From assembly GCF_012935715.1 (NCBI RefSeq), contig NZ_CP052860.1, positions 4,030,001 to 4,094,000 on the forward strand: a DNA stretch of 64,000 nucleotides, in the 5' to 3' direction. The stretch comes from Pseudomonas sp. ADAK13. GTDB taxonomy: Bacteria > Pseudomonadota > Gammaproteobacteria > Pseudomonadales > Pseudomonadaceae. The notes under the pieces were generated by a model. It was given only the letters and a program-made list of their open reading frames with translations, was not told where the DNA came from and made no database searches. Position numbers and translations under genes: made by a program. Numbering within the stretch: position 1 is the stretch's first letter; every line of letters starts with the position of its first letter. Below, piece after piece: positions 1-64,000 of this stretch.

Positions 1-130
1 AAAACCCACTGATCTCGACGAAAGCGTCGTTGCAGTAGGTGATCACGCCTTTGGCATCCGTGGTGGAGATCAACCGTTGCTGAGCGGGGAAGGTACGTTC
101 GCGCTGGGTAACGGGTTGGTTATTACGCAT
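1..130 (-). CDS. PAS-containing chemoreceptor (Aer-like), N-terminus only
   Basis: Only the first 43 codons are inside the window; the gene runs off the left edge. The start ATG is at 130 and the protein begins MRNNQPVTQRERTFP, followed by LISTTDAKGVITYCNDAFVE, the opening of a PAS domain as in the aerotaxis receptor Aer and its methyl-accepting relatives. In Aer this domain binds FAD and senses redox state, signalling through CheA/CheW at the inner membrane. In P. aeruginosa, aer lies beside acnA (remembered synteny), and acnA is nearby here, which supports the call. The signalling domain cannot be seen, so another PAS-type chemoreceptor is possible. Confidence 0.7.
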   Translation of the reverse strand, partial: MRNNQPVTQRERTFPAQQRLISTTDAKGVITYCNDAFVEISGF

Positions 131-214
131 GATTGTTCAATCCGCAAGGCTTTGACAGGTTGTCGACCGTCGCGGGGTTTTATTTAACTTATTTTTGCAA
201 CAATCGACTCAGCC

Positions 215-1006
215 TCAGCCCGCCAGCATCGGATAGGTAAACAACCCGAAATGCAGCAGGTTAAGCCCGAAGTGCGTAACGATCGCCGCGCCTAACCCGC
301 CAAAGCGATACGCCAGGCCGTAGCCCAGGCCGGCGATGGTCGCCAACAGCGTCCACTGCCAGCCCGCGCCCAGGTGCACCAGGCCGAATAGCAGTGCTGC
401 CAGCAGCAGCGCGAGGTTTTCACCATAGGGCAATTGCTTGAATCGCCGGCTCAGGCCGCCCTGGATATAGCCGCGAAACAGCGCTTCCTCCACCAGAGTC
501 ACCAGCAGCAGGTTGTTCAGCACCCAGAGCCACGCCTGTTCCGGCCATTTTGGCGCCCAACTGATGACGCCCAACAACGCAGCGCCACCCAGTGCGGCAA
601 TCGCAGTAAGGGTCAATGCCATCGCCGTCGCATAGATCGACAGGCGCAGGGAGCGCCGCGCCACAATCCACGGGCACGCCAGCAGCAGCCAGAAGCCGAT
701 CAGCGGCTTGTCCTGGTTCAAATACATCGAGAACGGCACGGCATCATCAGTAAAGCGCTGCGGCGCGATCCCGCGTCCGTTGTAAAAACCCGGCAACCAG
801 TGCATTGCCAACCCCAACGCGAGCACGATAAACAAACCGTGGCCCAAATATCGCACCCAAGGGTTTCGCTGTTGGCGCACGGCAAACCCGGCCAACAGCA
901 ACATGGCGACGGACAACCCCGCCATTAAACCCAGTTGCCCGAAGCTCAAGGCAAGTACATAGCCGATGGAAAGAAGCGCCAGGTACAGCCATGGCATCGC
1001 GAGCAT
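215..1006 (-). CDS. CPBP-family intramembrane metalloprotease
   Basis: A 263-residue, strongly hydrophobic protein with about eight candidate membrane spans. It carries the three CPBP (Abi/CAAX protease-like) motifs: EEALFRG with Glu173, Glu174 and Arg178; FGLVH ending in His211; and HFGLN with His245 and Asn249. These residues form the metal-dependent active site in the family, which includes prenyl-protein proteases and bacteriocin-immunity proteins. The substrate of bacterial members is usually unknown and nothing here reveals it. The start is supported by AAGGA just upstream of ATG 1006. The gene is convergent with nothing and is followed upstream by the acnA terminator region. Confidence 0.85.
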   Translation of the reverse strand: MLAMPWLYLALLSIGYVLALSFGQLGLMAGLSVAMLLLAGFAVRQQRNPWVRYLGHGLFIVLALGLAMHWLPGFYNGRGIAPQRFTDDAVPFSMYLNQDKPLIGFWLLLACPWIVARRSLRLSIYATAMALTLTAIAALGGAALLGVISWAPKWPEQAWLWVLNNLLLVTLVEEALFRGYIQGGLSRRFKQLPYGENLALLLAALLFGLVHLGAGWQWTLLATIAGLGYGLAYRFGGLGAAIVTHFGLNLLHFGLFTYPMLAG

Positions 1007-1072
1007 GGGAAATCCTTGTGACTATCAAATCTGAGGCCGGCAGTATAACGACCGTCTTGCGCCGCAAAAATG

Positions 1073-1100
1073 AAAACACCGCCTTTGTAGGCGGTGTTTT
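1073..1100 (-). terminator. acnA terminator
   Basis: The inverted repeat ACACCGCC / GGCGGTGT with a short loop is flanked by an A-run on the left and a T-run on the right. It lies 17 nt beyond the acnA stop and in the 5' region of the CPBP gene, so it should end acnA transcripts. Confidence 0.8.
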
Positions 1101-1116
1101 GTGTCGCGCGTGTCAG

Positions 1117-3858
<2,742 letters not shown>

Positions 3859-4049
3859 TACATGACTCCTTATGGTCCGCACGGCTACGGACCTGACGGG
3901 ACGAACAGAGCTTACAAATTAGCCCTGTTTTAAGTAGCTGGCTAATTACTGGACTCTATCAATAAGTCCAAGGTTCCGAACTCGGCTATCATGCGCGCGT
4001 TTTCATGACAGGCATTGCGCTATAGCAAGCCCGTGATCCAGGAGAGTTG

Positions 4050-5123
4050 ATGAACACCCTTTTTATGCACTGCCGCCCGGGTTTTGAAGGCGAAGTCTGT
4101 TCCGAGATCGCGGAACACGCCGCGCGCCTGAACGTTGCGGGCTACGCCAAGGCCAAGACCGGCAGCGCCTGCGCCGAATTTGTGTGCACCGAAGAAGACG
4201 GCGCCCAGCGCCTGATGCGCGGCCAACGCTTTGCCGAGCTGATCTTTCCAAGGCAGTGGGCGCGTGGGGTGTTCATCGATTTGCCGGAAACCGACCGCAT
4301 CAGCGTCATCCTGGCGCACCTGCGGGATTTCCCGGTGTGTGGCAGCCTGTGGCTGGAAATGGTCGACACCAACGATGGCAAGGAACTGTCGAACTTCTGC
4401 AAGAAATTCGAAGGGCACCTGCGCAAGGCGCTGATGGCTGCCGGCAAGCTGGTGGAAGACGCCGCCAAGCCGCGCCTGTTGCTGACCTTCAAGAGCGGTC
4501 GCGAAGTGTTCATGGGCCTGGCCGAGTCGAACAACTCGGCGATGTGGCCGATGGGCATTCCCCGCCTGAAATTCCCCCGGGACGCGCCAAGCCGCTCGAC
4601 CTTGAAGCTGGAAGAGGCCTGGCACCACTTTATCCCCCGTGATCAGTGGGACGAGCGCCTGCACAGCGACATGACCGGCGTCGACCTCGGTGCAGCGCCG
4701 GGCGGCTGGACCTGGCAACTGGTCAACCGCGGCATGCTGGTGACCGCCATCGACAACGGCCCGATGGCCGAGAGCCTGATGGACACCGGCCTGGTGCAGC
4801 ACTTGATGGCCGATGGCTTCGTCTACACGCCCAGGCAGCCGGTGGACTGGATGGTCTGCGACATCGTCGAGAAACCGGCGCGCAACGCGGCCTTGCTGGA
4901 AACCTGGATTGGCGAGGGACATTGCCGCGAGGCGGTGGTCAACCTGAAGTTGCCAATGAAGCAGCGCTATGCGGAAGTCAGGCGCTTGCTCGACCGGATC
5001 GCGGAAGGCTTCAAGGAGCGGGGCATTCGGGTGGAGATCGGTTGCAAGCAGCTGTACCACGACCGTGAAGAAGTGACTTGCCATTTGCGTCGGCTGGATG
5101 TGAAGAAGCCAAAGGCCCGGTAA
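4050..5123 (+). CDS. rlmM: 23S rRNA 2'-O-ribose methyltransferase RlmM
   Basis: A 357-residue SAM-dependent enzyme that methylates the 2'-OH of C2498 (E. coli numbering) in 23S rRNA. The N-terminal THUMP-like RNA-binding half opens MNTLFMHCRPGFEGEV. The C-terminal Rossmann half carries the SAM motif DLGAAPGGWTWQL. The K-D-K-E catalytic tetrad of RrmJ-type enzymes is compatible with VDWMVCDIVEKP and VVNLKLPMK. ATG 4050 is preceded by GGAGAG; a TTG immediately upstream is less likely as the start. It is divergent from acnA across about 190 nt that hold both promoters. Confidence 0.95.
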   Translation: MNTLFMHCRPGFEGEVCSEIAEHAARLNVAGYAKAKTGSACAEFVCTEEDGAQRLMRGQRFAELIFPRQWARGVFIDLPETDRISVILAHLRDFPVCGSLWLEMVDTNDGKELSNFCKKFEGHLRKALMAAGKLVEDAAKPRLLLTFKSGREVFMGLAESNNSAMWPMGIPRLKFPRDAPSRSTLKLEEAWHHFIPRDQWDERLHSDMTGVDLGAAPGGWTWQLVNRGMLVTAIDNGPMAESLMDTGLVQHLMADGFVYTPRQPVDWMVCDIVEKPARNAALLETWIGEGHCREAVVNLKLPMKQRYAEVRRLLDRIAEGFKERGIRVEIGCKQLYHDREEVTCHLRRLDVKKPKAR

Positions 5124-5130
5124 ACCGCCT

Positions 5131-5157
5131 CCTGTAGGAGCGAGCTCGCTCGCGAAA
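5131..5157. repeat. single REP-type palindrome
   Basis: CTGTAGGAGCGAGCTCGCTC followed by GCGAAAA, with the internal palindrome GAGCGAGCTCGCTC. This is a variant of the short extragenic palindromes seen elsewhere in the window, lying between rlmM and tusA. It appears as a singlet, without the usual inverted partner. Confidence 0.7.
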
Positions 5158-5229
5158 ACCTTGAGGGCGCCGCTGACTACCTGGCGCCCCGCGTTACCGT
5201 TAAAATGCCGGCCTGTTTAGGAGTAAACC

Positions 5230-5481
5230 ATGAGCCTGACCCCTGATTTACCCGTCGATGCCGTTCTCGACGCCACCGGCCTCAACTGCCCGGAACCAGT
5301 GATGATGCTGCACCAGCACATCCGCGACCTGGCGCCCGGTGGGTTGCTCAAGGTGATCGCGACCGATCCGTCGACCCGCCGCGATATCCCCAAGTTCTGC
5401 GTGTTTCTTGACCACGAACTGGTGGACCAGCAGGAACAGGCCGGCACTTACCTGTACTGGATCCGCAAGAAGTCCGCTTAA
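5230..5481 (+). CDS. tusA: sulfur carrier/sulfurtransferase TusA
   Basis: An 83-residue cytoplasmic protein of the TusA/SirA family. The family's CPxP signature is GLNCPEP, with the persulfide-carrying Cys20. TusA receives sulfur from a cysteine desulfurase and passes it towards tRNA 2-thiolation and other thio-cofactors. AGGAG lies a few bases before ATG 5230. The last stop codon overlaps that of the convergent MATE gene within one TTAA, so the two transcripts must run into each other. Confidence 0.95.
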
Positions 5482-6866
5482 ACCCGGCGAATCCGCTTGC
5501 GTGCACTGCGCACCAGGCGGATCACCAGCATCGCCGCCGCACAGCTCAGGCCCACGATCAGGCCCTGCCACAAGCCACTCGGGCCGCCGGCCTGGCCTAG
5601 CCAGTCGGTCAGCCCCAGCGCGTAGCCCACCGGCAAGCCCACGCCCCAATACGCAAACAGCGTCAGCACCATGGTCACCCGCGTGTCCTGATAACCGCGC
5701 AGCGCACCGGCGGCCGTGACCTGGATCGCGTCCGAGAACTGAAACAGCGCCGCAAACACAATCAGCATCGCCGCCACCTGGATCACCAGCGGGTCCTGGG
5801 TGTAAATGGTGGCGATCTGTTCGCGAAACAGCAGCATCAGGCTGCAGGACAGGCAGGCGTAAACCAGCGCCGTGCCCATCCCCACACCGGCGGCGAAGCG
5901 CGCTTCACGGGGTTCGCCACGGCCCAGGGCCTGGCCCACGCGTACGGTGACCGCCATGCTCAGGGAGTAGGGGATCATGAACACCAGCGAGCTGAAGTTC
6001 AGCGCGATCTGGTGCCCGGCCACCACCGTGGCGCCGAGGCTGCCGATCAGCAGCGCGATCACCGCGAAGATGCTCGACTCGGCAAACACCGCAATTCCGA
6101 TCGGCAAGCCAATGCTCAATACGCGCTTGATCACCGACCACTGCGGCCAGTCAAAGCGCTTGAACAGCTCACTGCTCTGATAGACCGGCGCCCAACGGGT
6201 CCAGGCGGCGAGGCCGAACATCATCACCCACATCACGATCGCCGTGGCCCAGCCACAACCGATGCCGCCCATGGCCGGCACGCCGAAGTGGCCGTAGATA
6301 AACACATAGTTCAGCGGAATATTCAGCGCCAGCCCGCACAGGCCCATGACCATGCTCGGCCGGGTGCGGCCCAGGCCGTCGCTGAAGCAGCGCAGCACGT
6401 AATACAGCGCAATCGCCGGCATGCCCGAGGCGATGCCGTGCAGGTAGCCCATGCACGGCTTGATCAGCTCGGGATCGACCTTCATCAGGTGCAGGATCGG
6501 TTCGGCGCTGATCAGCAACAGCAGCGCGGTAATCCCCACCACCAGTGCCAGCCACATCGACTGGCGCACCAGCGGGCCGATTTCACCGTGAGTGCCGGCG
6601 CCAAAACGCTGGGCGACCTTCGGCGTGGTGGCCAGCAGGGTGCCGGTCATCAGCAGGTATATCGGGATCCAGATGGAGTTGCCCAGGGCGACCGCCGCCA
6701 GGTCCCGGGCGCTGACACGCCCGGCCATCACCGCATCGACAAAACCCATGGCGGTGGTCGCCAGTTGCCCGATCATGATTGGCAGGGCCAGGGCCAGCAG
6801 ATTACGCACCTCAAGGCTGACGCGGGCTGGGCGGGAGAGGGCGGTGGTGGTTGCGGCAGTGTTCAC
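5478..6866 (-). CDS. MATE-family multidrug efflux transporter
   Basis: About 462 residues with twelve hydrophobic segments in two related halves. Recognisable MATE stretches are [19 protein letters not shown] in the first helix, VDAVMAGR, and the second-half counterpart [19 protein letters not shown]. Relatives such as NorM and PmpM export cationic drugs in exchange for Na+ or H+ across the inner membrane. The open frame extends much further upstream, but the extension (to 7448) lies in REP DNA and inside pdxB antisense and has no MATE homology. I take GTG 6866; ATG 6905 is an alternative. Substrate unknown. Confidence 0.9.
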
Positions 6867-6983
6867 GTACGGATGTCCAGAGAGGCGGAGCGCAGGACGG
6901 CGCATTCTACGCCCTGACGTGTTGGTCAGGAAAAAACCTGTGTTGTGGATTTGTAAGCACAGCCCAGAGCAAATATTGCTGTT

Positions 6984-7133
6984 TGTGGCGAGGGAGCTTG
7001 CTGTGGCGAGGGAGCTTGCTCCCGCTGGGCTGCGCAGCAGCCCCAGGACCGGCAACCGACGTGTACCTGAAAAAACATGTTGCTTCATTTGGGAGCGCTC
7101 CGCACTCCAGCGGGAGCAAGCTCCCTCGCCACA
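6984..7133. repeat. REPIN with tandemly duplicated left arm
   Basis: A 27-nt REP at 7002-7028 (TGTGGCGAGGGAGCTTGCTC then CCGCTGG) has a perfect inverted copy at 7107-7133, separated by 78 nt, forming a REPIN in front of pdxB. The first 18 nt of the left arm are exactly repeated in tandem at 6984-7001. The arms lie between divergent MATE and pdxB genes. Confidence 0.85.
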
Positions 7134-7176
7134 AGGAAAACCGCTGTACACTGCTGATCCGCGAAAGGAGCCTGCC

Positions 7177-8319
7177 ATGCTGATTGTTGCCGACGAAAAT
7201 ATCCCGCTGCTCGATGCATTCTTCGAAGGAATTGGCGAGATTCGCCGGGTCCCGGGGCGGTCCATCGACCGCGCAACCCTTGAGCAGGCCGATGTGCTGC
7301 TGGTGCGCTCGGTGACCAACGTCAACCGGGCGTTGCTCGAAGGCACGCCGGTGCGGTTTGTCGGTACCTGCACCATCGGCACCGACCACCTCGACCTCGA
7401 GTACTTCCAGCGTGCCGGCATCCAGTGGTCCAGTGCCCCGGGTTGCAACGCCCGTGGCGTGGTCGACTATGTGCTGGGCAGCCTGCTGACCCTGGCCGAG
7501 ATCGAAGGCGCCGACCTGGCCCAGCGTACCTACGGCGTGGTGGGTGCCGGTGAGGTCGGCGGGCGCCTGGTCAAGGTGCTCAAGGCTTTGGGCTGGAACG
7601 TGTTGGTGTGCGACCCGCCCCGGCAGATCGCCGAGGACGGTGATTACGTCAGCCTGGAACAGATTGTCGAGCAGTGCGATGTGATCAGCCTGCACACGCC
7701 GCTGAACAAATCCGGCAACGGTTCGACCTGGCACCTGTTTGACCGCGAGCGTCTCAATCAGCTCAAGCCCGGCGCCTGGCTGATCAACGCCAGCCGCGGC
7801 CCGGTGGTGGACAATGCAGCCCTCAAGGACGTGCTGTTGGAGCGCGAAGACCTGCAGGCGGTGCTGGATGTGTGGGAAGGCGAGCCCCAGGTGGATGTCG
7901 ACCTGGCCGACTTGTGTGTGCTGGCCACCCCGCACATCGCCGGCTACAGCCTGGACGGCCGGCAGCGCGGCACGGCGCAGATCTACCAGGCGCTTTGCCG
8001 GTATCTGGGCCAGGAGCCAACCATTCAACTCAGCGACTTGCTGCCGGAACCCTGGCTGGCTGAGGTCAGCCTTAACGCCAATACCGACCCGGCCTGGGCG
8101 CTGGCGGCCCTGTGCCGTGGCGTGTACGACCCGCGCCGTGATGACGCGGACTTCCGCCGCAGCCTGGTAGGCACCGTGGACGAACAGCGCAAGGCGTTTG
8201 ACCAACTGCGCAAGCACTACCCGCCGCGGCGTGAGATTGATGGCCTGAAGGTACGGGTCAGCGGCGAGTCTGCCGCCCTGTCGAATATCGTGTCGGCGTT
8301 GGGCGCACAGGCAATCTGA
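7177..8319 (+). CDS. pdxB: erythronate-4-phosphate dehydrogenase
   Basis: A 380-residue NAD-dependent D-2-hydroxyacid dehydrogenase, the second step of deoxyxylulose-5-phosphate-dependent pyridoxal phosphate synthesis. It begins [16 protein letters not shown], characteristic of PdxB. The NAD fold shows [11 protein letters not shown], the catalytic Arg is in [10 protein letters not shown], and the catalytic His in ATPHIAGYS. The C-terminal PdxB-specific dimerisation domain (about residues 290-380) is intact. AAAGGAG lies 7 nt before ATG 7177. The gene is monocistronic, ending in a strong terminator. Confidence 0.96.
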
Positions 8320-8329
8320 AGGCATAAAA

Positions 8330-8353
8330 AACCCGGCCCTCAGGGCCGGGTTT
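8330..8353. terminator. bidirectional terminator after pdxB
   Basis: AACCCGGCCCT / AGGGCCGGGTT hairpin with an A-run before and a T-run after. It serves pdxB and the convergent small gene at 8371. Confidence 0.85.
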
Positions 8354-8370
8354 AAAAGAGCGTGGGCGAA

Positions 8371-8544
8371 TCAGCCTCGCTTGGCAGGCTTGACCAATTT
8401 CTGCTCCAGTTCTGCGCAAGCGCTCTGGATCATCTCTTCAGTGATTTGCACTTCGCGGCCTTGAGCGTCGATGTACGAGCAAGGCAACTGCTGCGGCTGG
8501 CGGATCACTTCAATCTTGGCGTTGCTGCTGTTTTGCAAGGACAT
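8371..8544 (-). CDS. small conserved protein, PA1571-family-like
   Basis: A 57-residue protein, MSLQNSSNAKIEVIRQPQQL and so on, ending in KLVKPAKRG. I recall this N-terminus from the small Pseudomonas family called PA1571 family protein, of unknown function. It is soluble, with no signal peptide or membrane segment; the middle is a predicted strand pair (CSYIDAQGREVQIT) and the C-terminus a helix (EEMIQSACAELEQKL). AGGAG 7 nt before ATG 8544 decides the start over an in-frame ATG 15 nt upstream. It shares the terminator with pdxB. Confidence 0.65.
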   Translation of the reverse strand: MSLQNSSNAKIEVIRQPQQLPCSYIDAQGREVQITEEMIQSACAELEQKLVKPAKRG

Positions 8545-8760
8545 GGCCCGTCTCCTCATCAGGTTGTGTACCTACTTTAAAACCCCCGCGTGACCGCGTT
8601 GTTACAACTCCTTACACGGTCAGCGGATCGAATGCCCAGTCCAGCAGAAACCGCTACGAATTTCCAGCCAGGCCTTAGACCGATAGCCTCTAGGGGCTAT
8701 GTTCGGTAAGCATAATTAACCTGACTCATTGTGATTCGCCCAAGTTCCCCCCATGTAGCT

Positions 8761-10569
8761 ATGCAGGTTCCCGTCTCCAACCCTCAGGTGAAACCCTCCA
8801 TGCTCTCAGCCCGTCAACGCCGCGCGATTCGCCTGGCCAGTCGCTTTGTCGCACCCTACCGCTGGCAGGCCCTGGGGGCCTTGTTGGCGTTGATCGTCAC
8901 CGCCGGCATCACCTTGTCCATGGGGCAGGGCATCCGCCTGCTGGTGGACCAGGGCTTCATGACCCAGTCACCGCACCTGCTCAACCAGTCCATCGGCCTG
9001 TTCATGATCCTGGTGATTGGCCTGGCCGTGGGCACCTTTGCGCGGTTTTACCTCGTGTCGTGGATCGGCGAGCGGGTGGTAGCAGATATCCGGCGGCAAG
9101 TATTCAACCACTTGATCTACCTGCACCCGGGTTTCTATGAAAACAACCGCAGTTCGGAAATCCAGTCGCGCCTGACCACTGACACCACCTTGCTCCAGTC
9201 GGTGATCGGCTCCTCGCTGTCGCTGTTCCTGCGCAACGCCTTGATGGTGATTGGCGGGATCGTGCTGTTGTTTGTCACCAATCCCAAGCTCACCAGCATC
9301 GTGGTGATCGCGCTGCCGTTGGTGCTGGCGCCGATTCTGATCTTCGGTCGCCGGGTGCGCAGCCTGTCGCGCCTGAGCCAGGACCGTATCGCCGACGTCG
9401 GCAGCTACGTGTCCGAGACCCTCGGCCAGATCAAGACCGTGCAGGCCTACAACCACCAGGTGCAGGACGAGCAGCGTTTTGCGCTGACGGTGGAAGAGGC
9501 TTTCACCACTGCCCGCAAACGTATCCTGCAGCGCTCGTGGCTGATTACCCTGGTGATCATGCTGGTGCTGGGCGCCGTGGGTGTGATGCTCTGGGTGGGC
9601 GGCATGGACGTGATTGGCGGGCGGATTTCCGGTGGTGAACTGGCGGCGTTCGTGTTCTACAGCCTGATCGTCGGCAGTGCTGTTGGTACCTTGAGTGAAG
9701 TGTTGGGCGAGCTGCAGCGCGCGGCCGGTGCGGCCGAGCGAATTGGCGAGCTGTTGCAATCGAGCAATGAGATCAAGGCACCCGAGGCCGGCGTGATCAA
9801 GCTGCCGGAGCGCGTCAGCGGCCGCCTGGACATCCAGGACCTGCGCTTCTCCTATCCTTCGCGCCCGGATCGTTTTGCCATCGACGGCTTGAGCCTGAAC
9901 ATCAATGCCGGCGAAACCCTGGCCCTGGTCGGCCCCTCCGGTGCGGGCAAATCAACCCTCTTCGACCTGTTGCTGCGTTTCTATGACCCACAGCAAGGCC
10001 GCATCCTGCTGGAAGGGCAACCGCTGACCGAGCTTGATCCGCTGGACCTGCGCCGCTGTTTCGCTCTGGTGTCCCAGAGCCCGGCGCTGTTTTTCGGCAC
10101 CGTTGAAGAAAACATCCGCTACGGCAACCCGGCGGCCACCTCCGCCCAGGTCGAAGAGGCGGCGCGCATCGCTCACGCCCACGATTTCATCCTGCAAATG
10201 CCCGACGGCTACCAGACTCACCTGGGCGACGGTGGCCTGGGGCTCTCCGGCGGCCAGCGCCAACGCCTGGCCATCGCCCGGGCGTTGCTGGTGGATGCGC
10301 CGATCCTGTTGCTGGACGAAGCCACCAGCGCCCTGGATGCCCAGAGCGAACACTTGATCCAGCAAGCGCTGCCGCAGTTGATGGAAGGGCGCACCACGCT
10401 GGTGATTGCCCATCGGTTGGCCACGGTGAAGAACGCTGACCGGATTGCCGTGATGGACCAGGGGCAGCTGGTGGCGGTGGGTACGCATCAGCAACTGATC
10501 GCGAGTAATCCGCTGTATGCGCGGTTGGCTGCGTTGCAGTTCAGCGATGGCGAGTCCAGCGTCCACTAA
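8761..10569 (+). CDS. ABC exporter, fused permease and ATPase (MsbA/BmrA-like)
   Basis: About 602 residues. An N-terminal exporter-type transmembrane domain (about residues 30-320, six spans) is followed by an ATPase with Walker A GPSGAGKST, Q-loop SQSPALFF, signature LSGGQRQRLAIARALL, Walker B ILLLDEATSALD and the H-loop in VIAHRLATV. It should work as a homodimer in the inner membrane; lipid or drug export is typical of the family, but the substrate is not evident. The start is uncertain: ATG 8761 is used, while ATG 8800 (MLSARQRRA) has a better ribosome site (AGGTG, 9 nt away) and GTG 8731 is also open. Confidence 0.9.
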   Translation: MQVPVSNPQVKPSMLSARQRRAIRLASRFVAPYRWQALGALLALIVTAGITLSMGQGIRLLVDQGFMTQSPHLLNQSIGLFMILVIGLAVGTFARFYLVSWIGERVVADIRRQVFNHLIYLHPGFYENNRSSEIQSRLTTDTTLLQSVIGSSLSLFLRNALMVIGGIVLLFVTNPKLTSIVVIALPLVLAPILIFGRRVRSLSRLSQDRIADVGSYVSETLGQIKTVQAYNHQVQDEQRFALTVEEAFTTARKRILQRSWLITLVIMLVLGAVGVMLWVGGMDVIGGRISGGELAAFVFYSLIVGSAVGTLSEVLGELQRAAGAAERIGELLQSSNEIKAPEAGVIKLPERVSGRLDIQDLRFSYPSRPDRFAIDGLSLNINAGETLALVGPSGAGKSTLFDLLLRFYDPQQGRILLEGQPLTELDPLDLRRCFALVSQSPALFFGTVEENIRYGNPAATSAQVEEAARIAHAHDFILQMPDGYQTHLGDGGLGLSGGQRQRLAIARALLVDAPILLLDEATSALDAQSEHLIQQALPQLMEGRTTLVIAHRLATVKNADRIAVMDQGQLVAVGTHQQLIASNPLYARLAALQFSDGESSVH

Positions 10570-10581
10570 ATACCCGCCCAT

Positions 10582-10609
10582 AAAAAAGCCCGCATATGCG
10601 GGCATTTTT
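10582..10609. terminator. bidirectional terminator between ABC exporter and slt
   Basis: Perfect palindrome GCCCGCATATGCGGGC with a leading A-run and trailing T-run, placed between convergent genes. Confidence 0.85.
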
Positions 10610-10623
10610 ATGGGGTGCGTTAC

Positions 10624-12552
10624 TTACTGATCATCAAAATACCGCTCATGCCAATCCACCAGCGGCTGTGGTGCATTGAGCTTTTGCCCGTAGATCACCG
10701 AATACGACAGCACGTTCTGCACATACTGGCGGGTTTCGTCGAACGGAATGCTCTCCACCCACACGTCGAAACTCAGGTGGTCGGCACCGCGCAGCCATTG
10801 GCGTACACGGCCGGGGCCGGCGTTGTAGGCGGCGGTGGCGAGCACACGGTTACCGTTGAACTGAGCGTGGACCTGGCTCAGGTAGGCCGCACCGAGCTGG
10901 ATGTTCTTGTCCGGGTCGAGCACCTGCTGTTGCGAGGCCAGAGGAATGCTGAACTTGCGCGCAGTCTCCTTGGCGGTGCCGGGCATCAGTTGCATCAGGC
11001 CGGTGGCGCCAACGCCGGAGCGGGCGTCGTCCATGAAGGCGCTTTCCTGGCGGGTGATCGCAAACACCCAGCTCGAATGCACGCCGCGGATCTTGGCTTC
11101 ACGCACCAGGGTGTCGCGGTGGGCCATCGGGAAGCGGATGTCCAGGTCGTCCCAGTACTGCGCCTGGCTGATGGTGCGGATCGCCGGGAAGTACCACTTC
11201 ATGTCATAGGCCAGCTTGGCCTGGGCGACCATTTCGTCACGGTTGAAGTGCCGGCTGACGTGGTACCACTCGCGACGGCCATCGACGATCTGGCCACGGG
11301 CGTAGAACTCCAGGGCGCGACGTACGCCCGGTGTATTACGCACCTTGTTCATCAACGCCTGGCTCATCATCAGCGGCTTGTTGTTCAACTGGTACGGCGA
11401 CTGGGAACGATCCGCCGCCAGGAAGCCGTAGAAGTCACGCTCCTTGGCCAGGCCCTTGTACAGCACCAGGGCTTGCGGGTTCTTCGGCTCTGCCAGTTCC
11501 AGGCTGCGGGCCTGCCAGTAGCGCCAGCGGTTGGTGGTGGCGAGGTCCTGAGGCAGTTTACGGGTCAACTGGTAGGCGTCTTCCCAGCGGGCCAGGCGCA
11601 GCAGCAGGCGCAGGCGCCATTCGGAAACGGTGTTGTCCCGCAGTTCCGGATCGTATTTGGTCATCACGTCGAGGGCGCGCGGGTCATAGCGGCGTGCCAG
11701 GGTCAGGCCGATTTCCCGGGCGATCGACACTTTTTCGTCACGAGAGAAGTGCATGCTGCTGGCGTAACCGTCGAGCAGGGCCATGGCCTTGTCCGGGTCC
11801 TGGCGTGCCAGGCGGCGAAGCCCCAGGCCGACGGCGTCGGACATGGCTTCGTTGGCCGGCAGGAAGCGCGACGGGTCGCTGAGCATGTCGGGCTTCTGCG
11901 CCACGTCCACCATCAGGCGGCCTTGGACGCTGAGGGTCGGCAAGGTTTTTACCAGGCTGTTGGCCAGCGGGTAATTGCGGGCTTCGGCGGCGAGTTTGGC
12001 GCGGTCCCAGATTTTCTGTTCGGTCAGTTGGCCGTCAGCGGCCCACTGGCCGAACGTTGCATCACAGGCGGCAGGCTGGGACTTCCCGGTCAGCCACAGC
12101 TTCTCGGTGGTTTTGTAGCCTTCGGCTTTTTGGTTATGGGTCAGCTGGAATTGGCCATGGAGGCAGTCCAGTTCGACGAAATTGAGTTTTGGGTCGTAGT
12201 ACTTTTCAAAGGTTTGCCAGTCGCCACGGTCGGCCAGCCAGCGCAACCAACGCAGTTTCATCCAGTTGGCCTGTGGCAGGTCGCCGTTCTTGGCGAGGAA
12301 TTGTTCGATTTCCTCATTGCTGGCGGTTTTCAGGCGTGCGGTCAGTTCGTCGTAGGCCAGGTATGGCGTCAACGGGTAGTCGGCCAGGGCCTGGCTGTAT
12401 TGGAAATACGGGCCGCTGTCGCCTTTGGCGAGGGCTCGTTTGGCTTCATCGTAATATTGACGTTGGGTGGTGAGGTCCACGGCCTGGGCGGATTGAACGG
12501 CGGTGGCAGAAAGAAGCAGACAAGATAAAAAGCTGAAAAGGCGACTGCGCAT
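10624..12552 (-). CDS. slt: soluble lytic murein transglycosylase
   Basis: A 642-residue periplasmic enzyme, close in length to E. coli Slt70 (645), that cleaves peptidoglycan glycan strands to 1,6-anhydro products. A signal peptide (MRSRLFSFLSCLLLSATAVQ, then SAQA) precedes a long alpha-helical U-shaped domain. The C-terminal lysozyme-like domain has the catalytic Glu in ITRQESAF, followed by GATGLMQLMPGTA and AAYNAGPGRV. ATG 12552 is chosen because it directly precedes the signal peptide. It is divergent from uup, as in P. aeruginosa (remembered). Confidence 0.95.
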   Translation of the reverse strand: MRSRLFSFLSCLLLSATAVQSAQAVDLTTQRQYYDEAKRALAKGDSGPYFQYSQALADYPLTPYLAYDELTARLKTASNEEIEQFLAKNGDLPQANWMKLRWLRWLADRGDWQTFEKYYDPKLNFVELDCLHGQFQLTHNQKAEGYKTTEKLWLTGKSQPAACDATFGQWAADGQLTEQKIWDRAKLAAEARNYPLANSLVKTLPTLSVQGRLMVDVAQKPDMLSDPSRFLPANEAMSDAVGLGLRRLARQDPDKAMALLDGYASSMHFSRDEKVSIAREIGLTLARRYDPRALDVMTKYDPELRDNTVSEWRLRLLLRLARWEDAYQLTRKLPQDLATTNRWRYWQARSLELAEPKNPQALVLYKGLAKERDFYGFLAADRSQSPYQLNNKPLMMSQALMNKVRNTPGVRRALEFYARGQIVDGRREWYHVSRHFNRDEMVAQAKLAYDMKWYFPAIRTISQAQYWDDLDIRFPMAHRDTLVREAKIRGVHSSWVFAITRQESAFMDDARSGVGATGLMQLMPGTAKETARKFSIPLASQQQVLDPDKNIQLGAAYLSQVHAQFNGNRVLATAAYNAGPGRVRQWLRGADHLSFDVWVESIPFDETRQYVQNVLSYSVIYGQKLNAPQPLVDWHERYFDDQ

Positions 12553-12764
12553 GAGACGTCCGTGCAGAGGAATCTGGACTAGTGCCGACGTCGCCGACAC
12601 TGATTGCCCCTAGCTTAGCCTTTTGGTCGCGACCGGTGAAAGCTTTGCCGGTCGCTTCGTTCAAGTTCATCTCAAATGTCCAACAGAACATGTCAGCGGC
12701 GAAAATGCCGGCCGCCTCGCGCCCTAAGTCAGGTAGAATGCGCGCCCAGTTTTTGGAGAAGCGT

Positions 12765-14684
<1,920 letters not shown>

Positions 14685-14700
14685 GTGACACCGCAGCAAT

Positions 14701-14739
14701 AAAAAAGCCCGGCCTCACGGATGTGAGCGCCGGGCTTTT
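14701..14739. terminator. bidirectional terminator uup / usp
   Basis: AAAAGCCCGGC with its inverted copy GCCGGGCTTTT, between convergent genes. Confidence 0.8.
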
Positions 14740-14748
14740 CATATCGGT

Positions 14749-15189
14749 TTACTTCGGTTCTTTGACCAGTTTCACTGCCAGCACATCGCAAGGAGCGCCG
14801 TGCAGCACGTCATTGGCGGTGGAGCCCAGCAGCAGCGCCAGGCCGTGGCGGCCATGGCTGCCGACCACGATCAGGTCGCAACCTTGCTCCTTGGCCAGGT
14901 GGTGGATTTCCTGGCGCGGCTGGCCGTAGGTCAGGTGGCTCTGGTCTTTTTTCAGGGCGGGGTACTTGTTGATCAGTCGCTCAAGGCGTTCCTTGGCCTG
15001 GTCGAACTGCTGCTGTTGCAGTTGGGACAGGTCCATCGGCACGTCGCCACCAAAGGCCATGGCCATCGGTTCGACGATATGCACCAGGGACAGTTTGACT
15101 GAGTCGCCTGCAAGGCCTACGGCCCGCTTGATCACGGGGTCGCATTCTTCGGTCAGGTCCACGGCGACCAGAATATGTTCGTAGGGCAT
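14749..15189 (-). CDS. universal stress protein, UspA family
   Basis: A 146-residue cytoplasmic Usp-fold protein. It starts MPYEHILVAVDL, the usual first strand, and ends with the nucleotide-binding motif GSHGRHGLALLLGSTANDVL followed by a hydrophobic last strand. The motif fits the G-2x-G-9x-G(S/T) pattern of ATP-binding Usps. Such proteins accumulate under stress and starvation; the specific role is not evident. GGAGGA precedes ATG 15189, so the slightly longer frame is not used. P. aeruginosa has a Usp gene in this same position next to uup (remembered). Confidence 0.9.
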   Translation of the reverse strand: MPYEHILVAVDLTEECDPVIKRAVGLAGDSVKLSLVHIVEPMAMAFGGDVPMDLSQLQQQQFDQAKERLERLINKYPALKKDQSHLTYGQPRQEIHHLAKEQGCDLIVVGSHGRHGLALLLGSTANDVLHGAPCDVLAVKLVKEPK

Positions 15190-15294
15190 GAGGAGTTCCT
15201 CCAAAGGAAAGCGATAAGTTCAGTATGGCTGGTTTCAAGCGGATGGGGTTGCGTCAGGTCAAATCCGCTCATCAAGAAATTCGGGAGTACACAT

Positions 15295-15732
15295 ATGACG
15301 GTCTGGATAGTGGTGTCAATCCTTGCGCTGGTTTTAAGCCCTCTGGCGTGGTTGCGTCCTTCGCGCCATTCGAGCGGGCGTATGGCCCTGCGCATGGAGG
15401 CGCGGCGCATTGGTTTGGCCATGCAACTGACGCCTCAGGAGTGGCCGCACTGGCTCAAGCACGAGCCGCCGAGCCCGTGTGCGCAATACCACCGGCCACG
15501 GCGCGGCACCAAACGGGTCACCTGGAGTTATTGGCAGTTGGAACCGGGCGTTTGGGTCAATCAGTGGCAGGAAATCTGCGTCGATGAAAAGTTGTTGCCA
15601 CATTTTGCGACGCTGCCGGCGAACGTCTACAAAGTCGAAGCCGACAAGCAAATGATCACCCTGTACTGGGGCGAAAAGGGCGAGTTGAGCGTGTTGCAGG
15701 ACATTGATGCGGTGCTCAAGGCGCTGGCCTGA
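15295..15732 (+). CDS. conserved hypothetical protein with N-terminal membrane anchor
   Basis: A 145-residue protein. A single hydrophobic segment (MTVWIVVSILALVLSPLAWL) starts the protein and is followed by a basic stretch, so the rest is probably cytoplasmic. The soluble part is rich in Trp and Arg (WPHWLKHE, VTWSYWQLEPGVWVNQW) and ends in a short helix. I do not recognise a domain. A gene lies in the same place between the Usp gene and fadB in P. aeruginosa (remembered), so it is probably real. No good ribosome site stands out before ATG 15295. Confidence 0.7.
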   Translation: MTVWIVVSILALVLSPLAWLRPSRHSSGRMALRMEARRIGLAMQLTPQEWPHWLKHEPPSPCAQYHRPRRGTKRVTWSYWQLEPGVWVNQWQEICVDEKLLPHFATLPANVYKVEADKQMITLYWGEKGELSVLQDIDAVLKALA

Positions 15733-15752
15733 GTTTACTGCGGGCATTAAAA

Positions 15753-15774
15753 AGCCCGAAAGCATCATCGGGCT
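15753..15774. terminator. hairpin after the 15295 gene
   Basis: AGCCCGA / TCGGGCT stem with an 8-nt loop, preceded by an A-run. The T-run on the right is weak, so it may work best as an antisense-direction terminator. Confidence 0.5.
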
Positions 15775-16184
15775 GGAGTTGGCCAGGCAGGCCGGTAATT
15801 CGTTAAACGTGCCGCTAGCCTAGCCGCAAATTCGGTTCTGTACAGCCCTTTAAATCAAATTTCTTATTATTGATTTCGCGAATGATTAAACATTGGCGGG
15901 GCGATGCCGGCTGCCCCGGGTTCTGAAATGACTGAAAAGTCGCGTTTTTGCGGCCCTTTCGAGCGATTGACAATTCTTCGGATTTGGCTGAAGGTGACGT
16001 ACCCAAATCAAACGGGCGTATGAATTGAGCGTTTGTCTTTCAGACCGTTCGTACAGAATCCCGACTATCGCGTTGGCGGGTGTGCCTGGCAAATTGGCGT
16101 TAGCATCGACGGTAACGTCAGTGCCTACGCTGAATCCTGCGTCCGACGTGTACTGTTCAGCTTCCATATCGTGGAGATCAGTTG
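15775..16184 (+). promoter_or_regulatory. 410-nt control region of fadBA
   Basis: No convincing gene is seen. The left part (15840-15900) is A+T-rich compared with its surroundings. The paired PsrA-like operator lies at 16009-16035 and contains TATGAA at 16019-16024 as a possible -10. That leaves about 150 nt of untranslated leader before fadB. Confidence 0.6.
16009..16035 (+). promoter_or_regulatory. tandem PsrA-like operator upstream of fadB
   Basis: Two overlapping half-palindromic sites read CAAAC-N4-GTATG and GAATT-N4-GTTTG, sharing one base, for 27 nt in total. The known PsrA consensus is (G/C)AAAC-N2-4-GTTT(G/C), so the first site has one mismatch and the second has two. The layout is identical in length and phase to the operator in front of psrA (25193-25219). 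In P. aeruginosa PsrA represses fadBA5 until long-chain fatty acids bind it. Confidence 0.6.
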
Positions 16185-19537
<3,353 letters not shown>

Positions 19538-19555
19538 ACGTTTCGTTGACGGAAG

Positions 19556-19586
19556 CCGGGGCCCAGTGCCCCGGTTTTTGTTTTTT
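19556..19586 (+). terminator. fadBA terminator
   Basis: CCGGGGC / GCCCCGG stem followed by TTTTTGTTTTTT. Confidence 0.9.
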
Positions 19587-19634
19587 GGAATTTTTTATAT
19601 TTTTTTTTAACAAATTTTGTAAGAGGGCCAGAGC

Positions 19635-19871
19635 ATGAAAGTCGAACCAGGGCTCTACCAGCATTATAAAGGTCCCCAGTACCGCGTTTTTAATGTGGCG
19701 CGGCATTCCGAGACCGAAGAGGAAGTGGTGTTTTACCAAGCACTGTATGGCGATTACGGCTTTTGGGTGCGTCCCTTGAGCATGTTCCTGGAGACCGTCG
19801 AAGTTGACGGCGAACAGGTCCCGCGCTTTGCTTTGATCCAGGTCGAACCCAGCCTTTTTTCCGCGCAATAA
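19635..19871 (+). CDS. DUF1653 domain protein
   Basis: A 78-residue protein matching the DUF1653 pattern: GLYQHYKGPQYRVFNVARHS, then VVFYQALYGDYGFWVRPLSMF. It is a small all-beta soluble domain of unknown function, common in proteobacteria. It follows the fadBA terminator after an extremely A+T-rich stretch (about 19585-19620), which may hold its promoter. The position between fadA and topA is conserved in Pseudomonas (remembered). Confidence 0.85.
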   Translation: MKVEPGLYQHYKGPQYRVFNVARHSETEEEVVFYQALYGDYGFWVRPLSMFLETVEVDGEQVPRFALIQVEPSLFSAQ

Positions 19872-19985
19872 AGGCAGGCCGCGCAGAATGCTGCGCTTGA
19901 CCTCACCTTGTTGCCACTATATATAGCGTTGCCGCGTCAGGCGCCAACCGCCTTTCACTTCTCGAATTCAGGAATTTTCCGATCC

Positions 19986-22607
19986 ATGGGCAAATCGCTG
20001 GTCATTGTGGAATCCCCGGCTAAGGCCAAGACCATCAACAAGTACTTGGGTAACGAGTACGTGGTGAAGTCGAGTATCGGCCATATCCGAGACCTGCCCA
20101 CCAGCGGTTCGGCTAGCGCCAGCAAGGAGCCTGCCGCCAAGCGCGGCAAGGCGGCTGCGGGCGAAGGTCCGGTGCTCACGCCTAAAGAGAAAGCGCGCAA
20201 GCAGCTGGTCTCGCGCATGGGTGTCGATCCCGATCACGGCTGGAAAGCCAAGTACGAGATCCTCCCGGGCAAAGAAAAGGTCATCGAAGAGCTGCGCCGG
20301 CTCGCCAAAGATGCTGACACCATCTATCTCGCAACCGACTTGGACCGCGAAGGGGAGGCTATTGCCTGGCACCTGCGGGAAGCCATCGGTGGTGACGACA
20401 GCCGCTACAAGCGCGTGGTGTTCAACGAAATTACCAAGAAGGCGATCCAGGAAGCCTTCTCCAAGCCGGGCGAACTGGACATTGACCGCGTCAATGCCCA
20501 ACAGGCCCGTCGCTTCCTCGACCGCGTGGTCGGTTATATGGTCTCGCCGCTGCTGTGGGCAAAGATCGCCCGTGGCCTGTCCGCCGGCCGTGTGCAATCG
20601 GTTGCGGTGAAACTGGTAGTGGAGCGTGAGCGCGAGATTCGTGCGTTCAACCCCGAAGAATACTGGGAAGTGCACGCTGACCTGGGTACTGCCAAGGGCA
20701 ACAACGTGCGCTTCGAAGTGGCCCGCGAGAAAGGCGAGGCCTTCAAGCCGCTCAACGAAGCCCAGGCCATGGCCGCGCTGGAGAAGCTCAAGGCTTCCAG
20801 CTACAGCATCGTCAAGCGTGAAGACAAGCCCACCAGCAGCAAGCCGTCGGCGCCGTTCATCACTTCCACCCTGCAGCAGGCCGCGAGTAACCGCCTGGGC
20901 TTCGGCGTGAAGAAGACCATGATGATGGCCCAGCGTCTGTATGAAGCGGGCTACATCACGTATATGCGTACCGACTCCACCAACCTGTCGCAAGACGCGG
21001 TGGCGATGGCGCGCACTTATATTGAAAGCGAGTTCGGCAAGAAGTACCTGCCGGAGAAGCCGAACGTCTACAGCAGCAAGGAAGGCGCACAAGAGGCTCA
21101 CGAAGCGATTCGTCCGTCTGATGCCAACACCGAGCCAAGCAAGCTGAGCGGCATGGAGCGCGACGCTGAGCGCCTCTACGAGCTGATCTGGCGCCAGTTC
21201 CTGGCTTGCCAGATGCTGCCGGCCCAATACCTGTCCACCACCGTCAGCGTGGGGGCTGGTGACTTCGAGTTGCGCGCCAAGGGCCGTATCCTCAAGTTCG
21301 ACGGTTACACCCGCGTGATGCCGCAAATTGCCAAGCCAGGCGACGATGATGTACTGCCGGACATGGCCCAGGGCGACGTGTTGAAGCTGATCAAGCTCGA
21401 CCCGTCCCAGCACTTCACAAAGCCGCCGGCGCGTTATTCGGAAGCCAGCCTGGTCAAGGAAATGGAAAAACGCGGTATCGGTCGTCCTTCGACCTACGCG
21501 GCGATCATCTCCACCATCCAGGACCGCGGCTACGTAGCGCTGCACAACCGTCGTTTCTACTCGGAAAAGATGGGCGACATCGTGACCGAGCGCCTGTCCG
21601 AGAGCTTCTCCAACCTGATGGACTACGGCTTCACCGCCGGCATGGAAGAGAACCTCGATGACGTGGCCCAGGGCGAGCGCGACTGGAAAAACGTGCTCGA
21701 CGAGTTCTACGGCGACTTCAAGAAGAAACTTGAAGTAGCTGAAAGCGCCGAGAACGGCATGCGTGCCAACCAGCCAGTGATGACGGACATTCCGTGCCTC
21801 ACTTGCGGCCGCCCGATGCAGATCCGTACGGCGTCCACCGGCGTGTTCCTGGGTTGCTCGGGTTACAGCCTGCCGCCGAAAGAGCGCTGCAAGGCTACCG
21901 TCAACCTGGTGCCCGGCGATGAAATCGCTGCCGATGACGAGGGTGAATCCGAGTCGCTGGTATTGCGTGGCAAGCACCGTTGCCCGATCTGCAGCACGGC
22001 GATGGATGCCTACCTGCTCGACGAGAAGCACAAGTTGCACATCTGCGGCAACAACCCGGATTGCAACGGCTACGAGATCGAAGAGGGCACTTACCGCATC
22101 AAGGGCTACGAAGGTCCGAGCCTGGAGTGCGACAAGTGTGGCAGCGAGATGCAGCTCAAGACCGGCCGTTTCGGCAAGTTCTTCGGTTGCACCAACCCGA
22201 CCTGCAAGAACACCCGCAAACTGCTGAAAAGCGGTGACGCGGCGCCGCCGAAGATGGACCCGGTGAAGATGCCTGAACTCAAATGCGAGAAGGTCAACGA
22301 CACCTACATCCTGCGTGATGGCGCTTCGGGGCTGTTCCTGGCTGCCAGCCAGTTCCCGAAAAACCGCGAGACCCGTGCCCCGCTGGTGCTCGAGATTGTG
22401 CCCCACAAGGACGAGATCGATCCGAAGTACCACTTCCTCTGCGAAGCGCCGAAGAAGGACCCGGACGGTCGCCCGGCCGTGATCCGCTACAGCCGCAAGA
22501 CCAAGGAGCAGTACGTTCAGACCGAGGTTGAAGGCAAGCCTACCGGCTGGAAAGCGTTCTATGACGGTGGCAAGTGGAAGGTCGAGGACAAGCGCCAGGG
22601 CGCTTGA
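19986..22607 (+). CDS. topA: DNA topoisomerase I
   Basis: An 873-residue type IA topoisomerase that relaxes negative supercoils. The Toprim domain opens [15 protein letters not shown] and has [13 protein letters not shown]. The active-site Tyr lies in [13 protein letters not shown] (about 320). Three C-terminal zinc-ribbon repeats follow: [15 protein letters not shown] and CDKCGSEM, each with a second cysteine pair, then a basic tail. AGGAA lies upstream of ATG 19986, ruling out a longer frame starting at 19908. Confidence 0.97.
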
Positions 22608-22626
22608 TTCGATCAGCCGCATCAAC

Positions 22627-22657
22627 AAAGGCCGCCTGTATAGGCGGCCTTTTTTTG
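22627..22657 (+). terminator. topA terminator
   Basis: AAAGGCCGCC / GGCGGCCTTT stem with a 6-nt loop and seven Ts. Confidence 0.9.
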
Positions 22658-22733
22658 CGCTTGCAGTGGACTTGGTTGATCCGTGACACTGTTCAGCCAG
22701 CATCACGCCTTATTCGTTGTGGAGACTGCCTTC

Positions 22734-23255
22734 ATGGCCAACGAACTCTATACCCGTACCAACCAGAAAATTTACTTCGCGGGTTTGTCCCTGGAAGCCC
22801 TTGGCCGTGCCGAGGAAGGAAAGGAGATGAACGCTATCGCGCTGGTACAGGCCGGGCGTGAAGCCGCGCTGTTCCACCTGTACGGCGCCTTGCTCGGCCT
22901 GTGTCATGAGATTGCCGGGTTCTATCGCTTGCCTCAGGCCGGTTCGCCGCGTGCAGAGATGATCATCAACCGTGAGGTGCTGGAGGCCATGGCCATCCCG
23001 GAGTTGGCCGAGCTGGTGGAGATGGCACAGAGCCCGGACAGCTGGCTGGCGCGTTTGCTGCTGGCCCACGCTGAGATGTTCCAGCCGCCACGGGTGAAAC
23101 ACACGCCCAAAGGCGACGTGACCCAGCCGTTGATCGTGGCCGTGAGCCTGGACGAAGAGGGGCCTGAGCCGTTGAGCCGGGACGAGCTGGAAAGCTGGCG
23201 GCAGGAGCTGAAGAAGTTGGCCATTCGGTTTCGGGATGGGTTGAACGAGTGTTGA
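22734..23255 (+). CDS. conserved protein, DUF6586-like
   Basis: A 173-residue, largely alpha-helical soluble protein starting MANELYTRTNQKIYFAGLSL. In P. aeruginosa the gene after topA encodes a protein of this kind, which I recall as DUF6586. There is no catalytic motif; the N-terminal 80 residues resemble a helical bundle (AIALVQAGREAALFHLYGAL). Its function is unknown. GGAG about 10 nt before ATG 22734 supports the start. Confidence 0.75.
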   Translation: MANELYTRTNQKIYFAGLSLEALGRAEEGKEMNAIALVQAGREAALFHLYGALLGLCHEIAGFYRLPQAGSPRAEMIINREVLEAMAIPELAELVEMAQSPDSWLARLLLAHAEMFQPPRVKHTPKGDVTQPLIVAVSLDEEGPEPLSRDELESWRQELKKLAIRFRDGLNEC

Positions 23256-23268
23256 GGGCCCAGGCTTT

Positions 23269-23388
23269 TGTGGCGAGGGAGCTTGCTCCCGTTGGGCTGC
23301 GAAGCGGCTCCGAGGTTTTTCAGGGCCAGTAGTGTCAGCTGTCGGGGAGCTGCTGCGCCGCCCAACGTCGGCAAGCCCGCTCGTCACA
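23269..23388. repeat. REP pair, imperfect inverted
   Basis: A REP of the same sequence class as the one before pdxB (TGTGGCGAGGGAGCTTGCTC, 23269-23288) faces a diverged inverted copy at 23362-23388. The mismatches suggest a decayed REPIN. Confidence 0.75.
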
Positions 23389-23429
23389 ACACTGATATAA
23401 TGCCGGCCTTTCGTGGAGAACAGACTTTT

Positions 23430-23663
23430 ATGCCAACGTCCTTTCTGGAAATTGTTGAACTGCCCGACGGCCGAATCGAGCTGCGCCGGGCTGAGGACGA
23501 GGGTTCTCTGGTGATTTTGGATTTTTCCGAGGACGCGAAAGCGTTCCTGCAAGGCCAGCACGTGGAAGTGGCAAAAGCCATGTTGAGCGTAGGCGTGCAG
23601 ATGGCAGGGCGCCTGGCTGAAGGCGAGCCTGAGAAGGAAGACGGTCCGCGAATTCTTCACTGA
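23430..23663 (+). CDS. small conserved hypothetical protein
   Basis: A 77-residue acidic soluble protein, MPTSFLEIVELPDGRIELRR, that contains a beta hairpin followed by a helix (EDAKAFLQGQHVEVAKAML). I recognise no family, but a short gene in this position is conserved between topA and sulA in P. aeruginosa (remembered). GGAG lies about 13 nt before ATG 23430. REP elements flank it on both sides. Confidence 0.7.
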   Translation: MPTSFLEIVELPDGRIELRRAEDEGSLVILDFSEDAKAFLQGQHVEVAKAMLSVGVQMAGRLAEGEPEKEDGPRILH

Positions 23664-23680
23664 TTGTGTTGAGTGGGCCT

Positions 23681-23818
23681 ATTGTGGTGAGCGGGCTTGC
23701 CCCGCGCTGGGCTGCGAAGCGGCCCTCAATAGAATGAACGCGATGTATCAGGTATTCCACAGTGCCTGTTTTGGGGCCGCTTCGCAGCCCGGCGCGGGGC
23801 AAGCCCGCTCACCACAAT
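23681..23818. repeat. large REPIN, 44-nt arms
   Basis: Left arm 23681-23724 and right arm 23775-23818 are inverted copies with a single mismatch in 44 positions, separated by 50 nt. The arms hold the REP core GTGAGCGGGCTTGCCCCGCG. It lies between convergent genes and would form a long cruciform or RNA hairpin. Confidence 0.9.
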
Positions 23819-23879
23819 AATCCCTGCCACAAGCCCCTCCACAGGGCTGGCCAGTGGCACATCGTAGCGGCACATCGTT

Positions 23880-24353
23880 TTATCCCAACCGAATATTCAA
23901 GCTCTGCGCATCGCCCGTACGTGCGGCGCTGACCAACTGTTGCCTGGCCGCTGTAGTCAGAGGGTTCAACCAGCTGACCACCGTATGGCTACGGCCCAGG
24001 CGCAAGGCTTCGCAGGTCAGTTGCTGGGCGCTCTGAGCACCGCGGGGTTGCAGCAACAGGATACGCTCGCGATTCAGGCCGGCGTCCCGCAGCCAGGCCT
24101 GGGTCAGGCTGGAAGGCGGGGCAATCAGCGTCAGCCAGCGTGCATCCTGCTCCTCGCTCAGTTCGCGAAGAATCGGCGCCAGCAGGCTGAGGCAGCTCCC
24201 GGCAGCACCGCGCAACGACAGTTCACTGAACGCCTCGGGTTCGGCGCTCCAGGGCGCTTCGACCGTTTCCTTGAGGATGGGCGCAAGGGGCTGGGCCATA
24301 AAGGCCTCAAACAGCGACAGCTGAGTGTGTTGTGGGGTCTGTAGGAACTGCAT
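23880..24353 (-). CDS. sulA: SOS cell-division inhibitor SulA
   Basis: A 157-residue SulA/RecA-NT-like protein. FtsZ-inhibiting SulA features are visible: LTLIAPPSSLTQAWLRDAGL, ILLLQPRGAQSAQQLTCEAL and the C-terminal SHTVVSWLNPL. In the SOS response it binds FtsZ and blocks Z-ring assembly. It lies 10 nt after lexA and should be made from the same LexA-repressed transcript, the usual pseudomonad arrangement. Confidence 0.92.
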   Translation of the reverse strand: MQFLQTPQHTQLSLFEAFMAQPLAPILKETVEAPWSAEPEAFSELSLRGAAGSCLSLLAPILRELSEEQDARWLTLIAPPSSLTQAWLRDAGLNRERILLLQPRGAQSAQQLTCEALRLGRSHTVVSWLNPLTTAARQQLVSAARTGDAQSLNIRLG

Positions 24354-24363
24354 GATGCCTCCG

Positions 24364-24972
24364 TTAGCGGCGAATTACGCCGACGCTCAAGCCTTCAATC
24401 ACCAGGTCCTGATCCTTCAGGTTCACTTCAATCGGCGCGAACTCAGGGTTCTCGGCCAGTAGCCAGACCTTGCTGCCTTCGCGCTTGAAGCGTTTGACCG
24501 TCACTTCATCGCCAATACGGGCGACGACGATCTGGCCATTGCGGGCTTCACGTGTGGTGTGGACGGCCAACAGGTCGCCGTCGAAAATGCCTACGTCCTT
24601 CATGCTCATGCCATGGACTCGCAGCAGATAGTCGGCACGGGGATGGAAGAAGGTCGGGTTGATGTTGCAGGATTCCTCGACGTGCTGCTGCGCCAGGATC
24701 GGCGCACCGGCTGCGACCCGGCCGATGATCGGCAGTGTCGACTCGTCGGCCTTGGCTTCGAAGCCAGGGATACGAATGCCGCGTGAAGCACCCGGGGTCA
24801 TCTCGATCGCGCCTTTGCGGGCGAGGGCCTTGAGGTGTTCTTCAGCAGCGTTGGGCGACTTGAATCCCAGTTCCAGCGCAATTTCCGCCCGGGTCGGCGG
24901 GTAGCCGTTGTCATCGAGGCAGCGCTTGATAAAAGCCAGAATCTCAGCTTGGCGTGGCGTCAGTTTTAGCAT
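24364..24972 (-). CDS. lexA: LexA repressor
   Basis: A 202-residue SOS repressor with an N-terminal winged helix ([20 protein letters not shown] recognition region) and a C-terminal S24 peptidase-like domain. The self-cleavage Ala-Gly bond lies in GRVAAGAPI. The catalytic Ser is in VHGMSMKD (about 120) and the Lys in VTVKRFKR (about 157). RecA filaments trigger autocleavage. It is autoregulated through two SOS boxes in its own promoter and is divergent from psrA. Confidence 0.97.
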
Positions 24973-24982
24973 GTTGATCGCT

Positions 24983-24998
24983 CTGTCTTTTTATACAG
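24983..24998 (-). promoter_or_regulatory. SOS box 2 of lexA
   Basis: CTGTCTTTTTATACAG matches CTG-N10-CAG with an A+T-rich centre. It lies just downstream of the -10, 11 nt before the lexA ATG. Confidence 0.85.
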
Positions 24999-25001
24999 TG
25001 A

Positions 25002-25017
25002 CTGGGATTATATACAG
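25002..25017 (-). promoter_or_regulatory. SOS box 1 of lexA
   Basis: CTGGGATTATATACAG, a second CTG-N10-CAG box, overlaps the lexA -10. The two boxes are 19 nt apart centre to centre, allowing two LexA dimers to bind close together. Confidence 0.85.
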
Positions 25018-25034
25018 TGGACTGCGCTTGGCAA
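25007..25034 (-). promoter_or_regulatory. lexA-sulA sigma70 promoter
   Basis: Read on the minus strand: TTGCCA (25034-25029), a 16-nt spacer, and a perfect TATAAT (25012-25007). The -10 lies inside SOS box 1. Confidence 0.75.
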
Positions 25035-25175
25035 TCACCGTTTTCAGTCACTCCGCTGGACGGTCATTTGTCACCTGTCCTACAGGCTGAAGACAGCGCT
25101 GCCTACAGACCTTGGCGAATGTGATTAAATGGCCATGAAATCGGTGACCGGCCAGCCGCAAACGGACCTGCAGGC

Positions 25176-25204
25176 TTGACAAGACATAGCTTGAAACGTA
25201 TGTT
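25176..25204 (+). promoter_or_regulatory. psrA sigma70 promoter
   Basis: A perfect -35 TTGACA (25176-25181), 17-nt spacer and -10 TATGTT (25199-25204). The -10 lies within the PsrA operator, so bound PsrA would block polymerase. Confidence 0.8.
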
Positions 25205-25219
25205 TCAAACAAGTGTTTG
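25193..25219 (+). promoter_or_regulatory. tandem PsrA operator of psrA
   Basis: Two overlapping palindromes, GAAAC-N4-GTTTC and CAAAC-N4-GTTTG, share one C, for 27 nt in total. Both fit the known PsrA consensus (G/C)AAAC-N2-4-GTTT(G/C) exactly. PsrA autorepression is known in pseudomonads. Confidence 0.9.
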
Positions 25220-25234
25220 TCAGGCGGAGTAGCC

Positions 25235-25942
25235 ATGGCCCAGTCGGAAACCGTTGAACGCATTCTCGATGCTGCCGAGCAGTTGTTCGCGGAAAAAGGA
25301 TTTGCTGAAACCTCATTGCGGCTGATTACCAGCAAGGCCGGGGTCAACCTGGCGGCAGTGAATTATCATTTCGGCTCCAAGAAAGCGCTTATACAGGCTG
25401 TGTTCTCACGGTTCCTGGGGCCTTTCTGCATCAGCCTCGACCGTGAGCTGGAGCGTCGCCAGGCCAAGCCTGAAAACAAGCCAAGCCTGGAAGACCTGCT
25501 GGAAATCCTCGTCGAGCAGGCGCTGGTGGTCCAGCCTCGCAGCGGCAATGACCTGTCGATCTTCATGCGCCTGCTGGGCCTGGCATTCAGCCAGAGCCAG
25601 GGCCACCTGCGTCGTTACCTGGAAGACATGTACGGCAAGGTGTTCCGCCGCTATATGTTGCTGGTCAATGAAGCCGCACCGCGTATTCCGCCAATCGAAC
25701 TGTTCTGGCGCGTGCACTTCATGCTCGGTGCTGCAGCATTCAGCATGTCCGGGATCAAGGCCCTGCGTGCGATTGCCGAGACCGACTTCGGCGTCAACAC
25801 CTCCATTGAGCAGGTGATGCGCCTGATGGTGCCGTTTCTTGCCGCCGGTATGCGGGCCGAAACCGGTGTCACCGACCAGGCCATGGCCGCCGCCCAGTTG
25901 CGCCCGCGCAGCAAGTCGGTGCCGGCGCCGGCCAAGGTTTAA
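25235..25942 (+). CDS. psrA: TetR-family fatty-acid-responsive regulator PsrA
   Basis: A 235-residue TetR-family regulator. The N-terminal helix-turn-helix reads FAETSLRLITSKAGVNLAAV then NYHFGSKKAL, and the C-terminal ligand domain is of the PsrA type. In pseudomonads PsrA represses itself and fadBA until long-chain acyl ligands bind, and activates rpoS. ATG 25235 has GGAG about 5 nt upstream; the frame opening earlier at a TTG lies inside the operator and is rejected. It is divergent from lexA, as in P. aeruginosa (remembered). Confidence 0.95.
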   Translation: MAQSETVERILDAAEQLFAEKGFAETSLRLITSKAGVNLAAVNYHFGSKKALIQAVFSRFLGPFCISLDRELERRQAKPENKPSLEDLLEILVEQALVVQPRSGNDLSIFMRLLGLAFSQSQGHLRRYLEDMYGKVFRRYMLLVNEAAPRIPPIELFWRVHFMLGAAAFSMSGIKALRAIAETDFGVNTSIEQVMRLMVPFLAAGMRAETGVTDQAMAAAQLRPRSKSVPAPAKV

Positions 25943-26112
25943 CCCCTTTCGGGTGTGCGCGGCCGCTTGCATCCGCTAAGCTAGCCGCCCATGCCGATTT
26001 CAGCTATTTATCCACAGCCCGTTGCGCTCGCTGAGCGTCCGTCTCCAGATTTAATCCTGGCGATGCGATCTCGCGAGGGCTCCGGGCTGCGTGCGTTATT
26101 TAAGGAAGCTTT

Positions 26113-27123
26113 ATGACTCAAGCCCTGCAAGGCTCTTTGATGGTGGACGTCGCCGGTACCTGGCTGACGGCTGAAGATCGTCACTTGTTGCGTCAGCCTG
26201 AGGTGGGCGGCCTGATCATTTTTGCGCGCAATATCGAGCACCCGCGCCAGGTGCGTGAGTTGAGCGCCGCGATTCGTGCGGTGCGCCCGGACCTGCTGCT
26301 GGCGGTCGACCAGGAAGGCGGCCGGGTGCAGCGTTTGCGTCAGGGGTTTGTGCGGCTGCCGGCGATGCGCGCCCTGGCAGACAATCCGAATGCTGAACAG
26401 TTGGCCGAGCAGTGTGGCTGGATCATGGCGACAGAGGTGCTGGCGGTTGGCCTGGACCTGAGTTTCGCGCCGGTGCTGGACCTCGATTACCAGCGCAGCG
26501 CCGTCGTGGGCACGCGCGCGTTCGAAGGCGACCCGGAGCGCGCCGCCGTGTTGGCGGGTGCCTTTATCCGAGGTATGAACAGCGCCGGCATGGCGGCCAC
26601 CGGCAAGCACTTTCCCGGCCACGGCTGGGCCGAAGCCGATTCCCACGTCGCGATTCCCAATGATGAACGCAGCCTGGAACAGATTCGCGCCAATGACCTA
26701 GTGCCTTTCGCACGGCTGAGCAAGCAACTGGCGGCCGTTATGCCGGCCCACGTGATTTATCCACAGGTGGATGCGCAACCTGCCGGCTTCTCCCGGCGCT
26801 GGTTGCAGGACATCCTGCGGGGCGAGTTGCAGTTCGACGGGGTGATCTTCAGTGACGACCTGTCCATGGCCGGTGCGCATGTGGTCGGTGATGCCGCCAG
26901 CCGTATCGAAGCCGCGCTGACGGCCGGCTGCGACATGGGCCTGGTGTGCAACGACCGCGCCGCCGCCGAGTTGGCCCTGAGCGCGGCCCAGCGCATGAAA
27001 GTCACGCCGTCGGCGCGTATCGCGCGGATGCGTGGGCCGGCGGTGGCGTCGACCGAGTACAAACAGGATCCGCGTTGGCTGGCGGCATTGAGTGCGCTGC
27101 GGGATGCTCAATTGATTGATTAA
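26113..27123 (+). CDS. nagZ: beta-N-acetylhexosaminidase NagZ
   Basis: A 336-residue cytoplasmic GH3 enzyme that removes N-acetylglucosamine from anhydromuropeptides during cell-wall recycling, which feeds AmpR-controlled beta-lactamase induction. Family motifs: LLLAVDQEGGRVQRL, GKHFPGHGWAEADSH (the general acid/base His-Asp pair) and the nucleophile in IFSDDLSMAGA. It has the single-domain length usual in Gram-negatives. It follows psrA after 170 nt. The methylthioinosine phosphorylase gene I expect next from P. aeruginosa is absent. Confidence 0.95.
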   Translation: MTQALQGSLMVDVAGTWLTAEDRHLLRQPEVGGLIIFARNIEHPRQVRELSAAIRAVRPDLLLAVDQEGGRVQRLRQGFVRLPAMRALADNPNAEQLAEQCGWIMATEVLAVGLDLSFAPVLDLDYQRSAVVGTRAFEGDPERAAVLAGAFIRGMNSAGMAATGKHFPGHGWAEADSHVAIPNDERSLEQIRANDLVPFARLSKQLAAVMPAHVIYPQVDAQPAGFSRRWLQDILRGELQFDGVIFSDDLSMAGAHVVGDAASRIEAALTAGCDMGLVCNDRAAAELALSAAQRMKVTPSARIARMRGPAVASTEYKQDPRWLAALSALRDAQLID

Positions 27124-27139
27124 GACCGTGTCGCGTCCA

Positions 27140-27204
27140 TCGCAGGCAAGCCAGCTCCCACAGGGAAATGCATTCCAAATGTGGGAGCGGGCTTGCCCGC
27201 GATA
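27140..27204. repeat. REP pair (REPIN)
   Basis: Inverted REPs TCGCAGGCAAGCCAGCTCCC (from 27140) and GTGGGAGCGGGCTTGCCCGC (27181-27200) are separated by about 18 nt, between convergent nagZ and the helicase gene. Confidence 0.8.
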
Positions 27205-27216
27205 GCGGTCTTAAAG

Positions 27217-29907
27217 TCAGCGCTTCTCTTGCTTGTGAGGCAACGGCGCAAACAACGCCTCGATGTCCTCATTCCCCAGCTTCCAATCACCCGTCGTCCG
27301 CCCATCCAGAACGCCCGCCGCCAGATCAGACTTTTCCTTCTGCAAATGCTGGATTTTCTCTTCCACCGTGCCCCGGGCAATCATCTTGTAGACGAACACC
27401 GGCTTCTCCTGGCCAATGCGATACGCACGGTCGGTCGCCTGGTTTTCCGTCGCCGGGTTCCACCACGGGTCATAGTGAATCACCGTGTCCGCTTCAGTCA
27501 GGTTAAGCCCCACGCCGCCTGCTTTCAGGCTGATCAGAAAGATCTGCAGCTTGCCGCTCTGGAAGTCTTTCACCGGCGTGCGCCGATCCCGGGTTTGCCC
27601 GGTCAGCAGCGCGTAGGCCACGCCACGCTTCTTCAGTTCGGCTTCGATCAGGCTCAGCATCGAGGTGAACTGGGAAAACAGCAGGATCCTGCGCCCTTCG
27701 GCAAACAACTCTTCGAGCATCTCCATCAAGCTGTCGAGCTTGCCCGAGCTGCTGCCCTTTGCCGGCAGGGTTGCATCATTGACCAGGCGTAGATCACAGC
27801 ACACCTGCCGCAACTTGAGCAGCGCTTCCAGGATGATGATCTGGCTGCGGGCCACGCCTTTGCGGGTGATCTCGTCGCGGACTTTCTTGTCCATCGCCAA
27901 ACGCATGGTTTCGTATACGTCGCGCTGGGCTTCGTTGAGGTCGACCCAGTGGATGATCTCGGTCTTGGGCGGCAGCTCGGTCGCCACCTGCTCCTTGGTA
28001 CGGCGCAGCAGGAACGGTTTGATCCGACCATTGAGGTGCTGCAATCGCACGTCGCTGCCGCGCTTTTCAATCGGAACGCGGTAATCGCGATTAAAGCTTT
28101 TTACATCCCCCAGCCAACCCGGCAGCAGGAAGTGGAACAGCGACCACAGCTCGCCCAGGTGGTTTTCCAGCGGCGTACCTGAAAGGCACAGGCGCTGGCG
28201 GGCATTCAGTTCACGGGCCGCCTGGGCCGCCTTGCTGTTGGGGTTCTTGATGTACTGCGCTTCGTCCAGGATCAGCACGTGCAAGGGCAGGGCGGCCAGT
28301 TGCTCGATGTCCTTGGGCAGCAGGGCGTAGGTGGTCAGCAGCAGGTCGTAGTCCTGCAACTGCGGGAAATGTTTCTTACGCCCCGCGCCATACAGCGCCA
28401 ATACTTTGAGCTGCGGCGTGAAGTGCGCGGCTTCGTCGAGCCAGTTCGGGATCAGGCTGGTGGGCATCACCACCATGCACGGCCGGTCCAGGCGCCCGGC
28501 GATTTTCTCGCTGAGAATATGCGCCAGGGTTTGCAGGGTTTTGCCCAGGCCCATGTCATCCGCAAGAATCCCGCCGACGTCGAGCTGGCGCAGGGACTGC
28601 ATCCAGCTCAAGCCTTCCAGCTGGTAAGGGCGCAACGTCGCATTCAGCCCTTCGGGCGCTTCGCAGCTGAAATCCTTGATGTCCCGCAGGCGCTGGGCGA
28701 AGTTGCGGATCTTTTCGCCGCCCTCCCATTGCAGCGGCAGGTCTTCCAGCGGGTTCAGGCGAATGGCGTCTGCCTTGGCCAGGCGCAGCGCGGTGGTGCC
28801 GGGCTCTTGCAGGTAGAACTCGCCAAGGGTTGCCAACACCGGTTTCAGTCGGCCGTAAGGCAGCGCCACTTGCAGCGGGCCGTGGCCGTTGGGCAGGCCG
28901 GGGATGTTCACCAGGATCAGTTCGTCATCACGGCGCCGGGCGAGTTTTTCCGGGTTGAGGATCTCGGTGTGGGAGCGCATCAGGTTCAGCAGGATCGGCA
29001 GCAAACTCAGGCGTTCGCCGTTGACGATGATCCCCAGCTCCAGGTCGAACCAGTCGCGCTCCGGCGTTTCGTCGACGCTGGCGTACCAGTCGTCGACGGC
29101 GCTCAGGTCGAAACCGAAATCCTCATCGATCTGCAATTCCCAGCCCTGGGCACGCAGGGTCGGTGACGCGTTCAGGGTGAAGTTCAGCCAGGCGCTGTCA
29201 TTGACCATTTCGAACAGTTCGCCGGCACTTTCCGGCAGGGCCTTGCTCTGGCGCGTGGCGATCTTGAAGCCCAGCAGGCGCAGCTGTTCGCGAAACTGTT
29301 GCTCCACCTCGGGGTGACGCTTGATCCGCAGGCTCTGCTGTTCCTGGCGCACGATGATGTCGGCGTTTTTCTGGCCGCTGACGTAGTTGCCCAGATAGTT
29401 GAAGGACAACGCCGCGCGATGCTGGATGTAACGCTGCATCTTGCCGTTGCGCGGTTCGAAGGCGCTGAACTCGATACTGGCCAGCCACAAGCGTGGCACC
29501 GGCTGTACGTCCTCCATCACCACTTGCGGCAGCACCACGCGGTTATCCAGCACCGCCTGGAGCTTCTCCAGCAGCTCGGCATCCTGCGCCGCCGCCGGGT
29601 AGGCCAGGGTTTCCTGGACCTTGAGCAGCACCGCGGCGATGTGTTTGCAGTTGGTGTGCACGGGGCAGGTGCAGCGGCTGTCCACGAGGATCAGCGTGCC
29701 CTTGGCGGATTCGCGCAGGGAGATGGTCTGGCGGTAGACATTGCCGCCCGAGCCTTCACAGCTGGCAATGATGGTGCTGTCGCCGGACTCGACGATGCGC
29801 ACGCGGTTTTCCAGGGCGTAGCGCCGGCCGCGCTCAAGGCTTTGCTCTTTAAAGCGATTGGCCCACGAAGGGGCCAGGGGTTTGGTCAACGACGACGTCA
29901 GGGGCAT
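27217..29907 (-). CDS. SNF2-family helicase with SWIM zinc finger
   Basis: An 896-residue protein. A SWIM zinc finger is near the N-terminus (CTCPVHTNCKHIAAVLL, about 79-95), followed by a bacterial SNF2-accessory region and a C-terminal Swi2/Snf2 ATPase. ATPase motifs: DDMGLGKTLQTL, LDEAQYIKN, LSGTPLENHLGELWSLF, FSQFTSML and YDPWWNPATENQATDRAYRI. These translocate on double-stranded DNA and remodel protein-DNA complexes; in bacteria, roles in transcription recycling or DNA repair are plausible, but none is known for this subfamily. csiV ends 10 nt upstream, so they are probably co-transcribed with mfd. Confidence 0.88.
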   Translation of the reverse strand: MPLTSSLTKPLAPSWANRFKEQSLERGRRYALENRVRIVESGDSTIIASCEGSGGNVYRQTISLRESAKGTLILVDSRCTCPVHTNCKHIAAVLLKVQETLAYPAAAQDAELLEKLQAVLDNRVVLPQVVMEDVQPVPRLWLASIEFSAFEPRNGKMQRYIQHRAALSFNYLGNYVSGQKNADIIVRQEQQSLRIKRHPEVEQQFREQLRLLGFKIATRQSKALPESAGELFEMVNDSAWLNFTLNASPTLRAQGWELQIDEDFGFDLSAVDDWYASVDETPERDWFDLELGIIVNGERLSLLPILLNLMRSHTEILNPEKLARRRDDELILVNIPGLPNGHGPLQVALPYGRLKPVLATLGEFYLQEPGTTALRLAKADAIRLNPLEDLPLQWEGGEKIRNFAQRLRDIKDFSCEAPEGLNATLRPYQLEGLSWMQSLRQLDVGGILADDMGLGKTLQTLAHILSEKIAGRLDRPCMVVMPTSLIPNWLDEAAHFTPQLKVLALYGAGRKKHFPQLQDYDLLLTTYALLPKDIEQLAALPLHVLILDEAQYIKNPNSKAAQAARELNARQRLCLSGTPLENHLGELWSLFHFLLPGWLGDVKSFNRDYRVPIEKRGSDVRLQHLNGRIKPFLLRRTKEQVATELPPKTEIIHWVDLNEAQRDVYETMRLAMDKKVRDEITRKGVARSQIIILEALLKLRQVCCDLRLVNDATLPAKGSSSGKLDSLMEMLEELFAEGRRILLFSQFTSMLSLIEAELKKRGVAYALLTGQTRDRRTPVKDFQSGKLQIFLISLKAGGVGLNLTEADTVIHYDPWWNPATENQATDRAYRIGQEKPVFVYKMIARGTVEEKIQHLQKEKSDLAAGVLDGRTTGDWKLGNEDIEALFAPLPHKQEKR

Positions 29908-29916
29908 GGTGCTGGA

Positions 29917-30486
29917 TCAGTCCTGGACGTCGGGCGGTGGAGCGCTGGGCGGCTTGGCGGTCAGCGAAGTGATCTTGATCAGCAGGGCGAGGTGGCCGCC
30001 GTCCAGGTAGTTGAGCTGGTTATTCTTGGTGCGCACGTCTTGCTGGCTGAGGTGCTCGCTGGCGATGACGCTGCCGTTGGCGTCGAACTGGTTGATCCAG
30101 AAATCTGCGTCGATATCGGTAAAGCGCCCCAATTGCAGGCTCAGTGTGCCCTCGATGGGAAACTGGCCGAACTGTTCCTGACCGTCGCTGATGGCCAGTT
30201 TCACGGGTTGGTCACCGAGGTTCTGGTCCCAGGCGCGGTGCAGTAGCACAGTGTAATTACTGTCGGCGCTGAGTTTGTCGACGATGTTGCCCAGCCGCGG
30301 CGGGCTCATTTTGTCGGCCGGCAGGCGTGGCGCGCCGGCGTCCCAGTTTTCCGGCGCCGCGCGGCTATTGATCACCGGCTCGGCGTTCTGGCGCACCAGG
30401 ATCATCTCCACCAGGTACGGGCTGTCGGCAAACGCCGAAGGAGCAACGACCACCAACAACAAGCTCAAAATGCGGAACAGGCGCAT
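29917..30486 (-). CDS. csiV: CsiV-family periplasmic protein
   Basis: A 189-residue protein with a cleavable signal peptide (MRLFRILSLLLVVVAPSAFA, then DSPYLVEMILV). The conserved CsiV-like pattern is YLVEMILVRQ, then ENWDAGAPRLP, LLHRAWDQNL and the final beta segment GHLALLIKI. In Vibrio cholerae CsiV helps activate the lipoprotein-dependent peptidoglycan synthase PBP1A; I infer a related envelope role. A gene of this type follows mfd in pseudomonads. AAGGA sits 7 nt before ATG 30486. The gap to mfd is 11 nt. Confidence 0.75.
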   Translation of the reverse strand: MRLFRILSLLLVVVAPSAFADSPYLVEMILVRQNAEPVINSRAAPENWDAGAPRLPADKMSPPRLGNIVDKLSADSNYTVLLHRAWDQNLGDQPVKLAISDGQEQFGQFPIEGTLSLQLGRFTDIDADFWINQFDANGSVIASEHLSQQDVRTKNNQLNYLDGGHLALLIKITSLTAKPPSAPPPDVQD

Positions 30487-30497
30487 TGGGGCGTCCT

Positions 30498-33400
30498 TCA
30501 AGCAGATTTCGGGATGAGGCGCTCAAACAGCGCCTCCAGTGTATTAAAGCGTTCTTCGGCGCGTTCCATCGGCACCATGAATTTGAACAGCGTAGCCCCT
30601 TCGAACTTGTAGCGATTGGGCTGGCCCTGAATCAGCTTGATCAGCACCAGCGGGTCCACCGGCGTTTGCGCTTCAAACTCGATACGCCCGCCTTGCGGCC
30701 CGGCGTCGACCTTCTTGATACCCAGTTGCTCGGCCTGCAATTTGAGCAGGGTCAGGCGCACCAGGTTTTTGGTCGGTTCCGGCAACAGGCCGAAGCGGTC
30801 GATCATCTCCACTTGCAGGTCCTTGAGGCCGTCTTCGTCAGTGGCCGAGGCGATGCGTTTGTACAGGATCAGCCGCGCGTGCACGTCCGGCAGGTAGTCT
30901 TCGGGAATCAGCGCGGGCAAACGCAGGTTGATTTCCGGGCCGCCACCCAGCGGTTGGTCGAGGTTCGGTTGTTCGCCCTTGCGGATGGCTTTCACTGCGC
31001 GCTCGAGCATCTCCATATACAGGGTGAACCCCACGGCCTGGATCTGCCCGCTTTGGCCATCGCCCAGCAGTTCGCCGGCGCCACGGATTTCCAGGTCGTT
31101 GGTGGCCAGCACAAAGCCGGCACCGAGGTCCTGAGTATTGGCGATCGCTTCCAGGCGCTTCTCGGCGTCGGACGTGATCTGCTGGCGCGGCGGCGTCAGC
31201 AAATAGGCGTACGCCTGGTGGTGACTGCGCCCGACCCGGCCGCGCAACTGGTGCAACTGCGCCAGGCCGAACTTGTCGGCCCGCTCGATGATGATGGTGT
31301 TGGCGCTTGGCACGTCGATGCCGGTCTCGATGATGGTCGAGGCGATCAGCACGTTGAAGCGCTTGTGGTAGAAGTCGCTCATCACCTGTTCAAGTTCGCG
31401 CTCGCGCATCTGCCCGTGGCCGATGGCGATCCGGGCTTCCGGCACCAGTTCGGCCAGCTCGGCGGCGCATTTCTCGATGGTTTTTACGTCGTTGTGCAGG
31501 TAGTAAACCTGGCCGCCGCGCAGCAACTCACGCAGCAGGGCTTCCTTGACCGTGCTTTTGTTCTGCTCCATCACGAAGGTGCGCACCGACAACCGGCGCG
31601 CCGGTGGCGTGGCGATGATCGACAGGTCGCGCATGCCCGACACCGCCATGTTCAGCGTGCGCGGAATCGGCGTGGCGGTGAGGGTCAGGATGTCGACTTC
31701 ACTGCGCAGGGCCTTGAGTTGTTCCTTCTGACGGACACCGAAGCGGTGTTCTTCGTCGATGATCACCAGGCCAAGGTTCTTGATCTTCACATCGTCCGAC
31801 AGCAGCTTGTGAGTGCCGATCACGATGTCGATCTTGCCTTCTGCCAGGTCGGCAATCGCCGCGTTCACTTCCTTGGCCGACTTGAAGCGGCTCATCACTT
31901 CCACGGTCACCGGCCAGTCGGCAAATCGGTCGCGGAAGCTGTTGTAGTGCTGTTGGGCGAGCAAAGTGGTCGGTACGAGGATTGCCACCTGACGGCCGCC
32001 GTGCACCGCAATAAAGGCTGCGCGCATGGCGACTTCGGTCTTGCCGAAGCCCACGTCGCCGCACACCAGGCGGTCCATTGGCTTGGGCGCCAGCATGTCG
32101 GCGCGCACGGCGTCGATGGTGGTTTGCTGGTCCGGGGTTTCTTCGAAGGCAAAGCCGGCGCTGAAGGTCGCGTAGTCGGCCTTTGGGTCGGCAAACGCAT
32201 AACCTTCGCGGGCGGCGCGGCGGGCATAAATGTCGAGCAATTCGGCGGCCACGTCGCGCACTTGCTCGGCGGCCTTGCGCTTGGCTTTCTGCCAGGTCTC
32301 GGAGCCCAGGCGGTGCAACGGCGCGAGGGCGTCGTCGCTGCCGGTGTAGCGGGCGATCAGGTGCAGGTTGGCCACGGGCACGTAGAGCTTGGCGCCCTCG
32401 GCGTATTCCATGGTGAGGAATTCAGCGACCTGGTTGTCGATCTCCAGGGTCTGCAGGCCCAGGTAACGGCCCACGCCGTGGTCGATATGCACCACCGGCG
32501 CGCCTTCGCGCAGCTCGGTGAGGTTCTTGATTACCGCGTCGTTGTTGGCATCGGCGCGTTTTTCGCGGCGGCGACGCTGCATCACGCGCTGACCGAACAG
32601 CGGGCTTTCGGCAATCAATGCCAGGGCCGGGTCGTCCAGCAGCAGGCCTTCGTCCAGCGGCGCGATGGTGATTGCCAGGCGATCCTTGCTCGCGACAAAG
32701 TCCGGCCAGCTGTCGACGGTTTTCGGTCGCAGCTTCAGACGTTCCAGCAACTCCAGCAGCACCTCGCGGCGCCCGGCGGATTCGGCGGTAAACAGCACAC
32801 GGCCAGGGAAGTCACCGAGGAAATTCGACAGCGCTTCCAGCGGCTGGTTGGCCTTGGCTTCAATCGCCAGGTTCGGCAGCGGTTGCGCCGGGAAGCGCTC
32901 GCGGCCGGCGCCTGCATCCACGTCCTGTTGGCTGGCGACTACGCGCGGCCAGTTTTTCAGACGGGCGAAGCAGTCTTCCACCGGCAGGAACAGTTCGGCC
33001 GGTGGCAATAAAGGACGGGACGGGTCGACGCGGCGTTCTTCATAACGGTTGCGCACGTCATTCCAGAAATTCTCTGCCGCTTGTTCAGTGCCCGGCAGCG
33101 AGAACACTTGGGTGTCCTGGGGCAGGTAATCGAAGAGGGTGGAGGTTTCGTCGAAGAACAACGGCAGGTAGTACTCGATACCGGCGGGAGTAATCCCGCT
33201 GCTCAAGTCCTGGAAGATCGGGCAGCGGCGGAAGTCCACATCAAAGCGTTCGCGGAAACGTGCCTTGAAGCGCGTGACCGCATCTTTTTGCAGTGGGAAT
33301 TCCCGGGCCGGCAGCAGCTTGACCGATTCCACCTTGTCGATGGAGCGCTGATTCTCAGGGTCGAAGGTGCGCAGGGTTTCGATTTCATCGTCGAACAGGT

Positions 33401-33947
33401 CGATCCGGTACGGCAGTTTGCTGCCCATCGGGAACAGGTCGATCAACGCGCCACGTACCGCGAACTCGCCGTGCTCGTACACCGTGTCGACGCAGCGATA
33501 GCCGCTGGCTTCAAGCCGGGTGCGCATTTGCTCCACATCGAGCTTCTGGCCGATATCCAGCACCAGGCTGCTGCCCAGCAGGAACTTGGTCGGTGCCAGG
33601 CGGTGCAAGGCCGTGGTGATCGGCACCACCAGCACGCCGTGGGCCAGTTCCGGCAAGCGGTACAGGCTGGCGATGCGCTGGGAAATGATGTCCTGGTGCG
33701 GCGAGAACAGATCGTAGGGCAGAGTTTCCCAGTCCGGGAAATGCAGCACCGGCAAATCGGGGGCGAAGAAACTCAGCTCCTGTTCCAGCCGCTCGGCACT
33801 TTGGCTGTCGGCGGTGAGCAGCAGGGTAAAGCGCTTGGCAGCGCTGGCAGCCTCGGCGATGGCCAGGCTCAGGGCGGCACCGGGCAGATTGCCCCAGTGC
33901 TGTTTACCTGCCGCAGCAGGGAGAAGCGGTAGACGCAGAACGGGCAC
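30498..33947 (-). CDS. mfd: transcription-repair coupling factor Mfd
   Basis: A 1149-residue, full-length Mfd. It displaces RNA polymerase stalled at DNA lesions and recruits UvrA. The N-terminal UvrB-like half starts around WETLPYDLFSPH, and the RNA polymerase-interacting domain starts around VVHIDHGVGRYLGLQ. The translocase has GDVGFGKTEVAMRAAF, IIDEEHRFG, TATPIPRTLNMAV and GRVGRSHHQAYAYL, followed by the C-terminal TRCF domain. It is the first gene of a run with csiV and the SNF2 gene, and is divergent from gap. Confidence 0.97.
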   Translation of the reverse strand: MPVLRLPLLPAAAGKQHWGNLPGAALSLAIAEAASAAKRFTLLLTADSQSAERLEQELSFFAPDLPVLHFPDWETLPYDLFSPHQDIISQRIASLYRLPELAHGVLVVPITTALHRLAPTKFLLGSSLVLDIGQKLDVEQMRTRLEASGYRCVDTVYEHGEFAVRGALIDLFPMGSKLPYRIDLFDDEIETLRTFDPENQRSIDKVESVKLLPAREFPLQKDAVTRFKARFRERFDVDFRRCPIFQDLSSGITPAGIEYYLPLFFDETSTLFDYLPQDTQVFSLPGTEQAAENFWNDVRNRYEERRVDPSRPLLPPAELFLPVEDCFARLKNWPRVVASQQDVDAGAGRERFPAQPLPNLAIEAKANQPLEALSNFLGDFPGRVLFTAESAGRREVLLELLERLKLRPKTVDSWPDFVASKDRLAITIAPLDEGLLLDDPALALIAESPLFGQRVMQRRRREKRADANNDAVIKNLTELREGAPVVHIDHGVGRYLGLQTLEIDNQVAEFLTMEYAEGAKLYVPVANLHLIARYTGSDDALAPLHRLGSETWQKAKRKAAEQVRDVAAELLDIYARRAAREGYAFADPKADYATFSAGFAFEETPDQQTTIDAVRADMLAPKPMDRLVCGDVGFGKTEVAMRAAFIAVHGGRQVAILVPTTLLAQQHYNSFRDRFADWPVTVEVMSRFKSAKEVNAAIADLAEGKIDIVIGTHKLLSDDVKIKNLGLVIIDEEHRFGVRQKEQLKALRSEVDILTLTATPIPRTLNMAVSGMRDLSIIATPPARRLSVRTFVMEQNKSTVKEALLRELLRGGQVYYLHNDVKTIEKCAAELAELVPEARIAIGHGQMRERELEQVMSDFYHKRFNVLIASTIIETGIDVPSANTIIIERADKFGLAQLHQLRGRVGRSHHQAYAYLLTPPRQQITSDAEKRLEAIANTQDLGAGFVLATNDLEIRGAGELLGDGQSGQIQAVGFTLYMEMLERAVKAIRKGEQPNLDQPLGGGPEINLRLPALIPEDYLPDVHARLILYKRIASATDEDGLKDLQVEMIDRFGLLPEPTKNLVRLTLLKLQAEQLGIKKVDAGPQGGRIEFEAQTPVDPLVLIKLIQGQPNRYKFEGATLFKFMVPMERAEERFNTLEALFERLIPKSA

Positions 33948-34301
33948 GGAAGGTTGAGCTCCAAGCGTTGCGACAAAGTCGGTAATTGTAACGGCCCGGA
34001 GTGCCGCCTGTCAGTTGCTGACTGAGCCTATTACGGTTTGTAGGAAATGTAGTGGCTAAGACAAACAAAGGCGTCTTTTGACTCATTATGTAGTGCCGAA
34101 ATCGGCGTATGTTTCGGAGGGTTACGGACACTTTGTCACATTGGCCCACAAGGGGGTGCTCTGGAAGCCACGTGTTTACTGGGCTCCAGCGGGGCGTTAT
34201 TTTTTTGCAAGGGGTTTTGTTGCTGGCCGCGCATTGCTCCGAAGGCGGTCGGGCGGCATAATGTAGCCCCTTTTTTCTGCCCCTACATGTGGAAGGTTCC
34301 C
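33948..34301. promoter_or_regulatory. 354-nt divergent control region mfd / gap
   Basis: No gene is seen. It includes a T-rich run near 34200 and the gap promoter. The mfd side shows no clear consensus promoter to my eye. Confidence 0.5.
34234..34262 (+). promoter_or_regulatory. candidate gap promoter
   Basis: TTGCTC (34234-34239), a 17-nt spacer, and CATAAT (34257-34262), about 40 nt before the GTG start. Confidence 0.6.
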
Positions 34302-35750
34302 GTGACTCAGAAGCCCGACCAGTGTCTTGGTGAATGGATCGACCGTGAAGCACTCGCTGAAGCGATGATTCCGCTTATCGGTCAGCTCTACCGCAATAAC
34401 AACGTGGTGAGCTCGATCTATGGCCGCAGCCTGATCAACCAATCAGTCATCGCGATTCTCAAGGCTCATCGCTTTGCTCGCCATCGTTCCGCCGACGACA
34501 GCGAACTCTCCGTCCACGAAACATTCCCTCTGCTTAAAGCCATGAGCGAGCTCAAGCTCGGCGCGGCCTCGGTAGACCTGGGCAAGCTGGCCTACAAATT
34601 CCGCAAGGAGGGCGCTGGCCGTACCGCCGAGCAGTTCGTGCGTGAAGAAATGGCCGATGTGGTTGGCCAGCAAAACGCCGCAGCCCGCAAAGGCACCGAC
34701 GTTGTGCTTTACGGCTTCGGTCGTATCGGCCGCCTGCTGGCGCGCATCCTGATCGAAAAAACCGGTGGTGGCGACGGCCTGCGCCTGCGTGCCATCGTGG
34801 TGCGTAAAGGCGCCGAGAACGACCTGACCAAACGCGCCAGCCTGCTGCGTCGCGACTCGGTACACGGTCCGTTCAACGGCACCATCGTCATCGACGAAGA
34901 AAACAACACCATCACCGCCAACGGTAACCTGATCCAGGTGATCTACGCGAAGAACCCGGCTGAAGTGGACTACACCCAGTACGGCATCAAGGACGCACTG
35001 CTGGTGGACAATACCGGTGTGTGGCGTGACGCCGAGGGCCTGGGCCAGCACCTGGCTTGCCCGGGTATCGACCGCGTTGTGCTGACTGCGCCTGGCAAGG
35101 GCAAGCTGAAGAACATCGTGCACGGCATCAACCACGGTGAAATCACCGCTGACGACAAGATCGTGTCTGCCGCTTCCTGCACCACCAACGCCATCGTGCC
35201 GGTGCTGAAAGCTGTAAATGACAAGTTCGGCATCGTTAACGGTCACGTTGAAACGGTTCACTCGTACACCAACGACCAGAACCTGATCGACAACTTCCAC
35301 AAAGGCGATCGCCGTGGCCGTAGCGCCGCGCTGAACATGGTCATCACCGAGACCGGTGCTGCCACCGCTGCTGCCAAGGCCCTGCCTGAGCTGGCCGGCA
35401 AGCTGACCGGTAACGCGATCCGTGTTCCGACGCCGAACGTGTCGATGGCCATTCTCAACCTGAACCTTGAGAAAGCCGCCACCCGTGAAGAGATGAACGA
35501 GTACCTGCGCTACATGGCGCTGCACTCCGATCTGCACAAGCAAATCGACTTCGTCAATTCCCAGGAAGTGGTGTCCACCGACTTCGTTGGCTCGCGCCAC
35601 GCCGGTGTGGTGGACGCTGAAGCGACCATCACCCAGGATAACCGCGTTGTTCTGTACGTCTGGTACGACAACGAATTCGGTTACAGCTGCCAGGTGGTTC
35701 GTGTGATGGAAGACATGGCCGGGGTTAACCCGCCAGCATTCCCGCGCTAA
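34302..35750 (+). CDS. gap: glyceraldehyde-3-phosphate dehydrogenase, long form
   Basis: 482 residues, about 145 longer than classic GAPDH. Residues 1-130 are a helical extension with no NAD motif (starts VTQKPDQCLGEWIDREALAE). Then comes the normal enzyme: VLYGFGRIGRLLARIL, active-site Cys in SAASCTTNAIVPVLK, and the C-terminal VWYDNEFGYSCQVVRVM. This long form is known in pseudomonads beside the canonical Gap and is usually assigned to gluconeogenic conditions. GTG 34302 is preceded by GGAAGG, which decides the start; ATG 34287 is an alternative. Confidence 0.93.
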   Translation: MTQKPDQCLGEWIDREALAEAMIPLIGQLYRNNNVVSSIYGRSLINQSVIAILKAHRFARHRSADDSELSVHETFPLLKAMSELKLGAASVDLGKLAYKFRKEGAGRTAEQFVREEMADVVGQQNAAARKGTDVVLYGFGRIGRLLARILIEKTGGGDGLRLRAIVVRKGAENDLTKRASLLRRDSVHGPFNGTIVIDEENNTITANGNLIQVIYAKNPAEVDYTQYGIKDALLVDNTGVWRDAEGLGQHLACPGIDRVVLTAPGKGKLKNIVHGINHGEITADDKIVSAASCTTNAIVPVLKAVNDKFGIVNGHVETVHSYTNDQNLIDNFHKGDRRGRSAALNMVITETGAATAAAKALPELAGKLTGNAIRVPTPNVSMAILNLNLEKAATREEMNEYLRYMALHSDLHKQIDFVNSQEVVSTDFVGSRHAGVVDAEATITQDNRVVLYVWYDNEFGYSCQVVRVMEDMAGVNPPAFPR

Positions 35751-35766
35751 GCATCAGCGGTAAATG

Positions 35767-35798
35767 AAAAAAGCCCCGACTGGTTCGGGGCTTTTTTA
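35767..35798. terminator. gap terminator
   Basis: AAAAAAGCCCCGA / TCGGGGCTTTTTT around a 5-nt loop. Confidence 0.9.
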
Positions 35799-35832
35799 TG
35801 TCTGCGGGTTTTGTGTTGTTTGTACCGGCCTC

Positions 35833-35904
35833 ATCGCAGGCAAGCCAGCTCCCACATTTGAATGTATTCACAAATCAAAATGTGGGAGCTGGCTTGCCTG
35901 CGAT
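35833..35904. repeat. REPIN
   Basis: Two near-perfect inverted REPs: ATCGCAGGCAAGCCAGCTCC from 35833 and the mirrored copy ending GGCTTGCCTGCGAT at 35904. The spacer is only about 15 nt. Confidence 0.85.
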
Positions 35905-35910
35905 AGCGAT

Positions 35911-37212
35911 CTACCGGGCGCCGCCGACTATCGAAGCCTGCGCGGTACGCAGTTCATGACGGTTGCCCTTGAACAGGATCAGTGTGGCGATCAAGCCCAG
36001 CACTGCTGCACCGCTAAGCCAGATCCCCGGCGCCGCCTTGTTGTCCAGCACGTGGATCAGGTAGGTACAGGCCGCGGGCGTGAAGCCACCAAAGGTCGCC
36101 GTCGCCAGGCTGTAGGCCAGGGAGAAACCGGTGGTACGCACTTCTACCGGCATGATTTCGGTCAGCGCTACCACCATCGCACCGTTGTACGAGCCGTACA
36201 GGAACGACAGCCAGAGCAACACGATCAGCAGATGGCTGAAGCTCGGGTTGGCCACCAGCCAGGACAGCGCCGGATAAGCCGTGAGGATTGCCAGAATCGT
36301 CGCTCCCAGCAGCAGGGGTTTACGGCCGATCTTGTCGGACACCGCGCCCATCACCGGCAGCCAGATGAAGTTGGAGATGCCCACGCATACGGTTACCAGC
36401 AACGCGTCGAAGTCCGACAGGTGCAGTTCGGCCTTGCCGAAAGTCGGGGTGTAGGCGGTGATCAGGTAGAACGACACAGTGGTCATCACCACCAGCGCCA
36501 TGCCGGCGATGACGATGCCGAAGTTCTGACCGATGGAGCGCACGATTTCCTGCAGGGTAGGGCGATGTTTGCGCGCCTGGAATTCAGGGGTTTCTTCCAG
36601 GGAGCGACGAATCACGAAGATCACCGGCACGATCAGGCAGCCGATCAGGAACGGCACGCGCCAGCCCCAGTCACCCATTTCTTCCGGGCTGAGCCAGTGG
36701 TTCAGGCCCACACCCAGCAATCCTGCGAATACCACCGCAGCTTGCTGGCTGGCGGACTGCCAGCTGACGAAGAAGCCTTTGCGGCCCGGGGTGGCGATTT
36801 CCGCCAGATACACCGACACACCGCCCAGTTCCACGCCGGCAGAGAAGCCTTGCAGCAAGCGGCCAAACAGCACCAGCAACGGTGCCGCGACGCCCAAGGT
36901 GGCATACCCGGGAACGCAGGCAATCAGGATGGTGCCGGCAGCCATCAGCGCCAGGGTGATCACCAGGCCCTTTTTACGGCCGTGACGGTCGATGTAGGCA
37001 CCGAGGAAAATCGCGCCCAAAGGACGCATCAGGAACCCGGCGCCAAAGGTCGCCAGGGACAGCATCAGGGAGGCAAAAGCGCTGTCGGTGGGGAAAAAGG
37101 TCTTGGCAATGGCCGTGGCGTAGAAGCCATAGACCATGAAGTCGAACATCTCGAGGAAGTTACCGCTGACAACGCGAAAGATCGCCTTGCCCTTGCCCGT
37201 TGTAGTGGACAT
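35911..37212 (-). CDS. MFS transporter, metabolite:H+ symporter family
   Basis: About 433 residues with twelve membrane spans. It has the MHS-family N-terminal signature [16 protein letters not shown], the loop DRHGRKKGL between helices 2 and 3, and [15 protein letters not shown]. This group carries di- and tricarboxylates such as citrate or tricarballylate with protons; the closest feel is CitA/TcuC, but the substrate is inference. In P. aeruginosa the nqr operon sits between gap and apbE (remembered), so this transporter marks a difference in gene content. ATG 37212 is used; GTG 37221 is also possible. Confidence 0.85.
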
Positions 37213-37384
37213 GTCATGCACTCATTTTGGCTATCTTATTAGTAATCCCTGGTCGCAACCGTCCTTGCTGTTAAAGCCTCGGCACGAAGCTGGCGCTGAA
37301 CAGTTTTGTAACCATATGTGTATAAGCCACCACAGGCAACAAAAAACCGATAGCAAGCTGGCGAATTGCCGCAGGGTGCGGGGA

Positions 37385-37927
37385 TTAATTCAGGAGGGTA
37401 TTGCGCAGGCTGTCGGACAGGCCTTTCGGTGCCAGCCAGATGCCGAGATACGCCTTGGCCAACTCGTCATTGCGACTGCTGAACACCACTGTGCCGTTGA
37501 TTTCCAGGCTCAGGCCGCGCTGAGGCCGAAAATCCAGCGCATAACGGTCACCACTGCGGATATCGCGAAAACTTTTGTGCAGTTGATCCAGTTCAGGCTT
37601 CAGGCGGGCGAGGGCTGCGGGTGTTTGCTGGCGTTCAAGGGTGGCGGTGGCGGCCTTGATCACGTCGTTGCGGTCGATGTCGCGAAAGTAATACAGCTCC
37701 AGGCGCAGGTCTTTCTGCTGATCCAGGGCCTGTTTCGCGTTCAGGTCTGCCTGGGCGAACAGCGCCGCCGCATAGACGTCTGCCCACAGGTAGGTCAGGA
37801 CAGCCTGGTTTTTCAGTCGCAACTGATGAGATTGCGCGGGAAAACCGGCTTGTTTGAGCCGATCCGCCTCATTCGCCAGCACCGGCACCGAAAACATCAG
37901 CAATAAACAGATAACGACATGCCGCAT
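37385..37927 (-). CDS. periplasmic chalcone isomerase-like protein
   Basis: A 180-residue protein with a signal peptide (MRHVVICLLLMFSVPVLANE). The body resembles the bacterial chalcone isomerase-like family: RLKNQAVLTYLWADVYAAAL at the start and LAKAYLGIWLAPKGLSDSLR at the end. These bacterial proteins share the chalcone isomerase fold but lack the plant activity; fatty-acid binding is a suggestion for the fold. The biological role is unknown. It is divergent from apbE, 64 nt apart. Confidence 0.8.
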   Translation of the reverse strand: MRHVVICLLLMFSVPVLANEADRLKQAGFPAQSHQLRLKNQAVLTYLWADVYAAALFAQADLNAKQALDQQKDLRLELYYFRDIDRNDVIKAATATLERQQTPAALARLKPELDQLHKSFRDIRSGDRYALDFRPQRGLSLEINGTVVFSSRNDELAKAYLGIWLAPKGLSDSLRNTLLN

Positions 37928-37991
37928 AATGCCCCGTCCTGAAAAGGTGCTTGCCTACAGGTTAATTCAATTTTCGACAGCGAAAGGTTTT

Positions 37992-39002
37992 ATGGGCTGC
38001 GTGCGGCATATCTTGGTTTTATGCGGACTTGCAGCGCTGGCCGGATGCGGCGGCGATTCGCTGGAGCGCTTCGGTGGCCCGACCATGGGCAGCACCTATT
38101 CGATCCAGTATGTACGTGCGCCTGGCGTGCCCGGCCCCGCCGAGATCCAGCGCTTGGTGGAGGGCATTCTGGCCGAGGTCGACCGGCAGATGTCGACCTA
38201 CCGCAGCGACTCCGACATCGAGCGTTTCAACGACCTGCCGGCCCACAGTTGCCAGCCGATGCCGGCGCCCATCCTGCACCTGGTGCGTACCGGCGAGCAG
38301 TTGTCCCAGGCCAGTGACGGCGCTTTTGACCTGACGGTCGAACCGCTGATGAACCTCTGGGGCTTCGGCCCGCAGGCCCGTGAGATAAAAGTCCCGGACG
38401 CGACAGCCCTTGAGCAGGTCCGCCAGCGCGTCGGCCATCAGTATTTGCACATCGACGGTAACCAGCTGTGCAAGGACGCTGCCGTCGCAGTCGACTTCAA
38501 CAGCATCGCCGCCGGTTACGCGGTCGACCGCATTGCCGCGCAACTCACTCAGCTTGGCATTCATCGCTACCTCGCCGAAGCCACCGGCGAACTCAAGGCC
38601 GCTGGCGTCAAACCCGACGGCTCGCCCTGGCGCATCGCCCTGGAAGAGCCGCGCGACGATCAGCAGGTGGCCGAAAAAATCATCGCCGTGGATGGCGTTG
38701 GTGTATCGACATCGGGTGACTATCGCAATTATTTCCAGCAGGATGGTCGGCGTTATTCCCACACCCTGGATGCGCGGACCGGCGCGCCGATCACCCATCA
38801 ACTGGCATCGGTGACGGTGTTGCACCCTTCGGCATTGATGGCCGATGGATTATCGACGCTGCTGCTGATCCTCGGACCCGAACAGGGTTGGGAATACGCC
38901 GAAAAACACCAGGTCGCCGCGTTTTTTGTGATGCGTGAGGGCGCTGGTTTCGTCACACGGAGCAACAAGGCATTCGAGCAACTGACGGCAGTGAAGCCGT
39001 AA
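37992..39002 (+). CDS. apbE: ApbE-family FAD:protein FMN transferase lipoprotein
   Basis: A 336-residue lipoprotein: the lipobox LAGC ends a short signal peptide (MGCVRHILVLCGLAALAGC). It then shows ApbE features: GPTMGSTYSIQYV, RSDSDIERFNDLPA, the FAD/Mg2+-binding AVDFNSIAAGYAVDRI, and the C-terminal HTLDARTGAPI, VTVLHPSALMADGLST. ApbE attaches FMN by phosphoester to Thr/Ser of periplasmic-side flavoproteins such as NqrB/C and RnfG/D. No such partner lies in the window. AAAGG before ATG 37992 supports the start. Confidence 0.92.
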   Translation: MGCVRHILVLCGLAALAGCGGDSLERFGGPTMGSTYSIQYVRAPGVPGPAEIQRLVEGILAEVDRQMSTYRSDSDIERFNDLPAHSCQPMPAPILHLVRTGEQLSQASDGAFDLTVEPLMNLWGFGPQAREIKVPDATALEQVRQRVGHQYLHIDGNQLCKDAAVAVDFNSIAAGYAVDRIAAQLTQLGIHRYLAEATGELKAAGVKPDGSPWRIALEEPRDDQQVAEKIIAVDGVGVSTSGDYRNYFQQDGRRYSHTLDARTGAPITHQLASVTVLHPSALMADGLSTLLLILGPEQGWEYAEKHQVAAFFVMREGAGFVTRSNKAFEQLTAVKP

Positions 39003-39191
39003 CGAACGCCGTGTAGTAAAGGCAAAACTGGCCTACGACGCGACCAAGGGTTAATGTGCGCGGCGTTAAGCCTTCTATAGACTGTGCCCCGGCTCACACA
39101 CTGAGCCTATTTGATCCTTCATGACCGCTGGCCGCGGCATGATTTAGCCAGGCGCCCAACCGTGCGCCATGGCCTGTTCTGAGGAGTACGC

Positions 39192-40586
39192 ATGGCTGTC
39201 TACAACTACGACGTGGTAGTACTGGGTTCCGGCCCTGCTGGAGAAGGTGCGGCGATGAATGCCGCCAAAGCAGGGCGCAAGGTGGCGATGGTCGATAGCC
39301 GTCGCCAGGTCGGCGGTAACTGCACCCACCTGGGTACCATCCCGTCCAAGGCCTTGCGTCACTCGGTGCGCCAGATCATGCAGTTCAACACCAACCCGAT
39401 GTTCCGGGCCATTGGTGAGCCGCGCTGGTTCTCGTTCCCGGACGTGCTCAAGAGCGCTGAAAAAGTCATTTCCAAACAGGTTGCCTCGCGTACCGGCTTC
39501 TATGCCCGTAACCGCGTCGACCTGTTCTTCGGCACCGGCAGCTTCGCCGACGAGCAAACCGTCGAAGTGGTCTGCGCCAACGGCGTGGTCGAGAAACTGG
39601 TGGCCAAGCACATCATCATCGCTACCGGCTCGCGCCCGTATCGCCCGGCGGATATCGATTTCCACCACCCGCGTATCTACGATAGCGACACCATCCTCAG
39701 CCTGGGCCACACCCCGCGCAAACTGATCATCTACGGCGCCGGCGTGATCGGCTGTGAATACGCCTCGATCTTCAGCGGCCTGGGTGTATTGGTTGAGCTG
39801 GTGGATAACCGCGACCAGTTGCTGAGCTTCCTCGACTCGGAAATTTCCCAGGCGTTGAGTTACCACTTCAGCAACAACAACATCACTGTGCGCCACAACG
39901 AAGAGTACGAGCGGGTCGAAGGCCTGGACAACGGTGTGATCCTGCACCTCAAGTCCGGCAAGAAGATCAAGGCCGACGCCTTGCTCTGGTGCAACGGCCG
40001 TACCGGCAACACCGACAAGCTGGGTATGGAAAACATCGGGGTCAAGGTGAATAGCCGTGGCCAGATCGAAGTGGACGAGAACTACCGCACCTGCGTGACC
40101 AACATCTACGGTGCCGGTGACGTGATCGGCTGGCCGAGCCTGGCCAGTGCCGCCCACGACCAGGGTCGCTCGGCCGCTGGCAGCATTGTCGACAACGGCA
40201 GCTGGCGCTACGTCAACGACGTGCCGACCGGGATCTACACCATTCCCGAGATCAGCTCGATCGGCAAGAACGAGCATGAACTGACCAAGGCAAAGGTGCC
40301 TTACGAAGTCGGCAAGGCGTTCTTCAAGAGCATGGCGCGTGCGCAAATCGCCGGTGAGCCGCAAGGCATGCTGAAGATCCTGTTCCACCGTGAAACCCTG
40401 GAAGTCCTCGGCGTGCATTGCTTCGGTTACCAGGCGTCGGAGATCGTGCACATCGGCCAGGCGATCATGAACCAGCCGGGTGAGCTGAATACCCTCAAGT
40501 ATTTCGTCAACACCACCTTCAACTACCCGACCATGGCTGAAGCCTATCGGGTAGCGGCCTACGACGGCCTCAACCGGCTTTTTTGA
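39192..40586 (+). CDS. sthA: soluble pyridine nucleotide transhydrogenase
   Basis: A 464-residue cytoplasmic flavoprotein that equilibrates NADPH and NADH. It belongs to the disulfide reductase fold but has [12 protein letters not shown] instead of the redox CxxxxC pair, the hallmark of Sth. The FAD motif [20 protein letters not shown](P) motif [19 protein letters not shown] and FAD-binding [12 protein letters not shown] are visible. The C-terminal dimer domain has [22 protein letters not shown] lies 6 nt before ATG 39192. Confidence 0.96.
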
Positions 40587-40592
40587 GCGGCT

Positions 40593-40617
40593 CCGGCCGG
40601 TGGCCTGAGCCGGCCGG
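40593..40617. terminator. GC-rich hairpin after sthA
   Basis: CCGGCCGG / CCGGCCGG stem with a 9-nt loop between convergent genes, without a T-run. It may be a Rho-associated or weak terminator. Confidence 0.45.
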
Positions 40618-40628
40618 GGAGACCGATT

Positions 40629-41351
40629 TCAGTAATTCCCGAGGGTGGCAGTGGCCAAACCGGGAAAGTCTGTAATCAGGCTATCTACGCCGAAGTCGGC
40701 GAGCCTGCGCATCAGCGCGGGTTCGTTGACTGTCCACACGGACACGTGCAAACCCTGGCGCTGGGCTTTTTCCAGACGTTCAGGGGTGCACAACGTCCAG
40801 TTCAACGCCAGAATCTCACAGCCATAGTTGGCCGCCACCTTCAACGGGTCGAGCCAGGCGTATTCGGCTACCAGTCCACGGGACAGGTCCGGAGTGAGGT
40901 CCAGCGCGGCTTTCAATACTTCCCGCGAGCTTGAGGTCACGGTGACCTTGTCCATCAGCCCGAAACGCTGAGCCATTTCACGGATGGCCAGTACGGTGGT
41001 TGCCGCACGGGTGCGCGATGCGCTTTTGACTTCCAGTTGCCAGTGGTCGAAGTCGCACTGTTCGAACAGCTCTTCCAGGCGTGGGATCGGGCAGGGGGTG
41101 ACCCAGCCCGGGCCGCCTTTGCGTGCGTCCATCTTCACCAGGTCGGCGGCCGAATACTCGACGACCTTGCCGCGCCGGTCGGTGGTGCGCTTGAGGGTCG
41201 GGTCGTGGATGACCATCAATTCGCCGTCCATGGACAGGTGCAAATCCAGTTCGCAACGGCGCACGCCGTGCTTGAGGCATTCCTGGAAGCTGGTCAGGGT
41301 GTTTTCCGGTGCTTCGCCTTTGGCACCGCGGTGGCCATAAATCAGGGTCAC
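40629..41351 (-). CDS. glycerophosphodiester phosphodiesterase, cytosolic type
   Basis: A 240-residue TIM-barrel GDPD domain with no signal peptide, so cytosolic like UgpQ. Catalytic motifs: YGHRGAKGEAPENTLTSFQ (His and the Arg/Glu pair), CELDLHLSMDGELMVIHDPT with the metal and catalytic residues, and the family ending VWTVNEPALMRRLADFGVDS. It hydrolyses glycerophosphodiesters to glycerol-3-phosphate and an alcohol. The adjacent PilZ gene lies in the same direction, 66 nt upstream. Confidence 0.92.
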   Translation of the reverse strand: MTLIYGHRGAKGEAPENTLTSFQECLKHGVRRCELDLHLSMDGELMVIHDPTLKRTTDRRGKVVEYSAADLVKMDARKGGPGWVTPCPIPRLEELFEQCDFDHWQLEVKSASRTRAATTVLAIREMAQRFGLMDKVTVTSSSREVLKAALDLTPDLSRGLVAEYAWLDPLKVAANYGCEILALNWTLCTPERLEKAQRQGLHVSVWTVNEPALMRRLADFGVDSLITDFPGLATATLGNY

Positions 41352-41417
41352 AGTTGCTCCTTTACGCCAGGGTTCCTGGCTGGATGGATGGCGCGACGCG
41401 CCATTCAGTGTTCGTAT

Positions 41418-42002
41418 TCAGGTGTCGGACTCTTCGCTTTTTTCCCGTGCCAGGCGCCGTTCCTGAGCCTGTTTCTGCAGGATATAGCGCGCCAGCAACT
41501 GGCGTTGGGCATCGGTCATGGCTTCGAATTCAGTGCCGACTTCAAAGCCGCCGGTCTTGGCATCGCAATGGGTGACCTTGGCCCGCAGCAGCAGGCCGAG
41601 GGCTTGTGGCATCAGCACCAGCTTGACCGCCAGGTGGCTGTCGGGCTGGATTGCCGTAGGGTTCAGGAACTCGATGCCGCCTTCGGAGATGACCACGGGC
41701 TGCGGGGTACCGATCTCGCCCAGCAGGCTTTGCGCCATGATCTGGCTAAGCAGGTCGATGCGTTTGTTCTGCACTTTGAGGAAGGCGGCCAGGGTGCGGT
41801 CCCGCTCGCCGATCTGGCGCAGCAGGTGCTGGGATTCGAATTCGCTCAGGTGCAATTCGCTGAGCAGATTGAACAGCGGGGAATCATCCAGCAACACTTC
41901 CTTGCTCAGCGCTTCCGGGCCCGACAGCGGGGTAATTTCCAGTGCGATCATGTCCTCGATACGGTAGTATTCGCGGCGATCTTCTTCATCTAATGTCGAC
42001 AT
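41418..42002 (-). CDS. PilZ-domain protein
   Basis: A 194-residue cytoplasmic protein. It begins MSTLDEEDRREYYRIEDMIA, the RR-Y-RxxD opening of a PilZ-associated region, has a helical middle (residues 45-100) and a C-terminal PilZ-like barrel with VVISEGGIEFLNP, a plausible form of the (D/N)xSxxG motif, and GGFEVGTEFEAM. The Arg pair and the degenerate second motif leave c-di-GMP binding uncertain. The same gene stands between the diesterase and lolC in P. aeruginosa (remembered). It is divergent from lolC. Confidence 0.75.
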   Translation of the reverse strand: MSTLDEEDRREYYRIEDMIALEITPLSGPEALSKEVLLDDSPLFNLLSELHLSEFESQHLLRQIGERDRTLAAFLKVQNKRIDLLSQIMAQSLLGEIGTPQPVVISEGGIEFLNPTAIQPDSHLAVKLVLMPQALGLLLRAKVTHCDAKTGGFEVGTEFEAMTDAQRQLLARYILQKQAQERRLAREKSEESDT

Positions 42003-42096
42003 GGCGAACCCAAGGCAGCGGTGATGGTCTGAGTGTAAAGCTGCTTACCTGACCCCGCCACAAGGACGTCTTCTTTTCCTCCGAACAAGCCCCGAC

Positions 42097-43347
42097 ATGT
42101 TCAGACCTCTCTTCGTATTTATTGGCACGCGTTATACCCGTGCAAAACGTCGCAATCATTTTGTGTCGTTCATTTCCTTGACCTCGATTATCGGGCTCGC
42201 CCTTGGCGTTGTCGTGATGATCGTGGTGCTCTCGGTGATGAACGGCTTCGATCATGAGATGCGCACGCGCGTGCTGGGCATGGTGCCCCACGCGACCATC
42301 GAGTCGGGTGAGCCCATCAGCGACTGGCAAAGCCTGGCCGCCAAGGTCAAGCAGAACCCCAAAGTGCTGGCGGTTGCGCCTTTCACCCAGATGCAGGGCC
42401 TGTTGACCAACGACGGCAAGGTGCAGAAAGTCCTGCTCAATGCCATCGATCCGGCGCAGGAACGCAACGTCTCGATCATCGATAACTTCATGCAACAGGG
42501 CAAACTGGACGACTTGTCGCCCGGCAGCTTTGGCATTGCTATCGGCGACAAGGCCGCGGCCAAGCTCGGCGTGGGCATCGGCGACAAGCTGACCTTCGTC
42601 GCACCGGAAGTCACCGTGACCCCAGCCGGCATGTTCCCGCGCATGAAGCGTTTTACCGTGGTCGGCATCTTTCATGTCGGCGCCGGTGAGATCGACGGCT
42701 ACCTGGGGTTGACCAACCTGACCGACCTGGCGCGCCTGCATCGCTGGAAGCCGGACCAGGTCCAGGGCCTGCGCCTCAAGTTCAACGACCTGTTCGACGC
42801 GCCGCGTACCTCGTGGGAAATTGCCCAGCATCTGGGTGAGAACCAGTACTACGCCCGCGACTGGACCCGGACCCACGGCAACCTGTACCAGGCCATCCGC
42901 ATGGAAAAAGCCATGATCGGCCTGCTGTTGCTGCTGATCGTCGCGGTGGCCGCCTTCAACATCATCTCCACGCTGGTGATGGTGGTGAACGACAAGAAGG
43001 GCGATATCGCGATCCTGCGCACCCTCGGCGCCACGCCGGGGCAGATCATGGCGATCTTCATGGTGCAGGGCACGGTGATCGGCGTCGTCGGTACCTTGAT
43101 CGGCACCGTGGTGGGGATTCTCGCCGCGCTGAACGTCAGCGCCGCCATCGCCGGGCTGGAAGTGTTGATCGGCCACAAATTCCTGAACTCCGACGTCTAC
43201 TTCATCGACTACTTGCCGTCCCAGGTGCAGAGCCAGGACGTGTTGATGGTCGGCGCTTGCGCGTTGGTCCTGAGTTTCCTTGCCACCCTGTATCCAGCCT
43301 GGCGCGCGGCACGTACCCAGCCGGCGCAGGCTTTACGTTATGAGTGA
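42097..43347 (+). CDS. lolC: lipoprotein-releasing ABC transporter permease, LolC-type
   Basis: A 416-residue inner-membrane permease with an N-terminal span, a large periplasmic domain (about 50-260) and three C-terminal spans. It starts [20 protein letters not shown] and ends with the MacB/FtsX-type helices ([20 protein letters not shown] then [20 protein letters not shown]). With LolD and LolE it releases outer-membrane lipoproteins to LolA. Its 3' end abuts or overlaps lolD. C versus E naming of the two paralogues is by order only. Confidence 0.92.
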
Positions 43348-43354
43348 ATCGGGC

Positions 43355-44038
43355 ATGAGTGAAAAAGCAATCCTGAGCTGCCGCAACCTGGGCAAATCCT
43401 ACGAGGAAGGCCCGGAATCCGTGGTGGTGCTGTCCAACCTGCAGCTGGAACTGCACCCGGGCGAGCGCGTGGCGATCGTTGGCAGTTCCGGTTCCGGTAA
43501 AAGTACCTTGCTCAACCTGTTGGGCGGCCTGGATACGCCGTCCCAGGGCAGCGTCTGGCTGGCCGGCGAAGAACTGTCGGCCCTGGGCGAGAAGGCCCGC
43601 GGCCAGTTACGCAACCGCTCGTTGGGCTTTGTGTACCAGTTCCACCACTTGCTGCCCGAGTTCACCGCCCTGGAAAACGTCTGCATGCCACTGTTGATCG
43701 GCAAGACGGCGATCCCGGAAGCGCGCCAGCGTGCCAAGGCGTTGCTGGAACGGGTCGGCCTGGGCCATCGCCTGGAGCACAAACCGGCTGAGCTGTCCGG
43801 CGGCGAGCGCCAGCGTGTGGCGATTGCCCGCGCCCTGGTCAACAACCCGGGCCTGGTGATGCTCGACGAGCCTACCGGCAACCTCGACTCCCACACCGCC
43901 CAGGGCATCAAGGACTTGATGCTGGAGCTGAGCACCCAGATGCGCACCGCGTTCCTGGTGGTGACCCATGACATGAGCATGGCCCGCCAGATGGACCGCG
44001 TGCTGCACCTGCAGGAAGGTCATCTGGTCGCCATCTGA
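43355..44038 (+). CDS. lolD: lipoprotein-releasing ABC transporter ATPase LolD
   Basis: 227 residues from ATG 43355 ([20 protein letters not shown]). Walker A is [20 protein letters not shown], the LolD-specific region [18 protein letters not shown], signature [15 protein letters not shown] and Walker [12 protein letters not shown]. It powers lipoprotein release by LolCE. A start at ATG 43340 would overlap lolC by 8 nt and give 232 residues; the alignment with E. coli LolD favours 43355. A strong hairpin separates it from lolE. Confidence 0.95.
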
Positions 44039-44049
44039 CCTGTTTCAAG

Positions 44050-44081
44050 CCCGGCGCCTGACGCCGGGTTTTCTATTTTTT
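44050..44081 (+). terminator. terminator-like hairpin inside the lol operon
   Basis: CCCGGCG / CGCCGGG stem with a 5-nt loop followed by TTTTCTATTTTTT, lying between the lolD stop and the lolE ATG 16 nt further on. It has all the features of an intrinsic terminator. Confidence 0.75.
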
Positions 44082-44096
44082 CAACGGTGCCCGCGA

Positions 44097-45341
44097 ATGT
44101 TCAGACCGTTATCGATTTTCATCGGCACGCGCTATACCCGCGCCAAGCGCCGCAACCGTTTTGTTTCGTTTATCTCGATGACCTCGATGATCGGCCTCGC
44201 CCTGGGCGTGCTGGCGATGATCGTGGTGTTGTCGGTGATGAACGGTTTCCAGCGGGAAATGAGCTCACGCATCCTCGGCATGGTGCCCCACGCGACCATC
44301 GTTGGCGTGAAGCCCATCAGCGACTGGCAGCCGGTGGCGGATGCGGCGATGAAGAATCCGGAAGTCACGGCTGCGGTACCGTTCACACAGATGGACGGCA
44401 TGCTCTCCTACAAGGGCGCGATGCAGCCGATCGAGATCAGCGGCGTTGATCCGGCCCAGGAAGGCAAGGTGTCGATCGTGGCCCAACATATTGTCCAGGG
44501 TCATCTGGAAGACCTGAAACCGGGCGAGTTCGGTGTGGTGATTGGCGAGATCACGGCCCGGCGTTTCCGCCTGAATGTGGGCGACAAGCTGACCCTGATC
44601 GTGCCGGAAATCAGCAGCGCCCCCGGTGGCATCACCCCACGCATGCAGCGCTTGAATGTGGTGGGTGTGTTCAAGGTGGGGGCTGAGCTGGACGGCTCCA
44701 TGGCCCTGATCCACATGGCCGACGCCGCAGAAATTCAGCATTGGGAGCCGAACCAGGTGCAAAGCGTGCGCCTGGCGGTGAAAGACCTGTACGCGGCGCC
44801 CAAGGTGTCGGCGGACATCGCCGCCAGCCTTGGCGCCGATTACAAGGCGGACGACTGGACCCACACCCAGGGCAGCCTGTTCAGCGCGATGAAGATGGAA
44901 AAAACCATGATAGGCCTGCTGTTGCTGATGATCGTTGCCGTGGCCGCGTTCAACATCATCGCGACCCTGATCATGGTGGTGAACGACAAGGGCGCGGACA
45001 TTGCGATCCTGCGCACCATCGGCGCCACGCCGCGGCAGATCATGGCGATTTTCATGGTGCAGGGCACGGTGATCGGCATTGTCGGTACATTGATCGGCGG
45101 CATCCTCGGCGTGATCGCGGCGCTGAACGTCAGTGAACTGGTGGGGTGGCTGGAGCGGGTGACCGGGCAGCATATCTTCAGTTCGGACGTGTATTTCGTC
45201 AGCAACCTGCCTTCGGAATTGCAGGGCGGGGATGTGTTGCTGATTTGCTCGGCAGGGTTTGTGTTGAGCTTTTTGGCGACGATCTATCCGGCGTATCGGG
45301 CGGCGAAGATCGAGCCGGCGCATGCCCTCAGGTATTCGTAG
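44097..45341 (+). CDS. lolE: lipoprotein-releasing ABC transporter permease, LolE-type
   Basis: A 414-residue paralogue of the 42097 gene with the same topology. It starts [20 protein letters not shown] and the last three helices are close to identical in wording (VNDKGADIAILRTIGATPRQ). Pseudomonads carry two such permeases around LolD, the LolCDE form known in enterics. Most difference is in the periplasmic domain, which in E. coli LolC binds LolA and in LolE binds the lipoprotein. Confidence 0.92.
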   Translation: MFRPLSIFIGTRYTRAKRRNRFVSFISMTSMIGLALGVLAMIVVLSVMNGFQREMSSRILGMVPHATIVGVKPISDWQPVADAAMKNPEVTAAVPFTQMDGMLSYKGAMQPIEISGVDPAQEGKVSIVAQHIVQGHLEDLKPGEFGVVIGEITARRFRLNVGDKLTLIVPEISSAPGGITPRMQRLNVVGVFKVGAELDGSMALIHMADAAEIQHWEPNQVQSVRLAVKDLYAAPKVSADIAASLGADYKADDWTHTQGSLFSAMKMEKTMIGLLLLMIVAVAAFNIIATLIMVVNDKGADIAILRTIGATPRQIMAIFMVQGTVIGIVGTLIGGILGVIAALNVSELVGWLERVTGQHIFSSDVYFVSNLPSELQGGDVLLICSAGFVLSFLATIYPAYRAAKIEPAHALRYS

Positions 45342-45354
45342 TTCTTAAGGCCGC

Positions 45355-45441
45355 TATCGCAGGCAAGCCAGCTCCCACATTTGACCGAGTTCGCCAGAAC
45401 AACTCAGCTTAATGTGGGAGCCGGGCTTGCCCGCGATGAGG
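45355..45441. repeat. REPIN
   Basis: Inverted REPs TATCGCAGGCAAGCCAGCTC (from 45355) and AATGTGGGAGCCGGGCTTGC (45411-45430), about 30 nt apart, between convergent lolE and copS. Confidence 0.8.
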
Positions 45442-45456
45442 TCGGAACAGCTTGCA

Positions 45457-46809
45457 TCAATGCCCCTGCGGCAACTCAATCACAAACCGCGTCCAACCCG
45501 CCGCCGACTCACAGAAAATCCGCCCGCCATGGGCCCGAACAATTGACTGGGTAATCGCCAGCCCCAGCCCCGCATGCTCGCTACTCCCTTCATGCCGCGC
45601 CGGATCTGCCCGGTAAAACCGGTCAAACAACCTTGGCAACAACGCCTCTGGAATGCCTTCCCCGGTGTTTTCCACGCTCAACCTCACGCTTTGCACACCC
45701 TCGACAATCCGTACGCTGACCTCGCCGCCCGGTGGGGTGAAGCGCAATGCGTTATCCAGCAGATTGGAAATCGCCCGGCGCAACATGCTGCGGTCACCTG
45801 AGGTATTGGCGCCGCCTTCCTGAACCAGCCGCACCTGGACGTCTTCCGCCAACGGCGCAAAAAACTCCAGCAAGGCATCCACTTCGTCCGCCAGCGCCAG
45901 GGTTTCGCGCTTGGGCACCAGCAGCCCATGGTCCGCCTTGGCCAGGTACAACATGTCATTGACCAACTGCGCCATCCATTGCAGTTCTTCCAGATTGCTG
46001 TGCAGGGCTTCGCGGTAGTCCTCCAGCGCCCGTGGCTGCGTGAGGATGACCTGGGTCTGTGTCAGCAGATTCGACAGTGGCGTGCGCAGTTCATGGGCGA
46101 TGTCGGCAGAGAACGCCGAGAGGCGCTGAAAGGCATCGTCCAGGCGGCCGAGCATCGCGTTGAAGGATTGGGCCAGCTCTGCCAGCTCGGCGGGCATTTG
46201 GCCCTGGGGCAGGCGCTGGGTCAGGGAATGGGCGGACACGTTGCCGGCGACTTCGCTCATGCGCCTCAGTGGTCGCAACCCGCTGCGAGCGGCCCAGGCA
46301 CCGAGCAGGGCGGTGGCCAGGGCGGATAGGCCGACGGTCAACCAGATCAGATGCTGCATGCGTTGCAGGAAGTGTTGGTGGTGGGTGATGTCGAGCATCA
46401 GCGTCAGTTGGGGCGCGTCCGCGTTCCCGGGAACGAGCGGCGCGTTGTACACGCGGTACTGGGTTCCGGCGTTCTGCACACTGTGCAGGCCAGGTGTCCG
46501 GGGCAGGGTGACGCCCGGTGCGCTGTCGAACCAGCGCTGATCGCCTGCAGTAATGCGTAGCGCGAGATCGGGCTGACGATTGAGTTCTTCCCGCAGCTTT
46601 GGTTCTTGCCGCGCAAACATGGCGGGCGTGTCGGCACCCTTTAGCGTACTGCGCAGTGCCAGCAGCTTGCCGTCGAGCAACTGTTGGTCCAGCTCGATAA
46701 AGTGCGCCTCGCTGGCGTGGTTGAACAGCACGCCGGCCAGCAATGAAACCACGGCGGTACAGCCGGCAAACAGCAGCGCCAGGCGGCTGGCCAGGGAAAT
46801 CCGTTTCAT
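45457..46809 (-). CDS. copS: heavy-metal sensor histidine kinase, CopS/CusS type
   Basis: A 450-residue inner-membrane kinase. Span one is about residues 10-30, a periplasmic sensor region follows (about 30-155), and span two is about 158-178. Then come HAMP (SGLRPLRRMSEVAGNVSAHS), the His-box FSADIAHELRTPLSNLL and the ATPase boxes NLLDNALRFTPPGG, FDRFYRADPARHEG and GLGLAITQSIVRAHGGRI. By family and by the neighbouring cupredoxin it most likely senses periplasmic copper. Its ATG overlaps the copR stop by one base (TGATG), so the two are translationally coupled. Confidence 0.88.
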   Translation of the reverse strand: MKRISLASRLALLFAGCTAVVSLLAGVLFNHASEAHFIELDQQLLDGKLLALRSTLKGADTPAMFARQEPKLREELNRQPDLALRITAGDQRWFDSAPGVTLPRTPGLHSVQNAGTQYRVYNAPLVPGNADAPQLTLMLDITHHQHFLQRMQHLIWLTVGLSALATALLGAWAARSGLRPLRRMSEVAGNVSAHSLTQRLPQGQMPAELAELAQSFNAMLGRLDDAFQRLSAFSADIAHELRTPLSNLLTQTQVILTQPRALEDYREALHSNLEELQWMAQLVNDMLYLAKADHGLLVPKRETLALADEVDALLEFFAPLAEDVQVRLVQEGGANTSGDRSMLRRAISNLLDNALRFTPPGGEVSVRIVEGVQSVRLSVENTGEGIPEALLPRLFDRFYRADPARHEGSSEHAGLGLAITQSIVRAHGGRIFCESAAGWTRFVIELPQGH

Positions 46810-47489
46810 CAACTGAACCGCTCCTCAAGCACGTAGCCCATGCCGCGCACCGTGTGGATCAACTTGTTGGGAAAGTTATCGTCGACTTTCAAGCGCAAGC
46901 GGCGGATCGCGACCTCGATGATGTTGGTGTCGCTGTCGAAGTTCATGTCCCACACCTGGGAGGCAATCAGCGACTTGGGCAACACTTCGCCCTGGCGGCG
47001 CAGCAGCAGTTCCAGCAGGGAAAACTCCTTGGCCGTGAGGTCGAGGCGCTGGCCGTCGCGCTCTACCCGGCGGCGGATGAGGTCCAGGCGCAGGTCGGCC
47101 AGTTGCAGGCTGGTTTCCTGGGGTGTGCTGCTGCCACGGCGCAACAGGCTGCGCACCCGGGCCAGCAATTCGGAAAACGCGAACGGCTTGACCAGATAGT
47201 CGTCGGCGCCCAGTTCCAGGCCGTGCACTCGGTCTTCCACGGCGTCCCGCGCGGTGAGGAACAGCACCGGCATGTCCAGCCCGGCCCCGCGCACGGCCTG
47301 AAGGATTTGCCAGCCATCGCGGCCCGGCAGCATCACATCGAGGATCAACAGGTCATAGTCGCCGGTCAGCGCAAGGTGCTGACCACTGGTGCCATCGGCC
47401 ACCAGTTCGGTGTTGAACCCGGCCTCGGCCAGGCCCTGGCGCAGGTAGTGGCCGGTTTTCGGTTGGTCTTCGACGATCAGCAGTTTCAT
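46809..47489 (-). CDS. copR: OmpR-family response regulator, CopR/CusR type
   Basis: A 226-residue regulator: receiver domain [20 protein letters not shown] with phospho-acceptor Asp in [14 protein letters not shown], conserved Thr in FLTARD and Lys in YLVKPFAF, followed by an OmpR-type winged helix ([32 protein letters not shown]). These are hallmarks of CopR/CusR/IrlR regulators. It leads the copRS operon and is divergent from the cupredoxin gene across a region with a likely binding site. Confidence 0.9.
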
Positions 47490-47554
47490 GGGCGGCTCAT
47501 GGCGTTACGTAAACACAGACTTTATACAGCGCACACCCGGCGGTAGGCTCAAGC

Positions 47555-47568
47555 TGACAAAGTTGTAA
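47555..47568. promoter_or_regulatory. candidate CopR-binding box
   Basis: TGACAAAGTTGTAA is a near-palindrome close to the TGACAA-N2-TTGTCA core of CusR/CopR-type boxes. A further TGACAG half follows at 47571. It lies between copR and the divergent cupredoxin gene. Confidence 0.5.
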
Positions 47569-47645
47569 TCTGACAGTCAGGTGGCTGGCAGCCGTGCGTT
47601 CGTAAAGTGTCCCACAGACTGATTCCGAACCCTTGGAGTGTGAGC

Positions 47646-48170
47646 ATGTTTTTGCGTAAACCCTGGCTGTTGGCTGGCTGCTTGATGGCGCTGAGTTTTC
47701 CAGTGCTGGCATCCCCGGCTGAAACCTTCGCCTTCGGTGAGGCTGCACCGGCGGCCAAGGCCACACGTACTGTGGAAGTGGTGCTGCAGGACATTTCCTT
47801 TTCGCCCAAGGCCATCGATGTAAAAGCCGGTGAGACCGTGCGCTTTGTGCTGGTCAACAAAGGCCAGTTGCTCCATGAGTTCAACCTTGGCGACGCCGCC
47901 ATGCACGCGGCCCATCAGAAAGAAATGCTTCAAATGCAGGCCAGCGGCATGCTGACGGCCACAGGCATGGGCAAAATGGACCACAGTGCCATGGGCCACG
48001 GCGACATGGGCGGCATGAAACACGACGACCCCAACAGCGTGCTGGTAGAGCCGGGCAAGACCGCCGAACTGACCTGGACCTTTGCCAAAGCCACCGGCCT
48101 GGAGTTCGCCTGCAACATCCCCGGCCACTACCAGGCGGGCATGGTGGGCAAGCTGACGGTCAGCCAGTAA
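47646..48170 (+). CDS. periplasmic cupredoxin-like copper protein
   Basis: A 174-residue protein with a signal peptide (MFLRKPWLLAGCLMALSFPV then LASPAE). It has a plastocyanin/azurin-like domain with the copper ligands in order: His in LLHEFNL, Cys in FACNIPGH, His in GHYQ and Met in AGM. A Met/His-rich insertion lies between the ligands (HAAHQKEMLQMQASGM and MDHSAMGHGDMGGMKHDD), suggesting copper(I) binding. A gene of this sort adjoins copRS in P. aeruginosa (remembered), and it is likely copper induced. Confidence 0.88.
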   Translation: MFLRKPWLLAGCLMALSFPVLASPAETFAFGEAAPAAKATRTVEVVLQDISFSPKAIDVKAGETVRFVLVNKGQLLHEFNLGDAAMHAAHQKEMLQMQASGMLTATGMGKMDHSAMGHGDMGGMKHDDPNSVLVEPGKTAELTWTFAKATGLEFACNIPGHYQAGMVGKLTVSQ

Positions 48171-48227
48171 GCCACTGGGGTGCAAAGGCGGGTAGAATGG
48201 CCGCGTTTATTTAGCCAGGTTTCCGCC

Positions 48228-49058
48228 ATGCATCCCGCAGCCGAACATTCGCCGCTGGGCAAGTCCAGTGAATACATCTCCACCTACACCCCTTCGTTGC
48301 TGTTCCCGATCCCTCGCGCCGCCAAGTGGGCCGAGCTGGGCCTGAGCGCCGAGACCCTGCCGTATAAAGGCGTGGATTTCTGGAACTGCTTCGAACTGTC
48401 CTGGCTGCTGCCATCCGGCAAGCCGGTGGTGGCCATCGGTGAGTTCAGCATTCCGGCCGACTCCCCGAACATCATCGAGTCGAAGTCGTTCAAGCTGTAC
48501 CTCAACTCGCTGAACCAGACCGCGTTTGCCGATGTGCAGGGCCTTGAGGCGACCTTGCGCACCGACCTGAGTGCCGCCGCCGGCAAGCCTGTTGGCGTGC
48601 GCATCCGCAGCCTGGGCGAGGTTGAAGCCGAAGGCGTGGTTGCGTTGCCGGGTGTGTGCATTGATGACCTGGACATTACCGTCAGCAACTACGAGCACCC
48701 GCGTCCGGAATTGCTGCGTTGCGACGACTCGCGTGTGGTGGAGGAGAGCGTCCACAGCCATCTGCTCAAGTCCAACTGCCCGGTGACCAGCCAGCCCGAC
48801 TGGGGCAGCGTGGCGGTGGAGTACCGCGGTGCGGCACTGGATCATGCCAGTCTGCTGGAGTATCTGGTGAGCTTCCGCCAGCACTCGGACTTCCATGAAC
48901 AATGCGTGGAGCGGATCTTTCTCGACCTGCAACGCCTGCTCAAGCCGGAGAAACTGACGGTATATGCGCGGTATGTGCGTCGGGGCGGGCTGGATATCAA
49001 CCCGTACCGCAGTACGGACGCTGTGCAGTTCCAGAACGTGCGTCTGGCGCGTCAGTAG
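48228..49058 (+). CDS. queF: NADPH-dependent 7-cyano-7-deazaguanine reductase QueF
   Basis: A 276-residue protein, the long bimodular T-fold type of QueF, which reduces preQ0 to preQ1 in queuosine synthesis. The QueF motif region [20 protein letters not shown] contains the NADPH-contacting E(S/L)K(S/A)hK(L/Y) signature, and the nucleophilic Cys lies in [17 protein letters not shown] 48228 ([16 protein letters not shown]) is the family start; an earlier in-frame ATG would extend into the leader. Confidence 0.95.
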
Positions 49059-49073
49059 CCTTCACACAAAATA

Positions 49074-49168
49074 AATGTGGGAGCGGGTTTGCTCGCGAAA
49101 GCGGTGTATCAGCCAGCCTATGTATCAGCTGACGGACCGCATTCGCGAGCAAGCCCGCTCCCACATTT
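49074..49168. repeat. REPIN
   Basis: AATGTGGGAGCGGGTTTGCT (49074 on) and the inverted TTCGCGAGCAAGCCCGCTCC (49142 on), about 35 nt apart. Confidence 0.85.
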
Positions 49169-49184
49169 GATAGGTGTCGGGCTA

Positions 49185-49451
49185 TTAGATCCCGATGTTA
49201 CCCAGGGTCACCACAATATTGCGCAAGGTCCCGGCAATCCCCGGGTGGTCCAACTCAAAGCGTTCCACCGCCAGGTTCACACCGTCGGCGATACTCGGAT
49301 CCTGAATGGCGCCTTCCAACGGCTCCTGAACTTCCAGTTCAGCAATCAGTGTTTGCAGCTCTTCGCGCTTTTCGAGTGGCATTTCTGGATTCTGATCCAA
49401 TTGCTCGCGCAAAATTTTGACCTGTTCTTGCAGTTGTTCGCGGGCAGGCAT
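49185..49451 (-). CDS. DUF4404-family protein
   Basis: An 88-residue protein: a helical N-terminal coiled coil (REQLQEQVKILREQLDQNPE), an acidic linker, and a C-terminal segment GIAGTLRNIVVTLGNIGI that is amphipathic. This fits DUF4404 as I remember it; function unknown. ATG 49451 (MPAREQ) is chosen because the upstream in-frame extension is basic and unlike the family. It adjoins queF in P. aeruginosa too (remembered). Confidence 0.75.
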   Translation of the reverse strand: MPAREQLQEQVKILREQLDQNPEMPLEKREELQTLIAELEVQEPLEGAIQDPSIADGVNLAVERFELDHPGIAGTLRNIVVTLGNIGI

Positions 49452-49561
49452 GGCGTTCTTCCTTTTATCGATAGGCACTGGCATAGACCGCGGCACGCCG
49501 TGAAAGGTCTACGGGCTGACCTGTAGATTAATCCACTGGCGCCGACTGTGCATGATCTCGA

Positions 49562-50173
49562 TCAGGGCTTCTCGCCCTTGAGCTGGCGCAGGCTGATGTC
49601 TGCCAGGCAGGTGGGCAGTTCGCCGAGGTGGTCAATCACCGAATGCACGCCCAGGCCATAGAGCGCGACAGTGGCCTTGGCGCGCTTCTGTTCGCGCTCC
49701 TTCTCGGTGAGTGCCTGCCAGTGCGCCGGCGAAAGCCCGCACAGCGAGCCGCAGGAAGCCAGGCCGATGGTCCACAGGCCGGCGTTGAGCCCTGATTGCA
49801 GCAGGCGCGGCTCGCCACTGACCAGGACGCAGCCTTCCAGGCGTTCGATATTCAGTTCCATCAATGCCTGCCAGCACGCATGGGGCGCGGGCCAGCGGGT
49901 GGAGGAGGGCTGAGTGGCCTTGACCCAGCGGGGCAGCCCGGCGGCCAGGGGCGTGGAAACCGCCACGGGGAGTTCGTCCAGCCAGGCGCACGGGACGCGC
50001 TGTTCTTCGAGGCTGCGCAGGATCTTCAGCGCGCCGACAGTGGCGTGTGTGTCGGTTGAGGGGGCGGAGTCGGCACGGGCCTGGGAACCAAAGTCCACCA
50101 GGCAGCCACTCAGCCCGAACAGTACGGCCGTCAAGGACGGGGCGCTGGCAACAACAACTTCGGCGTGGGGCAT
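49562..50173 (-). CDS. phosphonatase-like HAD protein lacking the catalytic Asp
   Basis: A 203-residue protein related to phosphonoacetaldehyde hydrolase (PhnX). The opening LFGLSGCLVDFGS aligns with the PhnX motif FDWAGTxVDFGS, but the nucleophile Asp of motif I is replaced by Gly. The later HAD segments are recognisable (MELNIERLEGCVLVSGEPRL, LNAGLWTIGLASCG, HSVIDHLGELP). I see no cap-domain Schiff-base Lys. So it is probably not a phosphonatase and may be a binding or regulatory relic. AGGGA precedes ATG 50173. P. aeruginosa has relatives between queF and mlaA (remembered). Confidence 0.7.
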   Translation of the reverse strand: MPHAEVVVASAPSLTAVLFGLSGCLVDFGSQARADSAPSTDTHATVGALKILRSLEEQRVPCAWLDELPVAVSTPLAAGLPRWVKATQPSSTRWPAPHACWQALMELNIERLEGCVLVSGEPRLLQSGLNAGLWTIGLASCGSLCGLSPAHWQALTEKEREQKRAKATVALYGLGVHSVIDHLGELPTCLADISLRQLKGEKP

Positions 50174-50369
50174 TTCGACGTCCCTGAAATAGCAGTCACG
50201 CTAGCGGACGCCGATGACAAGCAGGTTACATCGGTTCTATTTGTAGGAATTTTGTGCATTTACCGGAATGACATTTCTGCAAGGCTGCCTAATCTGACAC
50301 TTCCGTCATATACTGACGGCCACATTCAGGGCATAGCGCCCATGACAGACCATTCAAGGAGTTCAAGCT

Positions 50370-51059
50370 ATGCGCTGGAGCCAATGTCTAGCTCAGCTAT
50401 CCGTATGTGCCAGCGTATTGCTGGTTCCTTTCGCGGCCCAGGCGGCCTCGGAAGATGATCCATGGGAAAGCGTCAACCGCCCGATCTTCACCTTCAACGA
50501 CACCGTTGACACCTACGCCCTCAAGCCGTTGGCTCAAGGCTATCAGTTCGTGACCCCGCAATTTGTGCAGGACGGCGTCCACAACTTCTTCCGCAACATC
50601 GGCGACGTCGGCAACTTTGCCAACGACGTGTTGCAACTCAAGCCGCACGCTGCTGGCGTCGACACTGCCCGCTTGCTGGTGAACACCACGTTCGGCGTGC
50701 TGGGCTTCATTGATGTCGGCACCAAAATGGGGCTGCAACGCAATGACGAAGATTTCGGCCAGACCCTCGGCCACTGGGGCGTTGGCAGCGGTCCTTACGT
50801 GATGCTGCCGCTGCTGGGCCCAAGCACCCTGCGTGATGCGCCGTCCAAGTACGTGGACAGCTACACCCAGCCCTACCGTTACATGAACGATATCGGCTGG
50901 CGCAACAGCACCTTCGGCCTGAATATCGTCGACACCCGTGCCAGCCTGCTGTCCTCCGAGAAGCTGATCAGCGGCGACAAATACACCTTTATCCGTAACG
51001 CCTACTTGCAGAATCGCGAGTTCAAGGTCAAGGATGGCAAGGTTGTAGACGACTTTTAA
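50370..51059 (+). CDS. mlaA: MlaA/VacJ-family outer-membrane lipid asymmetry protein
   Basis: A 229-residue envelope protein with a signal peptide (about 1-26, ending AAQA). MlaA family blocks follow: DPWESVNRPIFTFNDTVDTY, HNFFRNIGDVGNFANDVLQL, NTTFGVLGFIDVGTKMGL, then LPLLGPSTLRDAPSKYVD. It removes phospholipids from the outer leaflet of the outer membrane and hands them to MlaC. Unlike E. coli MlaA no lipobox Cys is visible after the signal peptide. AGGAG lies before ATG 50370. A clear terminator follows. Confidence 0.93.
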   Translation: MRWSQCLAQLSVCASVLLVPFAAQAASEDDPWESVNRPIFTFNDTVDTYALKPLAQGYQFVTPQFVQDGVHNFFRNIGDVGNFANDVLQLKPHAAGVDTARLLVNTTFGVLGFIDVGTKMGLQRNDEDFGQTLGHWGVGSGPYVMLPLLGPSTLRDAPSKYVDSYTQPYRYMNDIGWRNSTFGLNIVDTRASLLSSEKLISGDKYTFIRNAYLQNREFKVKDGKVVDDF

Positions 51060-51075
51060 GCCTCGGGCTTAAATG

Positions 51076-51103
51076 AAAAAGGCGGCCCTCGGGTCGCCTT
51101 TTT
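51076..51103 (+). terminator. mlaA terminator
   Basis: AAAAAGGCG / CGCCTTTTT stem around a 10-nt loop. Confidence 0.85.
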
Positions 51104-51405
51104 CGTGGGCGGGATTCGAGGTTTATCCGTGGGTTACGTCCTTACTTTAAGTCGCGGTTTTATACGTTCTTATAACTACCGGTGATTTGCGATGTAAAGA
51201 CGCCCGGCGACCATCGGCATGAGCTTGAAACCCCTGGCGGATGGGAGTACCGTCTGCGCCTTAGAAGGGCACCTCTGCTTTACCTTTGTGCATGGGCAAT
51301 ATCCCGGCACTTTGTAGGACAGAGAGGCTAGAAAGCGAATCCAGTAGTAAGCCCGGCCATTGTCGAGCTGCCTACGCCAACCTAATTCTGGCGCCGTTTG
51401 CCCAC
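51104..51405 (+). promoter_or_regulatory. 302-nt leader region of rssB
   Basis: No gene is supported. The left part has an A+T-rich stretch (51140-51185: TTTTATACGTTCTTATAACT and neighbours) that could hold a promoter. If so, the mRNA leader before ATG 51406 is about 200 nt and shows no clear ribosome site, unusual for this window. Confidence 0.4.
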
Positions 51406-52587
51406 ATGCAAAAAACCAGTGCCACGCTGCTGATAATCGATGACGACGAAGTAGTGCGCGCGAGTCTCGCGGCCTATTTGGAAGACAGTGGCTTCAGCGT
51501 CCTGCAGGCCAGCAACGGCCTCCAGGGTCTCCAGGTGTTCGAGCGCGACAAGCCCGACCTGGTTATCTGCGACCTGCGCATGCCTCAGGTCGGCGGTCTT
51601 GAGCTGATCCGCCAGGTGACCGACATTGCCCCGCAGACGCCGGTGATCGTCGTGTCCGGTGCCGGCGTGATGAACGATGCCGTCGAGGCGTTGCGCCTGG
51701 GCGCCGCCGACTACCTGATCAAGCCCCTGGAAGACCTGGCCGTGCTGGAGCACTCGGTGCGCCGCGCCCTGGATCGTGCACGGTTGCTGCTGGAAAACCA
51801 GCGTTACCGTGAAAAGCTCGAAACCGCCAACCGCGAACTCGAAGCCAGCCTGAACCTGCTCCAGGAAGACCAGAACGCCGGTCGCCAGGTGCAGATGAAC
51901 ATGTTGCCGGTGAGCCCGTGGAGCATCGACGAATTCAAGTTTGCCCACCAGATCATCCCGTCGTTGTACCTGTCGGGTGATTTTGTCGACTACTTCCGCG
52001 TTGACGAGCGGCGTGTCGCGTTCTACCTGGCCGACGTTTCCGGCCACGGCGCCTCCTCGGCATTCGTCACCGTGTTGTTGAAGTTCATGACCACACGGCT
52101 GTTGTTCGAATCCAAGCGCAATGGCACCTTGCCGGAGTTCACCCCTTCGCAAGTGCTGGGCCACATCAACCGGGGCCTGATCAGCTGCAAGCTGGGCAAG
52201 CACGTGACGATGGTCGGCGGCGTGATTGATGAAGAAACGGGTCTTTTGACCTACAGCATTGGCGGTCACCTGCCATTGCCGGTTTTATACACTCCAGACA
52301 GTGTGCGCTACCTGGAAGGGCGTGGTTTGCCTGTGGGCTTGTTCAATGAAGCCACCTACGAAGACCACATCCTGGAACTGCCGCCGACGTTCAGCCTGAC
52401 GCTGATGTCTGACGGTATCCTGGACCTTTTGCCAGAGCCTACACTCAAAGAGAAAGAAGCCGCCTTACCCCAACGGGTCAGGTCGGCGGGCGGCAGCCTG
52501 GATGGCCTGCGGCAGGTTTTTGGATTGGCCACGCTAGGGGAGATGCCGGATGATATCGCCCTATTGGTGTTGAGCAGGAATCTTTGA
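51406..52587 (+). CDS. rssB: response regulator with PP2C-type phosphatase domain (RssB)
   Basis: A 393-residue protein: receiver (LLIIDDDEVVRASLAAYLED, phospho-Asp in LVICDLRMPQVGG), a coiled-coil linker (about 135-175), then a SpoIIE/PP2C phosphatase (SLYLSGDFVDYFRVDERRVA, YLADVSGHGASSAFVTVLL, LPVGLFNEATYEDHI, LTLMSDGILDLL, MPDDIALLVLSRNL) with the metal-binding Asps in place. The pseudomonad gene is called rssB after E. coli RssB. Its stop overlaps the STAS gene start. Likely target: dephosphorylation of the STAS partner. The start is uncertain because no ribosome site is evident. Confidence 0.87.
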   Translation: MQKTSATLLIIDDDEVVRASLAAYLEDSGFSVLQASNGLQGLQVFERDKPDLVICDLRMPQVGGLELIRQVTDIAPQTPVIVVSGAGVMNDAVEALRLGAADYLIKPLEDLAVLEHSVRRALDRARLLLENQRYREKLETANRELEASLNLLQEDQNAGRQVQMNMLPVSPWSIDEFKFAHQIIPSLYLSGDFVDYFRVDERRVAFYLADVSGHGASSAFVTVLLKFMTTRLLFESKRNGTLPEFTPSQVLGHINRGLISCKLGKHVTMVGGVIDEETGLLTYSIGGHLPLPVLYTPDSVRYLEGRGLPVGLFNEATYEDHILELPPTFSLTLMSDGILDLLPEPTLKEKEAALPQRVRSAGGSLDGLRQVFGLATLGEMPDDIALLVLSRNL

Positions 52588-53069
52588 TGAGTACCGGAAG
52601 AATCCAGTTCGCCGAGCAAGACGGGACTTTTGTCCTTAAGTTTGTCGGTGAAGTGCGCCTGACCTTGTGTTCGGCGCTGGATGCGACGATTGAGCGGATT
52701 TTCACAGCCTTGAATTTCTCGGCGATCGTGATCGATCTGACCGAAACCCGCAGCATCGATAGCACCACCCTTGGGCTGTTGGCCAAGTTGTCCATTCTGT
52801 CTCGGCAGAAGGTCGGACTGCTGCCGACCGTCGTCACCACCCACGAAGACATCACCCGTCTGTTGCAGTCCATGGGCTTCGATCAGGTGTTCAACATCGT
52901 TGACCGCCCGATCCCGTGCCCGGAATGCCTGACCGACCTGCCGTCCCAGGACCAGTCCGAGGAAGTGGTACGGGTCAAGGTGCTGGAAGCCCACAAGATC
53001 CTGATGGGCTTGAACGACTCCAACCGCGAGGCGTTCCACGACCTGGTGAATGCGCTGGAACGGCATTGA
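52587..53069 (+). CDS. rssC: STAS-domain anti-sigma-factor antagonist (RssC)
   Basis: A 160-residue protein with an N-terminal STAS domain (residues 1-105) and a conserved C-terminal helical tail. The phosphorylatable Ser is in TETRSIDSTTLGLLAK. The tail has CPECLTDLPSQDQSEE with two Cys. It overlaps rssB by one base (TGATG), so synthesis is coupled and the phosphatase domain of RssB is its obvious regulator. No anti-sigma factor or kinase is encoded nearby, so the third partner is elsewhere. Confidence 0.85.
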   Translation: MSTGRIQFAEQDGTFVLKFVGEVRLTLCSALDATIERIFTALNFSAIVIDLTETRSIDSTTLGLLAKLSILSRQKVGLLPTVVTTHEDITRLLQSMGFDQVFNIVDRPIPCPECLTDLPSQDQSEEVVRVKVLEAHKILMGLNDSNREAFHDLVNALERH

Positions 53070-53106
53070 GTTTATAGCTGCCTCTTTTAAAAAAGAGCCA
53101 GGCACG

Positions 53107-53142
53107 AAAAAGGGCGGTACCCGCGAGGGTACCGCCCTTTTT
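53107..53142. terminator. bidirectional terminator rssC / tal
   Basis: AAAAAGGGCGGTACC / GGTACCGCCCTTTTT around a 6-nt loop, between convergent genes. Confidence 0.9.
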
Positions 53143-53156
53143 GCCGTCGCCCGTTT

Positions 53157-54083
53157 TTAGAGCTTGGCGGTCAACAGCGCTTCGAGTTTTTCCTGGTCGC
53201 GGGCGAACTGACGAATACCCTCGGCCAGTTTCTCGGTGGCCATCGCATCTTCGTTGGATTCCCAACGGAACTGCGCTTCGGTCAAGTGCACACGAGCTTC
53301 GCCCGCGTGGCCCGGCGCCAGCTTGCGCTCCAGTTTGCCGTTGTCGGCGGCCAGTTTTTCCAGCAAGTCCGGGCTGATGGTCAGGCGGTCGCAACCGGCC
53401 AGCTCCTCGATCTGGCTCAGGTTACGGAAGCTCGCACCCATCACCACGGTCTTGTAGCCATTGGCCTTGTAGTAGTTGTAGATGCGCGTCACCGACTGCA
53501 CGCCCGGATCATCGGAACCGGTGTAGTCGTTGCCGTTGGCCTTCTTGTACCAGTCGTAGATACGGCCCACGAACGGCGAAATCAGGAACACGCCGGCTTC
53601 AGCGCAAGCCACGGCCTGGGCGAAGGAGAACAGCAGGGTCAGGTTGGTCTGGATGCCTTCCTTCTCCAGTTGCTCGGCAGCGCGGATGCCTTCCCAGGTG
53701 GAAGCGATCTTGATCAGCACACGGTCGCGGCCAATGCCGGCCTTGTCGTACAGGTCGATCAGACGGTGCGCGCGCTTGAGTACGGCGTCGGTGTCGAACG
53801 ACAGGCGGGCATCCACCTCAGTGGAAATGCGGCCGGGCACCACTTTGAGGATTTCCTGGCCGACGGCCACCGCGAAACGGTCGCTGGCCAGGCCTACGTC
53901 ACCGTTGCAGTCGGCAACAGCCTCGTCCAGCAGCTTGGCGTAGCCTGGGATCGACGCGGCCTTGAGCAGCAGGGAAGGGTTGGTAGTGGCGTCTTGCGGC
54001 TTGAGCTTGGCGAGGGTAGAAAAATCGCCGGTATCGGCTACTACAGTGGTGAATTGCTTGAGTTGTTCCAGCTTGGAAGTCAT
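53157..54083 (-). CDS. tal: transaldolase
   Basis: A 308-residue class I aldolase of the non-oxidative pentose phosphate pathway. The Schiff-base Lys lies in [16 protein letters not shown] (about 133). Other family blocks: [43 protein letters not shown] and the C-terminal [23 protein letters not shown] 54083 ([10 protein letters not shown]) is the family start; the longer frame has no homology. Order rssBC-tal-dusA matches P. aeruginosa (remembered). Confidence 0.95.
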
Positions 54084-54274
54084 GGGCGTGCTCTGTCCTG
54101 TGGGTCTGATGACATTACCCGAGCGCTGACAGCCGCTCAAGGGCGCAAATGCATTCGATCGTTTGCGAGGGCAACAACCTGAAAACAGCCGTTTGAATCA
54201 CCGGCTACTGCTGGATAGGAGGCCAAAACAGCCGGCAGGTTCAACCCAACTGCCCGATGACCACCCCGCTAAAC

Positions 54275-54300
54275 TGTGGGAGCTGGCTTGCCTGCGATGA
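54275..54300. repeat. REP singlet upstream of tal
   Basis: TGTGGGAGCTGGCTTGCCTG then CGATGA, in the same orientation as the REP interrupted by the IS110 element 47 nt further on. Confidence 0.75.
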
Positions 54301-54377
54301 GGCCCTCAAAACTACACCAATCTCCCTGACACACCCCCACCCAAAATGTGGGAGATTCTATGGTTGAGGGGCAACCC

Positions 54378-55324
54378 TCAACCAACCTTTGGTTGGTATT
54401 CGCTTTGTCCTTTCAGCAATGCAAATACCACTCGAGCAAGCTTACGGGCCAGCATTACCAGTACCTGAGTGGTGCTATAACCCCGCGCCCGTTGTGCTTG
54501 ATAAAACTCCTTCCATGCAGCCGTTCGGCTGGCCGCCATTGCTGCGTTGTGCAAAAGACGACGCGCTTCTGAGTCGCCACGCTTGCTCAAGCTGCGACGA
54601 TTATCTTTCTGTCCTGACTTAGAAACGCGTAAATCCATACCCAAGAAAGCGATAAACGCGTCCGCGTTTCTAAAATCACCGCGTTGGAAGCTGGTAACCA
54701 AACGGGCCCCAGTCAAAAAGCCGATACCTTCAACTTTCAGGCAACGCTTTAGTTGATCCGATAGTCCAGCTTCTTTCAGCCGATCAGCGATCATCTTTTC
54801 AATCAGGCTTTCTAGCTTTTGCATCGACTTCATTTGCTCGGCAAAAGAGGCCTTCAGCAACGGCTCATTCGCCCAACTTTGAGTCAGGCTGACGCGTGCC
54901 TGAACCAGCGCCGCCCGGCGACGAAAAAGACTCAAAAGCTGGCGATACAGGGGAGATGGCGGCGTCCAGGGCGAAGTTCATCGGCTTCGTTTTTTAGATA
55001 GCGAGCAAGCAACTTGGCATCCTGGGCGTCGGTCTTAGCCCGGATATTCACACCTTTACGATAATGGCTGAGCTCATAACCGCCCACCATGTAGATCACG
55101 CAACCAGCTTCATAGGCCAGGTCAGCGAACTCCAGGTGATATATGTTGGTCGCTTCAATCGCAACGGACACAGCGCCCGGCAGGGCTTTCAGCCATTTTT
55201 TAATGGCGGTTTTGTTGTTGGGGATCACTTCCAACAGGTCGAGCTCGGCGTGGTAAATCACCAGCTCATTTTTAGCAACATCGACGCCAATGATCGGCTT
55301 TGAGACAGGAACTGGCATTGCCAT
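54378..55324 (-). pseudogene. IS110-family transposase, single-base frameshift
   Basis: The N-terminal DEDD domain is read from ATG 55324 to about 54970. It has Asp15 in IIGVDVAKNE, Glu57 in VAIEATN and Asp99/Asp102 in KTDAQDAKLL. The C-terminal transposase_20 part is read in another frame from about 54970 to the stop at 54378 (VEGIGFLTGARLVTSFQRGD, then FLGMDLRVSKSGQKDNRRSL). Around 54970 the first frame goes off after YLKNEADELRP. Adding one base there would give DELRPWTPPSPLYRQLLSLF and join the two. GGAGG lies 8 nt before the start. So the copy is dead unless the shift is a sequencing error. Confidence 0.85.
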
Positions 55325-55365
55325 GGGACTTCCTCCGGGCTATGGTTTTGAGCACTTGAAGGGCT

Positions 55366-55507
55366 CACCCAGAGGCGCAGGCTTGTTCCTATCGTCGGTC
55401 ATAGCCAGATGCATTCTTTATCGGCGCTTGGGTGAAAGGAGGAGGGGCGAAATCTCCCACGGTCTGTACTGCGCCAACAGTCAGAATCGGGCTTTGTCCC
55501 TCCTCCT
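55366..55507 (-). ncRNA. candidate IS110 bridge RNA, visible core
   Basis: Two stem-loops in the leader, as in bridge RNAs. Stem 1: AGGAGGAGGG (55437-55446) pairs with CCCTCCTCCT (55498-55507). Its loop holds CTCCCAC (55454-55460) and CGGGCTT (55488-55494). CTCCCAC is the reverse complement of the left flank GTGGGAG, and CGGGCTT is identical to the right flank. Opposite strand senses are what a target-binding loop needs. Stem 2: CACCCA (55366-55371) with TGGGTG (55429-55434) and GCGC with GCGC. Its loop holds ATTCT (55413-55417, like the element's left tip ATTCTATGG) and CTTGT (55382-55386, reverse complement of the right tip ACAAG). Precise RNA ends are unknown. Confidence 0.75.
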
Positions 55508-55587
55508 CCCTTCAAGTCCTAGCATACAAGCGGGCTTGCTCGCGAAAGCGTCCTGTCAGCCGCCAGATAAACCCACTGACACCCAAC

Positions 55588-56574
55588 TCACCGCCCCTCC
55601 AACAACTCCCCCGCCTTATCCAGCAACGCCAGCGGATCACTGGCCTTATGAATATCCACCGACAACAACTGCCGAAACTTCCGAGCCCCCGGAAAACCCG
55701 TCCCCAGTCCCAGAACATGGCGCGTGATGTGATGCATCGAGCCACCTGTCGCCAGATGCTCGGCTATATAAGGACGCAACTGCGCCAACGCCTCGGCGCG
55801 CGTGATCACCGGCGCAGTGCTGCCAAACAGCTGTTGATCCACCTCGGCCAGTAAATACGGATTGTGATAAGCCTCACGGCCCAGCATCACACCGTCGAAC
55901 GTCTGCAGATGCTCCTGGCACTGCTCAAGGGTCTTGATCCCGCCGTTGAGAATGATCTCAAGCTCCGGGAAATCCTGCTTCAACTGCGCCGCCACGTCGT
56001 AGCGCAATGGCGGAATGTCCCGATTCTCCTTCGGTGACAGACCTTCCAGAATGGCGATTCGCGCATGCACGGTGAAACTGGTGCAGCCCGCGTTTTTCAC
56101 CTGGCCGACGAAGTCGCATAGCTCGGCGTAACTGTCCCGGCCATTGATACCGATGCGGTGCTTTACCGTCACCGGGATCGACACCGCGTCCTGCATGGCC
56201 TTTACGCAATCCGCCACCAACGCAGGGTGTGCCATCAGGATCGCGCCGATCATGTTGTTTTGCACCCGGTCGCTGGGGCAGCCGACATTGAGGTTCACCT
56301 CGTCGTAGCCGGCGTCCTGGGCCATGCGGGCACAGGCGGCCAGGTCGGCAGGAACGCTACCGCCCAACTGCAAGGCAAGCGGGTGCTCGGCCTCGTTGTG
56401 GCGCAGGAAGCGTTCGTGGTCGCCGTGGAGGATTGCGCCGGTGGTCACCATCTCGGTGTAGAGGAGGGCGTTTTTGGACAGTAGGCGCAGGAAGAAGCGG
56501 CAGTGTCTGTCCGTCCAATCCATCATCGGCGCAACGGAGAAGCGGCGGGAGAGGGGAGCTTTTTGTAGGGGCAT
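55588..56574 (-). CDS. dusA: tRNA-dihydrouridine(20/20a) synthase DusA
   Basis: A 328-residue flavoenzyme of the Dus family that reduces uridine in the tRNA D-loop. FMN-binding TIM barrel motifs: FSVAPMMDWTDRHCRFFLRL, the catalytic Cys in NLNVGCPSDRVQ, VTVKHRIGINGRDSY, FTVHARIAILEGLSPKENR and ILNGGIKTLEQ, and FDGVMLGREAYHNPYLLAEV. The C-terminal RNA-recognition helices follow. It lies after tal in the same direction, now separated from it by the IS110 element. Confidence 0.95.
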   Translation of the reverse strand: MPLQKAPLSRRFSVAPMMDWTDRHCRFFLRLLSKNALLYTEMVTTGAILHGDHERFLRHNEAEHPLALQLGGSVPADLAACARMAQDAGYDEVNLNVGCPSDRVQNNMIGAILMAHPALVADCVKAMQDAVSIPVTVKHRIGINGRDSYAELCDFVGQVKNAGCTSFTVHARIAILEGLSPKENRDIPPLRYDVAAQLKQDFPELEIILNGGIKTLEQCQEHLQTFDGVMLGREAYHNPYLLAEVDQQLFGSTAPVITRAEALAQLRPYIAEHLATGGSMHHITRHVLGLGTGFPGARKFRQLLSVDIHKASDPLALLDKAGELLEGR

Positions 56575-56850
56575 GGGGAATCTGAGTCAGCGAGGCGAAT
56601 GGTGTGCAGTTTATCAGGGAAGCATTGCGGGTGTCGGGGAGGTGTGTGATGCGCTCCTGACCACGTTGGACGTAACGTTAACGCGTGTGAAATATGCAAA
56701 GGATCAGAAGCTGGCCATTGCGCCAGATATCGGGGTCTGACCCCGATATCCCGAGCTTGAGGGAGAGTGGAAATTTTTATGAAAAGTGGTCATGGTTAAA
56801 AAGACTATATTAGAAACTGAGACGATTTTTTTGATTCTTGGGGAGGGGAA
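56575..56850. other. 276-nt transition into the A+T-rich island
   Basis: No gene is seen. It holds the palindrome at 56726-56750. The base composition changes here from the G+C-rich backbone to A+T-rich DNA (from about 56765). A strong ribosome site (GGGGAGGGGAA) sits just before the next ATG. Confidence 0.6.
56726..56750. repeat. perfect palindrome GATATCGGGG-TCTGA-CCCCGATATC
   Basis: Ten-base arms around TCTGA. There is no T-run, so an intrinsic terminator is less likely. The motif differs from the window's other REPs and stands at the boundary of the A+T-rich island. Confidence 0.8.
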
Positions 56851-58185
56851 ATGGAACTGAATAATCGTGAGGTTTCAATAATAATTTGGACCGTGTTGGC
56901 TATTACTGCTATGTGTCTTAAGAGGGATGTTAGGAGTAATTTACTTGAAGTTTTTAAAGCTTTTTTTAATCGTCATTTTTTAAGTTTTTTTTCGCTGGCT
57001 TCTCTATGGATGGCTGTCTGTGTTTACGGTCTGTATCGAGTTGAATTGTGGGAGTATGCAAATCTCAAAACTACCATTGTATGGGGGGTGACGTTTTCCT
57101 TCAGCTCAATGTTTAGCTTGTCTAAGATTAGATCCGACAGGTCTTTTTTTAGTGGGCTTGTTAGCGGAGCAGTAAAGCCGACGGCTATCGTGGTGTTCGT
57201 TACTAGTCTCTATTCTTTTTCTTTGTGGGTGGAGGTTTTTCTCGTTCCGCTTGTTTTATTTCTGAGTTTGCTTGGCGCGGTTTCCTCCCGTGAAGAAAAA
57301 AATGCAATACTTACAAAGTTTTTAGAACGTTTGGTTGTCGTGATAGGTGTCGCATATTTAACTAATGCGGCTTTTGAAATGGTCAATGATTTTAATTCTT
57401 TTGCAAGTGCGTCAAATTTTAAGGATTTCTTTGGTCCGGTAATTCTCACCTTTATGTTTTTTCCTTTTCTTTATTTGTTTGGGCTATACGGTGCGTACGA
57501 TATCGCATTTGCTCAAATAGGATTGAGGTTGAAGGATGAGAAGACAGCGGCTTACGCCAAACGGACTGCATTGCTGTTGTTTAGAACAGATGTCGAGTTG
57601 ATGCAGCAGTGGCTATTAGAACTGTATAACTGGTCCGCATCAGGCCCCGCGGAGATCAAAGCTTCAATTGTTTCTATGAAATACCGAAGAATCAGAGAAA
57701 AAAAACCTTTGCCGGTAGCTAGCGCTGATGGCTGGGGCCCTCGAGAAGCTCGAAAATTTTTGTATGGTTTTCGGTTGGAGATTGATACGTATAGACCTGC
57801 ATATGGGTACGAGAATTGGTTCGGAAGCTCAAAGTATGTTGAGGTAGGTGCTAACTTTCGCTCTTCCAATATTTCCTATTATATAAGAGGTGGGGAGGGT
57901 GTCGTAAGGCACGTGAAGCTCGTGCTTAACGTGAATTCGGAAGAGGATATAGCAATTGCTGAAGATAGCTTTAGAGAGATTGCTGAAAGTTTGCTTAGGG
58001 TGGTGTTTGACTGTGTGCCGGGTTCTTTGGAAGCACCATTGAATGAGGCTGGGAATATGAGATGTGTTGTTGAGGGGCGTGGAGTGCAGTTCAGTAAGGA
58101 AATGTATGTGCGCGGAGCGCCTGGATGTTACACAAGATCTATTGGGATTTACAATGATGATGCCTTTTGTGATGAGGCGGATTGA
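56851..58185 (+). CDS. unrecognised polytopic membrane protein
   Basis: A 444-residue protein from ATG 56851, with GGGGAGGGGAA directly upstream. Candidate spans are about residues 8-24, 43-63, 74-91, 108-124, 126-144, 160-176 and 193-214, followed by a soluble C-terminal half (230-444) that should be cytoplasmic. That half has an alpha/beta region with aromatic residues (REARKFLYGFRLEIDTYRPA, then YGYENWFGSSKYVEVG) and an acidic helix (SEEDIAIAEDSFREIAESLL). I see no catalytic, nucleotide-binding or transport motif. The codon use is A+T-rich and unlike its neighbours, suggesting transfer. Possible roles (defence, immunity, transport regulation) are speculation. Confidence 0.8.
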   Translation: MELNNREVSIIIWTVLAITAMCLKRDVRSNLLEVFKAFFNRHFLSFFSLASLWMAVCVYGLYRVELWEYANLKTTIVWGVTFSFSSMFSLSKIRSDRSFFSGLVSGAVKPTAIVVFVTSLYSFSLWVEVFLVPLVLFLSLLGAVSSREEKNAILTKFLERLVVVIGVAYLTNAAFEMVNDFNSFASASNFKDFFGPVILTFMFFPFLYLFGLYGAYDIAFAQIGLRLKDEKTAAYAKRTALLLFRTDVELMQQWLLELYNWSASGPAEIKASIVSMKYRRIREKKPLPVASADGWGPREARKFLYGFRLEIDTYRPAYGYENWFGSSKYVEVGANFRSSNISYYIRGGEGVVRHVKLVLNVNSEEDIAIAEDSFREIAESLLRVVFDCVPGSLEAPLNEAGNMRCVVEGRGVQFSKEMYVRGAPGCYTRSIGIYNDDAFCDEAD

Positions 58186-58526
58186 GTTCGATTTGGTTAA
58201 AGTCGGACTCTGTAGGTTAGGCTGCTTTTCCCATAAGCATCCTTCGCTCAGTTGTAGCTTTTTCGCGTTGTCGATCAATGTAATCTGCTAGGTCTCTTAT
58301 GTAAATTCAAAGTGCCGCTTTCTGGCCATCTGCGCCAAGACGAAAAATTGGTATATCAATTTCGCCATCCAAACATTTCCGCTTGAATTTTTCGCCTGTA
58401 AGGCTCATGTGGTCATTGCAAATAATGTCGAGATATGGTGGTCACGCCCCGATATGCGTTTTATTCGGGCGGGCGTCGATTAAAGCAAGTTAGATGACCG
58501 ACGGGGCGTCTAACTTGAATGCATAA
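58186..58526. other. 341-nt noncoding stretch in the island
   Basis: No gene is supported. An inverted repeat AAGTTAGA (58487-58494) / TCTAACTT (58509-58516) lies just beyond the stop of the convergent gene at 58527 and may terminate it. GCCCC (58446-58450) near GGGGC (58503-58507) could extend pairing. Confidence 0.5.
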
Positions 58527-58868
58527 TTAGGCAGCTGGCGCGACCCGTTTTCCATGAAGGGTTATTTGGACGTGAGGTGCCCCTTCTACTGTGCCGGATA
58601 GTGAAACGGTTCCACCTTCATAATCGATATTGCCGTTGGCATTTAAAATGTAGTTGTCAACACCTGCGACATTTGTATTGCCCGCACGCCACATGCTGAC
58701 CTTAAACTGTCCAGTAAAAGATCCTGAGGTGGTCGGTACTTGTCCTTGATAAAGATAGTTGGGGTCTCCTCCATTAACGGAACCGTCTTTGATTACTACG
58801 AGACCGTCTCCGTGATCTGGGCGGTTAGATCTAAAAGCTACTGAAAAAATACCGTTAGACATTTTCAT
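58527..58868 (-). CDS. GrlR-like small protein
   Basis: A 113-residue protein: MKMSNGIFSVAFRSNRPDHG then DGLVVIKDGSVNGGDPNYLY and SGTVEGAPHVQITLHGKRVA. The phrase LVVIKDGSVNGGD with YLYQG is what I remember of the GrlR family, beta-rich lipocalin-like proteins first known as negative regulators of a type III secretion locus in E. coli. Members are common outside pathogens with unknown roles, and no type III genes are here. AGGAATT precedes ATG 58868. It is A+T-richer than the backbone, though less so than the 56851 gene. Confidence 0.65.
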   Translation of the reverse strand: MKMSNGIFSVAFRSNRPDHGDGLVVIKDGSVNGGDPNYLYQGQVPTTSGSFTGQFKVSMWRAGNTNVAGVDNYILNANGNIDYEGGTVSLSGTVEGAPHVQITLHGKRVAPAA

Positions 58869-59127
58869 AATTCCTAGATTAATGGCGTTTTTATGCTAGC
58901 TCCCTGCTAGGAATTAGCAATTTATTAGGAAGGTTACATACGTGGAAATGTTACTTAATGTGTGTCCTGAGAAAAAAGTGGTCCGAAATTCTCAGGGAAA
59001 TTTCCCACACTTTTCTCAGCTTGCCCCTCAGACCTCGCATCGCTAACCTCCTCAAACCGCTGGAAACCCAGCGGCCGGATGTGGAAGTCCGTACCAGCTA
59101 AGACGCAATCGCCTATAAACACCTACC
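58869..59127. other. noncoding leader and palindromes before the DUF6124 gene
   Basis: No gene is supported. It contains the palindrome cluster at 58966-59019, a 7-bp hairpin CCGCTGG / CCAGCGG (59057-59063 and 59068-59074), and one copy of TGTGGAAG (59080-59087). Confidence 0.6.
58966..59019. repeat. nested palindromes
   Basis: CCTGAGAA (58966-58973) pairs with TTCTCAGG (58989-58996). GGGAAATTTCCC (58995-59006) is a perfect palindrome overlapping it. CTGAGAAAA on the left also pairs with TTTTCTCAG at 59011-59019. Alternative structures are therefore possible. Confidence 0.7.
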
Positions 59128-59230
59128 GGCGTTTTTTTACGCCTGTATCATGTGTTATGGCGGCTGTGCGCGGGGCACTTCGGTGCGCCGGGTCCTTAGC
59201 CCTGGTCTTCCACACCTGCGTACAGCTGCC
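59128..59230 (+). ncRNA. structured leader RNA, C4-antisense-like
   Basis: GGCGT (59128-59132) pairs with ACGCC (59139-59143) across a T-run. GGCGGCTGT (59159-59167) pairs with ACAGCTGCC (59222-59230) with one G-U pair, enclosing a GCAC-TTCG-GTGC hairpin (59175-59186) and a CCGGG/CCTGG hairpin (from 59188). CTTCCACA (59207-59214) is the exact complement of TGTGGAAG, present at 59080-59087 and again at 59238-59245, upstream of the next start codon. This resembles phage-type C4 antisense RNA (from memory). The structure is well supported; the family name is not verified. Confidence 0.6.
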
Positions 59231-59283
59231 ACCCTCATGTGGAAGTGAGATTGGCAGTTCCTGAATAGTTAAGGAGCTTCGCC

Positions 59284-59649
59284 ATGTTCAAAGTCACGCC
59301 GAATCCGCCTCTCGCCTCAAATGCTGCCCCCACTGATGCCAAGCTTCAAACGGCGGCCCAGCGCGCTATCCATCATTACTTGCCGTCATCTGATGACGAC
59401 GCATCCGCCGAGCAACCAAGCAGCAATCTATTCCTCGTCAGCCCCGACATAGACACCGAAACCCTCCTAGCCAACGCCGCCGAAAACCTGGAGTCCGCCA
59501 ACCAAATGGCTGCAACTCTGGCTTTCGACCTCGATGAACCCCATCGCGCCATCGTCCTGGGCATCCAGCAGCTAATCGACCTGAGTGCTCTACTCGTTGA
59601 CCGAGCCCTGGAGCAAGTCGCGCCTGCATCCAGTGCCGTCACAGCCTGA
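59284..59649 (+). CDS. DUF6124-family protein
   Basis: A 121-residue soluble protein beginning MFKVTPNPPLASNAAPTDAK, then a helical core: AAQRAIHHYLPSS, VSPDIDTETLLANAAENLES, DEPHRAIVLGIQQLIDLSAL. The MFKVTPNPP opening followed by DTETLLA is what I remember of DUF6124, small Pseudomonas proteins of unknown function often present in several copies per genome. AAGGAG lies 8 nt before ATG 59284. The leader with the C4-like RNA precedes it, suggesting post-transcriptional control. Confidence 0.75.
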   Translation: MFKVTPNPPLASNAAPTDAKLQTAAQRAIHHYLPSSDDDASAEQPSSNLFLVSPDIDTETLLANAAENLESANQMAATLAFDLDEPHRAIVLGIQQLIDLSALLVDRALEQVAPASSAVTA

Positions 59650-59794
59650 CGCCTAACCCTGCCGCCTTACCCCAAGGCGGCAACCTGAACCCATCCTGTC
59701 ACCCAGCAAAGTTTCATAATTCCCTGCGCTTTTGAGGTTTACGATCCTCTTCAAGAGAGGACCTCCGTGCCTCCATCCCACAGGGAACTGAAAA

Positions 59795-60016
59795 ATGATC
59801 TCCAACCTCGTCAAAGTCGTGATGGTTGCCGGCGCGTTGCTGTTGAGCGCTTGTTCGACGGGTTCGTCGGACGTGAGCAGCGACCCTTGTTTCACTGGTG
59901 GATGCCAGGCCTTTGGTGACCACAGCCCCAGCAAAGCCACCAAGATGAATTTTGGGGGCAATGCGCTTGGGAGCAGTTACGGGGAGTATGGTTCGGGGTT
60001 GATGCATGATGACTGA
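59795..60016 (+). CDS. small lipoprotein
   Basis: A 73-residue protein with a lipoprotein signal: hydrophobic VKVVMVAGALLLSAC, Cys20 as lipidation site. The mature part is short, with Gly/Ser-rich NFGGNALGSSYGEYGSGLMH and two further Cys (CFTGGC). Ser-Thr after the Cys, rather than Asp, favours outer-membrane sorting. I do not recognise the family. AGGGA is placed 8 nt before ATG 59795. Confidence 0.7.
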   Translation: MISNLVKVVMVAGALLLSACSTGSSDVSSDPCFTGGCQAFGDHSPSKATKMNFGGNALGSSYGEYGSGLMHDD

Positions 60017-60055
60017 TTGAGCGGGTGGGGCGGTCATTTACTCATTGACTGACCC

Positions 60056-60087
60056 ACCGCTTTCGCGAGCAAGCCCGCTCCCACATT
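60056..60087. repeat. REP singlet
   Basis: ACCGCTTTCGCGAGCAAGCC then CGCTCCCACAT, the reverse of the REP that the IS110 element interrupted. Confidence 0.75.
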
Positions 60088-60117
60088 GGATCGTGGGTGG
60101 GCTTTGGAGGTGTGCCG

Positions 60118-61305
60118 TTAGTGCCCGCCCTTCATACGCCGTGCGATCAGGTAAATACCCAACCCAACCAGCGCCGTAGCCGCGCCAATATAGCCCGTGC
60201 TGGTCCACCCATACCCCGCTGTAATCGCCATCCCACCCAACCACGGCCCCAGCGCATTCGCCAGGTTGAACGCCGCGTGGTTGGACGCCGCCGCCAGGCT
60301 CGGTGCCTCATGCGCAATGTCCATCAAGCGGATTTGCAGCGGCGCGGCCATGGCGATCATCGTGCCGACCAGGCCGATGCCCAGCAGTACGCCCCACAGC
60401 GAACTCGCGGCGAAGGTGAAGAAAATCAGCACGGCCATCGACCACACCATAATCCAGCCCACGGCGCGAAATTGCAGGCGATCAAACAGCTTGCCGCCGG
60501 CGATGTTGCCGATGATGCCGCCTACGCCAAACGCGGCCAGACCGAATGGAATCCACTGCGGCGAGACTTTGGTCACTTCGAGCATGGTCGGCGCCAGGTA
60601 GCTGAACACGCAGAACATCCCGGCAAAACCAATAGCGCCAATGGACAGCGCCATCCACACCTGGGGTTTGGTGAAAGCGCGCAGTTCTTTGCGCGGGTCG
60701 CTGCGGGGTTCGTCGTGGCGATCCGGTACGAATTGCCAGACCAGCGCGATGGTGCACACGGCGATGGCGCTGACCAGCGCGAACGCCGAGCGCCAGCCCA
60801 GGTGTTGGCCGAGGAAGGTGGCGATGGGGTTGCCGAGCAGCATGGCCAGGGTCAGGCCCATCATCACGCGGGCCACGGCGCCGGCGCGTTTGTCGTTGGG
60901 CACCATGCTGGAGGCGACCACGGCGGCAATACCGAAGTAGGCGCCATGGGGCAGCCCGCTGATGAAGCGGAAGGCCACCAGCGAACCGAAAGTCGGGGTG
61001 AAGGCGGTGGCGAGGTTGCCCAGGGCATACAGGCCCATCAGCAACAGCAGCATGTGTTTGCGCAGCAGTTTGGCGCCGAGGATGGCCAGCAGCGGGGCGC
61101 CGACCATCACGCCCAACGCGTAGGCGCTGATGGCGTGGCCGACCTGGGGTTCACTCAAGTTCAAATTGTGGGCGATGTCGGGCATCAGGCCCATGATGGC
61201 GAATTCGCCGGTGCCGATCGCGAAGGCGCCCACGGCCATGGCAGCTTCCATTTTGGCGGCGCTGCGCGCGGGCAGCACGTGCCCGGGTGTTTGCTGGATA
61301 GTCAT
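60118..61305 (-). CDS. MFS exporter, AraJ/DHA1-like
   Basis: A 395-residue, twelve-span major facilitator. It opens with GAFAIGTGEFAIMGLMPDIA, typical of the AraJ/NepI/SotB exporter group (proton-driven drug, sugar or purine efflux). The motif after helix 2 is GAPLLAILGAKLLRKHMLLL, followed by FRFISGLPHGAYFGIAAVV. Substrate unknown. ATG 61305 (MTIQQTPGHV) fits the family length; the frame extends further to 61332. REP sequence follows its stop. Confidence 0.88.
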   Translation of the reverse strand: MTIQQTPGHVLPARSAAKMEAAMAVGAFAIGTGEFAIMGLMPDIAHNLNLSEPQVGHAISAYALGVMVGAPLLAILGAKLLRKHMLLLLMGLYALGNLATAFTPTFGSLVAFRFISGLPHGAYFGIAAVVASSMVPNDKRAGAVARVMMGLTLAMLLGNPIATFLGQHLGWRSAFALVSAIAVCTIALVWQFVPDRHDEPRSDPRKELRAFTKPQVWMALSIGAIGFAGMFCVFSYLAPTMLEVTKVSPQWIPFGLAAFGVGGIIGNIAGGKLFDRLQFRAVGWIMVWSMAVLIFFTFAASSLWGVLLGIGLVGTMIAMAAPLQIRLMDIAHEAPSLAAASNHAAFNLANALGPWLGGMAITAGYGWTSTGYIGAATALVGLGIYLIARRMKGGH

Positions 61306-61798
61306 GGGTAACTCTGTTTGGATGAAGTGCACGAAGGACAGTCGCCGATGCTACGCAAGCAGCGGCGAAGGTGTCTAGAACAGCCTTTTGCCGCAGAGTT
61401 CAGTTTCATCAAACGGCCTGTGACGCCACGTCGCGCCTGTCAGGCTTGACACTGTCGCGTTAAAACCCGCGATTTAGAGCTGTCAATTGGCCAAACAGCG
61501 CATATCGGCGGTTTGCCGTGATATTCTGCGCGCCGTCTTGGTCTAGTCTTTCTCCGGTGCGTACACCCGTATACGTCCCGGCGGTTGGCTGTCGCCCAGG
61601 TAGCTGAAGCCAATAATGATAAGAAGTCAGCGCAGAAGGGACATAAAAGTGAGGTCGATACGTCGGCCTTGTGTGCCCACCCTGCGGTCCCCGAATGAAT
61701 GTGCAAACCCCGCGGTGCGTTGCCTGGCGCAGCGTGATTGAGGGTTGCCCATGATCAGGGGCAGTGGGGCGGATGGCGTTCTATCATAGGTGCTACTG
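61306..61798. other. 493-nt divergent region between MFS gene and mqo
   Basis: No gene is supported. A TTGACA occurs at 61446-61451 without a well-spaced -10. The mqo start is preceded by AGGTG about 6 nt away. Nothing else stands out; the length suggests a long mqo leader or several promoters. Confidence 0.5.
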
Positions 61799-63445
61799 AT
61801 GTTTAAAAAAGTAAACACTGCCCTGCTGGGGCTGGCTTTGTCGATGGGGATCACCTCCGTTCACGCGGAAGAGGCAAAGAAAGTCGATGTGCTGCTGATC
61901 GGCGGCGGCATCATGAGTGCGACCCTGGGTGTGTGGCTCAACGAGCTCCAACCGGACTGGTCGATGGAGATGGTCGAGCGCCTGGATGGCGTGGCCGAAG
62001 AAAGCTCCAACGGCTGGAACAACGCCGGTACCGGTCACTCGGCCCTGGCTGAGCTGAACTACACCCCGGAAGACAAGAACGGCAACGTTGAAATCCCGAA
62101 AGCGGTCGAGATCAACGAAGCGTTCCAGATCTCCCGTCAGTTCTGGTCCTGGCAGGTTCAGCAGGGCGTCCTGAAGAACCCGCGTTCGTTCATCAACTCC
62201 ACACCGCACATGAGCTTTGTGTGGGGCGATGACAACATCAAGTTCCTGAAGAAGCGTTATGAAGCGCTGCAGGCGAGCCCGCTGTTTGCCGGCATGCAGT
62301 ACTCCGAAGACCCGGTGCAGATCAAGAAATGGGTCCCGCTGATGATGGAAGGGCGTGACCCGAACCAGAAAATCGCGGCCACCTGGACCCCAATCGGTAC
62401 CGACGTGAACTTCGGCGAGATCACCCGCCAGTTCGTCGCTCACCTGCAAACTACGCCGAAGTTCGACCTGAAACTGTCGAGCGAAGTGCAGGACATCACC
62501 AAGAACGCCGATGGCACCTGGCGTGTCAGCTACAAAAACCTGAAAGACGGCACCAAGACTGAAACCGACGCCAAGTTCGTGTTCATCGGCGCCGGCGGCG
62601 GTGCACTGCACCTGCTGCAGAAGTCGGGCATTCCTGAAGCCAAGGAATACGCCGGTTTCCCTGTGGGCGGTTCGTTCCTCGTGACCGATAACCCAACGAT
62701 TGCCGAGCAGCACCTGGCCAAGGCCTACGGTAAAGCTTCGGTTGGCGCACCGCCGATGTCGGTTCCGCACCTGGACACCCGCGTGCTGGATGGCAAGCGC
62801 GTGATTCTGTTTGGCCCATTCGCCACCTTCTCGACCAAGTTCCTGAAAGAAGGCTCGTACCTGGACCTGCTGACCAGCACCACCACCCACAACATCTGGC
62901 CAATGACCAAAGTCGGTATCCGCGAATACCCACTGGTCGAGTACCTCGCCGGCCAACTGATGCTGTCGGATGACGACCGCTTCAAGGCACTGCAAGAGTA
63001 CTTCCCGAACGCCAAGAAAGAAGACTGGCGCCTGTGGCAAGCCGGTCAGCGCGTGCAGATCATCAAGCGTGACGAAGAACAGGGCGGCGTCCTGAAACTC
63101 GGTACCGAAGTGGTCAGCTCCGCCGACAACACCATTGCAGGCCTGTTGGGTGCATCGCCAGGCGCGTCCACCGCGGCTCCGATCATGCTGACCGTGCTGC
63201 AGAAAGTGTTCAAGGAACAGGTTGCGTCCCCGGCCTGGCAGGAAAAGCTGCACCAGATCGTGCCGAGCTACGGCACCAAGCTGAACGACAGCCCTGAAGC
63301 TGTGGCTAAAGAATGGGCCTACACCGCCAACATTCTGCAGCTGACGCCTCCACCAGCGATTCCGCAGCTGACTGCGCCTAAAGCCACCGAGGCTGCCAAG
63401 CCTGCGGCTGAGCCAAGCAAGCCCGCTTCTGACATCGCACTGTAA
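61799..63445 (+). CDS. mqo: malate:quinone oxidoreductase
   Basis: A 548-residue FAD-dependent enzyme that oxidises malate to oxaloacetate and passes electrons to quinone. The FAD motif is [20 protein letters not shown] (about 29-48), with Mqo blocks [34 protein letters not shown] and [20 protein letters not shown]. Unlike most Mqo the protein starts with a signal-peptide-like segment ([22 protein letters not shown]) and has an Ala/Pro-rich tail (about 515-548). ATG 61799 lies right after the in-frame ATG-less leader; upstream Met codons add only three residues. Confidence 0.93.
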
Positions 63446-63484
63446 GACGTGGGTGAGGTCCTGACTCAGGACCCCGCCGATGTG

Positions 63485-63522
63485 AAAAGCCCGCTGAACC
63501 GGTAACGGTCAGCGGGCTTTTT
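63485..63522. terminator. bidirectional terminator mqo / HD-GYP gene
   Basis: AAAAGCCCGCTGA / TCAGCGGGCTTTTT stem between convergent genes. Confidence 0.9.
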
Positions 63523-63534
63523 GTTGGCTGCGGA

Positions 63535-64000
63535 TCAAGCGTCTTCAGTCCGGTTCACGTCCAGGTAGGGCTGGATATCCACGGCATCAATCAACTCGTC
63601 GGGCAAGTAACGCCTGGCGTACTCAAGGTAGATGCCCGAGCGCAGGAACAGGTCGAAAATCTCCGGGTCGATGTGTTGGTCTTTTTTCATGCCCACCATG
63701 ATCTTGATCGCCTCGGATAGCGTCTTGCCCTTTTTGTAGGGCCGGTCGGCGGCGGTCAATGCCTCGAAGATGTCCGCGATCCCCATCATGCGTGCCGGCC
63801 AGCTCATTTGCTCGCGGGTGAGGCGTTTCGGGTAGCCGTTGCCGTCCATTTTTTCGTGGTGACCGCCGGCTATTTCCGGGACGTCCTGGAGGTGGCGCGG
63901 GAACGGCAGTTTTTCCAGCATGCTGATGGTCTGGATGATGTGTTCGTTGATCTTGTAGCGCTCTTCTTCGGTCAGGGTGCCGCGGCCGATACACAGGTTG
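63535..64000 (-). CDS. HD-GYP domain protein, C-terminal part
   Basis: The last 155 codons of a gene that enters from the right edge. It reads GTLTEEERYKINEHIIQTIS, then HHEKMDGNGYPKRLTREQMS, the GYP signature of HD-GYP c-di-GMP phosphodiesterases (HHExxxGxGYP), followed by ARMMGIADIFEALTAADRPY and KGKTLSEAIKIMV. Such proteins degrade c-di-GMP. The first HD motif and any sensory domain lie outside the window. Confidence 0.85.
   Translation of the reverse strand, partial: NLCIGRGTLTEEERYKINEHIIQTISMLEKLPFPRHLQDVPEIAGGHHEKMDGNGYPKRLTREQMSWPARMMGIADIFEALTAADRPYKKGKTLSEAIKIMVGMKKDQHIDPEIFDLFLRSGIYLEYARRYLPDELIDAVDIQPYLDVNRTEDA

What the first reader, a model, noticed from the sequence alone, without database searches (positions are those of the whole stretch)
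55366..55507. Target-binding loop of an IS110 bridge RNA whose guides spell the two halves of a REP
Within the transposase leader, a 10-bp stem (55437-55446 with 55498-55507) closes a loop that carries CTCCCAC and CGGGCTT. CTCCCAC is the reverse complement of the left genomic flank GTGGGAG (54348-54354). CGGGCTT is identical to the right flank (55531-55537). In RNA these pair with opposite strands on either side of the AG core, the arrangement established for IS621-type bridge RNAs (one guide for each half-target). So the element appears to be programmed by its own RNA to insert into the commonest palindrome of its host genome.
Basis: partly seen in the sequence, partly recalled or inferred. 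Interest (0 to 1): 0.88.

Follow-up and report, generated by a model that had tools for sequence, protein, structure and literature searches.

The report
RNA-guided jumping gene targeting bacterial repeats
This is a bacterial jumping gene whose leader RNA spells the short DNA repeat into which it inserts; comparison with relatives shows that RNA and insertion site change together, so the idea holds, but the mechanism is already known from a related element.

Summary
The element (54353-55530, transposase on the minus strand) is an IS110-group insertion sequence whose transposase matches that of IS621 (E 4.6e-20). Its guides must be read on the minus strand: AAGCCCG, then GTGGGAG, around core CT, the IS621 order. 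The decisive test was comparative. In 144 distinct insertion sites the left guide equals the left target at 7/7 positions in 76 and 6/7 in 41, over 19 guide types; no permutation of guide types fitted as well (0 of 100,000). Where the right guide is GTAGGAG the right target is CCTAC in 6 of 6. Within hosts, insertions follow the guide rather than REP abundance (0 of 200,000 draws). A near relative carries the uninterrupted REP at this place. The window copy's transposase is frameshifted; one of four genomic copies is intact. Verdict: new member of a known kind (IS621-type bridge RNA), with clean natural evidence that guides choose among REP types.

The parts
54353..55530 (-). IS110-group insertion sequence, 1174 bp between two copies of the core dinucleotide (AG on +, CT in transposase sense)
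   Evidence: Four near-identical copies in the genome end exactly here
54348..54354 (+). left genomic flank GTGGGAG (right target CCCAC plus core CT in transposase sense)
55529..55537 (+). core AG and right genomic flank CGGGCTT (left target AAGCCCG in transposase sense)
   Evidence: uninterrupted REP at this place in a relative (L205)
54932..55324 (-). N-terminal half of the transposase, DEDD domain PF01548; frame broken
54378..54935 (-). C-terminal half of the transposase, PF02371, in another frame
55325..55528 (-). leader that encodes the predicted bridge RNA (exact RNA ends not known)
   Evidence: fold z -3.36; conserved in 45 aligned leaders
55437..55446 (-). 3' strand of the stem that closes the target-binding loop
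   Evidence: stem kept in relatives with other sequences
55498..55507 (-). 5' strand of the stem that closes the target-binding loop
55486..55494 (-). [quoted passage not shown] AT faces the core)
   Evidence: covaries with left target
55463..55485 (-). conserved hairpin TCTGAC...GTACAGA between the two guides
   Evidence: 7 consensus pairs, 5 of them invariant in 45 of 45, one with both sides changed in 4
55454..55460 (-). [quoted passage not shown]
   Evidence: covaries with right target
55375..55427 (-). predicted donor-binding loop, closed by GCGC/GCGC (55424-55427 with 55375-55378)
   Evidence: consensus pairs; assignment as donor loop is inference from IS621
55413..55417 (-). candidate left donor guide AGAAT (right end of the element is ATAGAAT)
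   Evidence: sequence match only; no covariation to test
55382..55386 (-). candidate right donor guide ACAAG (complement of core CT plus TGT of the left end)
   Evidence: sequence match only

Best explanation
An IS110-group element of the IS621 kind. Its leader, transcribed in transposase sense, makes a bridge RNA with a target loop and a donor loop. [quoted passage not shown] Shown here: anatomy, site, empty site in a relative, covariation of guide and target across relatives, and within-host preference for guide-matched REPs. Inferred from IS621: that the RNA is made and bound, the strand chemistry, the donor guides and the circle. The window copy cannot make a full transposase in one frame; the intact copy elsewhere in the genome could act in trans.
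For: Four of four genomic copies are AAGCCCG-CT-[IS]-CT-CCCAC. 144 distinct sites: 7/7 in 76, 6/7 in 41, 5/7 in 15, 4 or fewer in 12; 19 guide types, type-level mean identity 5.62 of 7 against 4.42 permuted, 0 of 100,000 as high. Right guide GTAGGAG with CCTAC in 6 of 6, GTGGGAG with CCCAC in 135 of 138. Within-host draw from four REP types: observed 6.90 of 7, null 6.53 sd 0.06, 0 of 200,000 (60 of 68 insertions). Guide type changed at least 23 times on the transposase tree of 76 elements. Target-stem strands bind their own partner better than the mean foreign one in 22 of 23. Transposase matches IS621 (8wt6, E 4.6e-20) and ISCro4 (9t56, 5.9e-19).
Against: No transcript or biochemical data. 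Independent contrasts on the tree point the right way, but none alone reaches p 0.05. Wobble asymmetry did not settle the RNA strand (27 against 17 sites; 13 against 11 types). RNAalifold gave only 18 pairs, 3 with double changes. One copy (L007/L035) with the same guides sits at TTGGTAG. Of the 12 sites with 4 or fewer matches, 7 come from variant leaders where the fixed-distance guide call looks shifted; the other 5 (L007, L071, L096, L163, L164) are real misfits. My rule for the right guide demands GGAG at its end, so variation there was not seen. The closest transposase pairs with different guides (94-100% identical) differ at one wobble-compatible base and share their target, so they do not discriminate.
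Confidence: 0.94

Rival explanations
1. The transposase recognises REPs by protein-DNA contacts; the REP-like letters in the leader are coincidence or captured flank.
For: Nearly all elements hit the same edge of a REP-like site and keep CCCAC (135 of 144). A 2006 paper proposed that transposases may recognise REPs as regulators recognise palindromes (PMC1525189, passages). Several of the closest transposase pairs with different guides share their target.
Against: Insertions follow the guide against REP abundance and guide types fit their own targets better than any permutation tried. The right half changes together with the right guide (6 of 6). Two Methyloversatilis transposases 97.7% identical (L095, L106) have different guides (CAGTCCG, GAGCTCG) and different targets (AAGCCCG, AAGCTCG).
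Confidence: 0.03
2. The match is produced by shared host REP composition: hosts have one dominant REP and guides merely resemble it by descent.
For: Guide equals the commonest of four counted REP types in 11 of 17 hosts, more than in shuffles (p 0.004).
Against: In 6 of 17 hosts the guide does not equal the commonest type. In the window's genome all 4 copies are in a minority type (102 against 498; chance 8e-4), and in G367 3 of 5 sit in a type with 10 of 420 counted sites (p 1.3e-4). The within-host test allows for abundance.
Confidence: 0.03
3. The functional RNA is the antisense strand, as for the antisense RNA Asr9 of ISPpu9, and regulates translation rather than targeting.
For: ISPpu9 has an antisense RNA over the tnp 5' UTR that raises tnp translation and transposition (PMC8450116, passages); the wobble test was indecisive.
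Against: Only the sense strand gives the IS110 order (bottom-strand match first; PMC11187229, passages). Regulation would not explain covariation with the flanks. Both RNAs could exist.
Confidence: 0.05

Closest known systems
IS621 and its bridge RNA (E. coli; PMC11208160, passages seen)
   Same: [quoted passage not shown] the paper also shows guide-target covariation over thousands of orthologues
   Different: Another REP; right guide of 7 nt including core (the paper notes that some orthologues have longer ones than IS621); transposase related at E 4.6e-20; window copy frameshifted
ISPpu9 and ISPpu10 (P. putida; PMC1525189 and PMC8450116, passages)
   Same: IS110 family, all 7 copies of each in REPs at one position, two-base direct repeats (AG for ISPpu9)
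   Different: ISPpu9 is described with two small RNAs, one antisense; I did not compare its sequence with this element
seekRNAs of ISEc21 and ISPa11 (PMC11187229, passages)
   Same: RNA from the non-coding region carries matches to both target strands; ISPa11 targets P. aeruginosa REPs; natural reprogramming described
   Different: ISPa11 is IS1111 type, with the RNA downstream and the other order of matches

Membership tests
IS110-group element (IS621 kind) | DEDD RuvC-like domain PF01548 plus PF02371 | tested here: met
   Intact genomic copy 8.8e-20 and 4.1e-18; window halves 1.5e-13 and 2e-18
IS110-group element (IS621 kind) | long non-coding region upstream of tnp, short downstream | tested here: met
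   204 nt upstream against 23 nt between stop codon and core downstream
IS110-group element (IS621 kind) | dinucleotide core shared by both ends and target | tested here: met
   CT at the left end in 162 of 163 loci (the other, L025, is a wrong end call) and at the right end in 162 of 163 (the other, L066, has TT)
IS621-type bridge RNA | bottom-strand guide 5' of top-strand guide in one loop | tested here: met
IS621-type bridge RNA | guides covary with target | tested here: met
IS621-type bridge RNA | stem closing the target loop is conserved as structure | tested here: met
   own strands better than the mean foreign one in 22 of 23; RNAalifold weak, though one pair of this stem is A-U in 27 and G-C in 15 of 45
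IS621-type bridge RNA | donor loop pairs with the element's ends | tested here: inconclusive
   AGAAT and ACAAG match the ends, but the ends were used as fixed anchors and hardly vary
IS621-type bridge RNA | promoter formed at the circle junction | tested here: inconclusive
   TTG 16-18 nt before TATG(G/T)T in 13 of 43 junctions, 4% in shuffles; the window's own element failed the length filter and is not among the 43
IS621-type bridge RNA | RNA is made, bound by the recombinase and needed for recombination | not testable with these tools
   needs RNA sequencing and an assay

The most novel reading that the evidence does not exclude
Bridge-RNA target guides of one Pseudomonas IS lineage are repeatedly rewritten (at least 23 changes among 76 elements) to follow the REP repertoire of each new host, sometimes both guides at once: in genome G094 both guides match a REP 14-mer with 124 copies there and 0 to 2 in each of 20 other genomes. 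G:U wobble would let one guide read two REP types and act as a stepping stone. Mismatch with the local majority, as in the window's genome, would then mark a recent arrival.
Probability: 0.5. Interest if true: 0.55.

Novelty: new member of a known kind. Interest (0 to 1): 0.4.

Why it matters
Bridge RNAs are programmable recombination guides. This lineage is a natural experiment: relatives of one enzyme with about 19 guide types, in hosts whose genomes offer matched and unmatched REP sites in countable numbers. Mismatch tolerance and guide evolution can be read from genomes, and the placement of REP-targeting IS elements becomes predictable.

Tried and rejected
Rfam scan: no bridge-RNA family here; the one hit in the window is a C4 antisense RNA elsewhere. 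Wobble asymmetry as a test of RNA strand: indecisive. Global RNAalifold on 45 of the 57 distinct leaders listed: weak, because the target stem shifts register between subgroups; replaced by own-versus-swapped duplex energies. Empty site in 24 general relatives: 10 (the window's own genome among them) had the dusA-side sequence, four loci of others had both neighbours, none with GTGGGAGCNNGC at the place; found in G261 on a directed search of 8 genomes. Promoter scan of the linear element: nothing clearly above chance. Rows dropped: of 193 loci 30 lacked an end or a guide call (contig edges, truncations, leaders with variant motifs); three of those read by eye (L188, L190, L193) have matching left guides, L029 does not. 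L025 and L056 dropped; 8 of 68 insertions outside the four counted REP types dropped; of 21 genomes counted, G070, G094, G018 and G217 left out because their guides are not among the four types; G290, with two guide types, was entered under its commoner one. L005 duplicates L004.

Full report
What is there. The window holds one copy of an IS110-group insertion sequence between a transaldolase-like gene (53157-54140) and a dusA-like gene (55588-56574); both gene names are recalled, not from a call. The transposase lies on the minus strand in two overlapping frames with PF01548 and PF02371. The genome is one 7.30-Mb contig and has four near-identical copies. All four read AAGCCCG-CT-[TGTATGC ... 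ATAGAAT]-CT-CCCAC in transposase sense. Three of them, the window copy included, share a one-base frameshift; the fourth has an intact 315-aa frame.

The observation. On the minus strand the loop reads AAGCCCGAT, then a hairpin, then GTGGGAG. AAGCCCG is the left target itself (so it would pair with the bottom strand); GTGGGAG is the complement of CT-CCCAC (so it would pair with the top strand). This is the order reported for IS621 (PMC11208160, passages) and for the IS110 type in the seekRNA paper (PMC11187229, passages). Chance for both 7-mers in order in one leader is about 4e-4. REP-like letters are common in such genomes, so that alone is only suggestive, and I looked for covariation.

Relatives. 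A search of 398 genomes of the genus found the transposase (E 1e-30 or better) in 57; the list of places was capped. A scan of named genome contigs gave 79 loci, mostly Pseudomonas, with seven Methyloversatilis loci, a Nevskiaceae bin and another gammaproteobacterial bin. I fetched 80 further copies. Of the 193 loci then held, 163 had both ends and both guides by fixed rules; the ends were found by the terminal motifs TGTATG and ATAGAAT, not by the guide, and the right-guide rule demands a final GGAG. Examples among the 146 unique sites: left guide AAGCCCG, 22 of 28 at AAGCCCG; AGGCTCG, 35 of 47 at AGGCTCG and 8 at AAGCTCG (one G:U wobble); AAGCTCG, 7 of 7 at AAGCTCG; AAGCCAG followed by CA, 6 of 9 at AAGCCAG and 3 at AAGCCCG; TAGTTCG with right guide GTAGGAG, 5 of 5 at AAGTTCG and CCTAC. 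Poor ones: CAGTTCG (5 sites at three targets) and CAGTCCG (6 sites at three targets). After dropping two bad rows, 144 sites give 7/7 in 76, 6/7 in 41, 5/7 in 15, 4/7 in 5, 3/7 in 3, 2/7 in 4; permuting guides among the 19 types never reached the observed fit. Of the 12 sites at 4 or fewer, 7 are variant leaders whose guide call looks shifted and 5 are real misfits. Where the right guide is GTAGGAG (six sites, two distant lineages: G094 and the Nevskiaceae bin L093) the right target is CCTAC each time; with GTGGGAG it is CCCAC in 135 of 138 (Fisher p 2.5e-9, not corrected for relatedness).

Guides against abundance. I counted four REP 14-mers in 21 genomes and a fifth. Drawing insertions at random from the four types of each host gives a mean fit of 6.53 of 7; the 60 insertions at these types have 6.90, and no draw of 200,000 reached it. 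In the window's genome the guide-matched type has 102 sites, GTGGGAGCTGGCTT has 498, the other two 0 and 1; all four copies use the matched minority (chance 8e-4). One unused GTGGGAGCTGGCTT lies at 54276, about 65 bp from this insertion. So the commonest REP is not what this RNA spells. Over 17 hosts guide and commonest counted type agree in 11, more than in shuffles (p 0.004), but hosts are related and only four types were counted. In G094 GTAGGAGCGAACTT occurs 124 times; in the 20 other genomes 0 to 2 times.

History. On a transposase tree of 76 elements the left-guide type changed at least 23 times. Independent contrasts agree in direction (position 2: on average 4.3 same, 0 opposite of 7 pairs; position 5: 5.8 same, 1 opposite of 7; position 6: 2.5 same, 0 opposite of 3), each too few for significance. 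The closest transposase pairs with different guides (94-100% identical) differ at one wobble-compatible base and share their target, apart from the Methyloversatilis pairs; of these L095/L106, 97.7% identical, have different guides and different targets, in agreement with the guides up to wobble and the first position.

RNA structure. The minus-strand leader folds better than its shuffles (z -3.36). Across 45 leaders the hairpin between the guides and a GCGC/GCGC stem around the second loop are nearly invariant. The closing stem of the target loop changes sequence between subgroups and stays paired: own strands bind better than the mean foreign partner in 22 of 23 cases, for example GGGCGGGAC/GTCCCGCCC and GGGTGGGAC/GTCCCACCC. 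The second loop holds AGAAT and ACAAG, which fit the element's ends, but there is no variation to test, so the donor role rests on analogy with IS621.

Empty site. Genome G261, whose element is 98% identical in protein, has the same neighbourhood without the IS and with an uninterrupted ...AAATGTGGGAGCGGGCTTGCTCGCGAA... at the place (L205).

The frameshift. Three broken copies sit at three different proper targets. Either a broken copy was moved by the intact one (a bridge RNA works in trans in the IS621 assay, PMC11208160), or the lesion spread by gene conversion (two variable sites show all four combinations), or it is an assembly error in a short run of one base. I cannot decide.

Print status. 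REP targeting by IS110 elements, bridge RNAs, their covariation with targets and natural reprogramming are published (papers above). The listings of my four searches showed no paper on guides following host REP types, but the library lacks most subscription journals and holds no bioRxiv. Of PMC11208158 I saw only the listing.

Noticed in passing
L007 (G186:C10:236061-237005) and L035: A 96% identical copy with the same guides sits between two copies of an 18-bp repeat CTCCCACATTTGGTAGCT, its left target matching 2 of 7 guide bases; AAGCCCA-CT-CCCAC lies at the start of the left copy. Looks like a long target duplication or a rearrangement.
   Followed up: partly
L029 (G091): A related IS whose leader keeps the target loop but has lost the predicted donor loop.
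   Followed up: no
54378-55324 and L002, L003: Three of four genomic copies share the same one-base frameshift in the transposase though they sit at three different sites; two variable sites show all four combinations.
   Followed up: partly
L066: A relative whose right core is TT instead of CT.
   Followed up: no
59153-59236: C4 antisense RNA (RF01695, 63.6 bits) on the + strand.
   Followed up: no
21 genomes: REP 14-mer counts differ enormously between genomes of one genus (GTGGGAGCGGGCTT 0 to 1252 per genome).
   Followed up: partly
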